Below, piece by piece: positions 1 through 64,000 of a stretch of 64,000 nucleotides of DNA. A program made the translations under genes and the position numbers. This DNA is from Gammaproteobacteria bacterium (lineage in GTDB: Bacteria; Pseudomonadota; Gammaproteobacteria; Enterobacterales; Psychrobiaceae): contig JABSRT010000008.1 in NCBI GenBank assembly GCA_013214945.1, positions 1-64,000 of the forward strand. Reading direction: 5' to 3'. The stretch's first letter is position 1, and every line of letters begins with the position of its first letter. The notes under the pieces were generated by a model. It had not been told where the DNA came from, did not search any database, and saw only the letters and a list, made by a program, of their open reading frames with translations.

Positions 1-405
1 CCAGACGATTGGATAGAAGTGATAAAGAACTTTAGGCGGCAATATGGTCACTTTGCTGGCAGCGAATACGCGTTGCGGCAATGCGCAAACGACCACGGGC
101 AGTGTTGGCATAAAGGCGTCGGTTAACACACCAAGTAAATACATACCCCAACAGCTTTAGGCTGGCATTGTCATGCCTGCAATTCGACAATTGTGAGTAA
201 ATCGGGCATGGGTTACCTTACAAAAAATCAGTTCGAGAAAAACACTAAAACAGAGACCAAGAGAGGGCAGTTAGTAACCAATTGACTCAAGACATTTAGC
301 CGTCTAAATTATGTGGGTGTCTAAAATTAGGTTGTCCCAAAAGTAGTTGTCTAAAATGGCGACGAAGGAGCAAAAGGTAACTGTTTTTTGTCCTTGTTGA
401 TTTGC
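1..405. other. Left-edge region without a convincing gene
   Basis: A plus-strand frame runs in from the left edge and stops at 126 (last residues HDHGQ-like, ending CWHKGVG). It could be the C-terminal tail of a gene that starts outside the window, but I recognise no family. From 318 to 357 the 9-mer GTCTAAAAT occurs twice, 34 bases apart, around GGTTGTCCCAAAAG. This could be the edge of an old insertion, but no inverted terminal repeat or transposase frame is visible. Nothing else is supported here. Confidence 0.3.
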
Positions 406-933
406 TTAGGCATCAGAGCCTTCCGCTCGTTTTATCGATGACGGTACAATTAATTTATGCATTGGCTCCACGAACAACATATATAACTTACCAAAAAAAT
501 TATGAACATGCACTACGGTCGAAATTGAAACTAGATGGGCTTTACCTATCTGAGTATACACGGAAACTTTTACATCTAAGTGTTTATCCGAGTCACCTAA
601 TATAATTTCGCTATCACTTAAAAAAAGTAAAGTGAATATTCCAACCCTATCACCAACTTGATATTCATTAATTAATTTATTAGCGTCTAAGTCTCCTAAG
701 TGGCCAATATTTTTTAACCCAAACATTGATACTATTTTATTTCTGCTTGCCATTAAAAAGTTAACCCAAGCAGGTATTTGAGCTGCGTGATCTAACCAAA
801 TTTGAAGTGCTACTCGATATTCTTTACTCGAATAAAAAGAATAAGAGTCTGAATAGTAAGAGCCTTTCAGGCTTTTAAATACTTCACTATTTATTGGGAC
901 GCTTACTTTCTTAACAGGAAACACAATACTCAA
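406..933 (-). CDS. DUF2867 family protein
   Basis: A 175-residue protein of unknown function that matches the DUF2867 family by recall of its pattern. A short N-terminal part (SYYSDSYSF) is followed by a tryptophan-containing helix near residues 46-60, then RNKIVSMFGLK, then ILGDSDKHLDVKVSVY, and the C-terminal signature LYMLFVEPMHKLIV. The length is normal for the family. The start is a TTG preceded by GGAG at a good distance; an in-frame TAG lies a few codons further upstream, so a much longer protein is excluded. There is no signal peptide or membrane segment. DUF2867 domains are also found fused to SDR-type epimerases, but no such partner is next to it here. It follows a small membrane-protein gene on the same strand, separated by a long inverted repeat. 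The family assignment is fairly firm; the role is unknown. Confidence 0.7.
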   Translation of the reverse strand: MSIVFPVKKVSVPINSEVFKSLKGSYYSDSYSFYSSKEYRVALQIWLDHAAQIPAWVNFLMASRNKIVSMFGLKNIGHLGDLDANKLINEYQVGDRVGIFTLLFLSDSEIILGDSDKHLDVKVSVYTQIGKAHLVSISTVVHVHNFFGKLYMLFVEPMHKLIVPSSIKRAEGSDA

Positions 934-957
934 ATACTCCGTTGATGCCTCAACGCC

Positions 958-1043
958 AACCTAAATCGCAGCTTACTGGTGCAGGTTTTTGCGCCTTTTG
1001 TTTTGCAAAAAATGCGACAGTAAAAGCTGTCGGATTTTAGGTT
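958..1043. repeat. Long imperfect inverted repeat (about 86 bp)
   Basis: The left arm AACCTAAATCGCAGCTTACTG pairs, with small bulges, with a right arm ending GCTGTCGGATTTTAGGTT. An inner stem (GTTTTTGCG with GCAAAAAAT) lies inside. It sits between the stop of the membrane-protein gene and the start of the DUF2867 gene. There is no T-run after it on the minus strand, so it is not a standard intrinsic terminator. Its size and bulged nesting recall integron attC sites, but the GTTRRRY/RYYYAAC core ends are missing. Confidence 0.6.
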
Positions 1044-1047
1044 CTTA

Positions 1048-1398
1048 TTATGTTGCAGGTTGACCACTGCTTTCAAGTACGGGGCTGTAAATACCCCAAA
1101 TAGCAAATGGAACTAACAATAATGACAACACAAAAAGACAAATTAGTAATTTCATCGACTTACTACTTTTACCTTTACTGACTTTATAAAGAATAAAGGC
1201 TGAAATTAAGCCCAATATTCCCCAGTAGCGATAAGTGCCAATTAAGACATAAGTTTGAATTGGCAACTCAGCTTCAAAAGAGTCAAATATTCTTTCGAAT
1301 TGCTGAATAACTAGAAAAGCTCCATACGCAAACAAACCAAAATAAAGCGTTGAAACAGTAGCTGCTATTATTTGAAAATTACTCTTAATCTGATTCAT
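1048..1398 (-). CDS. Small integral membrane protein, unknown function
   Basis: About 116 residues with three predicted membrane segments: an N-terminal one after NQIKSNFQ (roughly residues 8-32), a second around YWGILGLISAFILY, and a third near the C-terminus (KLLICLFVLSLLLVPFAIW). A short hydrophilic, acidic stretch (FDSFEAELP) lies between the first two. Three in-frame ATG codons lie close together; I chose the third because AAGGAG lies nine bases ahead of it, while the first has no such site. I do not recognise a family. Its position next to DUF2867 and an inverted repeat suggests accessory DNA rather than a conserved operon. Confidence 0.6.
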   Translation of the reverse strand: MNQIKSNFQIIAATVSTLYFGLFAYGAFLVIQQFERIFDSFEAELPIQTYVLIGTYRYWGILGLISAFILYKVSKGKSSKSMKLLICLFVLSLLLVPFAIWGIYSPVLESSGQPAT

Positions 1399-1539
1399 GA
1401 ACTCCATCTCCTTGTGCAACATAACAGCATACTATCCAGATTCCGCGATAATCTCGAAATCCAAACGTAAAATTAAAACAAACTCTAAACCTAAAGTCAC
1501 ATTATAACAATGATTTAAAACAAAATTCAGAACAAAACT

Positions 1540-1731
1540 TCAATAATACTCCCGTGGAGAAATTGCCAGCGGGTTTATTGAGAACGCTGTGCCTGATACA
1601 CACAGTAAAGACAAATTAACTTGTTTAGTTTCAATGAAATAAAAATAGGCTTCGAGATTGTCAGGAATTATTCTGTCGTGATAATCCCGTAAAGTGTGAT
1701 AAACCTGCGACACTTCATTACGCCTGTGCAA
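1540..1731 (-). CDS. Small ORF or gene remnant, unknown
   Basis: A 63-codon open frame beginning at TTG with a TAA five codons upstream. The peptide is rich in charged and aromatic residues in its first half (HTLRDYHDRIIPDNLEAY) and has a hydrophobic stretch near residues 38-48. No family is recognised, there is no clear ribosome binding site, and the neighbours give no support. It may be a remnant or non-coding. Confidence 0.25.
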   Translation of the reverse strand: MHRRNEVSQVYHTLRDYHDRIIPDNLEAYFYFIETKQVNLSLLCVSGTAFSINPLAISPREYY

Positions 1732-1854
1732 GTAACCAGTTTACGAAAAGCAAGCTAGAAACTTAAAGTCCTAAATCCTGAGCCCTAAGTCAGAAGTTTG
1801 CCATGATTACCTTTGAACTTTCGCGAGCTGCAATACGCTACCAAACCTTACGCT

Positions 1855-1892
1855 ACTAACACCTTACGAGAGAGCTCCCATAAGGTGTTAGT
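1855..1892 (-). terminator. Hairpin downstream of the dockerin-like gene
   Basis: Two perfect 12-base arms (ACTAACACCTTA and TAAGGTGTTAGT) enclose a 14-base loop just beyond the stop of the gene ending at 1907. No T-run follows on the minus strand, so it may be an RNA-stabilising hairpin or a weak terminator. Confidence 0.5.
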
Positions 1893-1906
1893 TAAGATTT
1901 TACAGC

Positions 1907-3091
1907 CTAGGGAGTCCTATTACTGAGAACTAAGGAAAAATCTAGAGTATTAATAACTCCATCGCCGTTGACATCGGCACTTGCACAGCTTGGGTTAGTG
2001 GCGATATTTTTTCTAAAACATGCTCTGACAGCCATAAAGTCATTCATATCTACGACGTTATCGCCGTTAACATCATAGGGATTTGGGCTAGCACCTCCGG
2101 CCTCCAGTTGTTCGATCTTAACTTCGATGCCATCGAGTAGGGTGTTGTAATAAATAAGAGCCTGCTCGAGTAAATTAAGATTGAGCCCCTCGACTGTCAA
2201 TGCGTCGTTATTTGCCATAGCCGTTGCAACATGGCGTAACTGTCGTAACAAACCAGCGCGACCAAGTGAAATCATATTATCTTCGGCAGCACTATGAATG
2301 CCTAAGGCGACACCGTTGGTAAAAGAAGGATTACCAGTGTCAGTACCCAATAGCAGCGCAGGTTTTTCTGTGAATCCGGTTAATTGTGGGCAGGTGAAAT
2401 CACAGTTATATACATCGGGCAACACGGGATCGATCAAGCAGGTGTTCGTCTCGGGTGCTGGTAAAAGTACAGCGGCACCAAAGGGGGTAACTCCTACGAT
2501 TGCTGATTGATCAGGCACCGCAGCAAAAAGGAAAGGCAGCGTTTCATTTGGAACACCGGCACCTGAACAATCATAAAGTGGGGCGGTGCCATCACTGAAA
2601 ATCAAGTCTGTATCAACGGTCGATTTTACTTCAATACTGAGGTAATGAGCCCCATGATTAGCCGATGCATTGGCAGCAACGTTCCAGCTTTGTCCAAGCT
2701 GATCGTTAACCGTCAAATCAGTAAAGCGAATTCGGGTATTATTTTCCTTTAATTTGAGACTGTGGTTATTAAAGGATTCGCCATTAACGCAATCGAAGCC
2801 GACGCACGCATTTGCAGTTACTGGAGCACAAGTAAACTCACAAACAGTGCCAACACAGCTAGCAATAATAGGCGCAGGAATAACGATGGGGTCTCCTGCT
2901 GGGATCAAACCTACAGATTGACTTGGGTCCAGTGGAAAAAATTGCAATGTCGGTGCACTACAATCATAGGCAGGCACAGTGCCATCACTGGTACCAGCCA
3001 AAATCAAGTCATCTAAAATCACCTGATCAGCATTACTATTGAACGCGGCTAAAAAACCGATTATCAGCCACAAGTTTATTCTTTTTTTCAT
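1907..3091 (-). CDS. Secreted protein with dockerin-like C-terminal calcium repeats
   Basis: A 394-residue exported protein. A signal peptide (KKRINLWLIIGFLAAFNSNA) is followed by the mature start DQVILDDLILAGTSDG, a motif shared with the next gene upstream. Cysteine pairs occur near residues 44-110 and 170-235, and the segment LKLKENNTRIRFTD is also shared. The C-terminus (about 340-394) carries two EF-hand-like loops, DVNGDNVVDMNDF and DVNGDGVINTLDF, the pattern of type I dockerin repeats that bind calcium and usually dock to cohesin domains. Before these lies a helical stretch (LLEQALIYYNTLLDGIEVKIEQL) that may oligomerise. The gene starts 33 bases after the stop of the related upstream gene, so they are probably cotranscribed. 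Its role is not known; a surface or matrix function is inferred. Confidence 0.7.
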   Translation of the reverse strand: MKKRINLWLIIGFLAAFNSNADQVILDDLILAGTSDGTVPAYDCSAPTLQFFPLDPSQSVGLIPAGDPIVIPAPIIASCVGTVCEFTCAPVTANACVGFDCVNGESFNNHSLKLKENNTRIRFTDLTVNDQLGQSWNVAANASANHGAHYLSIEVKSTVDTDLIFSDGTAPLYDCSGAGVPNETLPFLFAAVPDQSAIVGVTPFGAAVLLPAPETNTCLIDPVLPDVYNCDFTCPQLTGFTEKPALLLGTDTGNPSFTNGVALGIHSAAEDNMISLGRAGLLRQLRHVATAMANNDALTVEGLNLNLLEQALIYYNTLLDGIEVKIEQLEAGGASPNPYDVNGDNVVDMNDFMAVRACFRKNIATNPSCASADVNGDGVINTLDFSLVLSNRTP

Positions 3092-3124
3092 GACAATATC
3101 TCTACAGTTAAATATGCCTAAGAA

Positions 3125-3688
3125 TTATGGAATTAAATTATCGACGCGAGTGGTTAAATTATCAATGCGTGTACCGATCAGGTTTAATTTTGTTTGAAAA
3201 TCAACCTGCATCTGATCTAACTGGCTCTTGTTGACAGCGTCGGTGGCGTTGGTGCCATTTGCTACGTGAACAATTTTTCTCTCGATCCCTGGAGCGCCGA
3301 CAGAGACAGCGTTAGGCTCAATAGCTGAATTTGCCCCCAGCCCAATACCACCAGATTCAGTGGCAGGCAGACTAAGTACTGTGGCACCGTTACCGAACTT
3401 AACCACAAAGCGGCTGACATCGTTGACATCGTCTTCAACGCCGGCGCTCCAATCGCTACTGGGAAAACTGGATGTCGAACTGGTATCTTCAAACCTGATC
3501 ATTGGCGTGTCTGATTTTAGTTTGAGGGTGTCAAACCCAAATTCTTCACCATTGCTACAACCAGCCCCTACGCACTGAGAGCCATCGACGATTAGGTCGT
3601 CGAGAATGACCTGGTCTGCAGCAGTGCTAAAGCTAAAAATAAGTGGAAGAATTGCAGCGGTATAGATAAGCTTTTTAAAATGTTTCAT
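3125..3688 (-). CDS. Secreted protein, paralogue of its neighbour with coiled-coil end
   Basis: About 187 residues. The start is the ATG at 3688, which opens a clean signal peptide (KHFKKLIYTAAILPLIFSFS); an upstream start would add a polar leader. The mature part begins DQVILDDLIVDGSQCVGAGC and contains FGFDTLKLKSDTPMIRFED, both shared with the gene at 1907. Near the end, VNKSQLDQMQ resembles the head-to-stalk connector of YadA-like trimeric surface proteins, and the last 30 residues (NLIGTRIDNLTTRVDNLIP) have heptad spacing typical of a short trimeric coiled coil. There is no outer-membrane anchor. It is probably a secreted or periplasmic protein made with its neighbour. Function unknown. 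Confidence 0.65.
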   Translation of the reverse strand: MKHFKKLIYTAAILPLIFSFSTAADQVILDDLIVDGSQCVGAGCSNGEEFGFDTLKLKSDTPMIRFEDTSSTSSFPSSDWSAGVEDDVNDVSRFVVKFGNGATVLSLPATESGGIGLGANSAIEPNAVSVGAPGIERKIVHVANGTNATDAVNKSQLDQMQVDFQTKLNLIGTRIDNLTTRVDNLIP

Positions 3689-3907
3689 TTTATACGTATT
3701 CCTATGTCGAAGGGGCAGTTGCACCCCCATAATTAAATTCCCCTGACGCTAATAAGCAGCTAAATATCGCAGATACCCTATTAGGATATTAAAGCGATTA
3801 CTGCTGTACTCATTAATTCCTTAAAGCGTTTGATTCATCTACTTATTGTTGTCAAGTTTCACTTAAGTTTGTCTGTCATTTATCATGATAAATGACGGAT
3901 TTTTAAT

Positions 3908-4618
3908 TCAATTATTCTTTCTTTGTCTCGTTAAGCTAATGCCAGCGACTCCTAGCAGGAATAGGGAAAATATTGTCGGCTCGGGTATCCCCGTTGGGTC
4001 TCTGACTGTGACCGTGCCTAGCAGTAAAGTTTCAGGCAGGGGAGCTCCCATAAATGCGGTAGCTGCTGTGCCAAATGGCGAGCCTGAGGCTAAAATATCA
4101 CTGGTTCCTGCCATTAGGGCGGTGAAATCAAGCGAAAAAATGGCTGTAGGTAAGCCGGGTGAGATGCTGAACAGAGACATTAGTTCTATTAAGCCAATAG
4201 CGCCACTGCCGGCGCCAAAACCTGGTGCAACGGTAGGTGGGAATACTCCCGCGCCGCCTGGTATTAAAGAAGGTGCTGCGAATGTAAAGAAATCGAAAGT
4301 AGATGGGCTGTTGACAGCTAAGGTTGGCAGCCAGGTAGCGCCAATTGGCCCAGCGCCAAGTACAGCTCCCGCATGATTATAAAAGGTCTCTATAAGCAAG
4401 GTATCGAAAGTAGCAGGTGAGACTACAAGTCCGTCATCTGCTATCAATACTTCGATGGTGAATGTTGCCCCGGTAGTGACACTAAGTGTGCTCTGAATTC
4501 CTGCTGTCGAAGGGTCAAGGTCAACTGATATTATTGGCGATGCTGCTAACGGTAGTGCAGCCAAGGACAATAAGCAGCTTGCTATTAATGCCCTTAATTT
4601 AGTTTTAGATCTATTCAT
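3908..4618 (-). CDS. PEP-CTERM sorted protein with cohesin-like domain
   Basis: About 236 residues. The ATG at 4618 is preceded by GGAGAA and opens a signal peptide (NRSKTKLRALIASCLLSL). The mature part starts ISVDLDPSTAGIQSTLSV, followed by TGATFTIEVLIADDG, resembling the first strands of type I cohesin domains. The C-terminus is a classic PEP-CTERM signal: PEPTIFSLFLLGVAGISL then the basic tail TRQRKNN. Such proteins are cut and sorted by exosortase (EpsH/XrtA family) and are linked to exopolysaccharide production; no exosortase gene is in this window. A sigma-54-type promoter lies upstream, matching the known PrsK/PrsR control of PEP-CTERM genes in some bacteria. The PEP-CTERM call is firm; the cohesin call is tentative. 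Confidence 0.85.
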   Translation of the reverse strand: MNRSKTKLRALIASCLLSLAALPLAASPIISVDLDPSTAGIQSTLSVTTGATFTIEVLIADDGLVVSPATFDTLLIETFYNHAGAVLGAGPIGATWLPTLAVNSPSTFDFFTFAAPSLIPGGAGVFPPTVAPGFGAGSGAIGLIELMSLFSISPGLPTAIFSLDFTALMAGTSDILASGSPFGTAATAFMGAPLPETLLLGTVTVRDPTGIPEPTIFSLFLLGVAGISLTRQRKNN

Positions 4619-4700
4619 TTGTCGTTCTCCCAAAATTAAAATGTTGGGCTCATCGAGTAACTTCTTATTATACGTATAGGCCCAGTGATATCTTGCGAAC

Positions 4701-4760
4701 ACAACTAAAGTAGTGCTGATACAACTTTAGCATTGCAAGTACAACTTAAGTGCTGCATAT
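4701..4760. repeat. Three 20-bp degenerate direct repeats
   Basis: Three contiguous 20-base units begin ACAACTAAAG, ACAACTTTAG and ACAACTTAAG at 4701, 4721 and 4741. The spacing is exactly 20 bases, close to two helical turns. They lie in the leader and start region of the PEP-CTERM gene, overlapping the edge of the sigma-54-type element. They could be binding sites for a regulator. Confidence 0.6.
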
Positions 4761-4769
4761 ATTGTGCCT
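4755..4769 (-). promoter_or_regulatory. Candidate sigma-54 (-24/-12) promoter of the PEP-CTERM gene
   Basis: On the minus strand the sequence AGGCACAATATATGC has GG and GC exactly ten bases apart, with GGCAC at -24 and TGC at -12 (consensus TGGCAC-N5-TTGC). Transcription would start near 4743, leaving a leader of about 125 bases. Confidence 0.5.
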
Positions 4770-4770
4770 A

Positions 4771-5272
4771 CAACCAATATCAATGACTTACACTATGTTT
4801 GTTGTTGGTTAAATTATGAGGTGTAAAATAAACTGACATGGATTATAGGACGGTTTAAAAAACAGCTTCATGAGCTTTAATTGTATTGAAATATAAGGAT
4901 TTTTTAGCGACCTAGCTCTGGACTCGCGCTATGAACGAGTAATATTAAATAGTGCTATGCAAATAATGTTTAACGACAAGCAACACAACCAATAAACACT
5001 GCTTATTCCTTGATGGCCGCAGCGTATCGCGTGCTAATAATTACCTCCATTAATCACTCGCTGAGTGATTTGGCTGAAATATTGAACAAGTGTAATCATA
5101 GGGCCTCGGCTTTTACGATTGTTTCACTCATGCTGCCACCCCAGTTGTAAATATTTTTGACGTTGGCTTGGCAACGTAGATATTTGCCCCGTTCAATCAG
5201 CTCTGAGCAAGAAATATCAAGACTTTCAACTATAATTAATAGGATTCAATCCTGCCTAAGAGCTGATGTGCG
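4771..5272. other. Intergenic region with a possible gene remnant
   Basis: No gene is supported. A minus-strand frame of about 48 codons ends at 5096 and reads like coding sequence (ERGKYLRCQANVKNIYNW), but it has no start codon and may be the tail of a decayed gene. Just beyond its stop lies a perfect hairpin, AATCACTC-GCT-GAGTGATT (5052-5070), as expected for a transcript end. The promoter of the gene at 5273 should lie near the right edge. Confidence 0.35.
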
Positions 5273-6046
5273 ATGAAACTAATTCCGCTGTTGATGTCAT
5301 TATTCTTTTTCCTTGGGGGGTTGGTTTGGGGTAAAGAACTTTCATTTGTTACCCATCCTTTAAGCCCCTTTGTATATCAAGATAATGGCAAGTTAGCTGG
5401 TGTTGCGGTTGATCTAGTGCGGTTAATGATGAAAGAGCATAATTACCAGCCATCATTTGTGCTGATGCCATTTCCCCGCGTATTACGCCTAGTGCAAACC
5501 CAAACTGATATGGTAGGGTTTATTGTCGCTAGAACTCCAGAACGTGAAGATACTGTAAAATGGGTCGGGCCATTAATTAGTTCGGGCGTATATCTATATA
5601 AACGCAAGGGGCATAAAATTTCACAAACGACACTGTCTGAACTTAACGGCAAATACACGATTGGTGTCGCAAAAAGTAATGCCGACCATGCGTATTTAAC
5701 CAAGTTGAATTTCGAAACAATTTACCCAGTTAGTCACCAGTTGCAAACGCTTAAGATGTTACTGCGAGGGCGGGTAGATCTGATCCCTGTCAGTGAGTTA
5801 GTGCTGCCAGCGATGGCTGAAAAAGCAGATATAGATATCAGCGGCATTGAACGTACTTCAATTAAATTATATGACTCTGTTCTGTATTTGGCCTTTTCAA
5901 GTAACGTTGACCAAGCCGAGATAGAAAATTGGCAACTTGCCCTTGATAAGTTAAAAGTAACGGGGAAATATCAGAGAATTATCGACAAATATATTTTAAA
6001 TGACGAGCACACAAAACAATCAACCAAAAGTAAAAATCACGATTAG
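5273..6046 (+). CDS. Periplasmic solute-binding protein, family 3
   Basis: A 257-residue protein of the extracellular solute-binding family 3 (amino-acid type). The signal peptide (KLIPLLMSLFFFLGGLVWG) is followed by KELSFVTHPLSPFVYQDNG and then GVAVDLVRLMM, the usual lobe I start. The segment MVGFIVARTPERED and the hinge region around KYTIGVAKSNADHAYL complete the pattern. It stands alone, with no permease or ATPase gene beside it; many such single genes in marine gammaproteobacteria do not belong to a transporter and may act in sensing. The ligand cannot be predicted. The stop is TAG, which shows that this genome uses TAG as a normal stop. Confidence 0.8.
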   Translation: MKLIPLLMSLFFFLGGLVWGKELSFVTHPLSPFVYQDNGKLAGVAVDLVRLMMKEHNYQPSFVLMPFPRVLRLVQTQTDMVGFIVARTPEREDTVKWVGPLISSGVYLYKRKGHKISQTTLSELNGKYTIGVAKSNADHAYLTKLNFETIYPVSHQLQTLKMLLRGRVDLIPVSELVLPAMAEKADIDISGIERTSIKLYDSVLYLAFSSNVDQAEIENWQLALDKLKVTGKYQRIIDKYILNDEHTKQSTKSKNHD

Positions 6047-6215
6047 CACGGTTAGTTACATCGTTTTTAGGGAAATATCAGCGCATACCTAGGCTGTAAC
6101 GCTTTAACTATTTAGTGTTAGGCCAAGTAAGGGACATAAATCATCGTGACTTTATAGCTTACATCCCAGACACCCGTGGCAGCTTAGGCTAAGTTATCGC
6201 TGACAATCTACATCA

Positions 6216-6530
6216 TTACTTAAAATAAGAGCAACAGTAATCTGTCACGCTATGTATCTGTACCTTAAAAGTTTCGTTGGCGGGGACATTAAACGATTGC
6301 CCTGCAACAATCTCCTGCCACTTATCTTCACCAGGTAGCAAAACGGTTAGCTTACCCGCTAAGATCTCCATTATCTCTGCTTCAGCAGTGTTAAATTCGT
6401 AACTACCTGGCATCATAATACCTAATGTTTTGATGCTCGAATCAGCAAACGTTACGGTTCGGCTAGTTACATGGCCGTCAAAGTAGAAGTTTGCTTTTTT
6501 AACTAAGGTTATGTTGTTAAATGTCGACAT
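6216..6530 (-). CDS. ppnP: Pyrimidine/purine nucleoside phosphorylase PpnP
   Basis: A 104-residue cupin-fold enzyme of the PpnP (YaiE, DUF1255) family, which splits purine and pyrimidine nucleosides with phosphate into base and ribose-1-phosphate in nucleotide salvage. The features seen are KANFYFDGHVTSRTV at the N-terminus, LGIMMPGSYEF, the AEIMEILAGKLTVLLPG core, the GQSFNVPANETFKVQI strand, and the near-terminal signature VTDYCCSYF. The length is exactly that of the family. It lies 79 bases downstream of proC on the same strand and may be read from that transcript or from its own promoter. Confidence 0.93.
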   Translation of the reverse strand: MSTFNNITLVKKANFYFDGHVTSRTVTFADSSIKTLGIMMPGSYEFNTAEAEIMEILAGKLTVLLPGEDKWQEIVAGQSFNVPANETFKVQIHSVTDYCCSYFK

Positions 6531-6609
6531 AAATATTGTTCCTTACTATCAATATAAGCTTAAGTATTCGGTTGTCTAAGTGAAAAGTAGTTAACTACTT
6601 TTCCCCTAA

Positions 6610-7431
6610 TTACCTCCCCCCTAATTGTTGCGCCCGGACAAATGCGGCGTTGACGGCGCCACCGACCATAGGAATAAGCCCAGCGTCTGAAAAATAGTTC
6701 AACGCGCTTTCGGTGGTGCCTCCTGGCGATGTTATTTGCTGTCTCAGGTGCGACAAACTATTGTCTGAGCTAATGGCGAGTTGAGCTGCACCCAGCGCCG
6801 TTTGGCAAGTAAGTCGGTGCGCCTCTTCTTCAGAGAACCCCAGCTCAATTGCCGCTTTAATCATGCCTTCCATCATTAATAAGAAATAAGCAGGGCCACT
6901 ACCCGATATTGCGGTAATAGCATTGATGCTTTCTTCTTGTGTTACTTCAATACAATCGCCGCAAGACTGGGCGACAGCCATTGCCTGAATCTTTTGCTCG
7001 GGGCTGGTATTTTCGTTGGCAAATAACCCCGACATTCCGTAACTAATCATCGCAGGCATGTTTGGCATTAAACGCACCACGGCGCTATTTCCACCTAATT
7101 TATTAACCAGTTGAGCGACTGTTACTCCAGCCGCAATAGAGATAAATAGTTTGCCTTGGCTATCACAGTGTTCAGCAATATCTTTAATAACAAGATCGAT
7201 GACTTGTGGTTTAACAGCGAGAATTACAATGTCTGATTTTTGCACTGCTTCAGCACTGTTGTTGGTGGTTAACACACCAAAGTCAGTATTGAGTCGGGTG
7301 GTCGTTTGGGTTGATGGATCTGAAACAATGATGCTGGCGGGCGTCTGACCTTTGGCAATCAGCCCACCAATCATTGCGCTGGCCATGTTACCGCCACCAA
7401 TAAAGGCAACTGTTGGTAATGTATTACTCAT
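6610..7431 (-). CDS. proC: Pyrroline-5-carboxylate reductase
   Basis: A 273-residue cytoplasmic enzyme that reduces 1-pyrroline-5-carboxylate to proline with NAD(P)H, the last step of proline synthesis. The N-terminal Rossmann motif is VAFIGGGNMASAMIGGL; the family signatures VVRLMPNMPAMISYGMSG and the C-terminal ISGSGPAYFLLMMEGM and LRQQITSPGGTTESAL are all present. The length is typical. It starts 11 bases after the stop of a zinc alcohol dehydrogenase, so the two are probably cotranscribed. In many relatives proC follows yggS instead, so this arrangement is unusual but not suspicious. Confidence 0.95.
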   Translation of the reverse strand: MSNTLPTVAFIGGGNMASAMIGGLIAKGQTPASIIVSDPSTQTTTRLNTDFGVLTTNNSAEAVQKSDIVILAVKPQVIDLVIKDIAEHCDSQGKLFISIAAGVTVAQLVNKLGGNSAVVRLMPNMPAMISYGMSGLFANENTSPEQKIQAMAVAQSCGDCIEVTQEESINAITAISGSGPAYFLLMMEGMIKAAIELGFSEEEAHRLTCQTALGAAQLAISSDNSLSHLRQQITSPGGTTESALNYFSDAGLIPMVGGAVNAAFVRAQQLGGR

Positions 7432-7442
7432 AATATGCCCCG

Positions 7443-8483
7443 CTAGAATGTTGTAATAACGGTTACACCTGGAATGCCAGGTTGGTCCATGGTGGTCAGT
7501 GCATCGATAGACTGCTCAAGGCTAATGGTGCGGCCAAGCAGTTTTTCGGGTTGTAACTTTCCTGACAGCATCATGGCTAACATCGCGTCGTAACGATGCG
7601 CTTGCATGCCGTGGCTGCCTATTATTTCTAACTCGTTACCAATCACTTTATCCATCGGGATACGAGGGTTGGCATGATCGGCTAATAACAAGCCAACTTG
7701 AATATGCTTGCCACGCTTCCTTAGGCTATTGATTGAATTGACACAGGTCAGCGGGTGGCCTAACGCATCTAAAGATACATGCGCGCCACCGCGAGTAATT
7801 TCATGGATTGCTTCGGGAACACTCGCGACATTATTAGCATTAATAGTCGCGACAGCCCCTAACGAGCGCGCTAGCGCAAGTGTGTCGTCTGAAATGTCAA
7901 TCGCAATTACGTTGGCGCCAATTGCATTAGCAATCATCACGGCAGACAAACCAACCCCGCCACAACCATGGATGGTTACCCATTGACCGGCAGATACCTT
8001 GCCTTGGTCAACAATGGCGCGAAACGAGGTAACAAAGCGACAACCCAAACTAGCAGCCGTGGTAAAGTCTAAATCTTGGGGCAGGGTAACTAAGTTAACA
8101 TCAGCGTGATCAATGGCTACATATTCGGCAAATGATCCCCAATGGGTAAAACCTGGCTGAGTTTGGTCACCACACACCTGATGATTACCAGTATTACACT
8201 CAAAGCAAGAGCCACAGCCACTGATAAAAGGAACGGTAACACGGTCGCCTATTTTAAAACGGCTAACGTCGCTACCGATTGCTTCAATAATGCCAGCAAA
8301 CTCATGGCCAGGAACATGCGGAAGTTCAATGCCTGAATCATGGCCCATCCAGCCGTGCCAGTCGCTGCGACAAACACCGGTAGCCTTAACTTTTATAACC
8401 ACACCGTGTGATTGTGGGGTCGGATCTGCAACCGTCATGATTTTGGGTGTTTGGGTGAAATTTTCGTAAACTACAGCTTTCAT
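7443..8483 (-). CDS. Zinc-dependent alcohol dehydrogenase family protein
   Basis: A 346-residue medium-chain dehydrogenase. The catalytic zinc site starts at [10 protein letters not shown], with HVPGHEFAG following; the structural zinc loop is [15 protein letters not shown] with four cysteines. The NAD-binding segment is [18 protein letters not shown], and the acidic residue after it (AIDISDD) suggests NAD rather than NADP. The substrate cannot be named from sequence. It leads proC in a likely operon and lies divergent from an Lrp/AsnC regulator, which may control it; shared control with a proline gene would fit an amino-acid-sensing regulator, but that is inference. Confidence 0.85.
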
Positions 8484-8790
8484 AATGTCAGTGCCTTTAA
8501 TGTTAGTAATGAATTTACATTAACGAATATCGTACTATTGTGCCTTGGAATTACATTGCTATTTTCAACAGTAATTGTCAGGCATCAGAAATAATCCCCT
8601 CAAAGTTGGCTAAATAATGAAATATTCCTGCGGTTAGGCGATAACCACGGTGAGATAAGCTCCGGCAGTAGTTGTATGTCTTCGATTTGGCGTAGCCCCT
8701 TAATTTGAAATGAGCTTGCATTGGCGATTGAAACCGCACAAGATTGAAATATAATTTCGATTTTTTACAACAAGTGAGCAGATACCGCCT

Positions 8791-9255
8791 ATGAGTGAGT
8801 TAAGCAAGGTAGATATTGATATTTTGGAACGTTTGCAACGAGATGGTCGGCTGACAAATGCCAAGCTTGCCACCGAGCTGTCTTTAAGTGAAACACCTTG
8901 CTGGCGCCGGGTTAAAAAACTAGAAGATCAAGGTTATATTGAAAGTTATCAGGCCAATCTTGACCGACGTAAACTGGGTTATGGTGTTATGGCCTTTGTT
9001 CAGCTCACTTATATTGAGCATGACGAAGAGACAACCAAAAATTTTGAACAGGTTATTCTTAACTGCGGTAATGTTTTGTCGTGCCACAATACGACGGGCG
9101 AAGCCGACTTCTTGTTGCAGGTGGTTGCCAAAGATCTCGATGATTACAGTCGATTTGTTGATCAAGTATTAAGAAAGCTAAGCGGTATTTCAGCAATAAG
9201 GTCCAGTATCTCGTTAAGGGAACTAAAATCATCTAGCCGATTGCCTCTGGACTAG
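8791..9255 (+). CDS. Lrp/AsnC family transcriptional regulator
   Basis: A 154-residue regulator. The N-terminal helix-turn-helix covers about residues 5-60 (VDIDILERLQRDGRLTNAKL, then SLSETPCWRRVKKLEDQGYI), and the C-terminal RAM (AsnC ligand-binding) domain follows with the typical strands around GYGVMAFVQLTYI and GEADFLLQVVAKDL. The length is normal for the family. These proteins form octamers and respond to amino acids. It is transcribed away from the alcohol dehydrogenase-proC pair, with about 300 bases between, in which I find no clear palindrome. Confidence 0.9.
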   Translation: MSELSKVDIDILERLQRDGRLTNAKLATELSLSETPCWRRVKKLEDQGYIESYQANLDRRKLGYGVMAFVQLTYIEHDEETTKNFEQVILNCGNVLSCHNTTGEADFLLQVVAKDLDDYSRFVDQVLRKLSGISAIRSSISLRELKSSSRLPLD

Positions 9256-9703
9256 TTGCCAGCGATTATAACTAAGCGCAATGTTTGTGGTGAAGAGATC
9301 GGAGTGTGAACTTTGCCCCAATCGTTATCATTTGGCGGCACCATTAATTTTAATATCAGTACTACTAGCACCAGCGCCACTGTCGCCTAGTCGCGCGATC
9401 AATACTGAGCAACCTTACTTTTGATTATTGCTTATTATATTCTCCCAACTTCAATCAACTTCAAGCTTATGCCTAATTTATAATAGTTGACATCATTGGC
9501 TGTCATTGTGCTAATGTATTGTTCTTTAATGTATTTGTTGGTGTGCGTTAAGCGCTGAAATGAAAGTCTAGCTTCGGCTTTGAACTAACTAATGTAAAAA
9601 ACACCTAGGACCTAATCCGATTTTTGCGTCAAGCTAAAAGCACTGATATGGTGTTACAGATTATTTTTTGAAATCTTTTAAATCTTATAAGGAATATATT
9701 TTG
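9256..9703. other. Intergenic region upstream of the peptide transporter
   Basis: About 450 bases with no supported gene. It is AT-rich toward its right end and should hold the promoter of the peptide-binding protein; AAGGA lies about ten bases before the chosen ATG at 9704. I see no hairpin terminator after the Lrp-type gene and no repeat. Confidence 0.4.
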
Positions 9704-11341
9704 ATGGATTATAATAAAAATTCAAACTCCATAGCACTGGTTGCTGTCATTGCAGCAGTTACTTCCTTTACTACAATGTCTGCGTTTGCTGCGACTCACC
9801 CAGTAACCGGTGAAGCGCTAGCTGCAGATCAAAGTTATAACTACCGCTTACTCGATGGGATCCCCAGCCTTGACCCACAGTTAGTTGAAGCTGTTGAAAG
9901 CTCGGTCATCGTAAGAGATCTTTTCGAAGGTCTGTTAAACCAAGATGAACTGGGCAACAATGTGCCTGGCGTCGCGCTGCGGTACGATGTTTCTGATGAT
10001 AAAAAAACCTATACTTTTCATCTAAGAAAATCTAATTGGTCAAATGGTGAGCCAGTCACCGCGCACGACTTTGTCTATGCGTGGCAGCGTGCTGTCGATC
10101 CGGCTACCGCCTCTCCTTATGCGTGGTATATGGAAATGATGGCGATTAAGAATGGTGCCGCGATCATCAAAAAGGGTATGTCACCCAAGAAGTTAGGGGT
10201 TGAGGCTGTTGATGATTATACGTTCAAAGTAAGCTTAGAAGCTCCGCTGCCTTATTTCCCGAGCATGGTAACGCATACCACTACGTTCCCTTCACCTAAG
10301 GCGGCGGTTGAAAAATTTGGCAAAGACTGGACCCGTCCAGGCAACATCGTCTCAAACGGTGCCTACGTGTTAACGCAATGGACCTTAAAAGAAAAAAATG
10401 TGCGCGAGCGCAATACTAACTACTGGAACAACGACCAGACCATTTTAAATAAAGTCACGGCATTGGTGATCAATGATGAAAACCAGGCGCTGATCCGTTT
10501 TAAAGCGGGCGATATCGATAAAACAGAGATCCCCGCAGGTCAGTATCCCGCCATGAAAAAGTCTCACCCAGACGAAGCTTACTCTTTCCCACGTTTATGT
10601 AATTATTATTACACCTTCAATTTATCGGACTCTGGCCCTGCAGCGTTTAAAGATGTACGAGTTAGAAAAGCGCTGTCGTATGCACTCGATCGCAATATCA
10701 TCGTTAAAAACGTGCTCAAAGGCGGGCAATTCCCTGCCTATACTTTCACCCCAGGAGCAACAGCGGGCTTTGAAATACCACAAGTAAAATACGCTAATTG
10801 GACCCAGAAACAGCGTGACGCTAAGGCCGTAGAGCTGTTAGCTGCTGCTGGATACAGCAAAGCTAATCCGCTTGAGTTTGACATGTTGTACAATACAGAC
10901 GAAGCACACAAGAAAGTCGCCACGGTTATTTCACAAATGTGGAAACAGAAATTAGGGGTTAAAGCGGTGCTGGCCAATCAAGAGTGGAAAACATTCTTAG
11001 AGACCCGTAAAAAGCAAGCGTTCCAACTGGCTCGCGGTGCTTGGTGTGGTGATTACAACGAAGCTTCTACCTTCCTCGACTTAATGACCACTCAAGCGGG
11101 CTACAACCATGGCAAGTGGCTCAACAAAGAAGTCGATAGTTTAATGAGCGCGGCTAAAACCAGTGCTACGCCTAATGTAAACTACACCAAAGTAGAGCAG
11201 TTGATGGCCGACGAAATGCCGGTTATTCCCGTATATCACTACACCGGTATTTACATGATCAGAAATACCTTAAAGGGCTGGCCGACCAAAAACGTTCAAC
11301 AAACTATTTATAGCCGGACCTTCTACAAAACGGCCAAATAG
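9704..11341 (+). CDS. oppA: Periplasmic oligopeptide-binding protein (OppA type)
   Basis: About 545 residues of solute-binding family 5, the periplasmic receptor for peptides. The ATG at 9704 has AAGGA upstream and opens a signal region (SIALVAVIAAVTSFTTMSAF-A). The mature part includes YRLLDGIPSLDPQLVE, RDLFEGLLNQDE and the family signature YTFHLRKSNWSNGEPVTAHDFVYAWQR region near residues 100-130. The length fits OppA. It is followed by permease genes and a fused ATPase in one direction, with an intrinsic terminator in between that should leave receptor transcripts more abundant than those of the membrane parts. The exact peptide range is unknown. Confidence 0.9.
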   Translation: MDYNKNSNSIALVAVIAAVTSFTTMSAFAATHPVTGEALAADQSYNYRLLDGIPSLDPQLVEAVESSVIVRDLFEGLLNQDELGNNVPGVALRYDVSDDKKTYTFHLRKSNWSNGEPVTAHDFVYAWQRAVDPATASPYAWYMEMMAIKNGAAIIKKGMSPKKLGVEAVDDYTFKVSLEAPLPYFPSMVTHTTTFPSPKAAVEKFGKDWTRPGNIVSNGAYVLTQWTLKEKNVRERNTNYWNNDQTILNKVTALVINDENQALIRFKAGDIDKTEIPAGQYPAMKKSHPDEAYSFPRLCNYYYTFNLSDSGPAAFKDVRVRKALSYALDRNIIVKNVLKGGQFPAYTFTPGATAGFEIPQVKYANWTQKQRDAKAVELLAAAGYSKANPLEFDMLYNTDEAHKKVATVISQMWKQKLGVKAVLANQEWKTFLETRKKQAFQLARGAWCGDYNEASTFLDLMTTQAGYNHGKWLNKEVDSLMSAAKTSATPNVNYTKVEQLMADEMPVIPVYHYTGIYMIRNTLKGWPTKNVQQTIYSRTFYKTAK

Positions 11342-11350
11342 AACTTGTTA

Positions 11351-11380
11351 AAGACTTCGCCCGCAACCGGGCTAAGTCTT
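11351..11380 (+). terminator. Intrinsic terminator/attenuator between oppA and oppB
   Basis: The arms AAGACTTCGCCCG and CGGGCTAAGTCTT form a GC-rich stem with one mismatch around a CAAC loop, followed by TTCG. It lies ten bases after the oppA stop; partial read-through would supply the permease genes. Confidence 0.75.
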
Positions 11381-11513
11381 TTCGCCATCGCATTTTATGT
11401 TTACTAGGTGCTTATCTTGTCTCTATTTTAGTCTTGTGACATCACAACTCAACAATGTTAACGATTGCGACAAGGTAGTTCGCGTTTTTGAGTGATATTG
11501 AAGGTTATTTCAC

Positions 11514-12437
11514 ATGTTTAGTTTTATTATCCGGCGCAGCTTGTCGTCGATACCAACGATTTTAATTTTAATTGTTATTTCATTTGCCTTAATGCGCTTA
11601 TCACCAGGCAGTCCATTTTCGACCGATCGGGGCCTACCGCCCGAAGTGCTGGCCAATTTAGAAGCTAAATACGGGCTAAATTTACCTTGGTTTGAACAAT
11701 TATTTATCTACCTTAAAGGCATAATAATTGATTTCGATTTTGGTCCTTCCTTTAAGTACAAAGACCGATCAGTCAATGATATTTTGGCCCAGGGCTTTCC
11801 CGTTACTTTAACTTACGGGATTTGGTCCTTTGTGGTGGCGGTTGCCGTGGGGATCCCACTCGGAATAGCCGCCGCAGTGCGACACAATACTAAGCTTGAT
11901 TATGCGGCCGTTGGCTTCTCGATTGGCGCGCAAGTTTTACCCAACTTTGTGATGGCGCCTATTTTGGTGATTATCTTCACCCTATGGCTTAATTGGTTAC
12001 CCGGTGGCGGTTGGAACGGCGGCCAATGGCAGTATGTGATTATGCCAGTTATCGCGTTATCAACCAGCTATATGGCTAGCATTGCACGTATCACTCGTTC
12101 TTCGATGTTAGAGGTATTACATGCCAATTATATTCGCACCGCCAAAGCGAAGGGTCTGCCAATGCGCAGCATTATCTTGCGTCATGCACTTAAACCAGCG
12201 CTGCTGCCGGTTGTTTCTTATTTAGGGCCAGCTTTCGTCTATATGATCACCGGCTCAGTTATCATTGATATTTATTTCAGTACTGGGGGCATGGGGCAGT
12301 TTTTTGTCGATGCTGCACTGAACCGCGATTACTCACTACTGATGGGGGTCACTATTGTGTTTGGCGTGATGACCATTTTGTTTAATACCTTGGTAGATAT
12401 TACATACGCTTGGCTCGATCCCAAGATTAGACTCTAA
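11514..12437 (+). CDS. oppB: Oligopeptide ABC transporter permease (OppB type)
   Basis: A 307-residue inner-membrane permease with six membrane segments. The N-terminal segment (IIRRSLSSIPTILILIVISF) and the periplasmic loop beginning SPGSPFSTDRGLPPEVLANL are typical of OppB/DppB proteins. The cytoplasmic EAA loop appears as HANYIRTAKAKGLPMRSIIL followed by RHALKPALLPVV, which contacts the ATPase. The gene is 14 bases ahead of oppC. The product forms the channel with OppC. Confidence 0.92.
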   Translation: MFSFIIRRSLSSIPTILILIVISFALMRLSPGSPFSTDRGLPPEVLANLEAKYGLNLPWFEQLFIYLKGIIIDFDFGPSFKYKDRSVNDILAQGFPVTLTYGIWSFVVAVAVGIPLGIAAAVRHNTKLDYAAVGFSIGAQVLPNFVMAPILVIIFTLWLNWLPGGGWNGGQWQYVIMPVIALSTSYMASIARITRSSMLEVLHANYIRTAKAKGLPMRSIILRHALKPALLPVVSYLGPAFVYMITGSVIIDIYFSTGGMGQFFVDAALNRDYSLLMGVTIVFGVMTILFNTLVDITYAWLDPKIRL

Positions 12438-12450
12438 GAGAAAGATTAAA

Positions 12451-13380
12451 ATGCTAGTAAACAATAAGAAAATTTCAGGGGTGGTTGAAGCTAGTGCTCA
12501 CTCTAACCCGATTAAAGGGCGCTCACAGTGGCAAGATGCAATGCGCCGCTTCAAACGTAACAAAGCCGCTTTAATCAGCGTTTTTGTATTAGCCGCGATG
12601 ATTATAATTTCATTTGTTGGCCCGGCGTTCAGTCAGTGGGACTATGAAACTATCGACTGGAGCCTAATCGGCAATGCCGCTGAAATGGGCGCACCGCAAA
12701 TTGAAAACGGCCACTTTTTTGGCACCGATGATTTAGGTCGAGATATGTTTTCTCGGGTAATGCAGGGCACGCAAATTTCATTGATGGTGGGCATTATTGG
12801 GACCGTAGTAGCGGTGTTGGTCGGGGTGCTTTATGGCGCGACGGCGGGTTACTTTGGTGGTCGTATCGACAATATAATGATGCGTTTTGTCGATATTCTA
12901 ATGTCTATTCCTTATATGTTCATCCTCATTATTTTATTTGTGATGTTCGGGCGTTCAGTTTACATCCTCTTTATTGGCTTGGGGCTGTTCTCTTGGATGG
13001 ATATGGCACGGATTGTCCGCGGGCAAACATTGACCCTAAAACACAAAGAGTTTATTGAAGCGGCGGTCGCTGCTGGGGTTTCAGATTTCAAGATAATAGT
13101 TCGTCATATCGTGCCAAATTTACTCGGCATTGTGGTGGTTTATACCTCGTTAATGATCCCAAACCTTATCTTATTAGAGAGTTTTATCTCTTTTCTAGGC
13201 CTGGGTATTCAGGAGCCTTTAACTTCTTGGGGGGCGCTGATCAGCGATGGTGCTAAAACCATCCAGTACGGTACTCTTTGGCAACTGGCATTTCCGTTGG
13301 GCTTCTTTATTACCGGCCTATTTTGTTTCTTCTTTATTGGCGATGGACTGCGTGATGCATTCGATCCTAAAGATCGCTAG
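12451..13380 (+). CDS. oppC: Oligopeptide ABC transporter permease (OppC type)
   Basis: A 309-residue permease partner. It has the OppC_N segment (WQDAMRRFKRNKAALISVFV), the loop NGHFFGTDDLGRDMFSRVMQG that is diagnostic for OppC/DppC, and the EAA motif HKEFIEAAVAAGVSDFKIIV followed by RHIVPNL. Six membrane segments are expected. It ends with TAG only ten bases before the fused ATPase gene, so translation is probably coupled. Confidence 0.92.
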   Translation: MLVNNKKISGVVEASAHSNPIKGRSQWQDAMRRFKRNKAALISVFVLAAMIIISFVGPAFSQWDYETIDWSLIGNAAEMGAPQIENGHFFGTDDLGRDMFSRVMQGTQISLMVGIIGTVVAVLVGVLYGATAGYFGGRIDNIMMRFVDILMSIPYMFILIILFVMFGRSVYILFIGLGLFSWMDMARIVRGQTLTLKHKEFIEAAVAAGVSDFKIIVRHIVPNLLGIVVVYTSLMIPNLILLESFISFLGLGIQEPLTSWGALISDGAKTIQYGTLWQLAFPLGFFITGLFCFFFIGDGLRDAFDPKDR

Positions 13381-13390
13381 GACAAGTATC

Positions 13391-15277
13391 ATGACACTAA
13401 TCACTAAACCCAGTACTACACCCAATATCACACCCAGTATTACATCGAGCATTAAACCTATTTTTAGGGTCGAAAACCTAAAAATAAGTTTTACGACTCC
13501 AGACGGTGACGTTGAAGCCGTTAAAGGGGTCAGTTTTAAGATTAATCCCGGGGAATGTGTTGGCATTGTCGGCGAAAGTGGATCGGGTAAAAGTCAGACC
13601 TTTATGGCCGCCATGGGTTTGTTGGCTAGAAATGGCTCGGCCACTGGCAAGATCATTTTTGAAGATCACAACTTGTTGGCATTGAGTACCGAACAACTAA
13701 ACCTCGTGCGCGGCAAAAACATGTCGATGATTTTTCAAGATCCGTTGACATCGCTGACCCCGCATTTAACCATTTTAGAGCAAATGCGAGAAGTCACTGC
13801 GTTACATATGGATTTGAGTCGCGCCGAGACAGATAAGGTTTGTGTTGAGTGGATCGACCGAGTGCGAATAGCTGAAGGTAAACGCCGGTTAAATCAATAT
13901 CCACACGAGCTTTCAGGAGGAATGCGCCAACGGGTGATGATTGCAATGTCGATGCTGTGTAGCCCGTCACTACTGATTGCCGATGAGCCAACCACGGCGT
14001 TAGATGTTACCGTGCAGGCAGAAATTCTCGACTTAATGGACGAACTCAAACGTGAAAAGGGCACGGCCATTGCCTTAATCACGCATGATATGGGCGTAGT
14101 AGCACGGATGTGCGACCGTTTGCACGTAATGCGCCATGGTCAGTACGTTGAAGAGGGGCAAGCGGAAGATATTTTCTATCGCCCTCAGCATGATTACACC
14201 AAGATGTTACTCGATTCAATGCCGCGCATTGATAATCCTGAACAGACTTCTCACCACAAATTACGACCTATCGCCGACGATGTGAGCGGTGCTGATTTTC
14301 TAAAAGTAGATAATCTTAAAGTGCACTTTAACATTAAAGTGGGCGGTAGTATTTGGCCTAAAACGTTGCCGTTAAAGGCCGTAGACGGGGTTAGCTTCGA
14401 ATTGCGCCCCGGTGAAACACTGGGCATAGTGGGCGAGAGTGGCTGCGGTAAATCGACCTTGGCCCGCGCCGTGTTACAGCTTATTCCACCGACAGCAGGC
14501 ACTGTGGCTTGGTTGGGCAAACCATTAAGTGGCTTAAATAAACATGAGTTAAAAGACAAACGCAAAGATTTGCAAATAGTGTTCCAAGATCCCCTCGCGA
14601 GCTTAGATCCCCGCATGACTATTTCCGATTCTATTATGGAGCCACTGCTGACCTTTGCCAGTGACATGTCACGCACCGCAATGAAAGAGACGGTAATGAC
14701 GATGATGGATCGAGTAGGCTTAGATCGTAATATGATTAACCGCTATCCCCACGAATTATCCGGCGGGCAGAATCAGCGGGTAGGTATTGCCCGCGCCATG
14801 ATCATGAAACCTAAGTTAGTGATTTGTGACGAGGCTGTATCGGCACTGGATGTTTCAGTACAAGCACAAATTATTGAATTGTTGATGGACTTACAGCAGG
14901 AATTTAAACTATCAATTTTGTTTATCTCGCACGACTTAGCCGTGGTACGTGAAGTATCACACCGTATTATGGTGCTCTATTTGGGCAGGGTGGTCGAACT
15001 GGCACCGAGCAAAACCATTTACGCCAATCCCGTGCATCCTTATACCAAACAGCTAATTTCGGCGGTGCCGGTTCCCGACCCAAAAATAGAGCGGGCTCGC
15101 AAGTCGATTAAAATTCCGGGTGAGCTTCCCTCGCCAATGGATCCGACGGCGCAACTCAAATTTTTGCCATCTAAATTGGCAGGTGCGACAGGTTACCAAC
15201 CTAAGTTGCTTGAACACAGCCCTGGGCATTTTGTCGCCGAGCACGATCTATTGGAAGTGCTATTAGCAGTGGACTAA
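13391..15277 (+). CDS. Fused dipeptide/oligopeptide ABC transporter ATPase (OppD-OppF)
   Basis: About 628 residues with two complete nucleotide-binding domains in one chain, equal to OppD followed by OppF. Domain 1 (about 20-280) has Walker A GESGSGKSQ, the signature LSGGMRQRVMIAMSM and Walker B LLIADEPTTALD. Domain 2 (about 300-560) has GESGCGKST, LSGGQNQRVGIARAM and LVICDEAVSALD. Each is followed by the peptide-transporter C-terminal extension (HDYTKMLLDSMPRI; HPYTKQLISAVPVP). The ATG at 13391 was chosen because it directly follows oppC; a longer frame reads through the oppC end. Its first 25 residues contain a Thr/Pro/Ser-rich repeat (TPNITPSITSS). In Escherichia coli the two ATPases are separate genes. 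Confidence 0.9.
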   Translation: MTLITKPSTTPNITPSITSSIKPIFRVENLKISFTTPDGDVEAVKGVSFKINPGECVGIVGESGSGKSQTFMAAMGLLARNGSATGKIIFEDHNLLALSTEQLNLVRGKNMSMIFQDPLTSLTPHLTILEQMREVTALHMDLSRAETDKVCVEWIDRVRIAEGKRRLNQYPHELSGGMRQRVMIAMSMLCSPSLLIADEPTTALDVTVQAEILDLMDELKREKGTAIALITHDMGVVARMCDRLHVMRHGQYVEEGQAEDIFYRPQHDYTKMLLDSMPRIDNPEQTSHHKLRPIADDVSGADFLKVDNLKVHFNIKVGGSIWPKTLPLKAVDGVSFELRPGETLGIVGESGCGKSTLARAVLQLIPPTAGTVAWLGKPLSGLNKHELKDKRKDLQIVFQDPLASLDPRMTISDSIMEPLLTFASDMSRTAMKETVMTMMDRVGLDRNMINRYPHELSGGQNQRVGIARAMIMKPKLVICDEAVSALDVSVQAQIIELLMDLQQEFKLSILFISHDLAVVREVSHRIMVLYLGRVVELAPSKTIYANPVHPYTKQLISAVPVPDPKIERARKSIKIPGELPSPMDPTAQLKFLPSKLAGATGYQPKLLEHSPGHFVAEHDLLEVLLAVD

Positions 15278-15291
15278 TGCATTATCACTCA

Positions 15292-15445
15292 GATATTGAT
15301 ACATATTACGTAAACTCGCGGTGAATATATCCGTATACGCTCAATTTTTCGTCCATGAAAAATACGGTTTACTCCACATGCACCGATATCTGACAAACAC
15401 AGGCGTTATACTTTAAACGCTGTTATCGCGAGACAATATTGTGCG
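15292..15445. repeat. Dispersed intergenic repeat, copy 1
   Basis: About 154 bases that align with 25613-25768. Shared stretches include GTAAACTCGCGGT/GTAAATTCGCGGT, ACGGTTTACTCCA/ACGGTTTATTCCA and ATGCACCGATATCT. It lies after the transporter operon, before the terminator. It has no coding frame of note; it looks like a small non-coding repeat element. Confidence 0.65.
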
Positions 15446-15460
15446 ATTACCAGCATAAAA

Positions 15461-15495
15461 AAGCGAAGCTCATTTGAGCTTCGCTTTTTATTTTT
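15461..15495. terminator. Bidirectional intrinsic terminator
   Basis: Perfect arms AAGCGAAGCTCA and TGAGCTTCGCTT with a TT loop, followed by TTTATTTTT on the plus strand and preceded by an A-rich run that serves the minus strand. It ends the peptide transporter operon and the convergent peroxiredoxin gene. Confidence 0.9.
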
Positions 15496-15547
15496 ACTAG
15501 GGCCGTAGCGGTGCATAGCAGCTTAAGTAACTAAACTAGCACTGACA

Positions 15548-16195
15548 TTACTTAAGGTTTTTAAGCGCAGTAACAACAGCTGATGGTTCTTGGCGTGCGG
15601 TGTAATCAGCATCTACAAACGCAGTGGCAATTGTACCGTCTTGAGCGATAACAAAGGTTGCTGCCAATGGCAGATCGAACTGACCCGCACCATTGTGTTT
15701 TTCGACTTCGATCCCAAAAGATAAGTAAATTGAACGTAACTCTTCAGGCAGAGAAAAAACGATGCCAAGGCTTTTAGCATACTGAGAATTTACGTCAGAC
15801 AGCACTTCAAACTTTAAGGCATTTTTTTCTGTTGTAGACAATGATGCATCGGGTAATTCAGGGGTGATCGCCACCAATGTTGCATTTTCAGCGGCGATAT
15901 TAGCAAGCTGATCTTGATAAGCCTTTAACTCCAAATTGCAATACGGACACCATCCACCACGATAAAAAGTCACCACAACAGGGCCTTTGGCCAATAAGTC
16001 GCTTAGGTTTACCGTTACGCCATTTTGGTTAGGCAGTGAGAATGTTGGCAGCTGTTCAGCAACTTTTGGCGCTTTATCGACCATGCCTGACTCTGCTAAA
16101 TTTTTAGTTGCTAACTTCATTAGCTCTTGCACATTGGCGGGTGCTTTTTTGACAAAACCCGCTTTGTAATCGACGATTTGATCTTGTAATGACAT
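15548..16195 (-). CDS. Peroxiredoxin-like AhpC/TSA family protein
   Basis: A 215-residue cytoplasmic thioredoxin-fold protein. An N-terminal helical part (about 1-48) precedes the redoxin domain, with the active-site segment VVTFYRGGWCPYC; Cys83 and Cys86 form a CxxC pair, and the resolving chemistry is probably within this pair. Residues LVAITPELPDASLSTTEKN and KSLGIVFSLPEELRSIY are typical of the peroxiredoxin-like group. There is no signal peptide. It should reduce peroxides or act as a thiol reductase. A TetR regulator lies divergent with two palindromic operators in front of this gene, so peroxide- or electrophile-responsive repression is likely. Confidence 0.85.
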   Translation of the reverse strand: MSLQDQIVDYKAGFVKKAPANVQELMKLATKNLAESGMVDKAPKVAEQLPTFSLPNQNGVTVNLSDLLAKGPVVVTFYRGGWCPYCNLELKAYQDQLANIAAENATLVAITPELPDASLSTTEKNALKFEVLSDVNSQYAKSLGIVFSLPEELRSIYLSFGIEVEKHNGAGQFDLPLAATFVIAQDGTIATAFVDADYTARQEPSAVVTALKNLK

Positions 16196-16230
16196 AGAAA
16201 AACCTTAAAGAATGAATGGGTGTAATTAAC

Positions 16231-16270
16231 TTGAATGTTCATTCAAACAGAACTTGAATGATCATTCAAG
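16231..16270. promoter_or_regulatory. Two palindromic TetR-type operators
   Basis: TTGAATGTTCATTCAA (16231-16246) and CTTGAATGATCATTCAAG (16253-16270) share the half-site TTGAATG and have centres 23 bases apart, about two helical turns. They lie directly upstream of the peroxiredoxin start and fit two dimers of the TetR protein encoded at 16592. Confidence 0.75.
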
Positions 16271-16591
16271 TGTTTTTTAATATTGTTTCAATAGTTGCTG
16301 TAGCATCAATTACACAAAATTTATGGTCTTGTTGTGCGAAGATAATATTAATTTAGACAAGGCGCTCGATTGATTTCGACCTGAATGTCGACATTAGCTT
16401 ATGGCTGAGTGTCATTAGAATAATGCAGGAGCAATTATCGAGCAGCTTATTATCAAGAGGCTTATTGCCGAGTAATAGCTAGTTATTAGAAATGAGATAA
16501 ACGCCGATTAATGGGATTGGTATAACAATGCTGAAGTCGTTATACTTTAGCGAAATGTATTGAACGATAATCAAAGGGTAAAAGAGTTGCT

Positions 16592-17164
16592 ATGGCAAGA
16601 GCGCAGTTTGATAAAGAGCAGGTATTGGAAAATGCTGCCAACGCTTTTTGGCGCTTAGGTTATAACGCCACGTCAATGCAAACAGTGTTTGAACAAACGG
16701 GCTTAAAACCCGGTAGTATTTATTTGGCATTTGGCAATAAAGAAGGGCTATTCAAAGAGTCTTTAAATTTTTATACCCTGCAATCATTAGAAAAATTAGA
16801 ATCTACCCTAACTGAGCACCCGACGGTTGAAGAAGCGATTCGACATATACTAATCAGCTTTATTGATGAGTCGTGCCAATCTTCCTACTGCAGCTGCTTC
16901 TTAGTTAAAAGTCAGCTAGAGCTGAGCGAACATCAAGCAGAACTTAAAAGTTATGTTTCTGAGCGGCTGCGTAAAGTGGAGTCGCTTTACTGCAAGCACC
17001 TGTCAAAGACCAATACCGCAAGTGAAGCCCAAGCAAAGGCTAGCAGTGTCATGTTACATATTTTTGGGATTCGAGTTTACGGCTACCATCGCCATTCGCG
17101 AGATCAATTAATAGCCGCGTTACGGCTAGGCCTACCTTGGTTAGCGTGGCCGGCTGATCATTAA
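16592..17164 (+). CDS. TetR/AcrR family transcriptional regulator
   Basis: A 190-residue repressor. The N-terminal DNA-binding domain covers about residues 3-55 (FDKEQVLENAANAFWRLGYN, then SMQTVFEQTGLKPGSIYLAF and GNKEGLF). The C-terminal ligand domain contains cysteines in SCQSSYCSCF, which could sense thiol-reactive compounds. It lies divergent from the peroxiredoxin gene, with paired operators closer to that gene. The long intergenic stretch (16271-16591) otherwise shows nothing I can name. Confidence 0.88.
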   Translation: MARAQFDKEQVLENAANAFWRLGYNATSMQTVFEQTGLKPGSIYLAFGNKEGLFKESLNFYTLQSLEKLESTLTEHPTVEEAIRHILISFIDESCQSSYCSCFLVKSQLELSEHQAELKSYVSERLRKVESLYCKHLSKTNTASEAQAKASSVMLHIFGIRVYGYHRHSRDQLIAALRLGLPWLAWPADH

Positions 17165-17222
17165 ATAGTTCTACTTTAAACATATACCTAGCTATCAATA
17201 GTCTGTCAGTACTTTTAGCTTA

Positions 17223-17264
17223 TTAAGGTTTAAGGTTTAAGGTTTAAGGTTTAAGGTTTAAGGT
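17223..17264. repeat. Six tandem copies of a 7-bp repeat
   Basis: Six perfect units of TTAAGGT in the 400-base gap between the TetR gene and the next gene. Nothing else is seen in this gap apart from the terminator near its right end. Confidence 0.9.
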
Positions 17265-17491
17265 AAATTTAAATCATTTCGTTTTATCAAATAATCCTCA
17301 TTTAATACGCATGAGTCTCAACCGGATATTAACTTGGTAACATTGATAGAAGTAGGGCACTGAGCATTGTTTTAATGAATTGGCCGCTCGAAATTAACCG
17401 ATCATAATATTGAGAGAGAGAATTTTTAGCAGATTCAATAGGTTATTAAACAGGTTATTCTGTAAGCTATTCAGTAGATTAAGTAGTCTTG

Positions 17492-17525
17492 TAAAAGAAG
17501 GGACTATATCTGGCATAGCCCCTTT
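17492..17525 (-). terminator. Intrinsic terminator of the gene at 17563
   Basis: On the minus strand AAAGGGGCTAT and ATAGTCCCTT form an imperfect stem followed by CTTTTAC. It lies 38 bases beyond the stop codon. Confidence 0.6.
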
Positions 17526-17562
17526 AGTTAACAGCCCCGTCAGTCTTGCTTGGTCTTTGTTA

Positions 17563-17979
17563 CTAGTCAGTCAGTTTTTCCAATAAAGCGATTATTTCTG
17601 CTTTTAAGTCGAAATCTGGAATTCTTTTACTGCATTTTTTCGCCTTAGTCAAAGAAGCTATTGCACCTGTTTTATCACCCATTTCAAGTTTAAGAGACGC
17701 GGTTGAAAAACCAATAGATGACTGAAAGTCTGTTGATTTAATGGCGTCAGCTTTAAGTAGCGCCTTGTCGTAGATGGCGATGGCTAATGTAAGATCTTCA
17801 GTAAAATCGGCAAGTGTTTCCCACTGTACAGGATGGTCTTTATCACTATTTTCATGCTCTTCACACACTGCTTTTAAATCATTGTAGTGATTGTCAAACA
17901 AGGCTTGATCTTTTTTCTGCACTGCGTTCATTAAGCTTTCAGCTAAGGTATGTACGCGTTTGTAGACTTTTGTGTTCAT
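17563..17979 (-). CDS. Helical-repeat (TPR-like) cytoplasmic protein, unknown function
   Basis: A 138-residue all-helical protein without signal peptide or membrane segment. The pattern LTLAIAIYDKALLKADAIK and the later ASLKLEMGDKTGAIASLTKA show the spacing of tetratricopeptide repeats (about residues 60-130). The N-terminal half (KRVHTLAESLMNAVQKKDQ) also looks helical. It stands alone between a TetR gene and an esterase gene. No specific partner or role can be named. Confidence 0.65.
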   Translation of the reverse strand: MNTKVYKRVHTLAESLMNAVQKKDQALFDNHYNDLKAVCEEHENSDKDHPVQWETLADFTEDLTLAIAIYDKALLKADAIKSTDFQSSIGFSTASLKLEMGDKTGAIASLTKAKKCSKRIPDFDLKAEIIALLEKLTD

Positions 17980-18217
17980 TGGGTACTCAATTAGGTGTTA
18001 TAAAAATATAACGAGATTATAATCTTTTTAGGGCAACTAAACAGGTTGTTTGTCATGTAATAACACCAGCGTTGGTTATTCCAGCGAATTGCTTAAGTAA
18101 AAGACTCTGTTTGCCGTTAATTTAAGATTAACAGCCTTACTATTGCGCATTCAGCCTATAAAACCTTACTTTTTAATCGGTATGCGAATTTCTTACTGAA
18201 CACCTGAAGGGACAAAC

Positions 18218-18240
18218 CCGCCAGCCAAGGTCGCTGGCGG
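18218..18240 (-). terminator. Hairpin after the PHB-depolymerase-like gene
   Basis: Perfect 8-base GC-rich arms CCGCCAGC and GCTGGCGG with a 7-base loop, starting 12 bases beyond the stop at 18252. The following minus-strand bases are GGTTTGTCC, so the T-run is weak. Confidence 0.6.
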
Positions 18241-18251
18241 TTTATAAAACG

Positions 18252-19346
18252 TTAGCTTTTAGCGAGAACAGTTGGTTGAGTGATCAAACGATCGATCATC
18301 TTTTTAATTGCGACCATTTGTGGAGCCTCCTTGGAATAATACTCATCACCGGTTATTTTTTGGCTACTATAGCCCCAAAAATCCCAGCATCCATTGGGGT
18401 TTAGTGGGGTAATCGATTTTTTTACTTGGGGAAATAGCACAATAATGTTGTTAGTGTCGGCTACTTCTAGATAACCAGTCCCTTCAACATAGCCTGTTTT
18501 TAGTTGTGAAATACCTTGTTTGCAGCCATGTACAGCGACATGAATTTTACACTGGTCAGTACGACAGTTATTCGGAATATATACAAAAGCCTTATCGTCC
18601 ATGCTGATTGCTTGATCAAAAAACTCGCTTTGATCAAACTCGATTAATTCACCCGTTAATGTTTGGGCTGCTGGCTTTTGAGCGCCATAAATATGGCTAA
18701 GAATATTTTTAGCCTGTGGAATATCACAATTATTAATATAAGGAGGGTTGGTTCTATCGCATTGAGTATCTTGAGTGTTAGTGGTGATGAAGGCGTGGCC
18801 GGCATCCGTTGTTTTGTTGTATAAGATCTGGGCTTTGTCTAGCCCGAGCAGACCATAAAATTGCTCGGTAGTGTTGACCACCTTGGTTATAACGGTTTGA
18901 TCACTGCTGCCAGAGAAAATGTAAACCTTGTCATTCGTTAGGTTGATTAATGGGTCAATAACGCCTGATTTTGCTTTATCATTGGCTACTTTGACTAAGT
19001 AATCACTGTTAGGCAACAGGTAGCTCCAGCAAAAAAAACTCGGGATGTATTCGCAAGGATTCATGCAAGTGGTCGTTGCTTTGGTAAGGTTAGCTAAAGT
19101 GTTTATGTCTCCTGCACAGTGCCAGGGCCCGCCTGCAACAATGCCTGCACCGACTAAACTTTTAGAGTAGGCAATGTGGAATTGAGCGGCCATAAAAGCC
19201 CCTGATGACAATCCAGAAATAGACGTTTGATTTGGCAAAGCATTCAGTGCGGGCAACTCTGCTTGTTGTTGTGTTGTAATCGCAAAAGCGGTTGAGCTAA
19301 GTGAAATGAGTAAGAGTGCGACGATAAGTTTTAGTTGTTTTAACAT
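18252..19346 (-). CDS. Secreted PHB depolymerase-like esterase
   Basis: A 364-residue exported alpha/beta hydrolase. The signal peptide (KQLKLIVALLLISLSSTAFA) is followed by GLSSGAFMAAQFHIAYSKSL, which contains the nucleophile serine (Ser47) in a GxSxG motif, and by GAGIVAGGPWHCAG. IYIF-like strand residues KVYIFSGSSDQTV and TTDAGHAFIT fit the region of the catalytic Asp and His, and CKIHVAVHGCKQG and CWDFWGY are typical of polyhydroxybutyrate depolymerase relatives. Several cysteines suggest disulfides. The true substrate may be PHB oligomers or another ester. It is monocistronic; a strong Fur box lies 370 bases upstream, too far to assign with confidence. Confidence 0.8.
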   Translation of the reverse strand: MLKQLKLIVALLLISLSSTAFAITTQQQAELPALNALPNQTSISGLSSGAFMAAQFHIAYSKSLVGAGIVAGGPWHCAGDINTLANLTKATTTCMNPCEYIPSFFCWSYLLPNSDYLVKVANDKAKSGVIDPLINLTNDKVYIFSGSSDQTVITKVVNTTEQFYGLLGLDKAQILYNKTTDAGHAFITTNTQDTQCDRTNPPYINNCDIPQAKNILSHIYGAQKPAAQTLTGELIEFDQSEFFDQAISMDDKAFVYIPNNCRTDQCKIHVAVHGCKQGISQLKTGYVEGTGYLEVADTNNIIVLFPQVKKSITPLNPNGCWDFWGYSSQKITGDEYYSKEAPQMVAIKKMIDRLITQPTVLAKS

Positions 19347-19719
19347 GGGTGCGTCCTAGCAATTGTAACGATAGTAATCGTTATAGTCTTTGGTTTTAGC
19401 TCTTCGAAACAGCCCTTAAAAATATCCTTTTGATAGAGTGCTTCGATAGAGCCCTTGGTTTTAGTACTTAGGCTTATGCTTAGTACTTGGAGTTAGTACT
19501 TGGGCTTAGTCCGTGGATAATAGCTACCACATGATGAAAAAACACCGCGACAAATTTAAGTAATAATCTTAAGTGATAATTTAAAATGCTAGTTTTAAAT
19601 AACTATTATTAAATAATAGTTTTGTCGTGACGTCCCTAATCTATGCCGTAACCTGCCTAGAAATAATACAATAATATCGTGAGCTAAGTAAGCAATCTAT
19701 TGTTAGATATTAGTCTAAT
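19347..19719. other. Intergenic region upstream of the esterase
   Basis: AT-rich sequence with short degenerate repeats of the type CTTAGTACTTGG around 19467-19502 and TAATAATCTTAAGTGATAATTTAAA later. No gene, terminator or RNA is supported. Confidence 0.35.
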
Positions 19720-19744
19720 GCTAACGATAATCATTATCGTTAGC
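19720..19744. promoter_or_regulatory. Fur box (perfect 12-base arms)
   Basis: The arms GCTAACGATAAT and ATTATCGTTAGC flank a single central C, an almost ideal Fur operator. No classical iron-uptake gene follows. It could serve the short membrane-peptide frame to its right or an unmarked transcript on either strand. Confidence 0.75.
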
Positions 19745-19771
19745 CCTGTTGTTGGTGGATGGAAAAATACG

Positions 19772-19909
19772 ATGCTGTTATTAATCTTGATTTTTCACCT
19801 GATATTTTTATGGATTATCATTTGTTGTGTTATCTATTATGTTCGATTTATCAATTTGTTGTGTAACTTTGTTACGGCGTGGAGTGGTGGGGTTACTAGG
19901 TGTTTTTGA
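19772..19909 (+). CDS. Possible small hydrophobic membrane peptide
   Basis: A 45-codon frame whose product is almost one membrane helix (LLLILIFHLIFLWIIICCVI) with a short polar tail. It begins 28 bases after a strong Fur box, which makes an iron-regulated small protein conceivable. GGTGGA lies about 12 bases before the ATG, not an ideal distance. The region is very AT-rich and such frames can arise by chance, so support is weak. Confidence 0.25.
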   Translation: MLLLILIFHLIFLWIIICCVIYYVRFINLLCNFVTAWSGGVTRCF

Positions 19910-19951
19910 ATAATTTGATTTGTAACTTTAAAAAGCAAACTAAATTAAAGT

Positions 19952-19985
19952 TTGACAAACGGTAATGATAATGATTATTATTACC
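19952..19985 (+). promoter_or_regulatory. Promoter with overlapping Fur box, RyhB-like copy 1
   Basis: TTGACA (19952-19957), an 18-base spacer and TATTAT (19976-19981) form a good sigma-70 promoter. The spacer and -10 are covered by a 25-base imperfect palindrome (19961-19985, arms GGTAATGATAAT and ATTATTATTACC), so iron-loaded Fur should block it. Confidence 0.85.
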
Positions 19986-19987
19986 GT

Positions 19988-20180
19988 GCGTTTCAAGGAA
20001 CGTATCTCCTGACAAAGACTGTTGATTATCTATTGCGATTAACTTTCAATGTTTGAACAAATGGGAATTTGTTCAGTGCTTGGCAATAACCAAAAATCTA
20101 TCATTTTAGGTTATTAACAAGTACACACGACTATTGCTCACATTGCTATTTTAAGGCCGCATTTTGCGGCCTCTTTTTTT
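19988..20180 (+). ncRNA. ryhB: RyhB-like Fur-regulated small RNA, copy 1
   Basis: A transcript of about 193 bases from the Fur-covered promoter to an intrinsic terminator. Just before the terminator lies CACGACTATTGCTCACATTG, which matches the conserved pairing core of enterobacterial RyhB (CACGACATTGCTCACATTGC) except for one inserted T. An internal hairpin, GAACAAAT-GGGA-ATTTGTTC, lies upstream. RyhB represses iron-using proteins by base pairing with Hfq when iron is low; the same role is inferred. The length is closer to the long RyhB forms known from Vibrio than to the 90-base Escherichia coli form. A second copy lies 1.2 kb downstream. Confidence 0.88.
20155..20180 (+). terminator. Intrinsic terminator of RyhB-like copy 1
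   Basis: GGCCGC-ATTTT-GCGGCC stem loop followed by TCTTTTTTT. Confidence 0.95.
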
Positions 20181-20232
20181 GCCTATTATTTAGTTTTAGT
20201 GTCAATACCATTGTCACTATTATGACGAGCTA

Positions 20233-21132
20233 TTACTCAATGCGAATTAATTCGCGAGAATTAAACTCAACCGGGTCGCCATCAATTTGACCTTCTACAT
20301 GCACGTCAATTTCGCCGCCAAAAGGCGTAAGAGATACGTCTGTTATCACCCAATCTAAACGATCATTATTATCTTCGTCAATTTCTGAAAATACGATAGC
20401 GCCAGCGATATTTATCTCCCAGGTGAAAGCGTCTCCGTCGTTTGGATCGTCAAAGAACAATTGGCCTTGCCCTGACGTATTAAATTCGATTTTAGTGACC
20501 TATTCAACGTCGCCATCAAAGATAAACACTTTATTTTGCAGGAAGTCAGTGCTGATTACGGTTGTATTAAGTACGTCGATCACGCCATTAAAGTGCGCTT
20601 TAGCTGACTCTGTTGTGACAATATTGCCTGCGCCAATTAGGCGGATAACGTTTGCGTCTTGAACGAAATCATCGATTGGCTGGTCGAAATTGAAGTCTTC
20701 CCCCATATCGGCGTCGGCCTCTGTATGCGCCCGCGCTAAAATTTGGATGCCGTCAGTTAAATCGCCTACTTCGTCTAACGATTGCAACAGTTTAAGGATA
20801 TTAACAACTTTTCGGTTGTTAATATCATCGCTGCCTGCGAGTTCAAATGGTGTAATAAACGTTGCAGCAGGCACAGGATCAAACTTAACATGGCCAATGC
20901 TAAAGGTGATGGTTTCACCAGCTAAATAATTGAACTTACCATCGTCGTCTGTAACTCGATCTTTGATCGACTCGGTTTGATACTGAAGATTGCCAACCGG
21001 ACTGTCTATGATAAATCCGCTGGTATTTTGTCCTGAACTTTTCGCGGTGGTTGAATCATCGGAGCCGCCACATGAAACAAGCTATAGTCCCGCTAAGAGC
21101 CTTATATCAATCGAGTATTTAAATAAGTTCAA
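20233..21132 (-). pseudogene. Lipoprotein pseudogene with two in-frame TAG codons
   Basis: One frame runs from a TTG at 21132 to TAA at 20233, about 300 codons, broken only by two TAG codons. The N-terminus (NLFKYSIDIRLLAGL, then TAG, then LVSCGGSDD) is a lipoprotein signal with the first stop inside the lipobox region. The next part has SPVGNLQYQTESIKDRV and GKFNYLAGETITFSIGHVKF, a motif seen in surface lipoproteins of Alteromonadales. The second TAG (20500-20502) follows FIFDGDVE, and the frame continues as VTKIEFNTSGQGQLFF. There is no frameshift, so loss looks recent. It reads away from RyhB-like copy 2, whose Fur box may also have controlled it. Confidence 0.75.
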
Positions 21133-21140
21133 ATTAATAT

Positions 21141-21174
21141 TTGACAAACGCTAATGGTAATGATTATTATTACT
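21141..21174 (+). promoter_or_regulatory. Promoter with overlapping Fur box, RyhB-like copy 2
   Basis: TTGACA (21141-21146), an 18-base spacer and TATTAT (21165-21170), covered by the palindrome-like CTAATGGTAATGATTATTAT. The layout is identical to copy 1 with a few base changes. Confidence 0.85.
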
Positions 21175-21176
21175 GC

Positions 21177-21371
21177 GCGTTTCAAGGGACGTATCTCCTG
21201 ACAAAGAAGGTTGATAATCTAGTGATATCAACTTTCAATGTTTGAACAAATGGGAATTTGTTCAGTACTTGGCGATAACCAAGATTTTTATCGGTTTTGT
21301 TTATTAAAGGGTACACACGACTATTGCTCACATTGCTATTTTTAAGGCCGCATTTTGCGGCCTATTTTTTT
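21177..21371 (+). ncRNA. ryhB: RyhB-like Fur-regulated small RNA, copy 2
   Basis: A transcript of about 195 bases, clearly a duplicate of 19988-20180. The start (GCGTTTCAAGG), CGTATCTCCTGACAAAG, the internal GAACAAAT/ATTTGTTC hairpin, the pairing core CGACTATTGCTCACATTGCT and the terminator are all conserved, while the stretch before the core (around 21281-21309) has diverged most. Conservation of the promoter, core and terminator with drift between them argues that both copies are functional. Such doubling recalls PrrF1/PrrF2 of Pseudomonas, though the sequence is of RyhB type. Confidence 0.88.
21346..21371 (+). terminator. Intrinsic terminator of RyhB-like copy 2
   Basis: GGCCGC-ATTTT-GCGGCC stem loop followed by TATTTTTTT, identical in stem to copy 1. 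Confidence 0.95.
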
Positions 21372-21436
21372 GCCAAAATTTTATCGGGGTAACTTTTATT
21401 GTCTTAATGTTTATTACGCATCGGCTGTCTAAAGAA

Positions 21437-22150
21437 CTAAATCTCTAACGACAGTATTTTATTACTTTTAATCCAGTATCGTAATTTACTCGCAAGTTTA
21501 GGAAAGCAACTGTCGAGTCGCTGAACCTCCCTAAGTAACTCATTTTGAAGGCTTGGGTTAAATTGATCGTTAACCACAATGCCAATTAACAATGACTTGG
21601 AATTATTGAGCTTTTTTAGGGTATTACTTAGCGCTGTGTTAGTGGTTTTTCCGGCTAATACGGTTAATAGTGTGCCATCACAGGCACTTGAGATATATTC
21701 AGGGGGTAGGTTAGCACCATTATTGAGACTCATTGGTGAGGTATCGATAAGGACGTTGTCATAATCTTTTAGCCATTGTTCGATGTGAGTTTGCAGCACC
21801 CCAGGCTCACGCAATCCTAGTACTAACTTTCGTTCAACGGGCACGGTAATTACCGCTATTTTGTCGTTAATATTACCGTGCTGTAGCGTCGTTGGCAGTG
21901 GTAAAACTTTGCTTGAGTGCTCAATGGCATTGGGTTTACTTAATCGGCTTAAATCTGGATTGTAAATATTTAAGTCAACCACAAGAGTTGTTCTAGCGGC
22001 TAGGGCGTTTCGCTTTGCTAGTCCGATGATGACCGAGCTAACACCTTCGCCAGGCGAGGTTGAAACCACTGCTAATGATTTGATTCCTCGGGCTAACGTT
22101 GCGTTATAAATATGCTCTAATTCAATATAATGCTCCGGAATGTCGATCAT
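21437..22150 (-). CDS. CpsD/CapB-like polysaccharide ATPase with degenerate P-loop
   Basis: A 237-residue protein of the cytoplasmic tyrosine-autokinase type that normally works with a Wzz-like partner. It keeps the fold pattern: SLAVVSTSPGEGVSSVIIGL for Walker A, TTLVVDLNIYNPDL for the second acidic motif, and YDNVLIDTSPMSLNN for Walker B. The invariant P-loop lysine is missing (GEGVSS in place of GEGKST), and the usual DxDxRxP is altered to DLNIYNP. No C-terminal tyrosine cluster is present. It is thus probably not an active kinase and may act as a regulatory or scaffold subunit. It is the last gene of the operon that begins at 25414. Confidence 0.75.
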   Translation of the reverse strand: MIDIPEHYIELEHIYNATLARGIKSLAVVSTSPGEGVSSVIIGLAKRNALAARTTLVVDLNIYNPDLSRLSKPNAIEHSSKVLPLPTTLQHGNINDKIAVITVPVERKLVLGLREPGVLQTHIEQWLKDYDNVLIDTSPMSLNNGANLPPEYISSACDGTLLTVLAGKTTNTALSNTLKKLNNSKSLLIGIVVNDQFNPSLQNELLREVQRLDSCFPKLASKLRYWIKSNKILSLEI

Positions 22151-22160
22151 GATTTCTCCT

Positions 22161-24263
22161 TTATAGCAAACCGAGTAACGCGGCTAACGACACCAACTCG
22201 AAGAGATCGCGCAGTCCTGAACGCGCCTTAGATAAGCGGCTTTGGCGTTGATCTGGCACATAAATAGTGTCACCTACTCGAATGACCGGCAGCGCGTCAA
22301 AGTCGGCAGTTCTTGCAAATTTAGCGAGGTTGAATTCCTGAGCTTGGTTGCGACAGCATGAAAGGTTAACCACCGTTATTTTCTCGATATAGGCGTTACT
22401 GTTGGTGCCGCCAGCTTGCGCTAGCAAGTCAAGAATAGTCATGTTATCGCTATAGGTATAACGCCCAGGGTTGTTAACCGCACCTAATACACGGACCGTC
22501 ATTTCTTTTGATTTGTCTAACCAGTTACGGTCGAGTTCGGGAAAATAAATAGTGTCGCCGGTAGTGATTTTTGGCAATAAGTTTTCGTCTCCCGTTTCAA
22601 AATAAAGCGCTAAGTTTAGCTTAGTGACTTTGGCGTATTTACCGTTACGGTGGCTGATACGAATATTGCGGATATCGGCTGCGGCCGTTGGTCCGTCGGC
22701 TGCCGCTAGTATGTCGAGAAAATTCATTTTATTAGTAAACATATAACGCCCGGGTGCGCCCACTTGACCAAAAACGTAAATTGATTTTTCAGCAGATTGT
22801 CTTACCCATTGTGCTTTGTTGTCACTCGGGTCGCTTGGCAAGTCATGAATGCGAATGGTCGCGCCACCGCGGATCACAGGTAAACTAGATTCATTTTTTC
22901 CTTGTTCAATAAAGCTGTCTAAATCAAAAGTATATTGTCTTATGCTGCCTTGAAGATCGCGCGATATAATGTCGATGTTAGCGGTGTCTGCCCGCGAAGT
23001 TGGACCGCCGACATGGGCCAGAATATCAAGTAATGACATTTCGTCGGCCCATTCATAGCGACCGGGGCGCACGACTTCACCAATAACCCGTACCGCGCGA
23101 TTAGGAGAAATATTTAACCATGACTTTTCGTTCATGTCAGTTTTTTCAGGCACAAAAATCGCGTCACCCGCAACAATTCTAGGCAGTGACTTTGAACTGG
23201 TTCCATGAGTATAACCAGTGAGATCGAACGATTTAACCTGACCATTGGCTTTTATTATTTTGATCTGGCGTGACTCGGCAAATCGCGTTGGGCCACCCGC
23301 GTTAGCCAGAATATCCATAAAGGTGATATCTGATTTTCCTTCGTATGCACCGGGTTTAAATACTTCTCCCATCACATAAACGACATTAGCCCCGGTTTTA
23401 ATTTGCTCTTCTTGGCGTGGTACAAAGATAGTGGTACCGGGATTGATTTCAGGAAGCAGTGTAATGTCGCCGCTATCGAGGTAGTTTTTTAAATTAAATA
23501 TGCGTGGCTGACCATTAGTGATCACTCGGATGTGTTCAACACCGGCATAACGGGTGACACCGCCAGCTTTCATCAAAAACTCAATTAAATTTGTGTCTTT
23601 GTTAAATGAAAAACTGCCTTGTTGGTGAACTTCGCCAAACACTTTTATCGCCAGCCGATCGGCAGCGTCACCACCTGCGGCCATTTTAGTGGGATCAAAC
23701 TCAACTTCTATATTGCCAATCATTGGTGAGGCCGGTACAAACAGCGTATCTAATGAGCTAAGGGGCGGTAAAATTGTATGGTCACCGCTGTCGAGGTACT
23801 TTTTATAGTTAAACCGTTGGGTGTTGTTTTTGCGGCGCAATTGCAGTTTGTCTAGTTGCGCGCCTGATCTAATGCCACCTGCGGCGAGCAAGGCCATTTG
23901 AACATTGGCGGCGGCAGGTAAAAACACCTTACCTGGTTTTTTAACATAACCCATCACATTAATGATTAGCCGCTTTTTGGCAACAAAGACATTAAAACCA
24001 GTCATATCTTTAAACACTGGCTTTAATGCCTCGCTTAGCAATTTTTTTAGCGCTATTTCTTGGTGTCCTGCCACTTGAACTATGCCGACTTCTGGCAGAT
24101 TGATTGCGCCATCAATACCGACGGTAAAGTCTTTATTAAGCGTTGTTTCGCCCGGCAGTGAAATATGAATTTGATCGCCTAATTGAATATGATAGTTGGT
24201 ATTAGCCTGCATTATTGGGGCATACAACAACAATAACGGCAATATAATTAGATATTTAAGCAT
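22161..24263 (-). CDS. Polysaccharide export protein with six SLBB repeats
   Basis: A 700-residue exported protein. The signal peptide (LKYLIILPLLLLYAPIMQA) leads into a Poly_export domain (about 22-110: YHIQLGDQIHISLPGETTLN, then GIDGAINLPEVGIVQVAGH). Six SLBB units of about 85-100 residues follow, each starting with a form of the motif V-x-G-x-V-x-x-P-G-x-Y (INVMGYVKKPGK; IKVFGEVHQQGS; VYVMGEVFKPGA; VRVIGEVVRPGR; IYVFGQVGAPGR; VRVLGAVNNPGR) and ending near a P-x-x-x-x-G-D-x-I-x-V-P pattern. A C-terminal hydrophobic stretch (LFELVSLAALLGLL) may insert in a membrane. Wza has two SLBB domains, so six is an extended form. It should form the periplasmic and outer-membrane exit for the polysaccharide. 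Confidence 0.88.
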   Translation of the reverse strand: MLKYLIILPLLLLYAPIMQANTNYHIQLGDQIHISLPGETTLNKDFTVGIDGAINLPEVGIVQVAGHQEIALKKLLSEALKPVFKDMTGFNVFVAKKRLIINVMGYVKKPGKVFLPAAANVQMALLAAGGIRSGAQLDKLQLRRKNNTQRFNYKKYLDSGDHTILPPLSSLDTLFVPASPMIGNIEVEFDPTKMAAGGDAADRLAIKVFGEVHQQGSFSFNKDTNLIEFLMKAGGVTRYAGVEHIRVITNGQPRIFNLKNYLDSGDITLLPEINPGTTIFVPRQEEQIKTGANVVYVMGEVFKPGAYEGKSDITFMDILANAGGPTRFAESRQIKIIKANGQVKSFDLTGYTHGTSSKSLPRIVAGDAIFVPEKTDMNEKSWLNISPNRAVRVIGEVVRPGRYEWADEMSLLDILAHVGGPTSRADTANIDIISRDLQGSIRQYTFDLDSFIEQGKNESSLPVIRGGATIRIHDLPSDPSDNKAQWVRQSAEKSIYVFGQVGAPGRYMFTNKMNFLDILAAADGPTAAADIRNIRISHRNGKYAKVTKLNLALYFETGDENLLPKITTGDTIYFPELDRNWLDKSKEMTVRVLGAVNNPGRYTYSDNMTILDLLAQAGGTNSNAYIEKITVVNLSCCRNQAQEFNLAKFARTADFDALPVIRVGDTIYVPDQRQSRLSKARSGLRDLFELVSLAALLGLL

Positions 24264-24275
24264 GGGGAATACTCC

Positions 24276-25064
24276 TTATTGTGGCTCGTTCGTGCGCTCA
24301 ATTAGTTCAACCGTGACTCGGCGGTTGATTAAACGGATCTCTGATTGATTACCAGCAACCAAAGGCTCGTTGCTGCCTAACGTTGCAATGTCGATTCGGT
24401 CTTTGTTGATGCCCATAATTTGGATGTAACGGCCTACTTGTTCGGCGCGCTGACGTGAAAGAGTAAGGTTGTCAGCATCATTACCGGTATTGTCGGCATG
24501 ACCGGTTATTAGTAATCGGTAATCGGTTAACTTTTTAATTAACTCGACCGCCTGACTAAGCCTTATCACGAACTTAGGGTTGAGCGAATATGACCCGATC
24601 GCAAACTGATTATCGATATTAAGCAGGCTGGCGATCTTTCTACCGATCTCGCCCGGATTAGTTAATGGTGTTGTTGCAGCTAAAGTGCATGCTTGGTGCT
24701 CATTAACATATTGCAGCTGGCGCCCTAACCGAGTTAACAGTCGACGTTGAATAATAATGTCGTTTGCGGCATCAAACAGTAAGCCGCTTTTTATTTCATT
24801 GCCAATGCGCAGCTCGCGAGTTTTGGCCTGAACCACGGTGGCAGGAAAACACAACTCAGCGCCTTCTAATACCAAAATGTCTAAATGTTGGGTTAATAAC
24901 GTATAATCAAACCTTAAACCATGCTCTTGACCCAGCGGCTGATCGGCTGCCACTACATAACGCTGTGCTTGAGCATGACCGCCAAGAGTTGAAATTAAGT
25001 TTGCGCATCCTTGAGTCAATGTCAGGCTCATCACGCTGGCTATAATTAGGCACGGTTTCATCAT
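24276..25064 (-). CDS. OmpA-like peptidoglycan-binding lipoprotein
   Basis: A 262-residue lipoprotein. The signal peptide ends in the lipobox LTQGC, with Cys20 as the lipid site. The middle part (about 30-140) has no recognised family. The C-terminal OmpA domain (about 150-255) shows LLITGHADNTGNDADNLTLS, RQRAEQVGRYI and the LINRRVTVEL end, the pattern that binds peptidoglycan. It overlaps the STAS gene by one base and precedes the export gene by 12 bases. It probably anchors the export channel to the cell wall, which is an inference from position. Confidence 0.82.
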   Translation of the reverse strand: MMKPCLIIASVMSLTLTQGCANLISTLGGHAQAQRYVVAADQPLGQEHGLRFDYTLLTQHLDILVLEGAELCFPATVVQAKTRELRIGNEIKSGLLFDAANDIIIQRRLLTRLGRQLQYVNEHQACTLAATTPLTNPGEIGRKIASLLNIDNQFAIGSYSLNPKFVIRLSQAVELIKKLTDYRLLITGHADNTGNDADNLTLSRQRAEQVGRYIQIMGINKDRIDIATLGSNEPLVAGNQSEIRLINRRVTVELIERTNEPQ

Positions 25065-25414
25065 TAACCCTCATTTATTTCGTTAAATGGCTGGTCTGGT
25101 TCGGTCGACCAAGTGACTGACATGTTGAGGTGGATCCGCAACATTTTGATTAATGTTTTAGGTTGGCCATGAACGCCAATCAATGACAATGAATAACCAC
25201 GATTGCGCATTCGTTTGTAGAGAAAAACAATCGCACCAATGCCCGATGAATCAATAAGATCAACATGATGTAGGTCTAACACCATTTGTGGAATTTGTGA
25301 TTGTTCTAAAGAATCAAATTTGCCCTGAATAGTTTTCACGCCTTGGGCATCCATGTCACCAAAGAAAGTAACGATCAGTTCACGGTTTTGAGCGAGGTGC
25401 GTTTGTAATATCAT
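25064..25414 (-). CDS. STAS-domain protein (anti-anti-sigma type)
   Basis: A 116-residue single STAS domain. The phosphorylation motif is VDLIDSSGIGAIVFLYKRM, in which the second Ser is the usual target of a partner kinase. No anti-sigma kinase or phosphatase gene lies beside it. It leads an operon with the OmpA-like lipoprotein, the export protein and the CpsD-like protein, so it probably regulates polysaccharide export after translation or through partner switching. A sigma-54-type element lies 39 bases ahead of the start, and AAAGG precedes the ATG. Confidence 0.82.
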   Translation of the reverse strand: MILQTHLAQNRELIVTFFGDMDAQGVKTIQGKFDSLEQSQIPQMVLDLHHVDLIDSSGIGAIVFLYKRMRNRGYSLSLIGVHGQPKTLIKMLRIHLNMSVTWSTEPDQPFNEINEG

Positions 25415-25452
25415 AAGAATTACCTTTAAAGTGAAGAGACGCTAAGGTAATT

Positions 25453-25467
25453 GCAGAATTTGAGCCA
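25453..25467 (-). promoter_or_regulatory. Candidate sigma-54 promoter of the STAS/export operon
   Basis: The minus strand reads TGGCTCAAATTCTGC: GG and GC are ten bases apart, with one mismatch in each half against TGGCAC-N5-TTGC. Start of transcription near 25441, about 27 bases before the ATG at 25414. Confidence 0.55.
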
Positions 25468-25612
25468 ACAATATAACTATCTAAACTAAATTAAATATCA
25501 ATATGTTAGCGTGGTTATGTTTGCCGGTTGGTAGTTTTTATATTTTAGTTTGTTCGATCGTCGTAATTTGCGATGCAAGATAAAACTAGCAGGGCAAGCG
25601 GATATCGATTTA

Positions 25613-25768
25613 GATATCGACACATAGTAGGTAAATTCGCGGTCAATACAGCTGTACACGCTGTATTGACCGCCGACAAAAAGACGGTTTATTCCAGATG
25701 CACCGATATCTTGACCAATATCGGTGTTCTATTTAAAACGCGCTTGCCGTGATACAACTATTGTCGTG
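25613..25768. repeat. Dispersed intergenic repeat, copy 2
   Basis: Homologous to 15292-15445. This copy contains a perfect 14-base stem (GCGGTCAATACAGC at 25639-25652 with its complement at 25660-25673). It lies between two polysaccharide operons and may help end the left-running transcript from 25775. The rest of the gap 25415-25774 holds the promoter above and no gene. Confidence 0.65.
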
Positions 25769-25774
25769 ATACCG

Positions 25775-26485
25775 CTACTGCCCGCGACCAGTTATCATCA
25801 CCACGAATGTTTTTAACATGATGTGAGTGTCCATTTTGAGCCATGCAATGATTGTAAACAAAGATAAGGCGTAACTGTGATCGTAAGCGAGTTTTGTCCG
25901 AACATCGTCGATACAGGTATCGTAGCCTTGGTTAATCTGCGCTAGTCCAGTTATACCCGGTTGGATCATGAATGTGCGTTCGGCAAAGAACGGAATTTCG
26001 TCTTCAAGTTTTTGATAAAACTCAGGACGCTCTGGCCGAGGGCCAACAATCGACATGTCGCCTCGCAACACATTAATGAGCTGCGGTAATTCATCTAATC
26101 TGGCTTTTCTTAAAAAACGGCCTAAAGCAGTAACTCTAACATCGTTGGTCGTTGCCAGAACCGCGCCACTGCTTTGTTCTGCATTCTCAACCATGGTTCT
26201 GAACTTGTACATGATAAAAAACTCGACATAATTCGGAGTTGCCAAGCCTATCCGTTGCTGGCAATAAAAAATGTTTCCTCGGGTACTTACCTTAATTGCG
26301 CATGCAATAAGGAGCATTAAGGGCAGGCATATAAGTAACAAGCTACCGGCCAAAATCAGATCGATTAGCCGCTTAAAAAACCTAATTTTTGGATTAAATG
26401 TTGCTGTCTTTGCAGGCTTAACTGTTTGATTGAATAAAGAGTCAGTAGTTTGTCCTATTATTGACTTTACTGTGTCACTGGTCAT
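25775..26485 (-). CDS. Initiating sugar transferase (undecaprenyl-phosphate sugar phosphotransferase)
   Basis: About 236 residues of the bacterial sugar transferase family that moves a sugar phosphate from a nucleotide sugar to the undecaprenyl phosphate lipid and so starts the repeat unit. The ATG at 26485 has AGGGG seven bases upstream. A membrane segment near residues 34-58 (LIDLILAGSLLLICLPLMLL) precedes the catalytic core: YKFRTM, KARLDELPQLINVLRGDMSI then VGPRPERPEF, and PGITGLAQINQGY. This is the short form without the extra N-terminal membrane domain of WcaJ. It is the last gene of the unit that begins at 32258. The sugar moved is not predictable. Confidence 0.9.
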   Translation of the reverse strand: MTSDTVKSIIGQTTDSLFNQTVKPAKTATFNPKIRFFKRLIDLILAGSLLLICLPLMLLIACAIKVSTRGNIFYCQQRIGLATPNYVEFFIMYKFRTMVENAEQSSGAVLATTNDVRVTALGRFLRKARLDELPQLINVLRGDMSIVGPRPERPEFYQKLEDEIPFFAERTFMIQPGITGLAQINQGYDTCIDDVRTKLAYDHSYALSLFTIIAWLKMDTHIMLKTFVVMITGRGQ

Positions 26486-26508
26486 GTTTTTTCCCCTAAA
26501 AAAATCGA

Positions 26509-27672
26509 TTAATGACGACAATCGTCGTAACAAATGTATTGAATACAACCGATTAAATTGGCGGTATAACCACTAACTAGATAATAAATGGTTTGCCAAA
26601 TTTTATTCGGATGGGCAGGTTTGACTAGGCGGAAAAGCAGCACTGAGCCATAAATAGAGCTTTGAGACAAAGCGGCTAAGGTAAAGAATATATGAGTGTC
26701 GATCAGCATGATGCTGCCAAGCCATGCTTCAATCAAAATCAATGGCATCACAACGCGCAGCGCTTTGCCTGAGGCAAACGCAAAAGCAACCCCTTTATAT
26801 TTAGGTAACAGCATCGATTTAAAACGAATGAGTTGTTGCAGGTTACCCGCTGCGATGCGGCGTCTGCGGTTTAAATCCATTTGAGATGTTGCACGTTCTA
26901 ATTCTATCGCATTAATGGCAGCGACATATGTCGCCCGATACCCTTGCTCAACAACCGCCATTGCAATGACAAAATCATCGTTAATGGTGTTGGCCGCCAA
27001 AGGCACAAATAGTTCGCGTCTAAATAGATAAAATGCACCATGGGCACCGATGATTGAAGATATCTTCGCCTCACATTGCTTGATGTCACTTTGATACTGC
27101 CAGTAGGTTTGTTCGCCATTTGAACCGGGGTTTGCCAGTTGGTAATGGCCGGTCACTAGGCCAACGTTTTGGTCGGTAAATGCGTAATTTGCCTGAGTTA
27201 ATGCATCAATTGAAATGAGCGCAGAGACATCGCTTAACGCGATAATTTTCTGTGATATTTTCGGCAAAATATCATTAATAACCGCAACTTTTCCGCGGTT
27301 GTGTTTAAATTCGATAATCTTGATGTTTACCGCGTCGCAGCCAGGTTCTTTGATGGTTTCACGGGCTATTTTTGCGGTATTATCAGTGCAGCCATCGCAC
27401 GCAATAATGACTGTTAACAAATGGCTCGGGTAGTCTAGGATCGCCAGGTTACGTATTTTGTCGGCAATGTATTGTTGCTCGTTAAAAGCGGGTATCACCA
27501 TCGCAATACTGGCCAGCGTTGGCTCGGTGTCGGTCACCGTTAACGAGTCTTTGGATGGAAATGCTTGGTTGGTTAAAAGGCTGGACTTGGCCAGAATTTT
27601 TAGCAGCAGTGGATACCCCAGATGATGGTAAACAATCAACAACATGCAGCCTATGGTTAGGATAGTGAACAT
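26509..27672 (-). CDS. Membrane-bound family 2 glycosyltransferase
   Basis: A 387-residue GT-A type glycosyltransferase. An N-terminal hydrophobic segment is followed by the nucleotide-sugar site (IAMVIPAFNEQQYIADKIRN and VIIACDGCTDNTAK), a DxD-like region around IIALSDVSALI, and the acceptor region with NDDFVIAMAVVEQGYRATYV. The RRRRIAAGNLQQLIR segment corresponds to the Q/RxxRW-like part. Three or more membrane segments fill the C-terminal third. The architecture resembles cellulose/hyaluronan synthase relatives and PEP-CTERM-locus transferases. It sits between a GT4 gene and the initiating transferase. Confidence 0.85.
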   Translation of the reverse strand: MFTILTIGCMLLIVYHHLGYPLLLKILAKSSLLTNQAFPSKDSLTVTDTEPTLASIAMVIPAFNEQQYIADKIRNLAILDYPSHLLTVIIACDGCTDNTAKIARETIKEPGCDAVNIKIIEFKHNRGKVAVINDILPKISQKIIALSDVSALISIDALTQANYAFTDQNVGLVTGHYQLANPGSNGEQTYWQYQSDIKQCEAKISSIIGAHGAFYLFRRELFVPLAANTINDDFVIAMAVVEQGYRATYVAAINAIELERATSQMDLNRRRRIAAGNLQQLIRFKSMLLPKYKGVAFAFASGKALRVVMPLILIEAWLGSIMLIDTHIFFTLAALSQSSIYGSVLLFRLVKPAHPNKIWQTIYYLVSGYTANLIGCIQYICYDDCRH

Positions 27673-27740
27673 AATTTCCTCCTTATCTATTTATCAGGCT
27701 AACGTTCAATACAACTCTCAATGCCGTCCATGAGCGAGAG

Positions 27741-28820
27741 TTATGAACAAATGAGTTTGGTATACGCATTGGCCATTCCTTGGACGTTACGGTATTGAGC
27801 AATAAATTCGCGCGGGTTGGTTTGTCTGCGGCGCGATAGCATTATTTCAATCGCGCTAACAAGCTGTTCTACATTGTCTCGTTCGACTAACAAACCCGTC
27901 GTTTGGCAAATTGCTTCGGCGCAGCCACCAACATTGGTGATTAAGGCTGGGATGCCACAAGCTTGTGCTTCCATCGGTGACAGGGGCAAGCCTTCTTGTC
28001 GTGAGGGCAGGCAAAATAGATCTAGTGATTGGTAAAAATTGAGCATATTGTCGAGCGGGCCAAGGAAATGCACTTGCTGCTCAAGATTTAGTTTAGCGAC
28101 CTGCTGTTTGAGTAACGCTTCGCAACTGCCACCACCGGCTATCGCCAAATGCACGCTTGAAGAGAATTGACTGATCGCACTAATTAATAAGTCTTGGCCT
28201 TTGATCGACTCGAGCCGACCAGCATTGCCAATAAGCACCACACCGGTTGGTAAATTCAGTTGGCTGCGGGCATTATTTCGATTGCCAGGCACAAATTTAT
28301 CGGTGTCGATACCGTTGTGGATCAGGGTTATGTCATGATGATTTAAATATTGTCTAATCTTTTTTGCCACCGCAAACGCGTCGGCAACGACAATAGGTTT
28401 TACCAAGCGCAGCAACAATTTCTGTAACGAGCGTTGTTTAAAATTGTTGAGGTGCCACGCGTCGTGTTCGGTATGAATTCGTTTGCTAATATTAGCGAGT
28501 CTGGCTGCGATACCCCCATAGAGCAATGGACCAATATGGTGAGTATGAACAGCAGATACCCGGTGCTGTTTAAATAACAGGGATAACTGCCAAATAACTA
28601 ACGAGCTAAACCCCGGGCGTTTATTTAAAAAAACCAACTGACTGCTGACGTTAGCTAGGCTAGGCCAGCGTGCAATTGCTTCTTCTTTAGTACCTTCAAG
28701 GCTAAATATCACGGTTTTAAAGGGTTGATGTTTCATTAGCGCTAACACCATTGTTTCAATACCGCCAGGGCGTAAATGTTGGACAACTTGAGCAACAATC
28801 TTGTCGTTTTGATTTTGCAT
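27741..28820 (-). CDS. Family 4 glycosyltransferase, exosortase-locus type
   Basis: A 359-residue GT-B enzyme. The N-terminus (VAQVVQHLRPGGIETMVLAL) has the glycine-rich acceptor loop; the C-terminal domain has LIGNAGRLESIKGQDLLISA, the FCLPSRQEGLPLSPMEAQAC motif with the Glu pair that binds the sugar nucleotide, and GIPALITNVGG. This resembles the sugar transferases that recur in exosortase/PEP-CTERM exopolysaccharide loci, which agrees with the PEP-CTERM gene at 3908. The gene is 12 bases after the Wzz-like gene. Substrate unknown. Confidence 0.85.
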   Translation of the reverse strand: MQNQNDKIVAQVVQHLRPGGIETMVLALMKHQPFKTVIFSLEGTKEEAIARWPSLANVSSQLVFLNKRPGFSSLVIWQLSLLFKQHRVSAVHTHHIGPLLYGGIAARLANISKRIHTEHDAWHLNNFKQRSLQKLLLRLVKPIVVADAFAVAKKIRQYLNHHDITLIHNGIDTDKFVPGNRNNARSQLNLPTGVVLIGNAGRLESIKGQDLLISAISQFSSSVHLAIAGGGSCEALLKQQVAKLNLEQQVHFLGPLDNMLNFYQSLDLFCLPSRQEGLPLSPMEAQACGIPALITNVGGCAEAICQTTGLLVERDNVEQLVSAIEIMLSRRRQTNPREFIAQYRNVQGMANAYTKLICS

Positions 28821-28831
28821 GGTGTTTCTCC

Positions 28832-30256
28832 TTACGTTAGTGGCGGGATCCGGCTAATAACAGGTACTGATGACAAACGTTCAAGCTGGTCACGACGAAA
28901 AATTCGGTTATCGGTCAAGGCAATTAACGTCGCCAGTCCTGACCCCAATAGCATGCCAGCAACTAGGCCCGCGATGACATAGAGCAGCAAAGGGTAATTG
29001 CTTGGCCCGGCAGGGGTGTAAGGAAGGTCTATAATTTTAATCCGTTTATTTTGTTCAAAAACCCCTAAAGCTCTGGTCATTTGTGCCATTTCAAATCGAT
29101 GTAACAGTTCTTCATATAATTGCTGCTTAACGTCTAAATCGCGTTCTAGTTTGCTAAATTGCTGCTGGTTAGCACCGAAGTTGGTAGCCGTTTGCTCAAA
29201 TTTGGTTATCATCGTGGTTAAAGATATTATTTCTTCAGATAAAAAATCGAGCTTGGAACGGGCATCTTGCAGTTTTTCAAGTTGGGTAATTAATAACGGC
29301 TGCGAAGTGGCCCCTTTAGTGACGGACATTGAACTGGCGATGTCCCAAAGTTGGTCTGAATTCAAAGCCTGCTGCTTGTGGTTAAGTAATTGTTGACGTT
29401 CTCGTTCTAAACTCTTTAGTTCGCGTAATGTCGCTTGAACTTTTGAATGTTTAGTGGTATATCGGGCTTTGAGCAGTGCTAAATCGCCACGTAATTGAAT
29501 TATTTTTTCTTCAATTTTACCAATAATCGGGTTGGTTTTTGATAGTTGGATATTCAGTCCGCCGAGACTTTTTTTGACCCCTGACCTTTGGGCTTTTTTC
29601 TTGGCTAAATCTAACTTTAGTTTCGCAATTCTACTGATGTTGGCACTGTGCAGTTGCGGTAAGTTTCTGGCGTGCAGGTCTTTAAATTTGGCTAATGCTT
29701 GTTCGGCAAGGTGCAGCGCTTGTTGGCGTTGTTTGAGGTATTTTTCCAAAAATATCGCAGAATCTTCCATGCTAGAACGCTCAGGAGCCAGTAGTTGCTC
29801 GATAAAATGGCTACTGACTGTTGTTAGCATTTGTTTCATGCCATCGGCTGAACCAGCGGTGTAGTCAATCCTAATAAGATCTTTACCGACCATGGTCATC
29901 GACAGCCCGTTTGATAACCGGTCGATGGTACGCTGATATTCTTGAGCCGATGAATTGTCATCGATTAACTGTTGCTCGCGCGCAACAGCGCCGAGAATAT
30001 GGCGTGAATGCAACAAGGTTTGCAAGGAGTCTAATCGTTCTTTAAGCATCGGTGACACGGCAAAGTCTTCTAAAAATGGATTCATTTTCGCCGTTTCTTG
30101 AATCAGCATGCTGGTATGTGATTGATATTGTTTGGCAGTAGTTAAGCCAATGGTTAAACCGACCAAAGGCAAGATGATAAGTGGCGTAACGATTAAATAT
30201 CGGCGGCGCCATGCTGCAATAAAGATATACAGCAGTTGGTAAGATAAGTCGTTCAT
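28832..30256 (-). CDS. Wzz/GumC-type chain-length protein
   Basis: A 474-residue inner-membrane protein with a Wzz domain. The first membrane segment lies near residues 20-40 (RYLIVTPLIILPLVGLTIGL), a long periplasmic coiled coil fills about 150-380 (for example LEKYLKQRQQALHLAEQALA), and the second membrane segment lies near 425-450 (YPLLLYVIAGLVAGMLLGSG) after the family-typical DLPYTPAGPSNYP. There is no kinase domain after the second segment, in keeping with the separate CpsD-like gene at 21437. It sets polymer length and links to the export protein. It overlaps the preceding glycosyltransferase by four bases. Confidence 0.88.
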   Translation of the reverse strand: MNDLSYQLLYIFIAAWRRRYLIVTPLIILPLVGLTIGLTTAKQYQSHTSMLIQETAKMNPFLEDFAVSPMLKERLDSLQTLLHSRHILGAVAREQQLIDDNSSAQEYQRTIDRLSNGLSMTMVGKDLIRIDYTAGSADGMKQMLTTVSSHFIEQLLAPERSSMEDSAIFLEKYLKQRQQALHLAEQALAKFKDLHARNLPQLHSANISRIAKLKLDLAKKKAQRSGVKKSLGGLNIQLSKTNPIIGKIEEKIIQLRGDLALLKARYTTKHSKVQATLRELKSLERERQQLLNHKQQALNSDQLWDIASSMSVTKGATSQPLLITQLEKLQDARSKLDFLSEEIISLTTMITKFEQTATNFGANQQQFSKLERDLDVKQQLYEELLHRFEMAQMTRALGVFEQNKRIKIIDLPYTPAGPSNYPLLLYVIAGLVAGMLLGSGLATLIALTDNRIFRRDQLERLSSVPVISRIPPLT

Positions 30257-31545
30257 AAGTCATCCACCAAGTTGGCGACTTGGGCGGCACGAATTTCCCA
30301 GGTTTGATTGATTACGGCTTGGCGCTTTAGAGGATCGAACCCTTGAACGTCACGGGCTCGTTGCAATGCAGCGACCATTTGTTGCGAGTTGGTAACCACG
30401 TCAATTAATTGTTGATAAGGGATCAGTGCCGGAAATGGGGTGCTAACTATTGGCCGGCCCGCCGCTAAATATTCCCGTAATTTAAACGGGTTACAGGCTA
30501 GTATTTGGCTGTTTATTTGAAATGGCAGTAATGAGACCGTCCAGTGCTGACTGTAACTCGCGAGCTGGTTATGCGGCTTGCTTGAGATAAAGTAAACATT
30601 TTTATATTGACATAATACACTGACATCGACTGTGATAGCGCCAACAAATACAAAGTTCCAATCGGGTAATTGGCTGATGGTTTGTTGCAATAATTCCAAA
30701 TCGATCCAACCAGCGATACTGCCATAGAAACCCGCTGTTGGTTTGTCGTTTTGTGGTAAATCGGTGGCGCGTAACGTTGGCTGTGAAAATAAGTTAAAGT
30801 CGACCCCGTGTTCAACGGTTACGACAGTTTTTTGATCAAATTTTACCTTGTGAGAAAATTTAGCGCGTAGGACCTCACTGGCGGTTAAGATTAAGTCGGC
30901 GCAATCGGCTAATTGCTGCTCGCGCTGGTTAACGGTGTCGTGATCAACCCCTGCAAGCGCATTAAAATCATCACAGCAGTAATAGACAACGGCGGACTCT
31001 GAGAGCTTGCCGACGATATCGACCGCGGTCGGTAATGAAATCCATAATATTGGCGCATTTAACTGCGCCTGCTTGATCGCATGAGTGACTTGGTAAGCGA
31101 GTATTTTCGCACTGACATAGCGGGTTATGGCAGCGCGTGGGGCTGGAATGGCTGTGGGATTGATCACCATAAATTGAGGATCAGCATGATGAGTGGATTG
31201 ATTATCGGTGCGCTCTTGTGCGCTGCATAATACGGCCTTAACTTTGTGCCACATGCGTTTGATGTCATGCCAGCAAAATGTTGGTTGACGCAGACCGATT
31301 GAATTGACCCAAATGATTTTGCGATTTCGAGCTAAATGTTTGATCAGTTGCTGCGTGCTGCTGGGCAATGCGCCCCAATCTTCACCGAAAACGACTAAGT
31401 CCTTAGCCGTTTTTATAGTAGAGTCTTTAGCTGTTTTTCTATTAGAGTCTTTAACTGTTTTGATAGTAGAGTCGTTAACCGTTTCGATAGGTAAGTCGTT
31501 AACCGAGATGTTACTAAGGCCTTTATTACTTTTGTAATAACTCAT
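30253..31545 (-). CDS. Glycosyltransferase with repeat-bearing N-terminus
   Basis: A 430-residue GT-B enzyme. The conserved part begins at about residue 48 with LVVFGEDWGALPSSTQQLIK, typical of exopolysaccharide glycosyltransferases, and includes VVYYCCDDFNALAGVDHD, VEHGVDFNLFSQP, the ATP-like GFYGSIAGWIDLELLQQ and the C-terminal LREYLAAGRPIVSTPFPAL. The first 47 residues are an extension built of 8-residue repeats (TIKTVKDS, NRKTAKDS, TIKTAKDL) coded by 24-base tandem repeats. The start overlaps the stop of the acyltransferase gene, so translation is coupled. The extension is unusual and may vary in length between strains. Confidence 0.82.
   Translation of the reverse strand: MSYYKSNKGLSNISVNDLPIETVNDSTIKTVKDSNRKTAKDSTIKTAKDLVVFGEDWGALPSSTQQLIKHLARNRKIIWVNSIGLRQPTFCWHDIKRMWHKVKAVLCSAQERTDNQSTHHADPQFMVINPTAIPAPRAAITRYVSAKILAYQVTHAIKQAQLNAPILWISLPTAVDIVGKLSESAVVYYCCDDFNALAGVDHDTVNQREQQLADCADLILTASEVLRAKFSHKVKFDQKTVVTVEHGVDFNLFSQPTLRATDLPQNDKPTAGFYGSIAGWIDLELLQQTISQLPDWNFVFVGAITVDVSVLCQYKNVYFISSKPHNQLASYSQHWTVSLLPFQINSQILACNPFKLREYLAAGRPIVSTPFPALIPYQQLIDVVTNSQQMVAALQRARDVQGFDPLKRQAVINQTWEIRAAQVANLVDDL
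31397..31510. repeat. Tandem 24-bp coding repeats
   Basis: Four full units and one partial unit of 24 bases (starts at 31397, 31421, 31445, 31469, 31493), of the form GAGTCTTTAACTGTTTTGAT plus four bases. They code the N-terminal octapeptide repeats of the glycosyltransferase; the unit is a multiple of three, so copy change keeps the frame. Confidence 0.9.
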
Positions 31546-32258
31546 ACTCTTAGCTCCCTAATTACCCGCGCAGGAATGCCAGCCGCAAGCACCCCGGCAG
31601 GAATGTCTTTGGTTACGACGCTTGACGCAGCAATGATACTGCCTTTGCCAATTGTCACGCCTGCCATTACAGATACGCCAGTTGCTAACCAAACATCGTC
31701 TTCAAGCACAATATTGCCCACTTGGTTGTCTGTTTCAGGCAAGCCTTGAGCGCGTGATTTCGCGTTAATGGGGTGGCCTGGGTAGCCAGCTAAAAATGCT
31801 CGGCCTGCAATTCTGACATTATTACCAATGAAAATATGATCGCCGACCGCAATGGTGGTCATCCAGCCGATATCAACATTGTCACCCACGGTTAGGGTTG
31901 CTGCTGTTGGGTGAGCCGCGCGGCCGGTGATGGTGGTTTGGCCTGATATTCGACACCGTTCACCAAGGCACACATTTAGTGGACCGGCCATGTAAGGCAA
32001 ACCACCATAAAGATAAAGTTGCTGACCACAGTGCTTTATTTGACTTTTAAATAGTGGAGTCCAATAAAATACTCGAACCAAATAACCCAAGCTATGACTT
32101 ACTAGCTGGTGGATAGCGAACAACACTTGGTAAGGAAATTTTGGCAGTGGTAAATCACCGCAGCGCCATATTTTAAGGGTGTTAAAAATACGTTTGACTA
32201 CCGGTACATTACTGGTTTTTAACCATTGCTTTGTTTGTGCGATAATTGTGAGGTTCAT
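31542..32258 (-). CDS. Left-handed beta-helix (hexapeptide) acyltransferase
   Basis: A 238-residue transferase of the LbetaH type (maltose/galactoside acetyltransferase relatives). Hexapeptide repeats start around residue 85 (GPLNVCLGERCRISGQTTIT) and continue through VGDNVDIGWMTTIAVGDHIF, IGNNVRIAGRAFLAG and VSVMAGVTIGKGSIIAASSV. The N-terminal third is basic with weak hydrophobic stretches and may associate with the membrane. It probably acetylates the polysaccharide repeat unit. It is the first gene of the unit that runs to 25775, with a sigma-54-type element 35 bases ahead. Confidence 0.85.
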   Translation of the reverse strand: MNLTIIAQTKQWLKTSNVPVVKRIFNTLKIWRCGDLPLPKFPYQVLFAIHQLVSHSLGYLVRVFYWTPLFKSQIKHCGQQLYLYGGLPYMAGPLNVCLGERCRISGQTTITGRAAHPTAATLTVGDNVDIGWMTTIAVGDHIFIGNNVRIAGRAFLAGYPGHPINAKSRAQGLPETDNQVGNIVLEDDVWLATGVSVMAGVTIGKGSIIAASSVVTKDIPAGVLAAGIPARVIRELRV

Positions 32259-32292
32259 TGGGTTAATCCGCTAGATAATTTCTTATTACATA

Positions 32293-32307
32293 GCAGTAAT
32301 GGTGCCA
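32293..32307 (-). promoter_or_regulatory. Candidate sigma-54 promoter of the acyltransferase-led operon
   Basis: The minus strand reads TGGCACCATTACTGC: a perfect -24 half TGGCAC, a five-base spacer and CTGC at -12. Transcription would start near 32281, about 23 bases before the ATG at 32258. Confidence 0.65.
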
Positions 32308-32401
32308 ACAATTTTATTGTTAATTATCAGTTTGTTATTGGTTGGTTGGTGTGGGGAGGCTTGAGAGGTTACTTTTAATATGCAAAATGAATTGCATATT
32401 G

Positions 32402-33784
32402 CTATTTTTTCGCTAAATCAACCCAGCGGGCGACCGCCAGAATGAGCGCGGCCAAGATATAAATCGGCCAAGTAAAACCTTGGGTTAAAAATGTACCCGC
32501 GACCACCGTGCCAAGAAGCCCAGCAAAAACGGCATTGGCTGTCGCGGTAATCACCGCAGGCGCTTGCGCCATTTTCTCGAGCGAGATGACGCTATTAAAT
32601 GCCATGCGCATCAGCATAATGATAATGGTGACAAAGACCAGTAAGCCAACAATACCTGTTTCTGCCAAAATTCCGAACCAAGTGCTGTGAACCGCATGAT
32701 TTAAACCGTCCCAATGTGCACTATAGTAAAAGTAATTTGAATAAAAATTGTCGATGCCGACCCCGGTCAATGGATTATGTAACGCCATACCCCATGCGGC
32801 TTCCCAGGCGAATAGCCGCCCTTGTGCGGATGCGTCCATACCATCTTCAGCTGAGCCACCTGAGGAACGATCCGAGATCCCGGCAACCACATATAGCAGT
32901 AACCCTGCAGTTAAGCCGATGATCACAAAAAGCAGCCGATTATTGAGTTTGCGATAAAGAAATACGCCAAACACTGCAATAATTCCTAATAGTCCACCGC
33001 GACTTTGAGTAGCAAGCACCGCGAAAAATAAAATCGGGACACTAAATATACCTAACCAACGTTGCCAACGTGCTAACTTGGCAGTGGTCATTAGACTCGT
33101 CGCAAATGCTGCAGGAAACATTAATACTAATGCCAAATCATTGGGGTCGCCCAATACTGAGCCTAAGGCACGACCAATAGTGACTCTGGTTTCCTCGACG
33201 AGCCCAATGCCATTGGCTTTATTACTCAGTGCAACCAAGCTGACCAGACAACCTGAAACGGTTAATAGCGTGCACGCCAGCGAAAAGTCGCGACTGGTTC
33301 GTGTTAACCACGTTATGGCATAGGTCATTAAGGCAATTTTCCAGTAAATTCCCTTAAAATATTCGATCGCGACACCGCGGTTGCTGGCCATAACAACCCC
33401 GAGGGTCACCAGCATAAAAAAAACGCTAATTAGGATTAATTCACGGTTCCACCACATCTTAACTTTTTGGGTTATCCCTATATGCCAGGCTAAGCCAACA
33501 ATTGATCCTAAAGAAAGCATGAGTGGGATTTTTAAGGAATAGAGCGCTGGAAACACCTCATGAATACGAAAAAATGAAAAGATCACGAACAGCAGTACCA
33601 TTTCAAATGGCAGCGACAGCACTAATATTATCGCGATTGGAAATAAAGCAATGATAGGCGCCAGTATTGGGTGCGGAAATCGCCACCATGCAGCCGCTAA
33701 CAAGGTACAAAGGCATATCGCTAAATAAAAATAATAGCGGTTACTGTTAGCTTCGTCAGATCTTAATTTAGGTTCGACAGACAT
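32402..33784 (-). CDS. O-antigen ligase/polymerase family membrane protein
   Basis: A 460-residue integral membrane protein with about ten to twelve membrane segments. The Wzy_C-type region is seen at QGRLFAWEAAWGMALHNPLT and GVGIDNFYSNYFYYSAHWDG, followed by NHAVHSTWFGILAETGIVGL, the loop with the conserved histidine. ATQSRGGLLGIIAVFGVFLY precedes it. It probably polymerises the repeat units in the periplasm (Wzy role), given the flippase and Wzz-like genes nearby; a ligase role cannot be excluded. It starts four bases after the flippase stop. Confidence 0.85.
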   Translation of the reverse strand: MSVEPKLRSDEANSNRYYFYLAICLCTLLAAAWWRFPHPILAPIIALFPIAIILVLSLPFEMVLLFVIFSFFRIHEVFPALYSLKIPLMLSLGSIVGLAWHIGITQKVKMWWNRELILISVFFMLVTLGVVMASNRGVAIEYFKGIYWKIALMTYAITWLTRTSRDFSLACTLLTVSGCLVSLVALSNKANGIGLVEETRVTIGRALGSVLGDPNDLALVLMFPAAFATSLMTTAKLARWQRWLGIFSVPILFFAVLATQSRGGLLGIIAVFGVFLYRKLNNRLLFVIIGLTAGLLLYVVAGISDRSSGGSAEDGMDASAQGRLFAWEAAWGMALHNPLTGVGIDNFYSNYFYYSAHWDGLNHAVHSTWFGILAETGIVGLLVFVTIIIMLMRMAFNSVISLEKMAQAPAVITATANAVFAGLLGTVVAGTFLTQGFTWPIYILAALILAVARWVDLAKK

Positions 33785-33788
33785 TGGC

Positions 33789-35210
33789 TTAGCTAAAGGT
33801 TTTGTTAAGCGATAACAAATCGCGCTTAATGGTCGTGATTAATCCGCCAGCTAACAGCGTCAGCGAAATTAACCACGCGTTTAACGTTAACGGGATGAAT
33901 TGGCTTAACCCTATTAAGCCCAGTGCTAGGCTAATAACAATCGCCAGTTTCAAGCTATCGTAGGGTAATGGTAAATTACGTTGGCTGGCGATATAAAACA
34001 ATATGGCCTTGGATAAATAGGCAACATTTAGCGCAATAACCACCGCCCAAACCCCCCAATGTACAATGCCATTGTACATAATGGTGAGGCCAATAAATGC
34101 ACTGACCAGATTAACAAGCAGTTGTTGGTAAGTCGATTTACCACAAAAACAGCCGATATTTACCAGTTCGGCAATTTCCCTAAAAGCCATGGCAAGCACT
34201 AGCCATAAAACATAGTTGATCGCTTGATGATATTCAGGCGCCAGCAGCCAATAAATAAGAAATGGCGCCATAAATGACACCACCACGGCAATAGCCATCA
34301 CTACGATAATGCCAATCATAATGTAATGAGCTGCTTTGGCGATGCCTAGACGTTGCTTTAATATGGCGAATCTTTTAGGCAGCCACCACATCCCAAAAGG
34401 CTGCACTAACAGTACTGTCGCCAAAGCAAATTTTGCGGCAATGCCATATATCGCGACATCTGTTAGCGAACTTTGGGCAGCAAGTAACCAGCGGTCAAAT
34501 CCGGCCAATGAAAATGCAATTAAACCACTGCCGATAATTGGCAGGCTGTAGCGAAGATAATATGTGAACTGTCTGAGGTTACAAGCGAATCCTACGTCTT
34601 TTAACATCATGCTTGATAAAATCAATGCTTGAAGACTTGCCGCAATTAAGCAAGCGACTAATACGCCGTTGACACCATGTTGCATTTGTAAAAAGAGCAA
34701 TATTAATAGCGCTTGAACAACTGTTCTTGAGCAGGTGGCCCAAAAGAATAATAGGACTCGTTCTTGCATTCGAAACCATGCTAACGGAATAGCTACTGCG
34801 CCCTCCAGAGAAACAATAATGAGTACTAAACGCAGTTGCTCCACTGAAATGTCGACCGAAATGTTGGCAATAATGCTGGGGGCAACTTGCCAGCCAATGG
34901 CAAGGGAAATAGCACCTATAATGAGCGCTAAACTTAAGATGCTGGCAGCACTTTGCTTATTTTCATTAAGATCTTTACTGGCTCCTGCGTAGCGAAACAA
35001 GGTACTTTCGAGCCCCAAACCGACTAAAATACTGCAGATAATAGCAATGCTGGTTAATAATTCGAGCTGACCAAATTGGACTGGGCGTAAGTAATAGGCG
35101 GTGATTGGCAACATGATTAATGAAACACTTTTCATTAACGCTATGCTCAGTCCATAAATAATTGACTGCTGTACTGCTGTCGGCAATAAGCGGCTTAGTT
35201 TACTGAGCAT
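33789..35210 (-). CDS. Wzx-type polysaccharide flippase
   Basis: A 473-residue membrane protein of the MATE-like/polysaccharide transport family with about 12-14 membrane segments. The start QSIIYGLSIALMKSVSLIML and the segment PVQFGQLELLTSIAIICSIL are typical, as is LVLPLAWF-like VAIPLAWFRMQERVLLFFW. The protein should move the lipid-linked repeat unit across the inner membrane. It lies between a glycosyltransferase and the polymerase-like gene in the unit that begins at 38843. Confidence 0.88.
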   Translation of the reverse strand: MLSKLSRLLPTAVQQSIIYGLSIALMKSVSLIMLPITAYYLRPVQFGQLELLTSIAIICSILVGLGLESTLFRYAGASKDLNENKQSAASILSLALIIGAISLAIGWQVAPSIIANISVDISVEQLRLVLIIVSLEGAVAIPLAWFRMQERVLLFFWATCSRTVVQALLILLFLQMQHGVNGVLVACLIAASLQALILSSMMLKDVGFACNLRQFTYYLRYSLPIIGSGLIAFSLAGFDRWLLAAQSSLTDVAIYGIAAKFALATVLLVQPFGMWWLPKRFAILKQRLGIAKAAHYIMIGIIVVMAIAVVVSFMAPFLIYWLLAPEYHQAINYVLWLVLAMAFREIAELVNIGCFCGKSTYQQLLVNLVSAFIGLTIMYNGIVHWGVWAVVIALNVAYLSKAILFYIASQRNLPLPYDSLKLAIVISLALGLIGLSQFIPLTLNAWLISLTLLAGGLITTIKRDLLSLNKTFS

Positions 35211-35260
35211 TATTACTCTCCTGTGATTAGTTGGCTGATTTAGTTACAAAACCTTTTTAG

Positions 35261-36376
35261 CTATTGTTCTACAACTTTTTTTAACACCAGACGGGTCAAC
35301 TTTTGGTACAACTTGTCAGCTTGATATTGCTTGGAAATTTGCTGACCGTTACTGCCTAACTGCTTAACTTTGTTAATATCACCGCTTAGTGATAACACTA
35401 TGTTGACCAGATCTTTGACATCATGAGCTTGGTACTTAAGGCAATTTAAACCGTGGGTTAGGGTTTGATCCCAGTGAGCATTGTCCATCGGAATTATTAC
35501 GCAATGTCCTGCCGCTAACGCTTCAAGAATCGATAATCCAAAAGGCTCATTGGTACTGGTTGAAATGAAAATATTGCAACTAGCCCGGATGGCATCAAGT
35601 TGCTCAGGCTGTTCGTGCCAATATAATTTGGGGACTTTAATCGGTGCTTGGCAGATGGCCTGAGTTGTGGCTAACGGTCGAATATAACAGATCTCAGTAA
35701 TTGGTCGGTACTGACGTGGGATTGCGGCAATAGCTTGGACGAAAAAATCTAAACCTTTCCATTTTAACAACGAGGCTGCCCATAAAATTCGTGGGGTGTG
35801 GTATTGGCATTGTGTTGGCCAAGCGCTGTCGAGTAAACCGTTGTGAAGCTCTTGATAGGTATTACTGCTTAACAAAAATAATATTTGCTGTGGGTCGAGT
35901 TGTTTGATTAAACACTGTTTTATCGATGGCAAAGTACTTTTAAGGTAAAACACATGACTTGCTCTGGTTAAACAACGAGCGATGGTATTTGAACAGGCGA
36001 CTGGGCCGTGAATTAACTGCATTATTTCAAATTTAAGCAGCAGTTGGCTTAAATATAGTGACAAGTCTACCCCTGGTCCTGACGCGCCGACGGCGATGTT
36101 GATTGGGCCATAGCGTAATCGGGCCATCAGGATATTGAGGGCCAAAATGAAGTGACGTAAAAAATACCATAACCCTTGTTCCTTCGCCGATAACCAAGGC
36201 ATCTCATAAAGATCGAGAAATTGATACTGACGATCCCAGCACGATTTGTCTTTGGTGATAATGGTTATTTTTATCCCCGGTTGGGCTAATGTTGCGAGAA
36301 AAGTATTGGTGGCTACTTTAGAGCCTCCAGCAAAGGCAATGGCATCGATTACTACAATATGTTTGGACGCTTTCAT
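35261..36376 (-). CDS. Glycosyltransferase family 4-like protein
   Basis: A 371-residue GT-B protein. The N-terminal domain (IVVIDAIAFAGGSKVATNTF) has a glycine-rich loop; the C-terminal donor domain shows PRILWAASLLKWKGLDFFVQ, then NIFISTSTNEPFGLSILEAL with the E-x7-E pattern, and AAGHCVIIP. The overall match to family 4 is clear in the C-terminal half and weaker in the N-terminal half. It is separated from the preceding gene by a 151-base inverted-repeat element. Substrate unknown. Confidence 0.78.
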   Translation of the reverse strand: MKASKHIVVIDAIAFAGGSKVATNTFLATLAQPGIKITIITKDKSCWDRQYQFLDLYEMPWLSAKEQGLWYFLRHFILALNILMARLRYGPINIAVGASGPGVDLSLYLSQLLLKFEIMQLIHGPVACSNTIARCLTRASHVFYLKSTLPSIKQCLIKQLDPQQILFLLSSNTYQELHNGLLDSAWPTQCQYHTPRILWAASLLKWKGLDFFVQAIAAIPRQYRPITEICYIRPLATTQAICQAPIKVPKLYWHEQPEQLDAIRASCNIFISTSTNEPFGLSILEALAAGHCVIIPMDNAHWDQTLTHGLNCLKYQAHDVKDLVNIVLSLSGDINKVKQLGSNGQQISKQYQADKLYQKLTRLVLKKVVEQ

Positions 36377-36393
36377 AGAGTTTCCTTAAGTTA

Positions 36394-36544
36394 TGCCAAT
36401 CCGCATTGATTATTGAGCTGTTATGCTGGATAAATTTATCGAATACTGCTCTTACGATCCTCTCACTAGCTCGCTATTGAGAGGGTCTCAGCTTGAGCAA
36501 TGTGTGATTTTCTCAACATGATCCCCCTCCAACGCGGATTGGTA
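36394..36544. mobile_element. MITE-like element with terminal inverted repeats
   Basis: A 151-base non-coding segment bounded by TGCCAATCCGCATTG and CAACGCGGATTGGTA, which are inverted repeats differing at two positions. Inside lies another short inverted repeat, CCTCTCA and TGAGAGG. The flanking TA on the left and TATC on the right could reflect a target duplication. Its right end touches the stop codon of the gene at 36545. It has no transposase, so any movement would need help from an element elsewhere. Confidence 0.6.
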
Positions 36545-37786
36545 TCAGTTATGCTTGTGGCGTTGACCGACAAGTCTGCTCATTAAAAATTGGCTAATAC
36601 TGGTTAATAAAGCTGTTGCTGACCAATGGCTGTGCCAACGCAAGGCGTGACGCTTGTTACTTAGCATCGTTTGGTACACCGACTCGATAGCCTTGACGTT
36701 TTTTTCGATTAAAAATAATTGCTCGACTCGTTTTTTAGCCGCTGCGCCCAGTTGGGTACAAAAGGCGGGCTGCAAGTAGAGTAATTCGATTGCTTGGGCT
36801 ATATGAAGTGGCGCGCGCGGAGGTACCAACAAGCCGCTGTGATTATGGGCGACTACTTCGGGGATACCGTCAACTGCAGGGGCTATCACCGGAATTTGCT
36901 GCAACCCAGCTTCTGCTAATACCAGGCCGAAAACTTCCTCAATGGCACCACTAACAAATAAATTAATGCCGCTTTGCAGTAATTGCGGAATATCGGCGCG
37001 TTCGCCGAGCATAAAAACGTGGTCGCTGAGATTGGCTAGCGTTATTTGTTGCGCCAATTGCTCCCGACAAGGGCCATCGCCGACAATCACTAATTTAGCC
37101 GGTACGCCTTGCTGGCGGACCGATGCTAACGCAGTAATTAGTAAATCCATGCCTTTGCGTTCAATCAATGAGCCGACTGTCATCAGCACAAAATCGTCGC
37201 TGGCAAGGCCGAGTAATTGCCGGATATCGTGCGGGTCATTAATAACAAACCGCTGCTGGTCAATGCCATTGGGCACCACACTTATCCGCGCCGTCGCCAG
37301 AGAGTCGGCCAGATATTGATCGGCGACAGCATGACTAACGGCGAGTAATTTCGACACATGATGCAGGCCAAACGTTAAACGTTCGCGCAGTGGATAGCGG
37401 CAATGCAAATGTGCAATTAGTGGTATCTTGGTTATTCTGGCAACGATATTAAGCCACTGGCAAGGCGCGCCGCTGTTGCTATGGATCAGCGAAATCTGAT
37501 GGCGGCGTATTAATTGAGTGCCTTGGCTAATTAAGTTGAAAAAACCCTTAAAATCATAATGTGGCGTTCTAGCACCAAATAATAATGGAAAAAATTGACA
37601 GGTGACGTCTATCTGTAATTGCTGAACTTGCTCAGCCATCAGCTGGCTATTACACCAAACAATCGGGGTGAATTTTTCACGGTCAAGATGGTTAAGCAAG
37701 TCTAATAAACAGCGTTCGCTGCCTCGAATCCAGTCACTGCCATAATGGACAAATAAAATGGTTGTTTTGCGATTATTCGACACCAT
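36545..37786 (-). CDS. Family 4 glycosyltransferase
   Basis: A 413-residue GT-B enzyme. The acceptor loop is seen in LFVHYGSDWIRGSERCLLDL; the donor domain has LMTVGSLIERKGMDLLITAL, KLVIVGDGPCREQLAQQI, then NLFVSGAIEEVFGLVLAEAG with the paired glutamates, and IPVIAPAVDGIPEVV. The last 35 residues are basic and hydrophobic (HWSATALLTSISQFLMSRLV) and may bind the membrane. It overlaps the preceding gene by 14 bases and its stop abuts the MITE-like element. Confidence 0.88.
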   Translation of the reverse strand: MVSNNRKTTILFVHYGSDWIRGSERCLLDLLNHLDREKFTPIVWCNSQLMAEQVQQLQIDVTCQFFPLLFGARTPHYDFKGFFNLISQGTQLIRRHQISLIHSNSGAPCQWLNIVARITKIPLIAHLHCRYPLRERLTFGLHHVSKLLAVSHAVADQYLADSLATARISVVPNGIDQQRFVINDPHDIRQLLGLASDDFVLMTVGSLIERKGMDLLITALASVRQQGVPAKLVIVGDGPCREQLAQQITLANLSDHVFMLGERADIPQLLQSGINLFVSGAIEEVFGLVLAEAGLQQIPVIAPAVDGIPEVVAHNHSGLLVPPRAPLHIAQAIELLYLQPAFCTQLGAAAKKRVEQLFLIEKNVKAIESVYQTMLSNKRHALRWHSHWSATALLTSISQFLMSRLVGQRHKHN

Positions 37787-38843
37787 GACTTTGCTCCTTG
37801 TTGGCGTTAAGTATTAACGTGTTGGAGGAATTGTTGTTGCGCAAAGCTTTGTTATAACAAGAGATAATTATTGGCATTGCAGCGATATCGCTAAAGTTGA
37901 CAATCACTCGCTTTCTGGCGCTGCGAGAACGTGCAAATTTGCACTTTAGTGAACTGCTAAGCCATTGAGAAATAGCATGGCGCAACCGAGGTAAATCGCC
38001 AGCTGGCGCTAACCAGCCGTTGTCAGTATTGATTAGCCGATCAAGCGAACCCACATTAAACGCACAAACCGGAATACCATGGGCCATCGCTTCGAGCGCC
38101 GCGAGCGGTAAACCTTCTTGACGAGATGGCATCACCAATAAGCCGATATGCTGCCATTGCTGATCCATATTGCTTTGATGACCATGAAAGACCAGATTAT
38201 TGCCCGCTTGCTGTTCTAGCTCGTTGCGCATAGGGCCGTCACCGTAAACATGAAACAGTCGTTGGGTAAAACAAGTTGATAGTTGTAGAAATAGGTCGGG
38301 GCCTTTTTCATAACTAAGCCGGCCAACAAAGGCAATTTGTTCGCCAGGGAATGCTTGTTGCTCGATAGCGACAAAGTTGTCTACTACGGTGCATCTATGC
38401 TTAAGCCGAGTATTGATTGGACTGCTCACGGCAATCAAGGCATGTGACAGACAAGAACTGATGCGATCGGCAAAGTCATAAAGTGCCAACTTACCACTTA
38501 AAATTTCGCCTGCGTGAAAGGTACTTACCAAAGTGGTTGCACATAATAAACTCGCCAGTCGGGCATAAATGCCAGCTTTATAACCGTGGGTATGGACCAG
38601 CAGGGGTTGTTGCTGTTTAAACGCCTTAATCAGTGATACCAACCCAAACTTGAGTACCCTAAAACTAATGTTGTGCTGTTGCAGCAAGGGCATAATAGGG
38701 TGGGAGCCATAATCGGATAAAAATACCACTTCGACCAACATTTTATGCTTGGCTAAGCTTCTGGCTAACTGTAAAACATGGGTTTCTATGCCGCCAAATT
38801 TACTGCTATCGAGTAGTAGCCATATTTTTCCATCGGTCGTCAT
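37773..38843 (-). CDS. Family 4 glycosyltransferase
   Basis: A 356-residue GT-B enzyme and the first gene of the polysaccharide locus in the direction of transcription. The acceptor loop is LLLDSSKFGGIETHVLQLAR; the donor domain shows IAFVGRLSYEKGPDLFLQLS, FHVYGDGPMRNELEQQA and LLVMPSRQEGLPLAALEAMA. The C-terminal 40 residues are basic. The start lies 40 bases after a sigma-54-type element. The sugar is unknown. Confidence 0.88.
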   Translation of the reverse strand: MTTDGKIWLLLDSSKFGGIETHVLQLARSLAKHKMLVEVVFLSDYGSHPIMPLLQQHNISFRVLKFGLVSLIKAFKQQQPLLVHTHGYKAGIYARLASLLCATTLVSTFHAGEILSGKLALYDFADRISSCLSHALIAVSSPINTRLKHRCTVVDNFVAIEQQAFPGEQIAFVGRLSYEKGPDLFLQLSTCFTQRLFHVYGDGPMRNELEQQAGNNLVFHGHQSNMDQQWQHIGLLVMPSRQEGLPLAALEAMAHGIPVCAFNVGSLDRLINTDNGWLAPAGDLPRLRHAISQWLSSSLKCKFARSRSARKRVIVNFSDIAAMPIIISCYNKALRNNNSSNTLILNANKEQSHGVE

Positions 38844-38882
38844 CTTTTTATACTCACATTAATCGATTGATACTTAGACTTA

Positions 38883-38897
38883 GCAAACATGATGCCA
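38883..38897 (-). promoter_or_regulatory. Candidate sigma-54 promoter of the 38843-32402 operon
   Basis: The minus strand reads TGGCATCATGTTTGC: TGGCA at -24, a perfect TTGC at -12 and exact ten-base spacing between GG and GC. Transcription would start near 38871, about 28 bases before the ATG at 38843. Confidence 0.65.
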
Positions 38898-39077
38898 AAA
38901 GTATTAATGATATTATTCAGTTGGTTATGTTTAATGCCTGCAAACTTAGCCACGTTATTTTTAATTAGCATTGCAAAATGCAACCAAGGGTGAGTTATTT
39001 GAAAGTACTAGACAAGGCGATGATAATTCGCCAATAATCTACTAACGGTTTTTTATTAATGGATTAAATGAGGAAGC

Positions 39078-40295
39078 ATGATGAAAGCAATACAGCAACT
39101 TTTAATCGCGACACTGCTTGGCCTAACTGGTAGCACTCAGGCGCTAGAGAAATCCACTTACCAAATCATTCTCGATGCCGACTTTAGCGGCACCAAGGTC
39201 TCATCGGTATCGATTGAGCGTGGTATTCGCACTGCATTGGCCGAGCACAATAATAGAGCTGGTGGCTTTGGGTTTGAATTAGTGCGAAAAAATCATCATG
39301 GCAGCACCCCTCGCAGTAAAAAGAATCTGCAACAGGTGCTTAAAAATCCGCAAGCATTAGCTGTGTTCTCAGGTCTGCATTCACCGCCATTGTTGGCCAA
39401 TAGAAGCTTTATCAATAACAACCAAATATTACTGCTCGACCCGTGGGCTGCTGCAAGTCCGATAACGCGAGGAAAAGATCCCCAAAACTGGATCTTTAGA
39501 TTATCGGTTGATGACGCTAAAGCAGGTTATGTTATTGCAAATTCGGCGATAAAAGAGGGGTTTAAAAAACCTTATCTGTTGTTAGAAAAAACTGGCTGGG
39601 GCAAAGCGAACAATAAAACCATGGTTAAGGCCTTAAAAGAATTGGGGATTGAACCGGTCGGGGTTTCTTGGTTTAACTGGGGGCTTGGTATTCATGGCGC
39701 CAAAATAAACCTGCGTAATATCCATAACTCTGGTGCGGATGTCATATTTTTAGTCGCTAACGCCGCCGAGGGCAAAACATTCGCCGATGCTATTTTAGCG
39801 CTTGAGCCCGAAATTAGGTTGCCAATCCGTAGTCATTGGGGCATTACCGGTGGCGATTTTGTCAATCATATCGACGACTTTTTAAAAGCGCCGCAGTATT
39901 TACAGTTTATTCAGACTAAATTTTCATTTATTTCTCAATCGCCATCACCATTAGCGGTTGAGGTGCTTGAACGCGCGCAGGGCTTATTTAGTGACATTAA
40001 AGGGCCGTCAGATATCAAAGCTCAGACTGGTTTTGTCCATGCCTACGATTTAACAAAAATATTGATTAGTGCCATTAATCAAGCGCAATTAACCGGTGAG
40101 GTCGTTGCTGACCGACGGGCGATTCATCAGGCATTAGAGAATTTAAAAAATCCGGTAGACGGATTGATAAAGACCTATAAACGACCTTTTTCCCCAGTAA
40201 CAGCGTCGAATCAAGATGGTCATGAGGCGTTATCGCAACCTGACTATTTAATGGGGTATTATGGCCTCAATAATGACGTTATTTTGATAAAATAA
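39078..40295 (+). CDS. Periplasmic binding protein, branched-chain amino acid receptor type
   Basis: A 405-residue exported protein of the type I periplasmic binding fold (ABC substrate-binding, Leu/Ile/Val type). The signal peptide (MKAIQQLLIATLLGLTGSTQA) is followed by YQIILDADFSGTKVSSVSIE, RGIRTALAEHNNRAGGFGFE and VFSGLHSPPLLANRSFINNN. No permease or ATPase lies near it; instead a histidine kinase starts 12 bases downstream. It is therefore probably the ligand sensor for that kinase, as LuxP is for LuxQ, rather than a transport subunit. The ligand is unknown. Confidence 0.8.
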   Translation: MMKAIQQLLIATLLGLTGSTQALEKSTYQIILDADFSGTKVSSVSIERGIRTALAEHNNRAGGFGFELVRKNHHGSTPRSKKNLQQVLKNPQALAVFSGLHSPPLLANRSFINNNQILLLDPWAAASPITRGKDPQNWIFRLSVDDAKAGYVIANSAIKEGFKKPYLLLEKTGWGKANNKTMVKALKELGIEPVGVSWFNWGLGIHGAKINLRNIHNSGADVIFLVANAAEGKTFADAILALEPEIRLPIRSHWGITGGDFVNHIDDFLKAPQYLQFIQTKFSFISQSPSPLAVEVLERAQGLFSDIKGPSDIKAQTGFVHAYDLTKILISAINQAQLTGEVVADRRAIHQALENLKNPVDGLIKTYKRPFSPVTASNQDGHEALSQPDYLMGYYGLNNDVILIK

Positions 40296-40307
40296 GCGCG
40301 TGTAAAG

Positions 40308-42113
40308 ATGAAAAAAATCAATATATCCTACGCATTAGCACGATTTGTATTCATCAGTTTGCTGATCTTAGGCTTATTAAGCACCGTGTTGGTGATTAAT
40401 CGGGTGATAGATTCAATGCAAAGGCAGCAAGAACAGCTGGTTGAAGGAGAAACTAGTGCTATTAGTGATACTTTTTTGCTGTTTCTTAATCAGCATATGG
40501 CGGTATTAAAAGATCAGGCAGCGGGGCCTGTGATTATTCAAAGCCTAATGCAGCCAGAGGAAAATCGCGGTATTATTATTGATCATCTTGCGTCGTTAAC
40601 TATGCTGGGGCAAAAATACCAGCAGAGTTTACTCGATTTTTCGGGTGATATTGTTTACATCACTCAGTCATCGCTTACCGGTGCATGGCAACAACAAGCT
40701 TGGGTCGAATTGATTTTAGCAGGCCAGTTAAATCAACATATTTCGGTCACACAGATTGACCACGCCCATTATTGGTTATTGGCGGCTCCTGTCGCTTATA
40801 ACAACCAGGTTGAAGGTATTGTCATTACCTTTATTCCGATTGCTGATATTGCCAGTCATTTAAGTTTTGCTAATTATTCGAATAATCTTGGTTTGAGCTT
40901 ATTGAGAAATAAGCAAATATTGTTAACCGTAGGTGAGGCAATTGAAGGGCGTAAGCATAATATACAATGGCCCGATACCGGTATTTCGTTACAGTTTACG
41001 GTTAATGAATCGGCGATAAATAACGAGGTTTATGAAATTGTTATTGAGCTTATTTCGTTGATTGTCTTTTCAATTTTAGTGTCGACCGCGATCGCTTATT
41101 TCTATGGCAGCAAGTTATTTGTGCGGCCGTTAAAGTTGCTATCGCTGGCGACCGATAATATATCGCAAGACAATAGCTATGAAAATCTTAATGAGCAATT
41201 AGAAATATCTGAATTTTCTAATCTTTTTCATAATTTCAATACCATGGCTAAGCAAGTGAAAAGTCGTGAAACTGAGTTGCGAGACTCATTTGTTGAGTTG
41301 TCTAAGGTGCATGAAGACTTGCGGCTGAGTCAGGCTCAGGTGATTCAATCTGAAAAATTAGCCAGCTTAGGGGTGCTGTCAGCTGGGGTTGCGCATGAAA
41401 TTAATAATCCTATTTCTTATATCAAATGTAATCTTGAGGTATTGCAAGATTATCTAGAACAGGTCGAGCAATTTATTAACGAAATATCGAATCACAGTAG
41501 TGTCGATCCAGATAAGTTTGAGCAACTATTAGTTAAATATGACATCAAGTATATTCTAAGTGATGTAACGCAATTAACGTCGTCGGGCATTGAAGGGGTT
41601 GAGCGGGTTGCTACTATCGTGCAAGGGCTAAAAACCTTTGCCCGTAAAGATCTGCCCGATCCACAAATCATTAATATTAATGAAGGCATTGAGGCGACTC
41701 TGATTGTGGTTGAAAATGAGTTGAAATATGTTGCCGATATCAAGATAGAGTTGGGGATGTTACCTGACATTGAAGGGTATCCTGGGCAAATTAATCAGGT
41801 GATCTTAAATCTGTTGGTTAATGCGAGTCAGGCGATTAATGAGCGCGGCGAAATCACCATTCGCAGCTTCGTTAGCGGGTCACACATTGTGGTTGAAGTT
41901 GAAGATACTGGCATGGGCATGGAGAAGGATCAATTAGATCAAATATTTACCCCGTTTTATACCACCAAAGCGCCAGGCCAAGGAACTGGGCTTGGTTTAG
42001 CGATTAGCTATAGTATTATTGAACGCCATCACGGTTATATTAGTGTGCGTTCTGAGATTGATCAGGGCAGCTGTTTTTCGATATATCTACCGATTAGCCA
42101 ACCGGAAGCTTAG
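40308..42113 (+). CDS. Membrane sensor histidine kinase
   Basis: A 601-residue kinase. Membrane segments lie near residues 12-34 (FVFISLLILGLLSTVLVINR) and 243-266 (ELISLIVFSILVSTAIAYFY), with a periplasmic sensor part between them. A HAMP-like region and a coiled coil follow, then the phosphoacceptor helix GVAHEINNPISYIKCNLEVL with His363, an extended linker, and the catalytic domain with N box QVILNLLVNASQAI, G1 DTGMGMEKDQ and G2 GQGTGLGLAISYSI. It is cotranscribed with the periplasmic binding protein. No response regulator is in the same operon; the convergent sigma-54 regulator and the response regulator beyond it are the likely partners. Confidence 0.9.
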   Translation: MKKINISYALARFVFISLLILGLLSTVLVINRVIDSMQRQQEQLVEGETSAISDTFLLFLNQHMAVLKDQAAGPVIIQSLMQPEENRGIIIDHLASLTMLGQKYQQSLLDFSGDIVYITQSSLTGAWQQQAWVELILAGQLNQHISVTQIDHAHYWLLAAPVAYNNQVEGIVITFIPIADIASHLSFANYSNNLGLSLLRNKQILLTVGEAIEGRKHNIQWPDTGISLQFTVNESAINNEVYEIVIELISLIVFSILVSTAIAYFYGSKLFVRPLKLLSLATDNISQDNSYENLNEQLEISEFSNLFHNFNTMAKQVKSRETELRDSFVELSKVHEDLRLSQAQVIQSEKLASLGVLSAGVAHEINNPISYIKCNLEVLQDYLEQVEQFINEISNHSSVDPDKFEQLLVKYDIKYILSDVTQLTSSGIEGVERVATIVQGLKTFARKDLPDPQIININEGIEATLIVVENELKYVADIKIELGMLPDIEGYPGQINQVILNLLVNASQAINERGEITIRSFVSGSHIVVEVEDTGMGMEKDQLDQIFTPFYTTKAPGQGTGLGLAISYSIIERHHGYISVRSEIDQGSCFSIYLPISQPEA

Positions 42114-42130
42114 GCAGTCTCAAAGACTGC
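42114..42130. terminator. Short hairpin between convergent genes
   Basis: GCAGTCT-CAA-AGACTGC follows the kinase stop directly. The stem is perfect but short, and no T-run follows on the plus strand. Confidence 0.4.
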
Positions 42131-42158
42131 TGGTGGTACGGTCCGTTGGTAGTATGGT

Positions 42159-43697
42159 CTATTGTTCCCAGCTTTGTTTTTTTCGGTAAATTGTTGAGGG
42201 ACTCACCTCTAACAAGGCAGCTGCTTGTGGCACGTTGCCTTGGCAGTAAGATATAGCCTGTTCAATCGCCAGTTTTTCAACTAACCACAGCGGGGAAATA
42301 CCATGACTTGTTGGTAACGGGTGGTCTTGCTGCTCTGCTAGACGGTGTTCTGGTTGCTGATGTGCTGGCTGAAAGTGCTCTGGTTGATGTCGTTGCGGCA
42401 GCTGTTGATCGTAGCTCGGCGCTTGGTAGGGCGACTTTGTCTCGCGCAACGCCGCCAACATTTGCTGGTTCTCTAGCGTGCAAATGGTGGTCGATAAGGC
42501 ATTAATGATCATTTGCGAGTTGATTTTAAGCCCATTATTTAAAATGATAATACCGTGAATAACATTCTCTAGCTGGCGCACATTACCAGGCCACTGATAT
42601 TGATCTATTATTTTTTGACAGCCTTTAGAAAATCCTAAAAAATCCTTTTTTTCGATGGCCGAATATTTTTTTAAGTAATGGCGCGCAATTAACAGCTTGT
42701 CGCTGCCGCGGTCTCTTAACGCTGGCAAACTAAAAGTAATAATGTTGAGTCGATAAAATAAGTCTTCGCGAAATTCGCCATTAACTACCGCATCACGTAT
42801 CGAGTTTGAGGATGCCGAGATCAGTTTAGCGTGAAATTTTTCAACTTTAGTGCTGCCCAACGGGATAAACTCGCGCTCTTGCACCACTCGTAATAACTTT
42901 GCTTGCAATGGTTTTGATAAAGTGGTGATTTCGTCTAAAAACAAGGTGCCATTTTTAGCCGCTGCCAATACTCCTTCGTGAGCGGTTGCGGCACCGGTAA
43001 ATGCGCCTCTGACATGACCAAATAATTGCGACTCCATCAGTTCTTCGGTGAAGTTAGCGCAATTAACGGCAAGAAAGGGTTGCTGTTGATGAAAACCCTC
43101 TTCATGGCAAGCTTTCGCGACCAGTTCTTTGCCCGTTCCTGTTTCACCGGTAATAAATATCGGGGCGTTGGAGCTTGCTGCCTGCTCAATGCTGGTAAAT
43201 AACGTCTTCATCGCGGGATCACCCGCAAGCATTGAATGGAAAGTAACAGGGCTAAGGTCTAACTGCTGCTGTTGCGTTCTATTGATTGCGTTTTCATCGG
43301 GCAGGGTCGCGAGTGCTTTGTTAACGATGAATTTTAATTCCTGATTATCCCAAGGCTTGCTGATGTAGCGGTCGATAGCGCCGGAGTTAAACCCGCTTGA
43401 TACATTTTTAAAATCTTGATAGGCCGATAAAATGATTCTTATTGACTGTGGCCATAACGCCTGTATTTTACTCAGCAATTCACAACCTGCCAACTCGGGC
43501 ATTTGTTGATCAGATATCACGACGGTAGGAGGGGTTTGTTGACAAAATTCGAGTGCAGCAATCGGCGATTGATAGCTTACGATGGTTGCATTAACGCCTC
43601 TTAATGTCCTTTTTAATGCGTCGAGCACGTTTTTATCATCATCTACCAGTAATAATACCGGTGGCTGTTGTGCCTCGAACGATGGTGAGCCTAGCAT
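42159..43697 (-). CDS. Sigma-54-dependent response regulator (NtrC family)
   Basis: A 512-residue activator. The receiver domain (about 12-130) has the acidic pair at 19-21 and the phosphorylation site Asp63 in VVISDQQMPELAG. The AAA+ domain (about 155-400) has Walker A FITGETGTGKELVAKACHEE, the sigma-54 contact loop GAFTGA, Walker B GTLFLDEITTL and the R-finger region REDLFYRLNIITF. A glutamine- and histidine-rich linker (about 430-470) leads to a Fis-type helix-turn-helix (CQGNVPQAAALLEVSPSTIY). It is convergent with the sensor kinase and lies next to an exopolysaccharide locus with several sigma-54-type promoters, so it is the prime candidate for their activator. It resembles PEP-CTERM-locus regulators such as PrsR in architecture. 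Confidence 0.92.
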   Translation of the reverse strand: MLGSPSFEAQQPPVLLLVDDDKNVLDALKRTLRGVNATIVSYQSPIAALEFCQQTPPTVVISDQQMPELAGCELLSKIQALWPQSIRIILSAYQDFKNVSSGFNSGAIDRYISKPWDNQELKFIVNKALATLPDENAINRTQQQQLDLSPVTFHSMLAGDPAMKTLFTSIEQAASSNAPIFITGETGTGKELVAKACHEEGFHQQQPFLAVNCANFTEELMESQLFGHVRGAFTGAATAHEGVLAAAKNGTLFLDEITTLSKPLQAKLLRVVQEREFIPLGSTKVEKFHAKLISASSNSIRDAVVNGEFREDLFYRLNIITFSLPALRDRGSDKLLIARHYLKKYSAIEKKDFLGFSKGCQKIIDQYQWPGNVRQLENVIHGIIILNNGLKINSQMIINALSTTICTLENQQMLAALRETKSPYQAPSYDQQLPQRHQPEHFQPAHQQPEHRLAEQQDHPLPTSHGISPLWLVEKLAIEQAISYCQGNVPQAAALLEVSPSTIYRKKQSWEQ

Positions 43698-43892
43698 AAA
43701 AAACCTCCTGTTAATTTGCCTTCATCTCTAGTCTAAACGATTAAGTAAGGTGAATAAACAAAATATTAACGACGGATTTTTATTATTAATTCAAGCAGCA
43801 GTCGTTGATTATCTGTCGTAGAAGTTATTCAAACCGTTATTTTGTATGTTATAAATAGATTAAACCGTTACGATTGATAACTAGGGAATGCT

Positions 43893-45173
43893 ATGAATAA
43901 AACATCGCTATTAATCTTGGATGATGAACCGGAAGTGTTAAATGCACTAAGAAGAATACTTAGAACCCAGTTCGAGTTATTTTTGTTTAGTGAACCGGTT
44001 AAGGCGTTAGAGTTTTATCGTGAGAATCCTGTGCCATTAGTCTTGTCTGACATGCGCATGCCGGTGATGGATGGTGCAACTTTTTTGACCCTAATTTCAA
44101 AGATAAACCCGCGTAGTCGGCGGTTTTTATTGACTGGACATTCGGATATCGACCTTACTGTGGCCGCTGTAAACGATGGGAAAATTAGTCATTATTTTGC
44201 AAAACCCTGGGACAACAAAGATTTAATCAGCCAATTGCATGCGGCAGAAAAATCTTATCAAGATGAAATTAAGTCACTGCGCTTATTAAAAGTTAATCAT
44301 ATAAAAAATGTTGAACTTAGTCAGAAAAATGCGTCGATGGTGGCTGATGTTAACAAGCAACAACGCCAGCTGCTGCGCTTGAAGAAAAATTTTAATGTCT
44401 TCATTGAAATTTACGCCGACAGCATTGCAATGCATACCCAAGATCGCACAGGCCATAATTATCGGGTTGGCGCTCAGGCGCGTTACTTAGCGTTAAAAAT
44501 TGGTTGCGATCCGCTTACCGCCTATCAAATTTATGTGGCTGGCTTATTGTACGAAACAGGAAAACTAGCGCTGCCGCAGCAGGTACTCGAACAGCCTTAT
44601 GATCAGCTGTCGCCGCATCAACAGACCAGCCTAAATCATTTTTTTGAACAGTCTGTCACCATGCTGTCCAAGATCAGCCAATTAGTTGATGTTGTGAAAA
44701 TCATAAAACACATAGCTCAACCATTTAATAATTTAACCGAACCAAATCACAGCGCCGAATCGGTGCCACTGGGATCGAAAATATTAGCGGTTGTTATCGC
44801 ATTTGATAACTTAGTGCTTGGTCGACAAACTAAGGCGCATATTTCGGTTGAACGTGCCAAGCAACTTATCGCGGCCCAAGTGAATAACACGTTGGATAAG
44901 ACCGTCGTTGAGCTGTTTCTTAAGATGATGGCTGTGCTGCCTGCCACTGAAGATGAGTTTTTGGAGTTTGCCGCCGATTTGACGGGGTTAGGCACCGACT
45001 GGGTCTTAACCAAAGATCTGGAAAATAGTAAACATGGCATCTTATTAACGCAAGGCACGGTATTAAAGCAAGGTTATATTGATAAGTTATCAAAAGTAGC
45101 GAATGAGCAAGAGCAGCCTTTGCTATTATTTATTCGAAAACCTGCCGCCGTCGTGGAATCTGACATCGCTTAA
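43893..45173 (+). CDS. Response regulator with degenerate HD-GYP domain
   Basis: A 426-residue protein. The receiver domain (1-125) has Asp53 in LVLSDMRMPVMDG and a KPW motif like those of RpfG-type regulators. The second part (about 165-360) follows the HD-GYP fold: GHNYRVGAQARYLALKIG, AGLLYETGKLALPQQVLEQP and VPLGSKILAVVIAFDNLVLG. The catalytic HD pair is changed to YE, and the HHE..GYP segment is replaced by HIAQPFNNLTEPNH, so cyclic-di-GMP hydrolysis is unlikely. It may act as a phosphorylation-driven binding protein. It is divergent from the sigma-54 regulator, so both probably belong to the same signalling locus. Confidence 0.82.
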   Translation: MNKTSLLILDDEPEVLNALRRILRTQFELFLFSEPVKALEFYRENPVPLVLSDMRMPVMDGATFLTLISKINPRSRRFLLTGHSDIDLTVAAVNDGKISHYFAKPWDNKDLISQLHAAEKSYQDEIKSLRLLKVNHIKNVELSQKNASMVADVNKQQRQLLRLKKNFNVFIEIYADSIAMHTQDRTGHNYRVGAQARYLALKIGCDPLTAYQIYVAGLLYETGKLALPQQVLEQPYDQLSPHQQTSLNHFFEQSVTMLSKISQLVDVVKIIKHIAQPFNNLTEPNHSAESVPLGSKILAVVIAFDNLVLGRQTKAHISVERAKQLIAAQVNNTLDKTVVELFLKMMAVLPATEDEFLEFAADLTGLGTDWVLTKDLENSKHGILLTQGTVLKQGYIDKLSKVANEQEQPLLLFIRKPAAVVESDIA

Positions 45174-45177
45174 TGTT

Positions 45178-45214
45178 ATCAAAGACGCGCCGTTGGCACA
45201 GGCGCGTCTTTGAT
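45178..45214. terminator. Bidirectional terminator-like hairpin
   Basis: Perfect 14-base arms ATCAAAGACGCGCC and GGCGCGTCTTTGAT with a nine-base loop between two convergent genes. The T-run is short on both sides, but the stem is very strong. Confidence 0.75.
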
Positions 45215-45232
45215 TGCTTGGTTTACGACTTG

Positions 45233-46783
45233 TTAATACTGAGAGGGATCGTGATACCCCGAAAAACTAATACCGGCGAGTTTTGCCATTTCGTGGTGCC
45301 AAGTTGCTAGGTCATTTTTGTTAAAATCACTGAGCCGGTGGTGACCGCAAGCGCGTGCCATCACCTGCATGAGTTCGGTTGATGCGAGAAAAAAATTCTT
45401 CAATTTAAGCGCCGCATCATCGACATTAAGCCGTTGTCTTAATTCTGGGTTTTGCGTCGCAATGCCCGCCGGGCAATTGTTGGTGTTGCACATGCGGGCA
45501 CCCACACAGCCAATGGCTTGCATCGCACTATTGGAAATTGCCACGCCGTCAGCTCCTAGCGCCAGTGCTTTAACGAAATCAATTGGGGTGCGCAGGCCGC
45601 CGGTAATAATTAAAGTCACTTGGCCTGAGACCCCTTGTTGATCTAAGTAACGTCTGGCACGGGCGAGTGCGGGAATGGTCGGCACACTGATATGATCTCT
45701 AAATATTTCAGGCGCTGCCCCAGTGCCACCGCCACGACCATCTAAAATGATATAATCGGCGCTTGCCTCAAGCGCAAATGCAATGTCTTGTTCAATATGA
45801 TTAGCACTTAGTTTAAAGCCAATCGGTACGCCGCCACTGATTTTTCGAACTTTGTCGGCAAAGGCTTTAAAATCGCTCGCGCTGTGTAAATCGACAAAAG
45901 TTGGCGGTGATACGGCGGCGGTGCCTGGGGTTAATCCGCGGACCTCTGAAATTAAACCAATATTTTTATTGGCGGGCAAATGGCCACCTGTACCCGTTTT
46001 AGCGCCTTGACCACCTTTAAAATGAAAGGCCTGAATGTTTTTCATCAGTTGATCCTTATAACCAAATTTTGCACTGGCAAGTTCATAGAAATAACGAGAG
46101 TTACTTTGATGCTCTTGCGCTAACATGCCGCCTTCACCAGAGCAAATGCCGGTACCAGCCAGCTGTGCCCCACGGGCTAAGGCGATTTTGGCTTCTTGTG
46201 ATAACGCGCCAAAACTCATGTCAGAGACAAATAATGGAATGTCGAGATGCAGTGGTTTTTCTGCATTGGGGCCGATAATTAGTTCGGTAGTAACCCGTTG
46301 ATCTTCTTGTAGTGGTTTGGTGGCCATCTGCGCCACCATGACTTGGATGTCGTCCCAGTGGGGCAATAAGTTTCGAGGCACGCCCATTGAAGTCATGGGG
46401 CCATGGTGACCGACTTTAGTTAGGCCATTGTTAGCTAATTCATGAATATAAGCTACAGTAGGCTCTTCAATGGTGGGGCTGGCTACGGGCATTTTACTGG
46501 CCTGAACCTCAATGCCAGGGCCTTCTTTTCCGACTTGTTCACCCGTGAATTTTTTATGGCTGCCATCGCAAAAAGGTATATTATTACTGTGTTTGCAGGC
46601 ACATAAATAGGCGGTGCCATTATCATCGGCGGTGAATTGTTTTGGGGTAAAGCTGGTACCTGTGTGCGAGCCGTCACAAAATGGTTGTGACGCCGATTTA
46701 CCGCAGCTACAGAAGTAATATTGATCGCCTTTTATCAGGTCAACCGCGATAGGTTTATTGTCTGCTATTATTGGATTGCTCAT
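45233..46783 (-). CDS. CDGSH iron-sulfur / glutamate-synthase-like FMN protein fusion
   Basis: A 516-residue cytoplasmic protein. Residues 1-80 hold two CDGSH-type 2Fe-2S motifs: CSCGKSASQPFCDGSH and CACKHSNNIPFCDGSH. From about residue 110 it is a glutamate synthase FMN-binding domain: FVSDMSFGALSQEAKIALAR, GICSGEGGMLAQE, KGGQGAKTGTGGHLP, YIILDGRGGGTGAAPEIFRD and the cysteine cluster CVGARMCNTNNCPAG that binds a 3Fe-4S centre in GltB. It lacks the amidotransferase domain and so is not a full glutamate synthase. The reaction is unknown; electron transfer between the CDGSH clusters and FMN is an inference. It is monocistronic. Confidence 0.85.
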   Translation of the reverse strand: MSNPIIADNKPIAVDLIKGDQYYFCSCGKSASQPFCDGSHTGTSFTPKQFTADDNGTAYLCACKHSNNIPFCDGSHKKFTGEQVGKEGPGIEVQASKMPVASPTIEEPTVAYIHELANNGLTKVGHHGPMTSMGVPRNLLPHWDDIQVMVAQMATKPLQEDQRVTTELIIGPNAEKPLHLDIPLFVSDMSFGALSQEAKIALARGAQLAGTGICSGEGGMLAQEHQSNSRYFYELASAKFGYKDQLMKNIQAFHFKGGQGAKTGTGGHLPANKNIGLISEVRGLTPGTAAVSPPTFVDLHSASDFKAFADKVRKISGGVPIGFKLSANHIEQDIAFALEASADYIILDGRGGGTGAAPEIFRDHISVPTIPALARARRYLDQQGVSGQVTLIITGGLRTPIDFVKALALGADGVAISNSAMQAIGCVGARMCNTNNCPAGIATQNPELRQRLNVDDAALKLKNFFLASTELMQVMARACGHHRLSDFNKNDLATWHHEMAKLAGISFSGYHDPSQY

Positions 46784-47016
46784 TTCATTACCTTTTATTA
46801 GTAATAATCAACCCACAAAACTTACACCGCATGTACACGACATCTACACCACATATGGGTTACATTATTTTTGAACTTTATTATTATTTAAGATTAAGTA
46901 TACGACTAAATTTTTTGTCTGCTTAACTTACGATTTAGGACGTAACTGTTGTTTATTTTCGGCTCCTGTTGCTGAGTAAATTCGGTGGTTATTCTTAAGG
47001 TATTAGTTGACGTGCG

Positions 47017-47727
47017 CTACTTTGGCACGTCTATAATTAACACTTCAGCATCTGTTAACGCGATAATACCAAGCTGCTGTTGGGCTGTTATCTCGGCGCC
47101 ATCGCCTTGTTCTAACACAACACGTTGCTGATTATCTATTAGCTCAATGCTGCCTTGCGACGCCAACACATAAGCCTGATCTGTTATTTTATGGTTTATT
47201 GTTGCGCCACTTTTAAGCTTGCCACCAAAAATTCGTGCCTGTTGGTGAATAAACAATGCTTGGTCTTTGTCTTCACTAAAGCCCGACACCAATAATGGCA
47301 AATGCTCCGTATTTTGTTGCTGCGGGAACGCCTTGCTGTCCCACCTGGGTTTGACATTGTACTTGTTCGGTTCAATCCAAATTTGATATAAGGTTAATGG
47401 TTCTTTACTTAAGTTATATTCAGAATGGGTGATGCCGCTGCCAGCACTCATTACTTGCACTTCACCTGCTGGCGTTATGCCTTTGTTGCCTTGGTTGTCC
47501 TGATGCGCTATTTCACCGGTACGAACAAAGGTAATTATTTCCATATTTTGATGCGAGTGTGGCGCAAAGCCCTGACCAGCTGCAACCCAATCATCGTTAA
47601 TCACCCGTAATGTCCCAAAGTCCATTCTGCGAGGGTTGTAGTAATGAGCAAAGCTAAAGTGGTGATTGGCTTTAAGCCAGCCATGATTTGCTTTACCTAA
47701 TTGCCCAAACGGATAGTGTTTTATCAT
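47017..47727 (-). CDS. yhaK: Pirin family protein (YhaK type)
   Basis: A 236-residue bicupin. The first cupin has FAHYYNPRRMDFGTLRVIND, FAPHSHQNMEIITFVRTGEI and GSGITHSEYNLSKEPLTLYQ, the typical pirin metal-site residues. The second cupin is shorter and less conserved. Pirins of this type include quercetinases and redox sensors; YhaK of Escherichia coli is reported as redox-sensitive. It overlaps the end of the yqjG-like gene by four bases and belongs to the operon that starts at 49220. The biochemical substrate is not known. Confidence 0.85.
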   Translation of the reverse strand: MIKHYPFGQLGKANHGWLKANHHFSFAHYYNPRRMDFGTLRVINDDWVAAGQGFAPHSHQNMEIITFVRTGEIAHQDNQGNKGITPAGEVQVMSAGSGITHSEYNLSKEPLTLYQIWIEPNKYNVKPRWDSKAFPQQQNTEHLPLLVSGFSEDKDQALFIHQQARIFGGKLKSGATINHKITDQAYVLASQGSIELIDNQQRVVLEQGDGAEITAQQQLGIIALTDAEVLIIDVPK

Positions 47728-48701
47728 GATTGGCTCCTGTTTGACTCAATGACTGCAAGTTGCGCTCGGTTATGCGGGGCATTAAAATTATGGCTTGGGC
47801 CGCGCGGTACAATTAAGGTTGGGTTGATGGTGCTATGGCTCGCGTAATAATGAATTTTACTATAGTCCAAATCAACCGTTTGGGCGACGCCCTTGATTTG
47901 ATAGAGCTCGCGCACATAGTTACTAATGTGGTGAAACTCACGTAGCTGGTTGCGATTACACTTAAAGTGGCCATGATATATTGCATCAAAGCGAATTAAG
48001 GTGGTAAATAATCGCCAATCGGCTTCGGTTATTTTATCACCGACCAAATATCTGCTCGTTCCTAGCAACTGCTCTAACCAGTCTAGACTTGAGAAGAGCG
48101 CTTCAAAGGCTTCGTTATATGCTAATTGACTGGTCGCAAAACCTGCCCGATAAACCCCATTGTTAATTGAGTGGTAAACTTTATCGTTTATTTTATCGAT
48201 ATCTGCTTGCAGATTTTCCGGGTAATAATCATCACGATTGTTGGTGAGCTGATTAAACGCGCTGTTAAATATTCGAATAATGTCACTGGATTCATTATTG
48301 ACTATTGTTTGCGTTTTTTTGTCCCACAGCACGGGTACTGTTACTCGCCCTTGATAATCAGGGGCAGCTTTAAGATATAGCTGATATAGATAATCTTGCT
48401 GATACAGCGGGTCGCCATGTTCGCCGAACTGCCAGCCATTTTCGAGCATTTCAGGTTGCACGACACTGACCGAAATAACATCTTCGAGCTGCTTTAAACG
48501 TCTAAATATTAAAGTACGATGGGCCCATGGACAGGCTAATGATACATACAGGTGGTAGCGCCCAGCCTCAACGGGATAACGACTGTTTTTGTCACTTGAA
48601 ATTTGGTGTCTAAAGCGACTGTCTTGACGTTCAAACTGACCATTAGTCTGATCGCTATCGTACCACTGGTCGACCCATTGGCCATTGATAATTAATCCCA
48701 T
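47724..48701 (-). CDS. yqjG: Glutathionyl-hydroquinone reductase (YqjG type)
   Basis: A 325-residue glutathione transferase of the Xi class, which reduces glutathionyl-hydroquinones with glutathione. The active-site segment is YHLYVSLACPWAHRTLIFRR, whose cysteine forms the mixed disulfide; VPVLWDKKTQTIVNNESSDI and IIRIFNSAFN follow in the thioredoxin-like part, and the C-terminal helical part has RYLVGDKITEADWRLFTTLI and RFDAIYHGHFKCN. The length is right for YqjG/ECM4 proteins. It sits between a DoxX gene and a pirin gene, the same set as the yqjF-yqjG-yhaK group of Escherichia coli. Confidence 0.92.
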   Translation of the reverse strand: MGLIINGQWVDQWYDSDQTNGQFERQDSRFRHQISSDKNSRYPVEAGRYHLYVSLACPWAHRTLIFRRLKQLEDVISVSVVQPEMLENGWQFGEHGDPLYQQDYLYQLYLKAAPDYQGRVTVPVLWDKKTQTIVNNESSDIIRIFNSAFNQLTNNRDDYYPENLQADIDKINDKVYHSINNGVYRAGFATSQLAYNEAFEALFSSLDWLEQLLGTSRYLVGDKITEADWRLFTTLIRFDAIYHGHFKCNRNQLREFHHISNYVRELYQIKGVAQTVDLDYSKIHYYASHSTINPTLIVPRGPSHNFNAPHNRAQLAVIESNRSQS

Positions 48702-48770
48702 GTTATACCTCGCTTTAAACTGTGATGGCTGAGCGCCTAAAGTTAGACGCTAGCTTAAATTGTCGTATGG

Positions 48771-49220
48771 TTACTGTTTTAACTTGCTTGCAACTAGGTT
48801 ATCGATTGAAAACTTACCGCCACCTTGAACCGCTAACGCCGCTGTTATCGCGAGTAATGCCAGCGCAAACTCAAAACCGTTGTTGCTCATAAATAGGCCG
48901 TTAGAAATGTGGGTACTAAAGATAGCAACAATCATGGTTACTGCTAATACGACAGCGGTAGGGCGTGTGAGCAAACCGACAATCAGTAATAAACCACCAA
49001 AAAATTCAGCGCTGCCAGCCATTAAAGCCATTAAGTAACCGGGTGCTAAACCAATAGATTCCATCCATTGGCCAGTGCCATCTAAGCCGTAACCGCCAAA
49101 CCAAGAAAATAATTTTTGGCTGCCGTGAGCGGTGAAAATAATACCGGCGATTAATCGTAGCGGTAGGGTTGCGCTGCTGTCAGTTGAAGTTAGGATGTTT
49201 TTAAGAGTTGATATATTCAT
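48771..49220 (-). CDS. yqjF: DoxX family membrane protein (YqjF type)
   Basis: A 149-residue membrane protein with four segments. RLIAGIIFTAHGSQKLFSWF is the DoxX signature, followed by GGYGLDGTGQWMESIGLAPG and GSAEFFGGLLLIVGLLTRPT. DoxX-like proteins are linked to quinone or thiol redox balance; in Escherichia coli yqjF responds to aromatic quinone-like compounds through YhaJ. Here the gene lies divergent from a YhaJ-like LysR regulator and leads the operon with yqjG and yhaK. Confidence 0.85.
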   Translation of the reverse strand: MNISTLKNILTSTDSSATLPLRLIAGIIFTAHGSQKLFSWFGGYGLDGTGQWMESIGLAPGYLMALMAGSAEFFGGLLLIVGLLTRPTAVVLAVTMIVAIFSTHISNGLFMSNNGFEFALALLAITAALAVQGGGKFSIDNLVASKLKQ

Positions 49221-49354
49221 AGGTTGCTCGCTTTAATTGGGTTAAGAATGATGTTGTTTCGATATGCAGCTATTGTATTGCACACTTGTTATTGGAATAA
49301 CCCATGATTTTTGTTTAGTATGTTCAAAATATTTGAACAATTAATGGTGAAGAT

Positions 49355-50269
49355 ATGCTCAGCTCTCCTATTACCCTTGAAGCGCTATTAGTGCTCGACG
49401 CAATCGACAGTCGCGGCAGTTTTGCCGCGGCGGCCGCGCAGTTAAATAAAGTGCCATCAGCACTGTCCTATATTGTGCAGAAATTAGAACAGCAGCTCTC
49501 TGTTACTTTGTTCGTGCGACAGGGACGCCGCTCGGTATTAACCCCTGCTGGGCGGCATTTGTTGGTCGAAGGGCGCAAAGTACTGGGTGCTATGAGCAAA
49601 ATTACTGAACAAACTCAAACGATAGCGCATGGCTGGGAGCCGAAAATAAGAATTGGTTATGATTCGATCATTGACGTTGATCAGTTGTTACCGGTGTTGG
49701 CGCAGTTTTTAAATCAACACCCCAATATTGAAATTGATCTGAGTGAAGAAGTCATGAACGGTGCTTGGGAGGCGCTGAATGACGATCGGGTCGATTTACT
49801 GGTTGGCGGGCCTTCACCGGTACCTAATCAACAGGGCATCAGAACAGAACCCTATTGTCAGCTCAGTGAAACGTTAATAGTACCTGCGGGCCATCAGCTA
49901 GCTAGCTTGGCACAACCGATTAGCCATAACGAAATTGAAGATTATCGCACAGTTATCGTTCATGATTCTGCTCAGCATGAGGCGCCTTGGTCCATTAATG
50001 TTATTGAGCAAAGCAGACACTTCTACGTTGGCACGGTGCACGATAAAATTAAAGCAATTATCGCGGGCATTGGCATTGGTTTTTTACCGATAGCACGAGT
50101 GGAAACTTACCTTAAAGATGGCCGTTTAGTTGCCTTAGAGGTGCAAGAAACTAGGCAGCCGTTTTCCACGTTTATTGCTTGGAAGTTAGTTAACCGTGGC
50201 AAAGGACTGCAACGATTACGGCAGATGATATTAGCGCATCAAGCGGCTTTAATGGCTATTGATGACTAA
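49355..50269 (+). CDS. yhaJ: LysR family regulator, YhaJ-like
   Basis: A 304-residue regulator. The winged helix covers residues 8-66 (ITLEALLVLDAIDSRGSFAA, then NKVPSALSYIVQKLEQQL and SVTLFVRQGR), very close in wording to YhaJ of Escherichia coli. The substrate domain starts near residue 95 (KIRIGYDSIIDVDQLLPVLA). It is divergent from the DoxX-YqjG-pirin operon. By analogy it should activate that operon in response to quinones or related aromatics; that is known for YhaJ and inferred here. Confidence 0.85.
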   Translation: MLSSPITLEALLVLDAIDSRGSFAAAAAQLNKVPSALSYIVQKLEQQLSVTLFVRQGRRSVLTPAGRHLLVEGRKVLGAMSKITEQTQTIAHGWEPKIRIGYDSIIDVDQLLPVLAQFLNQHPNIEIDLSEEVMNGAWEALNDDRVDLLVGGPSPVPNQQGIRTEPYCQLSETLIVPAGHQLASLAQPISHNEIEDYRTVIVHDSAQHEAPWSINVIEQSRHFYVGTVHDKIKAIIAGIGIGFLPIARVETYLKDGRLVALEVQETRQPFSTFIAWKLVNRGKGLQRLRQMILAHQAALMAIDD

Positions 50270-50576
50270 CCAGTTAAGCACGCTGTTAAATCAATAATTG
50301 AGTGGTAGGAAATGTTTCCAGAATATAGATCCGAGAGTGTTGAGCAGAGCAGAGCAAAGAGTATAGCTATGGCCACATAGTTGTGGTTATTCAATATCTT
50401 TTGCTAATATCAACGTCGATACTATATCAATCATGAGCAATCATGATCAATCATGTAAGTACTCGCGCGCGCACTTACATCTCGCGCGAACTTACAATAG
50501 TACTGTGCGTTAGTCATTACCCCAGCCGACTATTTATCAGCGGGGTTATTTTAATATAAAGAGGTCTAGTTAACTT
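50270..50576. repeat. Intergenic region with short direct repeats
   Basis: Three contiguous 10-mers (ATCAATCATG, AGCAATCATG, ATCAATCATG) lie at 50426-50455, and two copies of CGCGCGMACTTACA lie shortly after (about 50465-50498). They precede a DUF302 gene. They may be regulator sites, but no clear promoter is assigned and no gene is seen in the 307-base gap. Confidence 0.4.
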
Positions 50577-51029
50577 ATGATTAAATTTATTCCACTTGGC
50601 ATTGTATTTCTTTCTGCTGCCTTTTTTATCGACGCTAAGCAAGATTTGGTCAGTTATCAAAGTTCGTATTCTGTCCAAGAGACGGCTAACCGGTTCGAGG
50701 CTATCGCCAAAAGCAAAGGCATCACTATTTTTGCTCGAATTGATCATCAAAAAAATGCGGCTGGCATCAATTTAGCGTTAAGACCAACCCAGTTAATTAT
50801 TTTTGGTAACCCTAAAATTGGTACACCATTGATGCTGTGCGCTCAAAATATCGCGATTGACCTGCCGCAAAAAATCTTAATAAAAGAAGACGAAAGCAGC
50901 AACGTTTGGCTGTCTTATAATAACCCAGCTTACCTCAAGCAACGCCACAATATTAATGGTTGCGATGGTGTGTTAACAAAAGTCACTGCAGTGCTTAAGA
51001 AATTAGCCACAGCGACGGTTGCCAAGTAA
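50577..51029 (+). CDS. DUF302 domain protein, exported
   Basis: A 150-residue protein. The N-terminal hydrophobic segment (IKFIPLGIVFLSAAFFIDA) is a signal peptide or anchor. The DUF302 domain fills the rest: YSVQETANRFEAIAKSKGIT, IFARIDHQKNAAGINLALRP, TQLIIFGNPKIGTPLMLCAQ and NIAIDLPQKILI. The molecular role of DUF302 is not established; a binding or redox role in the envelope is often suggested. It is convergent with an oxidoreductase gene. Confidence 0.85.
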   Translation: MIKFIPLGIVFLSAAFFIDAKQDLVSYQSSYSVQETANRFEAIAKSKGITIFARIDHQKNAAGINLALRPTQLIIFGNPKIGTPLMLCAQNIAIDLPQKILIKEDESSNVWLSYNNPAYLKQRHNINGCDGVLTKVTAVLKKLATATVAK

Positions 51030-51057
51030 CGGTTCGGGTTAGCCAAATTAGCTTGGA

Positions 51058-52074
51058 TTAGACCTTAACAATAGCTTTGCCGGTGTTTTTACCTTCAAAC
51101 AGGCCTGCTAGTGTTTGTGGTAGCTGCTCGAAACCATCAACGATGGTGGTTTTGAATTCGATTTCGCCCGCGGCGACCCATGGCGCAACGTGACTGACCA
51201 TTTCGTTCATGCGATGGCTGTAGTCGCGCGCTAAAACCCCAGTGATAGTGGCGCGTTTATATAACATGTGGTGTAAGAATCTTGGGCCAAGTTCCGGGGT
51301 ATCTAAGCCGCCATCATATTGTGAAATTTGACCACAAATTACCACGCGAGCGCGTAGGTTAAGGCTGACCATTACGGCATCGGTGATCAATCCGCCGACG
51401 TTATCAAAGTAAACATCGACCCCACCAAGTTCGGTTAATCGCTGTGCCAGTGCCGCGGCATCGGCAAAGTCTTTGTAGTTTAAACTATGGTGCACGCCTA
51501 AGTTAGTTAGCCACTGACACTTTTGTTCAGTCCCCGCCAATGCAATGACCTTACAACCACTTTTTAGTGCAAATTGAGCAACTAATGACCCTACCGCGCC
51601 AGCGGCGCCAGATACCACAACCGTTTCACCAGCGCGAGGTTTACCCGCTTCCATTAGGCCAAACCAAGCCGTGCGACCGGGCATGCCTAACACGCCGAGA
51701 GCGGTAGTTAAGTCAAACGTATCTGATTCAATTTTTTGAATTTCGCTGCCATGAACTTTGGCATGCGTTTGCCAACCGGTATAACCCACCACATAGTCGC
51801 CAAGGGCAAATGCACTGTTGTTAGTTTCGATAATTCTCGAAACGGTAGCAGCGCCTTGAGCCGTGTTTAGTGGGTGAGGCTGCTCCCAAGTAGGTTTGGC
51901 TGCTTGTTGAATACGCATGTAGGGATCAACAGAAATGTAGGTAGTTTCTAACAGCACTTCATTATCACTAAGCTCTGGTGAAAATTCTGTTTGCTGTAAT
52001 TGATAATGTTCAGGGCCAACCCGGCCCTGTGGGCGCTCGGTATAGATCCATTGTTTTAGTTGATAACTGCTCAT
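51058..52074 (-). CDS. NADP-dependent MDR-family oxidoreductase (CurA/LTB4DH type)
   Basis: A 338-residue zinc-free medium-chain reductase. YISVDPYMRIQQAAKPTWEQ is the family start; VLGMPGRTAWFGLMEAGKPR, VVVSGAAGAVGSLVAQFALK (the Rossmann motif AxxGxxG) and VDVYFDNVGGLITDAVMVSL follow. No zinc-binding cysteine cluster is present. Relatives reduce alpha,beta-unsaturated carbonyls (curcumin reductase, leukotriene B4 dehydrogenase). A LysR gene lies divergent 146 bases away and may control it. Confidence 0.9.
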   Translation of the reverse strand: MSSYQLKQWIYTERPQGRVGPEHYQLQQTEFSPELSDNEVLLETTYISVDPYMRIQQAAKPTWEQPHPLNTAQGAATVSRIIETNNSAFALGDYVVGYTGWQTHAKVHGSEIQKIESDTFDLTTALGVLGMPGRTAWFGLMEAGKPRAGETVVVSGAAGAVGSLVAQFALKSGCKVIALAGTEQKCQWLTNLGVHHSLNYKDFADAAALAQRLTELGGVDVYFDNVGGLITDAVMVSLNLRARVVICGQISQYDGGLDTPELGPRFLHHMLYKRATITGVLARDYSHRMNEMVSHVAPWVAAGEIEFKTTIVDGFEQLPQTLAGLFEGKNTGKAIVKV

Positions 52075-52219
52075 TTCGGTTGCTCGACAAATGTAATTGT
52101 CACTATTGTGCCGCGCCGAGACCGCGAAATAAATCGATTAGTAGTTAACAACCAGTTCCTTTTTGGATATGATTTGGCTTGTTTTAGGTTCTGGTGGTAA
52201 TTGATGGCGGATATAAAAA

Positions 52220-53104
52220 ATGGATATTGAAGATTTACGTAAATTTATTTTAGTGGCACAGCGTAACAATTTACAGCTGGCCGCCAAAGAGTTACATCAG
52301 ACCGCTGGCGCATTGTCCAAGGTAATAAAACGCTTAGAGCAGCGGTTAAACACCCAGCTATTTGACCGAACCGGGCGTAATATTGTGCTAAACAGTCACG
52401 GCGAAAAATTCCGTCAATACGCGAAAAGCATTGTGCATGAGGCTGATCAGGCACTAAGTGAATTTGGCGGCAGAAAAAATACGTTTAAAGTCAATATTGC
52501 TGGCCCTTCGGTTTTGATTCAACACTGGTTACCGAAAATTATCGACAAACTGGATCAAAAAAAGCTCGAAATTGCGATTAACGTTAAATGGGAAAGCGAA
52601 GCAGTTAATTTATTGGCTAGCGGTAACGCGCATTTGGCATTGGTGACCGACACGGCACTTGAGCGCAGTAATCAACTGGGTGATTACCACAGTATTGCAT
52701 TGGGCTCGACCCTGTTTAAAGTTGTGGCCAGTGCCAAGCATCCGTTATTGGTCAAGCAGCCGTTGGCTCGAGTTAGTCGTGAGCAACTGCTTGAATATCC
52801 GTTTGCCTGTCCTAGTGTGTCGCCATTTTGTGGGATCAGCCGCGGCATTAGTTCTGACGGTTGGCGTGATGACAAAATTGCTCGCACCATAGGTTTTCGT
52901 TGTAATGATTTTGGTGTCTTAATGTCGCTGGTGCAGCAAGGCCGTGCATTGGCCTATGTGCCTGACTTTATTGCACAGCAATATGATTTAACCGTGATTG
53001 ACGTTGCCGATTGCGATTATTCTTGCCAAGAAAACATAAAATTAGTGTACCAACCTAGCTTGGCCGATGGCTGGCTTAACCAGTTGATTGCTAATTTTAA
53101 TTAA
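52220..53104 (+). CDS. LysR family transcriptional regulator
   Basis: A 294-residue regulator. The winged helix covers 1-60 (MDIEDLRKFILVAQRNNLQL, KELHQTAGALSKVIKRLEQR, LNTQLFDRTGRNIVLNSHG). The effector domain follows (KVNIAGPSVLIQHWLPKIID). Two segments contain several cysteines (ACPSVSPFCG; CDYSCQENIKL), which is unusual and may reflect redox sensing. It is divergent from the MDR reductase, its probable target, and its end overlaps the convergent AraC-type gene by four bases. Confidence 0.88.
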   Translation: MDIEDLRKFILVAQRNNLQLAAKELHQTAGALSKVIKRLEQRLNTQLFDRTGRNIVLNSHGEKFRQYAKSIVHEADQALSEFGGRKNTFKVNIAGPSVLIQHWLPKIIDKLDQKKLEIAINVKWESEAVNLLASGNAHLALVTDTALERSNQLGDYHSIALGSTLFKVVASAKHPLLVKQPLARVSREQLLEYPFACPSVSPFCGISRGISSDGWRDDKIARTIGFRCNDFGVLMSLVQQGRALAYVPDFIAQQYDLTVIDVADCDYSCQENIKLVYQPSLADGWLNQLIANFN

Positions 53105-54024
53105 CTCTGAAAACGTTGCCTAAAGGCGCTCGGTGTTAAACCCATTGTGCGCACGAACAGTTTGCGGCAGCCGCTAACATCTTCATAACCTACCTGATGG
53201 GCAATTGATTCAAATGAGCTTTGGCTGGTCTCTAACAAATCACAGGCTTTTTGGATCCGCAATTTTTGGAGGTATTGATTGGGTTTTAATTGGGTGGCTT
53301 TGACAAAACGGCGTAAAAAAGTTCGTTCACTTAAATGATGCTGCTTGGCCAAATCGGCAATGGTTATGGTTTGGGTATATGTGCTTTGCAAGTGACGTTG
53401 TGCGGTTAAAATAATTACATCGCCATGATTTAAGATTGGACTAAATTGCTGATAAAACCGCTGTTCTCTGGTGCCAGTATCAACCACTAAATGTTTTCCC
53501 AATTGGCGCATCACACTCGATTGGCTAAATACCGTGACTAACTCCAAGCCTAAATCTAACCATGACATCATGCCGCCAGCGGTGATCAGATCGATGTCAT
53601 TGACGATAATTTTGTCAATGGTTAAGTCGACCGCCGGGAATTGTTGCGCAAAGGTATTCGCCAAGCCCCAATGGGTGGTGGCAGGTTTATGGTTAAGCAA
53701 GTTGGTGGCAGCCACAATAAAAGTGCCAGCACAGGCACTGGCGATAATAGCGCCGTTAGCATGGTGGTGTCGTAGTGCATTTAGTAACAACTCAGGGGGC
53801 TGGAGATAAAAATCACTGGCATTGCTTGGCGGTAAAATGATTGCGTTATAATCAATGTTTTTACTTTCTGCCAACGAATTAACCGAGTGTTTATGGCACC
53901 TAAATTGATAATCTAAGCCTTGCTCAAGACAAATGGCGCTGGCCATCTCGAACATTTCTTCTAATCCATACACCGCCGATTGCAAACTGCGCGGGTAGTT
54001 GATAATCGCAATATCTCGGATCAT
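53101..54024 (-). CDS. GlxA-type AraC family regulator with GATase1 domain
   Basis: About 307 residues. The N-terminal DJ-1/PfpI-like domain (about 1-180) has IIASACAGTFIVAATNLLNH, with a cysteine at the nucleophile elbow, and THWGLANTFAQQFPAVDL. The C-terminal AraC domain (about 205-307) has IADLAKQHHLSERTFLRRFV and FESIAHQVGYEDVSGCRKLF. The ATG at 54024 was preferred to a TTG four codons upstream. The divergent neighbour is an isochorismatase-family hydrolase, a usual arrangement for GlxA-type regulators, so that gene is the probable target. Confidence 0.88.
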   Translation of the reverse strand: MIRDIAIINYPRSLQSAVYGLEEMFEMASAICLEQGLDYQFRCHKHSVNSLAESKNIDYNAIILPPSNASDFYLQPPELLLNALRHHHANGAIIASACAGTFIVAATNLLNHKPATTHWGLANTFAQQFPAVDLTIDKIIVNDIDLITAGGMMSWLDLGLELVTVFSQSSVMRQLGKHLVVDTGTREQRFYQQFSPILNHGDVIILTAQRHLQSTYTQTITIADLAKQHHLSERTFLRRFVKATQLKPNQYLQKLRIQKACDLLETSQSSFESIAHQVGYEDVSGCRKLFVRTMGLTPSAFRQRFQS

Positions 54025-54169
54025 ATTTAGTCTCAACTTAATAATTTACAGGCTTGTCTGTTTTGGCCTTTATAATGTCATTTTGGTCACTATTGGGGCA
54101 AGTGATTTGTGCAGATAATAGCGGGGTAAATAAAAATCACCTTAAGTTCAGCCTAATTTGGAGTATGTT

Positions 54170-54691
54170 ATGAATAAAAAAGCACTGTTGGTTATCGACT
54201 TACAAAATGATTATTTTAGTGACGGAAAATTCCCACTTTATAATACCGAGCAAACACTCATCGAGGTTAAGCGTGCAATAGCACTAGCGCATACCAATAA
54301 CGTTGCGGTTATTCATGTGCAGCATATCGCGGACGCTGCGATGGGGCTTGCGCCATTCTTTAACCAAGGTACTCAAGGGGCTGATATTCATCCTGATATT
54401 TTGGCCGCAGCGCCCAATGCTCCGATTGTTGTTAAGTCTTTTGCCGACAGTTTCGAGCAAACGACGCTCAGCGAAGAGCTGGCTAAACTTGGCTGTAATG
54501 AGCTAGTGTTGTGCGGCATGATGACTCAAAACTGTATTACGCATACGGCGATATCAAAAGCAGCCGAGTCTTTTGATGTTTCAGTATTAAGTGATGCGAC
54601 GACCACGACCGATCAAATGATCCATAATATTGCGCTGCATGGCTTGTCGACTCGCGTAAGCTTAACGAGCGCAGAGCATGCGTTGAGTTAA
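54170..54691 (+). CDS. Isochorismatase-family cysteine hydrolase
   Basis: A 173-residue hydrolase. The ATG at 54170 has GGAG at the right distance. The catalytic triad is visible: Asp in LLVIDLQNDYFSDGKFPLYN, Lys in PIVVKSFADSFEQTTL, and Cys in ELVLCGMMTQNCITHTAISK, where the final cysteine is the nucleophile. Relatives hydrolyse isochorismate, nicotinamide, N-carbamoyl compounds and other amides; the substrate cannot be chosen here. It is divergent from a GlxA-type regulator. Confidence 0.9.
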   Translation: MNKKALLVIDLQNDYFSDGKFPLYNTEQTLIEVKRAIALAHTNNVAVIHVQHIADAAMGLAPFFNQGTQGADIHPDILAAAPNAPIVVKSFADSFEQTTLSEELAKLGCNELVLCGMMTQNCITHTAISKAAESFDVSVLSDATTTTDQMIHNIALHGLSTRVSLTSAEHALS

Positions 54692-54807
54692 TTTAGTTTG
54701 GGCTAGTCAGCTTTGGCTAGTCCTAAGTTTCTAAAAGCTAGCCCTTAGTATCTAAAGGGCATCCGTAGTAACTAAACTAGCTGGCGAGATTTACTCTACC
54801 ACCACAC

Positions 54808-55167
54808 CTAACCGATTTTATGAGATTGTGACCAAATGCGTAAGTCATCTAATAGCCCGAGCGCGGTTTTGCCAAAGTCGGTCAATTCATAGGTGACAGC
54901 AATAGGGCGCTCGCTAATCACTTTTCGTATTACCATGCCTTCTGCTTCTAATTCTTTAAGCCGCTGATCGACCATTTTCTTGCTCGCGCCACCTAACATT
55001 CGGGTTAAATCATTAAATCGAACCGGCTCATCTTTTAGGTGATAAATGATCGAACCTTTCCACTTGCCGCCAATTAGGCGCATGCCTTTTTCGATAGCAC
55101 AGGGCTCAGTACAGGCATTTAAAACTTTTTTACGACCTTTACTGTCTGTTTCTACGGTGCTTTTCAC
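54808..55167 (-). CDS. HxlR family transcriptional regulator
   Basis: A 119-residue winged-helix protein. The family start [20 protein letters not shown] has a cysteine near residue 23 that often senses quinones or aldehydes; [20 protein letters not shown] and [13 protein letters not shown] form the recognition part, and [20 protein letters not shown] follows. It is divergent from mdaB, with two direct repeats between them. HxlR proteins such as YodB and QorR regulate quinone reductases, which fits this setting. Confidence 0.92.
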
Positions 55168-55188
55168 TTTTTATCTCCAATATTAAAC

Positions 55189-55242
55189 CAGGTTACTAAA
55201 AGTATACTGATTGATTATATTTCACAGGTAACTAAAATATAC
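55189..55242. promoter_or_regulatory. Two direct-repeat operator sites for the HxlR regulator
   Basis: CAGGTTACTAAAAGTATAC (55189-55207) and CAGGTAACTAAAATATAC (55225-55242) are near-identical direct repeats with starts 36 bases apart, each with the inner dyad-like GGTWACT...AGTATAC. They occupy the short divergent region between hxlR and mdaB. Confidence 0.7.
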
Positions 55243-55299
55243 CACAAGCTCGAGTTGAGCGAAATATTTTTTGTTTTATTACTATCTGTGGAGATACCC

Positions 55300-55881
55300 A
55301 TGAGCAACGTTTTAATTATTAACGCCCACCAATTTTACGAATTTTCACCAGGCAAGCTAAATGCCACCCTAGTAGACCAAGCAGCAACCATGCTAGCTGT
55401 CAAAGGGCATACGACGCGTATCGTTACGATGTCGGAGACTGTTGATGTTGAACAGGAACTGGCTAATCACCAATGGGCCGATATTATCTTGTTACAATCA
55501 CCAAGTAATTGGATGGGTGTGCCATGGTCATTTAAAAAATATATCGATGAGGTATATACTGCGGGTATGGGCGGTGCTCTATGTGTTGGCGATGGTCGTA
55601 ACGAGCAAGAACCACAGAAAAACTACGGCACTGGCGGCACCATGACTGGCAAAAAATATATGCTGTCACTGACCTTTAATGCGCCAGCACAAGCCTTTAA
55701 CGATGAGCAAGAATTTTTTGAAGGCAACAGTGTTGATGACCTAATGTTGCCAACGCATATGAACTTCAAGTTCTTTGGCATGCAGCCGCTTGACACTTTT
55801 GTTTGTTTTGATGTGATGAAAAATGCCGATGTTGAAAGTGACTTTAAGCGATTTGAAGCGCACATTAACGCCAACTTTTAG
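55300..55881 (+). CDS. mdaB: NADPH:quinone reductase MdaB
   Basis: A 193-residue flavodoxin-fold enzyme that reduces quinones by two electrons with NADPH and FAD. The ATG at 55300 has GGAG upstream; an earlier start adds a hydrophobic leader without support. The motifs are [20 protein letters not shown], the FAD segment [40 protein letters not shown] and [20 protein letters not shown], all close to MdaB of Escherichia coli. It leads an operon with a peroxiredoxin and a cupin gene, under a divergent HxlR regulator. Confidence 0.93.
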
Positions 55882-55890
55882 GAGCAACAG

Positions 55891-56445
55891 ATGATTGCAC
55901 CACTTAGCTATACCAACAAACTGCAGCCAGGCAGTGATTTTCCTGCATTAACTGTCAACTTGTTATCGGGTGAAACCGCGACATTAGGCCAGCCAAAACA
56001 AGGGGCCGATTGGCAATTAGTGGTGGTTTATCGTGGCGCCCATTGCCCGATGTGCACACGTTACCTTAATCAAGTAGAGCAATTTAAAGCCGATTTGTTG
56101 GCAATTGGGATCGATGTTTTGGCGGTATCGGCCGATAGTAAAGCGCAGTTACTTGAGCATAAAACCCAGTTGAATGTCAGTTTTCCGTTAGCTTATGGTT
56201 TGAGCGAGCAACAAATGGCGACATTGGGCCTTTATATGTCCGATCCGCGCTCAGCACAAGAAACGGATCACCGATTCCCAGAACCTGCGATGTTTGTGGT
56301 TAATCGCGCGGGGCAGATCCAAGTGATAGACATTTCGAACAACCCTTTTGTCAGGCCTGAGCTGCAAACCTTAGTAAATGGTCTTGGTTGGATTAGAAAC
56401 CCTGCCAATAATTATCCCGTGCGCGGCATGCATAAGTTAGGGTAA
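55891..56445 (+). CDS. Peroxiredoxin-like AhpC/TSA family protein
   Basis: A 184-residue thioredoxin-fold protein without signal peptide. The active-site segment is LVVVYRGAHCPMCTRYLNQV, with Cys52 and Cys55 as a CxxC pair. LLAIGIDVLAVSADSKAQLL and VSFPLAYGLSEQQMATLGLY follow in the usual order, and PEPAMFVVNRAGQIQVIDIS corresponds to the last strands. It should reduce peroxides or disulfides. It starts nine bases after mdaB, so it is part of the same stress operon. It is not a close duplicate of the peroxiredoxin at 15548. Confidence 0.85.
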   Translation: MIAPLSYTNKLQPGSDFPALTVNLLSGETATLGQPKQGADWQLVVVYRGAHCPMCTRYLNQVEQFKADLLAIGIDVLAVSADSKAQLLEHKTQLNVSFPLAYGLSEQQMATLGLYMSDPRSAQETDHRFPEPAMFVVNRAGQIQVIDISNNPFVRPELQTLVNGLGWIRNPANNYPVRGMHKLG

Positions 56446-56447
56446 CT

Positions 56448-56834
56448 ATGAAAAATCTATTAGTGGCAGGCCTGGCAATGTTGGCAAGTCATGTCGCATT
56501 AGCGGATCAAACCGCTGCCGTGCCAGCTCACTAGGCATCACCGGATATTTATCAAGTATTATTGGAAAATGAACAAGTTTTGGTGCTTAAGATGACGTTG
56601 CAACCAGGGCAACAAGATAACTGGCATCGGCATCACGGCGAAACCGTTTATTTTGAACAGGGCGGCCGCGTTGAGATAACCACGCAAACTGGCGAAGTAT
56701 TAGCGTTAGAGATAGCCGACGGATATGTGATGTGGCACGACCAATGGCAGCATCAGGTGACTAATACCGGTGATACGGTGTTAACAGCGCTGATTGTGGA
56801 ACAAAAACAACTAAAGGCAAAGACTAAAAGTTAA
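56448..56834 (+). pseudogene. Exported cupin gene interrupted by one TAG codon
   Basis: One frame of 128 codons with a single internal stop. It starts ATG two bases after the peroxiredoxin stop and codes a signal peptide (KNLLVAGLAMLASHVALA), then DQTAAVPAH, then TAG at 56532-56534, and continues ASPDIYQVLLENEQVLVLKM with a small cupin: NWHRHHGETVYFEQGGRVEI and DGYVMWHDQWQHQVTNTGD. The His residues of the metal site are intact. An ATG-free restart nearby could give only a cytoplasmic cupin. A single C-to-T change in a CAG codon would explain the stop. A sequencing error or read-through is possible. Confidence 0.75.
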
Positions 56835-57272
56835 CGGCGCTTAGCACGTCCAATAGCGACTAAATTCACCGCAGCACAAAGTGATGTCTCAAGCTACAGC
56901 ATCACTTTGTTAACATCTTTGTATTTATACGCTTGCACCCAAATCGGTTGGTTCCCAGTAAGGTCTGTTAAGCTTGCAATAGAACATGGATTTGTTGCTA
57001 TGTAGATTTCCCAGCTGTTAGATTGACAACTAACAGCAACTGGCGTGATCTAGGTTCATGATAGTATTGAATATGTCTGGAGTGTTCGGGGCAGCCGCAG
57101 CGCTATAGTTAGCCAAATAAGCACGAAAAATACAAATCTAGCCAAATCAAATGGCCGAAAAAGAGTTTGGCCATCGTCAGTTTTATCAGTATTGGCGATC
57201 TCGCTATTCCAATAGCAATCTTATTCCAGCACAGGTATGATAAAATAATACCCCTAAATAGAGTTATTCTTA
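56835..57272. other. Intergenic region before the PilZ-ParA operon
   Basis: A perfect 10-base inverted repeat, CAAAGTGATG and CATCACTTTG (56877-56909), may end the mdaB operon. The region 57190-57272 should hold the promoter of the PilZ gene: ATGATAAAATAATACCCC lies close to its start. No other gene is supported in the remaining sequence. Confidence 0.45.
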
Positions 57273-57614
57273 ATGACAGATAATTTAGAGAAGACCGCAT
57301 CAGAGCTACAGGAACGACGTCGTTCATTACGCTTAGATATGGAAAGTGAATTAGTTGCTATTTCACTCAAAAATGCCAGCGGTATAGTTAAAACGAAGCT
57401 GGTTGATTGTGATAATATCAGTCAAACTGGGCTTTCGTATATTAATGATGAGCCAATAGCGATTGGTGAAATAGTTGAGGTTCAAACTAATCCCAAAGAT
57501 CAATCTTGCCCAACCCTAAGAGCGACGGTATTACGCTGCGATGTTCAGCAATCAGGTTGGTATAACATAGGCTTGTTCTTTCAAATTTGCGATGAAAAAA
57601 CGGAGTCAATATGA
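57273..57614 (+). CDS. PilZ domain protein (cyclic-di-GMP receptor)
   Basis: A 113-residue single PilZ domain. Both cyclic-di-GMP motifs are visible: RRSLR near residues 16-20 (RXXXR type) and DNISQTGL near residues 47-54 (N/DxSxxG type). The beta strands ISLKNASGIVKTKLVDC and GEIVEVQTNP follow the family. Its stop overlaps the ParA start by four bases (ATGA), so the two are translationally coupled. A cyclic-di-GMP-controlled switch for the ParA-like protein is a reasonable inference. Confidence 0.85.
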   Translation: MTDNLEKTASELQERRRSLRLDMESELVAISLKNASGIVKTKLVDCDNISQTGLSYINDEPIAIGEIVEVQTNPKDQSCPTLRATVLRCDVQQSGWYNIGLFFQICDEKTESI

Positions 57615-58279
57615 TATTGCTAGTAGGTGGAGAAAAAGGTGGTAGCGGGAAGAGCTGTTTGGCACAAAACTTAGCGGTGTATTTTTCACTTCATCGTGAG
57701 GCTAGTGTATTAATGGTTGATTGTGACCCCCAACGTACCACATCAGATTGGATTCAGGCGCGTAATACTGACGAGAGTCTACCGCAGATCAACTGTATTC
57801 AATTATATGGCAAGATCCGCAATGACTTGCTGAGCCTCGCGAACAATTATGACTATTTGATTGTTGATTGTGGTGGCCAAGATAATCTTGCGCTACGTGC
57901 CGCAATGTCGGTTGCCGATCAAGTACTAATTCCATTACGCCCTAAACGACGAGACGTTAAAACCGTACCACATATGGAAGATATCTTATCGACGTGTAAG
58001 ATGGTCAACCCTAAGATGAATGCCTCTTTTGTGATGACTCAATGTCCATCACTGCCAAACCAAGCCAACCGAATCATAGAAGCGAAAGAAGTCTGCAGAT
58101 CTTATGGGATCAATGTATTAGACGCCATCACCTATAGTCGTAACATTTATGACGATAGTGAAGAAGATGGTAAGTCGGTAATGGAAATAGATCCAAAAGG
58201 AAAAGCAGCCCTAGAAATTATTGCTATTGCGAAAGAGCTGTTGGCGATGAAACCGGATGATCGTTATGAGTTTAGCTGA
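57611..58279 (+). CDS. ParA-family ATPase, short form without HTH
   Basis: A 222-residue ATPase of the ParA/MinD superfamily. The deviant Walker A is GGEKGGSGKSCLAQNLAVYF with Lys9 and Lys14; the A-prime motif is LMVDCDPQRTTSDW; Walker B is DYLIVDCGGQDNLALRAA. It lacks the N-terminal DNA-binding domain of type Ia ParA proteins and so resembles type Ib ParA/ParF. It is followed by a small ribbon-helix-helix-like protein, the usual partner of type Ib systems, and preceded by a PilZ protein. Whether it moves DNA or positions protein complexes cannot be told. Confidence 0.9.
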   Translation: MILLVGGEKGGSGKSCLAQNLAVYFSLHREASVLMVDCDPQRTTSDWIQARNTDESLPQINCIQLYGKIRNDLLSLANNYDYLIVDCGGQDNLALRAAMSVADQVLIPLRPKRRDVKTVPHMEDILSTCKMVNPKMNASFVMTQCPSLPNQANRIIEAKEVCRSYGINVLDAITYSRNIYDDSEEDGKSVMEIDPKGKAALEIIAIAKELLAMKPDDRYEFS

Positions 58280-58625
58280 TCTAAAAAAGAAGCAAGGCAA
58301 GCGGCCACACAAGAAGCTGAGTGTAGAAGAGTTTATCGAAGATGCCACGGCCTATAGCCAAGGGAAATCGGTACTCTCTAATTCCACCAAGCGATTAGTC
58401 ATACAACATAAGCGCAAACAAGCAGTTAAATCGACGCGCTTTAAGCATGCGACTTTTTCGTTGAGCAACGAGTGTATTGTTCAGCTCAATCAGCTTACTC
58501 AAGAAACAGGCATCAATAAATCAAAGCTAATTAGATTGTTAGTTGATAGTGTCGACGCCGAGAGTATTAACTCGCTGACAATAGATGAAGCGGACCATAC
58601 TTGTGATCCATTAGACAAGAAATAG
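58266..58625 (+). CDS. Small RHH-type protein, probable ParA partner
   Basis: A 119-residue basic protein. The ATG at 58266 lies inside the ParA gene end (14-base overlap). The N-terminus is Lys/Arg-rich (SLADLKKKQGKRPHKKLS), like the flexible tail of ParG or omega that stimulates the ATPase. The C-terminal part ATFSLSNECIVQLNQLTQET followed by GINKSKLIRLLVD has the strand-helix-helix order of ribbon-helix-helix DNA-binding domains. It is probably the DNA-binding adaptor of the ParA ATPase and may repress its operon. An array of 7-bp repeats lies 370 bases downstream. Confidence 0.75.
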   Translation: MSLADLKKKQGKRPHKKLSVEEFIEDATAYSQGKSVLSNSTKRLVIQHKRKQAVKSTRFKHATFSLSNECIVQLNQLTQETGINKSKLIRLLVDSVDAESINSLTIDEADHTCDPLDKK

Positions 58626-58710
58626 TGTTTACCTTGCTAAAGTAAGAGTGAAAAGAAGCTGTATTTCAGAACCACCGATAGGGGGCTATGATACATCTGA
58701 CGGACTCTAT

Positions 58711-58917
58711 CTAAGCGACTACCGTTAAAACATTAAGTTGTTGAATGGTATCAATAGCGCTAACTATTAGGTCTTGCGGCACTATCGTTAGTGAATTTGA
58801 AATTCTCCCTCCTAAGTTTGATAATGACACATCAATATCGCCGTGCATTCTGCGAGCTGCTGCTCCGGCAATGGGTAGACCAAGTCTTAACCCCGCTCTT
58901 GCTGCTGGTACTTTATG
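58711..58917 (-). pseudogene. Possible histidine kinase C-terminal remnant
   Basis: A 68-codon open frame with no start codon, closed by TAG upstream and downstream. The segment RLGLPIAGAAARRMHGDIDV followed by SLSNLGGRISNSLTIVP follows the G2-box end of HATPase domains (GLGLPIA..I.R.MGGDI.V.S..G.GS.F...P). All the rest of such a kinase is absent, so this would be a decayed fragment. The likeness is short and could be chance. Confidence 0.35.
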
Positions 58918-58995
58918 CTAAACACGCGAATGGGATTAAATAAGTTAGCTGTTAACAGCTGCAACACGATAACCATGTTGCGGCTTTTTTGTTGT

Positions 58996-59072
58996 AACCA
59001 TTAACCATTAACCATTAACCATTAACCATTAACCATTAACCATTAACCATTAACCATTAACCATTAACCATT
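58996..59072. repeat. Eleven perfect tandem copies of a 7-bp repeat
   Basis: Eleven contiguous units of AACCATT without any mismatch, followed by one degenerate unit (ATCGATT). It lies between the end of the PilZ-ParA-RHH operon and a convergent oxygenase gene. Heptad arrays of this kind serve as the parS site of RHH protein omega in pSM19035-type partition systems; a simple slippage repeat is the alternative. Confidence 0.95.
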
Positions 59073-59210
59073 ATCGATTAGCCGACTAGCCGATTAAGTG
59101 ATTTAAGGCTATTAATCCATTAAATCACTAATGAATCGATGTTGATTCATCGGCTATAAAATAAAGGGGCTTCCCTAATGCTGTGGGCGAAACAATGAGT
59201 ATCCGCGTCG

Positions 59211-59996
59211 TTACAGCTCGAATAATACGTCGGTTCTAACAATATATTTGGTGCCGCTCAGGATAGGTTGTGAGCTGTGCAAGCAATGCATCGGATGCTG
59301 GCCATGGGGAAATGCTAACACACTGCCTTTGGGCGTTCTGATGTTCACTTTTTTGACATCAGCGGTTAATCTCGCCGGTAAGCTCGGATTGTCCTTGTGG
59401 ACCCAAAACTGGGTTTCGCCGCCGTCAAAGTCATCAGTCAAAAAGATTAAAAACGTCATTTCGCTCCAGCGATCATCATAAGCTTGACCCACTAACTTAC
59501 GATTAATAACGCGGCTGCCTGGCCATGAACCGTCACTGTGTGGCTTAAAAAAATCTCCGGCTTGGTAGCGATAAAATCTAAATCGGGCGTTAAGGCCTAA
59601 AGCTTGTCGTCCTTGAAAATTGTCGTCACCCAGTAAAAACAATGCCGCGACTCGTTGCCAAATTAACTCATCGGTTACTGGGTCAACTACCATGGTGACA
59701 TTGTCGTTATGGCGGACATTTCGTGGCAGTGAAACGGGGGCGTCGGGCAAATAACCAAGCGATTCGGTTAGTGCCACTAAGCGCTCACATTCTGCGGCTG
59801 ATAACACATTAAGCAATTGAAATGCGCCAGGTACTTGCGGCAAGTCTTTGCGCGTTACTTCATTTGTATGACTGGTGGCCAACTCAATGGGATTGCTAGT
59901 TGTTGGAGTCCAAGTTGGTAAACTTGGGTTTTCGGCGCCGGGTTCTCTTGCAACCACATAAAATGGTGCCGCGTTGGTTTCACTAGCAACACTCAT
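59211..59996 (-). CDS. 2-oxoglutarate/Fe(II) oxygenase (prolyl 4-hydroxylase-like)
   Basis: A 261-residue oxygenase. The iron site appears as HSD in FYRYQAGDFFKPHSDGSWPG, with the distal histidine in the VLAFPHGQHPMHCLH segment, and the 2-oxoglutarate-binding basic residue in KYIVRTDVLF. GGETQFWVHKDNP is the usual core strand. The first 50 residues are Pro/Thr-rich and not conserved in the family. It overlaps the aldehyde dehydrogenase stop/start by four bases in one operon, which suggests a shared catabolic path in which the oxygenase product is an aldehyde or leads to one. Substrate unknown. Confidence 0.85.
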   Translation of the reverse strand: MSVASETNAAPFYVVAREPGAENPSLPTWTPTTSNPIELATSHTNEVTRKDLPQVPGAFQLLNVLSAAECERLVALTESLGYLPDAPVSLPRNVRHNDNVTMVVDPVTDELIWQRVAALFLLGDDNFQGRQALGLNARFRFYRYQAGDFFKPHSDGSWPGSRVINRKLVGQAYDDRWSEMTFLIFLTDDFDGGETQFWVHKDNPSLPARLTADVKKVNIRTPKGSVLAFPHGQHPMHCLHSSQPILSGTKYIVRTDVLFEL

Positions 59997-61330
59997 TTGG
60001 TTAATACCTTAACTTGGGCAAATTGCCGGTGACCTTCCACTGAACCGCGGTAACCAAAACCACTTTGCTTGGCGCCAACCCATGGACTGTCACCCTCGCC
60101 ACCAACGCCTTGGTTTACGCCAACCATGCCTGCTTCAAGTTGATTGGCAACATCGAGGGCACCTTGCTGACCAAATACGACTGCGCCTAAACCATATTCG
60201 GAATCATTAGCGCGGCTAATCGCTTGATCAATATCACTGAATCGGGCAATCGCGACGACTGGGCCAAAGGTTTCTTGCTGTTCGATCAACATCTGTGGCG
60301 TAATATCTGAGATGACCGTTGGGTGAATAAAAGGTGATTGTGCCGCGCCGCCTGTTAATAATTTGGCACCTTTGTCGAGCGCATCACTGATATGCAATTT
60401 AACTTGGTCATATTGGCGGGCATTGACCAAAGGACCAATGTTGGCACTGGCATCATCCCAGGCGCCGGTTCGGTATCTGTTGGCGATAGCGACCACAGTG
60501 GCTTCAAAGCGATCAGCAATTTTTTCATCAACATAAACGCGTTCGGTTGCGACACACATTTGTCCGGCGTTTTCAAAACTGCAACCGACGGCAAAACCTG
60601 CAGCGGCTTCAATATCGGCATTGGCCATCACGATCATTGGGTCATTACCGCCTAGCTCCATGATTAAGCGTTTCAACCCTGAGCTGGCGCGGGCCATAAT
60701 ATCTTTACCAGCGATGCGAGAACCGGTAAAGGCGACTAAATTGACATCGGATTCAACCAACTTTTGGCCCAGTTCTTTACGTCCATGCACGATTTGTAGC
60801 AGGTTATGTGGTAAATTCTCGTTTAAAGCAGCGACCATTTCGTCGGCCACTAACGGTGTTTCTTCTGACGGTTTAAATACCACGGCGTTACCAGCGACCA
60901 AGGCTGGAATAATTAAGTTTGCGGCCATCGCCAACGGGTAGTTCCACGGCGAGATGACAGCGGCAACACCTAAGGGTAAATAATGAATTTGGGTCCGGTT
61001 GCTGGTATTGGTCGGTTTTAAGGCTAAAGCAACGCCTTGTGCAATATATTCAGCGCTATGGATAACGCCGGATACTTCGCCCATTGAACGATTGCCGTCT
61101 TTACCCATTTCCATGCTGATTAGTTTGGCTAAATCGCGGTGCATCGGCGCTAAAGATTCAAAGGCATTGGCAACAATTTGTGCGCGTTGCTCGACAGGTG
61201 TCTTGCGCCATTGTTGGAAAGCGAGCCGCGAATTTGCCACTATTGCTGTTAAGTCTTGTGACTTGGTCATGGTTACTTGCCCGATCAATTGACCGTTGCT
61301 AGGGTTGGTTGAACTTATATAATTTGTCAT
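59993..61330 (-). CDS. NAD(P)-dependent aldehyde dehydrogenase (succinate-semialdehyde type)
   Basis: A 445-residue enzyme that oxidises an aldehyde to an acid. VAAVISPWNYPLAMAANLII, VVFKPSEETPLVADEMVAAL and VAFTGSRIAGKDIMARASSG form the cofactor site; the general base is in LIMELGGNDPMIVMANADIE, and the catalytic cysteine is in ENAGQMCVATERVYVDEKIA. The short length and the GMVGVNQGVGGEGDSPWVGA-type end are close to the Sad/GabD-2 group. It leads a two-gene operon with the 2OG oxygenase and is divergent from a LysR regulator that probably controls it. Confidence 0.9.
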   Translation of the reverse strand: MTNYISSTNPSNGQLIGQVTMTKSQDLTAIVANSRLAFQQWRKTPVEQRAQIVANAFESLAPMHRDLAKLISMEMGKDGNRSMGEVSGVIHSAEYIAQGVALALKPTNTSNRTQIHYLPLGVAAVISPWNYPLAMAANLIIPALVAGNAVVFKPSEETPLVADEMVAALNENLPHNLLQIVHGRKELGQKLVESDVNLVAFTGSRIAGKDIMARASSGLKRLIMELGGNDPMIVMANADIEAAAGFAVGCSFENAGQMCVATERVYVDEKIADRFEATVVAIANRYRTGAWDDASANIGPLVNARQYDQVKLHISDALDKGAKLLTGGAAQSPFIHPTVISDITPQMLIEQQETFGPVVAIARFSDIDQAISRANDSEYGLGAVVFGQQGALDVANQLEAGMVGVNQGVGGEGDSPWVGAKQSGFGYRGSVEGHRQFAQVKVLTK

Positions 61331-61523
61331 TGGCTCGCCATTGTGTGATCAGTTAATTGATCAAATTGGTATTAAAGTTAACAGTGCCAAATAAATGCAA
61401 GTTTGGTACTTATATCGGCAGAGAGTAAATCAAATTAGCGACAAAATAAAACAATCAATCGTTGTTATAGTTACAATAAATTTTGGTATCATAGGTGAAA
61501 TAATATAAAGCAAGGGCAGGGCG

Positions 61524-62429
61524 ATGGCAGGTATTAATCGGCTCGACATTAAACAGCTTCGGGTATTACAACTGTTATTGCAAGAGCGTAATTTGTCGAA
61601 AGTAGCTAAGCAGATGGGCCTAACTCAGCAAGCAATTAGTGAGCAATTACGAAAAATTCGTAATTCCTTTGATGACGACATGTTTATCCGAACCAACAAT
61701 GGGGTTATTCCGACCGCATTTGCGCAAGCGATGGAAAATCAAGTTAATGATATCCTCAATCAGATTGATGATTTGATCAGTCCTAAATGCTTCGATCCCT
61801 CTACTGTCGATACTACGTTGCAAATAAGTGCAACTGATTATGCTTTAATCACGGTGTTGCCGTTATTGCTCAATAGAATCAGTGCGCAAGCGCCAAAACT
61901 CAAAGTGGTGATCAGGGGATTCGAGACTGACAACTTAAGCCAGCTGATGGTGACAGGTGATCTCGATTTGGTAATTACTTTTCCCGAGTTTATTCCACCG
62001 AATTACCCGAATATGCTGCTATTTAAGGATCACCACGTGTGTGTGACGGGGCTAAATTCGCCTTACTCGGGCAAGCGATATACGCTGAGTGAGCTGGCAA
62101 TATTACCACAAATTATTGTGTCGCCATCACGCGCTAACCTTAAAGGCTCTCACGATGCCTGGTTTGCTAGCATGGGGTTAAGTCGCAATATTGTGATGTC
62201 AGTTCCTAGTTTTGCCGCCGCTGCACCTATTATTGAGGCGACCAATAGTGTGTGTTTTTTACCGTCGCGGTTATTGCCCGACCCACGAGTAGTAGCGCTC
62301 GACATCGCTGAGCAGCCACCGAGTTTTGACGTGATTGTCGCGTGGCATGCCCGTTCAAGCAATAACCCGTTACATCTGTGGTTGTTAGGTTTGTTTGAGC
62401 AAATTTTTGCTAATGAAATACCGCAATAG
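61524..62429 (+). CDS. LysR family transcriptional regulator
   Basis: A 301-residue regulator. The winged helix covers about 6-65 (LDIKQLRVLQLLLQERNLSK, MGLTQQAISEQLRKIRNSFD, DDMFIRTNNGVIPT), of the LeuO/NodD-like kind. The effector domain begins near LQISATDYALITVLPLLLNR. It is divergent from the aldehyde dehydrogenase-oxygenase operon over a 193-base gap, in which no clear dyad was picked out; it is the likely regulator. Confidence 0.88.
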   Translation: MAGINRLDIKQLRVLQLLLQERNLSKVAKQMGLTQQAISEQLRKIRNSFDDDMFIRTNNGVIPTAFAQAMENQVNDILNQIDDLISPKCFDPSTVDTTLQISATDYALITVLPLLLNRISAQAPKLKVVIRGFETDNLSQLMVTGDLDLVITFPEFIPPNYPNMLLFKDHHVCVTGLNSPYSGKRYTLSELAILPQIIVSPSRANLKGSHDAWFASMGLSRNIVMSVPSFAAAAPIIEATNSVCFLPSRLLPDPRVVALDIAEQPPSFDVIVAWHARSSNNPLHLWLLGLFEQIFANEIPQ

Positions 62430-62546
62430 TCAATGACGATAAAAATAGCGCGGTCGGTTGCAGATAGTGCGTTGTAGGCTCGAGAATTTCAGCCAAATAG
62501 AGTATGCTACTGATCATTGTCTTTGTTGTATTTGTTGTCGTTGTTT

Positions 62547-62837
62547 ATGCCGATTGAAGTAAAAAATATCCCCGTTGTCGAAATTACATGTGCCAATTGT
62601 CAGGCATGTTGTTGCAGTGCTGAAGTCATGATTATGTCAGAAACAGGCGTGCCTAGTCGGCATATTTATGTGGATGAGAACGGCAGTGAGTCGATGTTGC
62701 GGTTAGACGATGGTTGGTGCTCAGCCTTAGATCGGGATACCTTAATGTGTTCTATTTATGAAAATAGACCTTGGATTTGCCGCGAGTTTGAAATGGGATC
62801 TTATGAGTGTGCCGATGAACGCAATGAAAAAATGTAG
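62547..62837 (+). CDS. YkgJ family cysteine cluster protein
   Basis: A 96-residue protein with eight cysteines arranged as in the YkgJ/CxxCxxCC family: ITCANCQACCCSAEV near the N-terminus, then WCSALDRDTLMCSIYENRPW and ICREFEMGSYECADE. It probably binds a zinc ion or an iron-sulfur cluster. The ATG at 62547 was chosen because the longer frame adds only a hydrophobic stretch before the conserved part. It stands alone. Function unknown. Confidence 0.85.
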   Translation: MPIEVKNIPVVEITCANCQACCCSAEVMIMSETGVPSRHIYVDENGSESMLRLDDGWCSALDRDTLMCSIYENRPWICREFEMGSYECADERNEKM

Positions 62838-63052
62838 CCATTTATTAATGCCGACAACACTATTTATTGGTTGTCGAGCCTGACCTATTATTTAGAATTA
62901 AATCCTAATGTGTAGATCCTAGCAGCAGCGCAGCCCTGCTGCATTGACAACCACAGCCAGTTATTAGGCTAGCATCCCAAAATACGTAGTGAGCGCGAAT
63001 TAATAGCGCTATTGATTACAATCGTTCTCTGATTATCAGTGCCCTCACACAT
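62838..63052. other. Intergenic region between ykgJ-like gene and ohr
   Basis: No gene is supported. GCAGCAGCGCAGCCCTGCTGC near 62920-62943 forms a short GC-rich hairpin that may end the ykgJ-like transcript. Confidence 0.4.
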
Positions 63053-63092
63053 GGGTTAAGTTGGTTTGCTATTAAACAAACCAACTTAACCC
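63053..63092. terminator. Strong hairpin downstream of ohr
   Basis: Perfect 16-base arms GGGTTAAGTTGGTTTG and CAAACCAACTTAACCC with an 8-base loop, eight bases past the ohr stop. It lacks a T-run and may act as a bidirectional transcript end or as an RNA stabiliser. Confidence 0.65.
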
Positions 63093-63099
63093 AGCCTCA

Positions 63100-63528
63100 T
63101 TACAACAACTTAATGGTTACTTCAATATTGCCACGAGTGGCATTAGAGTAAGGGCAGACTTGGTGAGCAGCATCGACTAAAGCCTGTGCCTGTGTTTTAT
63201 CCATATCGCCTAAAGAAATATTTAACTGTGCTGCGATGCCAAATCCGTTCTCGATCGGGCCAATACTGACCTTGGCGTTAACAGAGGTATCTGCAGGTAG
63301 TTTGATGCTCATTTTACCAGCGACAACTTGCATTGCGCCAATGAAACAGGCTGCATAACCTGCGCCAAATAGTTGCTCAGGATTAGTGCCTTCACCACCT
63401 AAGCCACCGAGTCCAACCGGGGTCGACAGTTTTACATCTAGGTTGTTATCATCTGATTGCGCGCTGCCTTGGCGACCGCCTGTTGAGGTGACATCTGCTG
63501 TATATAGAACACTTTGTAGTTTATTCAT
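63100..63528 (-). CDS. ohr: Organic hydroperoxide resistance protein Ohr
   Basis: A 142-residue peroxidase of the Ohr/OsmC family, which reduces organic hydroperoxides with two cysteines. The first active cysteine lies in GYAACFIGAMQVVAG after TNPEQLFGAG, and the second in ALVDAAHQVCPYSNATRGNI, which is the Ohr version of the motif. N-terminal TADVTSTGGRQGSAQSDDNN and LDVKLSTPVGLGGLGG are diagnostic of Ohr as opposed to OsmC. A MarR-type gene (ohrR) is divergent with two palindromic operators between. Confidence 0.95.
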   Translation of the reverse strand: MNKLQSVLYTADVTSTGGRQGSAQSDDNNLDVKLSTPVGLGGLGGEGTNPEQLFGAGYAACFIGAMQVVAGKMSIKLPADTSVNAKVSIGPIENGFGIAAQLNISLGDMDKTQAQALVDAAHQVCPYSNATRGNIEVTIKLL

Positions 63529-63546
63529 TGTTTATCTCTAGTAAGT

Positions 63547-63564
63547 TAGTTTGTATGCAAACTA
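63547..63564. promoter_or_regulatory. OhrR operator 1
   Basis: TAGTTTGTATGCAAACTA, arms TAGTTTG and CAAACTA, 18 bases upstream of the ohr start, where bound OhrR would block transcription of ohr. Confidence 0.75.
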
Positions 63565-63593
63565 TGTTAAGTTTATTTATCTGTCCTTGCAAG

Positions 63594-63611
63594 TACTTTG
63601 TGTGCAAAGTA
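63594..63611. promoter_or_regulatory. OhrR operator 2
   Basis: TACTTTGTGTGCAAAGTA, arms TACTTTG and CAAAGTA, 27 bases upstream of the ohrR start. Its spacing of 47 bases from operator 1 suggests separate control of the two genes, with autoregulation of ohrR. Confidence 0.75.
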
Positions 63612-63638
63612 TAATTGAGCTCAAATATAGGAGAGAAA

Positions 63639-64000
63639 ATGAACAGCGATCACTTGCTACTTGAGGCGCAAATTTGCCATCGGGTTTATGTATTATCAAA
63701 TGCCATAACCAGAGCTTATAGACCATTATTGAACGAGTTAGATATTACTTATCCGCAATATGTAGTGATGATGGCGCTGTGGGAGTTTGATGACATTGTG
63801 ATTAATCAACTGTTGGAAAAAACCTTGATTGATCCCGGCGCGATGAGCTTGATATTGAAGAAGCTTCAAGCAAAAGAGCTATTAACGCTTAATAGTTCAC
63901 CGACTGATAAAAGAATTAAAGTAGTACGGCTAACACCACAAGGGCAATCACTCAAGCAGCGAGCACTTGATATTCCCGCACAATTAAAATGTCGCGCGCC
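63639..64000 (+). CDS. ohrR: MarR family regulator OhrR (partial, cut by window end)
   Basis: At least 120 residues; the C-terminus lies beyond the window. GGAG seven bases before the ATG supports the start. The N-terminal part LLLEAQICHRVYVLSNAITR has the redox cysteine of OhrR at the expected place (CHRVY, about residue 14-15). The winged helix follows (LDITYPQYVVMMALWEFDDI, LEKTLIDPGAMSLILKKLQA, NSSPTDKRIKVVRLTPQGQS). It should repress ohr and itself until its cysteine is oxidised by organic peroxides. Confidence 0.92.
   Translation, partial: MNSDHLLLEAQICHRVYVLSNAITRAYRPLLNELDITYPQYVVMMALWEFDDIVINQLLEKTLIDPGAMSLILKKLQAKELLTLNSSPTDKRIKVVRLTPQGQSLKQRALDIPAQLKCRA

Follow-up and report, generated by a model that had tools for sequence, protein, structure and literature searches.

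The window, the 64,000-nucleotide stretch of DNA analyzed here, carries two tandem ryhB-type small RNA genes with conserved parts, A and B, whose descent is separate from that of a third ryhB-type copy located upstream of polA in the same genome. Each unit spans ~230 bases from the TTGACA −35 box to the end of the terminator T-run (Table 1). The units are 88% identical (over a 235-nt query) and offset by 1189–1190 bases, with similarity extending ~10 bases past the unit on both sides in a repeat search. Both predicted RNAs have the same order of elements, namely a 5′ hairpin, the motif AUCUCCUGACAA, more hairpins, the core CACGACUAUUGCUCACAUUGC and a terminator consisting of AGGCCGCATTTTGCGGCCT followed by a T-run. 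The initial annotation had described two segments 1.2 kb apart sharing a TTGACA/TATTAT promoter overlapped by a Fur palindrome, an internal hairpin and a terminator, and each of these parts was located in both. At the motif level, the Fur-type palindromes overlie the spacer and the −10 box. The Fur-type motif TGATAATnATTATCA, allowing up to two mismatches, occurs at three sites in the window against 0.50 expected, a number reached in 2 of 100 shuffles. The third site belongs to a palindrome, GCTAACGATAATCATTATCGTTAGC, at 19720–19744 (two mismatches over 19725–19739), 208 bases upstream of the copy A −35 box and with no RyhB-like RNA directly downstream.

Table 1 Coordinates of the tandem ryhB-type genes, their elements and the intervening gene
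Feature	Position	Strand	Basis
Copy A, ryhB-type gene, −35 box to end of terminator T-run	19952–20180	+	RyhB model, promoter, terminator, identity
Promoter A, TTGACA-18-TATTAT	19952–19981	+	11/12 consensus bases
Fur-type palindrome over promoter A	19966–19980	+	1 mismatch to TGATAATnATTATCA
Predicted RNA A, 193 nt	19988–20180	+	Start assumed 7 nt past −10 box; fold z −4.87
5′ hairpin of A	19988–20003	+	Helix co-varies across genus
Conserved 5′ motif AUCUCCUGACAA of A	20004–20015	+	Conservation among copies
Internal hairpin of A (missing in own polA copy)	20054–20075	+	Comparison of copies, fold
RyhB-type core CACGACTATTGCTCACATTGC of A	20126–20146	+	RyhB model match
Terminator hairpin of A	20154–20172	+	Sequence
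Decayed lipoprotein-like gene between A and B	20236–21081	−	Two in-frame stops
Copy B, ryhB-type gene, −35 box to end of terminator T-run	21141–21371	+	RyhB model, promoter, terminator, identity
Promoter B, TTGACA-18-TATTAT	21141–21170	+	11/12 consensus bases
Fur-type palindrome over promoter B	21155–21169	+	2 mismatches to TGATAATnATTATCA
Predicted RNA B, 195 nt	21177–21371	+	Start assumed 7 nt past −10 box; fold z −5.00
5′ hairpin of B	21177–21192	+	Joint fold; B's own minimum-energy fold pairs the stretch differently
Conserved 5′ motif AUCUCCUGACAA of B	21193–21204	+	Conservation among copies
Internal hairpin of B	21243–21264	+	Comparison of copies, fold
RyhB-type core of B	21316–21336	+	RyhB model match
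Terminator hairpin of B	21345–21363	+	Sequence

At gathering threshold, Rfam gave no match in any family over the whole window. In E-value mode, the two best matches of the window were RyhB (RF00057) at A (40.1 bits, E = 1.6e-5) and at B (38.8 bits, E = 3.3e-5), as the initial annotation had anticipated, both under the gathering score of 55 bits. The window copies escape the Rfam cut-off, but this shortfall says as much about the limits of the model as about the genes, because Rfam, like BLAST, also missed the expressed Shewanella oneidensis RyhB, a 168-nt RNA by RACE with a Fur box, according to excerpts of the report (PMC2964681). Other weak matches (STnc390, snoR110, Trp_leader, Aar and others) lay far under their gathering scores and were judged to be chance. 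The core, CGACTATTGCTCACATTGC in both A and B, is one T longer than the enteric CGACATTGCTCACATTGC, which is present in loci of other families. A core near-identical to that of enteric bacteria had been proposed; this holds for the inner 14-mer ATTGCTCACATTGC, which is exact in both copies with the inserted T preceding it, but the full enteric 18-mer had no match in the window at up to three mismatches.

Compared with RyhB of enteric bacteria, Vibrio and Shewanella, A and B share the conserved core (TTGCTCACATTGC), an intrinsic terminator with a T-run and, as a sequence motif, a Fur box over the promoter, while the synteny upstream of polA is found only for their same-genome homologue. They also resemble the long forms of the family, such as the RNAs of S. 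oneidensis (168 nt) and V. cholerae (215 nt) described in the same excerpts (PMC2964681). They differ in the extra core base, a genus-specific 5′ hairpin and motif, the score under the gathering cut-off and the presence of three genes.

Between A and B there are 21 substitutions and two gaps. Drift of the stretch upstream of the core had been noted at the outset, and the changed columns are indeed concentrated in the middle of the RNA (20 of 108 versus 3 of 87 in the rest; Fisher p = 0.0013). Predicted folds were better than all 200 shuffles for either copy. Of the 55 base pairs in the joint fold, 10 are altered between the copies, two through changes in both partners, and none is broken. Because this joint fold had been derived from A and B themselves, the 19 middle substitutions were also placed at random, and the observed consensus energy was reached in 4 of 1000 trials. 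The core is predicted to be exposed (0.74 unpaired in A and 0.73 in B, against whole-RNA values of 0.42 and 0.40), but the 5′ motif is poorly exposed (0.38 and 0.32), which counts against its use in targeting. Across 15 copies from the genus, two of the six pairs of the 5′ hairpin show both-sided changes. Visual inspection of some relatives had hinted at a small open reading frame at the 5′ motif; this was rejected, as neither A nor B nor the own polA copy has an ATG downstream of the motif.

The third copy (G000:C6:180423-180566, ~145 nt) lacks the internal hairpin; its core and 5′ motif are identical to those of A and B, and its middle differs. Among eight relatives of the same genus, seven carry copies, and all 12 of these lie upstream of polA, with tandem pairs in G001, G003, G004, G005 and G007 and single copies in G002 and G008. 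None was found in G006, the assembly of which is 80% complete. The genus thus totals 15 copies in eight of nine genomes, and the 5′ motif reads CUCCUGAC(A or G)A in 14 of them and CUCCAAACAA in G008. A model built from the 15 copies had exactly three matches in the own genome. Among 295 genomes, in a search with filters that lose weak matches, it matched ten: eight of the genus and two weak ones outside. A contig outside the model-building set (L044) scored 116.7 bits. Together, the model matches, the preserved pairing, the genus-wide conservation and the copy upstream of polA bear out the initial description of a duplicated, RyhB-like and Fur-covered RNA gene.

The exact core 19-mer was present in nine stretches of named genome contigs. 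It also occurs in L043, a contig titled as an Actinomycetales MAG, where only model positions 81–119 match (25.7 bits), suggesting chance or a foreign contig. Downstream of the second ryhB of G007, core-like and terminator-like stretches (L037:4729-4926) look as if more copies had decayed.

The pair lies away from polA, beside a polysaccharide-export gene (SLBB). In G002, G003 and G004, the SLBB gene and its neighbor are present and the DNA beyond differs, which places the pair in a variable segment; the A/B segment is missing from all three. A and B are separated by ~960 bases containing the decayed opposite-strand gene. Its 124-amino-acid frame had no Pfam match, and no match to the gene was detected in the stretches from these three relatives. 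Carriage of the pair by a plasmid or phage was rejected, with no similar DNA in 72,556 plasmid and 50,697 phage records; the exact core 19-mer was likewise absent from viral contigs.

Over the RNAs, A and B are 89% identical to each other and 73% and 75% identical to the own polA copy. The nearest sequences to that copy are its counterparts in G003 and G004, and the same holds for the own polA gene. In a tree from 176 columns, A and B grouped together (support 95/94), the own polA copy grouped with that of G004 (90/84) and G003 joined these two (91/90). A tree with A, B and the own polA copy as one clade was rejected by an AU test performed after the first tree had been seen (p = 0.0063). On this tree and test, recent copying of the pair from the own polA gene was rejected. 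The pair stems from another ryhB lineage, either as an old paralogue that was retained or as DNA gained from a relative, and has doubled since. Tandem copies within a genome are often most similar to each other (98% in G003, 93% in G001 and 88% in G004). As an exception, the first copy of G005 is nearer to the first copy of G007 (89%) than to its own partner (83%), suggesting either an old tandem arrangement whose copies have exchanged sequence or multiple origins of the arrangement.

We consider A and B to be, probably, a ryhB-type, iron-sparing pair that raises dosage and comes from a lineage other than that of the own polA copy. In the presence of iron, Fe-Fur bound to the promoter palindrome would block transcription; in its absence, A and B would be transcribed and end at their own terminators. 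The exposed core, together with Hfq, the gene for which is present in all nine genus genomes, may then pair with mRNAs of iron-using proteins, in the own genome best at the start-codon regions of sdhC and acnB. Such pairing would stop translation and spare iron. The pair would add to the ryhB upstream of polA, most likely by supplying more RNA to act on shared targets. Dosage and target division had both been put forward initially; with core and 5′ motif letter-identical, division between A and B is not favored, and the shared conserved pairing motifs make dosage the likelier role. For S. oneidensis, part of one report (PMC5826389) gives a RyhB length of ~127 nt and describes repression of cytochromes by this RNA together with Hfq. 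According to excerpts of another (PMC2964681), RyhB overexpression in S. oneidensis left sdhA and acnA unchanged.

Pairing was predicted for sdhC, sodB and acnB, picked as classical RyhB targets, and for napA, selected on account of a complete 5′-motif complement in the G003 leader, which makes the G003 napA value circular. Leaders were obtained from eight of nine genomes each for sdhC and sodB, from six for acnB and from five for napA; those from orthologues are not independent. As controls served 154 leaders free of pattern-found loci, taken from ATG-started frames of at least 150 codons and including some mutual orthologues; numbers of controls pairing as well are given in brackets. With sdhC, at a predicted site spanning the GUG start, the core reached −21.0 to −22.3 kcal/mol in six genomes (0–2), against a weaker −17.5 in the own genome (12) and −16.2 in G003 (18). 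For acnB, values were −17.7 in the own genome (12), −22.4 in G003 (0) and −17.9 in G004 (11), and weak in G005 (−11.9; 89), G006 (−13.8; 46) and G007 (−9.1; 132). Core pairing with sodB was poor in the own genome (−8.1; 138) and ranged elsewhere from −19.7 in G004 (4) and −19.6 in G005 (4) through −16.3 in G002 (17), −15.7 in both G006 and G007 (21) and −14.2 in G008 (40) to −11.9 in G001 (89); that with napA was unremarkable (40–103). Of 2000 shuffled cores, 35 were as good for sdhC, 24 for acnB, 1724 for sodB and 799 for napA in the own genome. Of the leaders suggested at the outset, those of sdhC and acn pair only moderately with the core in this genome, and that of sodB pairs poorly.

For the 5′ motif, 2–7 controls matched the sodB pairing in each of eight genomes, with an exact run of 7–9 within 30 bases before the start; among controls, a run of 7 occurred in 1 of 154 and none was longer. 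Pairing with napA reached −14.5 in the own genome (2), −18.5 in G003 (0), −15.5 in G004 (1), −12.5 in G006 (7) and −12.6 in G007 (7), and that with own sdhC and acnB was unremarkable (79 and 87). Shuffled 5′ motifs were as good in 8 of 2000 cases for sodB, 8 for napA, 947 for sdhC and 1600 for acnB in the own genome. The 5′-motif complement TTGTCAGGAGA had 28 matches in nine genomes, nine of them the RNA genes themselves, versus none for the reversed pattern. Three of the 19 non-self matches lie just before an open frame of at least 140 codons, encoding NapA in G003 and, as named by eye, an aldehyde-dehydrogenase-like protein in G002 and a small repeat-protein-like product in G004. The exact core complement GTGAGCAATAG had 34 matches, 15 of them RNA genes; the 19 others, none of them in the own genome, are no excess over the 25 of the reversed pattern. 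In G008, the variant CUCCAAACAA has no compensating change in the sodB leader. CUCCU is also the ribosomal anti-Shine–Dalgarno sequence, and, because of this resemblance, any strong ribosome site matches the 5′ motif. We advance only tentatively, and with the odds against it, that each RNA has two targeting sites, the core for the sdhC and acnB start codons and AUCUCCUGACAA for the extended Shine–Dalgarno UCAGGAGA of sodB and napA, in a pair that is a second ryhB lineage beside the native one. Statistical support for this bold second-site proposal is moderate, and the arguments against it are real. If the 5′ motif does pair with targets, a single iron-sparing RNA would have two distinct pairing sites.

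A division of labor, with A, B and the polA copy addressing different targets or responding to different iron levels, appears unlikely. It would fit the differing middle, the lack of the internal hairpin in the polA copy and the Fur motif mismatches (one in A, two in B), and has a precedent in Salmonella RfrA/RfrB; core and 5′ motif, however, are identical in all three copies. Excerpts on RfrA/RfrB and on Yersinia RyhB1/RyhB2 (PMC4211561) likewise describe more than one RyhB per genome with a conserved core and a diverged rest, but as two distant genes rather than a tandem pair plus a distant third. That A and B are functionless leftovers is highly improbable: they sit in a variable segment next to a decayed gene, and a third copy exists in the genome, yet promoter, motifs, terminator and base pairing are preserved despite the diverged middle, and decay hit the neighboring gene, not the RNAs. 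The initial comparison with PrrF1/PrrF2 of Pseudomonas, tandem Fur-type RNAs of similar function in the excerpted source (PMC4211561), holds for the layout but not for the family, as the copies scored 35.3 and 31.2 bits with the PrrF model (RF00444) against a gathering score of 90 and membership was rejected. An additional PrrH-like read-through RNA with its own role is hardly credible given this score, the strong terminator on each copy and the ~960 bases with a decayed opposite-strand gene between them.

Tandem ryhB copies with a Fur box each are described for Shewanella amazonensis in excerpts of one report (PMC2964681); likened by description, the window pair differs in its ~1.2-kb spacing, its location off polA and the third copy elsewhere. 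No paper treating Psychrobium and RyhB together was found in a literature search that mostly covered papers outside subscription. The regulator represented by A and B is of a known kind; what is unusual is how many copies there are and where they lie, and the new details are the extra pair and a second conserved, candidate pairing motif. Holding ryhB genes of two lineages, this genome offers a natural test of why iron-sparing RNAs stay multi-copy. Several marine lineages of the order have more than one ryhB, with five tandem pairs among the eight genus relatives and, in a second family (f2), 3, 2, 2, 2, 1, 1, 1 and 3 copies in the eight genomes covered.

Matches to ryhB upstream of polA were also found in families f2, f13, f21 and f25 of the order; the polA motif often went unseen in loci with short flanks and was visible in 9 of the 30 loci L052–L081. 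We take polA to adjoin VC0106 and SO4716. Excerpts of an earlier study place ryhB downstream of these two genes (PMC2964681). In f2, one to three ryhB copies stand in a row upstream of polA, with a spacing of ~361–379 bases in multi-copy loci, and an f13 genome carries two copies, the second with a changed core, CGACTTTGCTCACATTGC (L082–L089 and L091 for the two families together). Apart from the RNA genes, five genus genomes, G002, G005, G001, G006 and G007 (L113, L117, L126, L127 and L137), share conserved sequence around GGGAGTAATGCTTGTCAGGAGAA..GGCAAGAG that does not precede a long frame.
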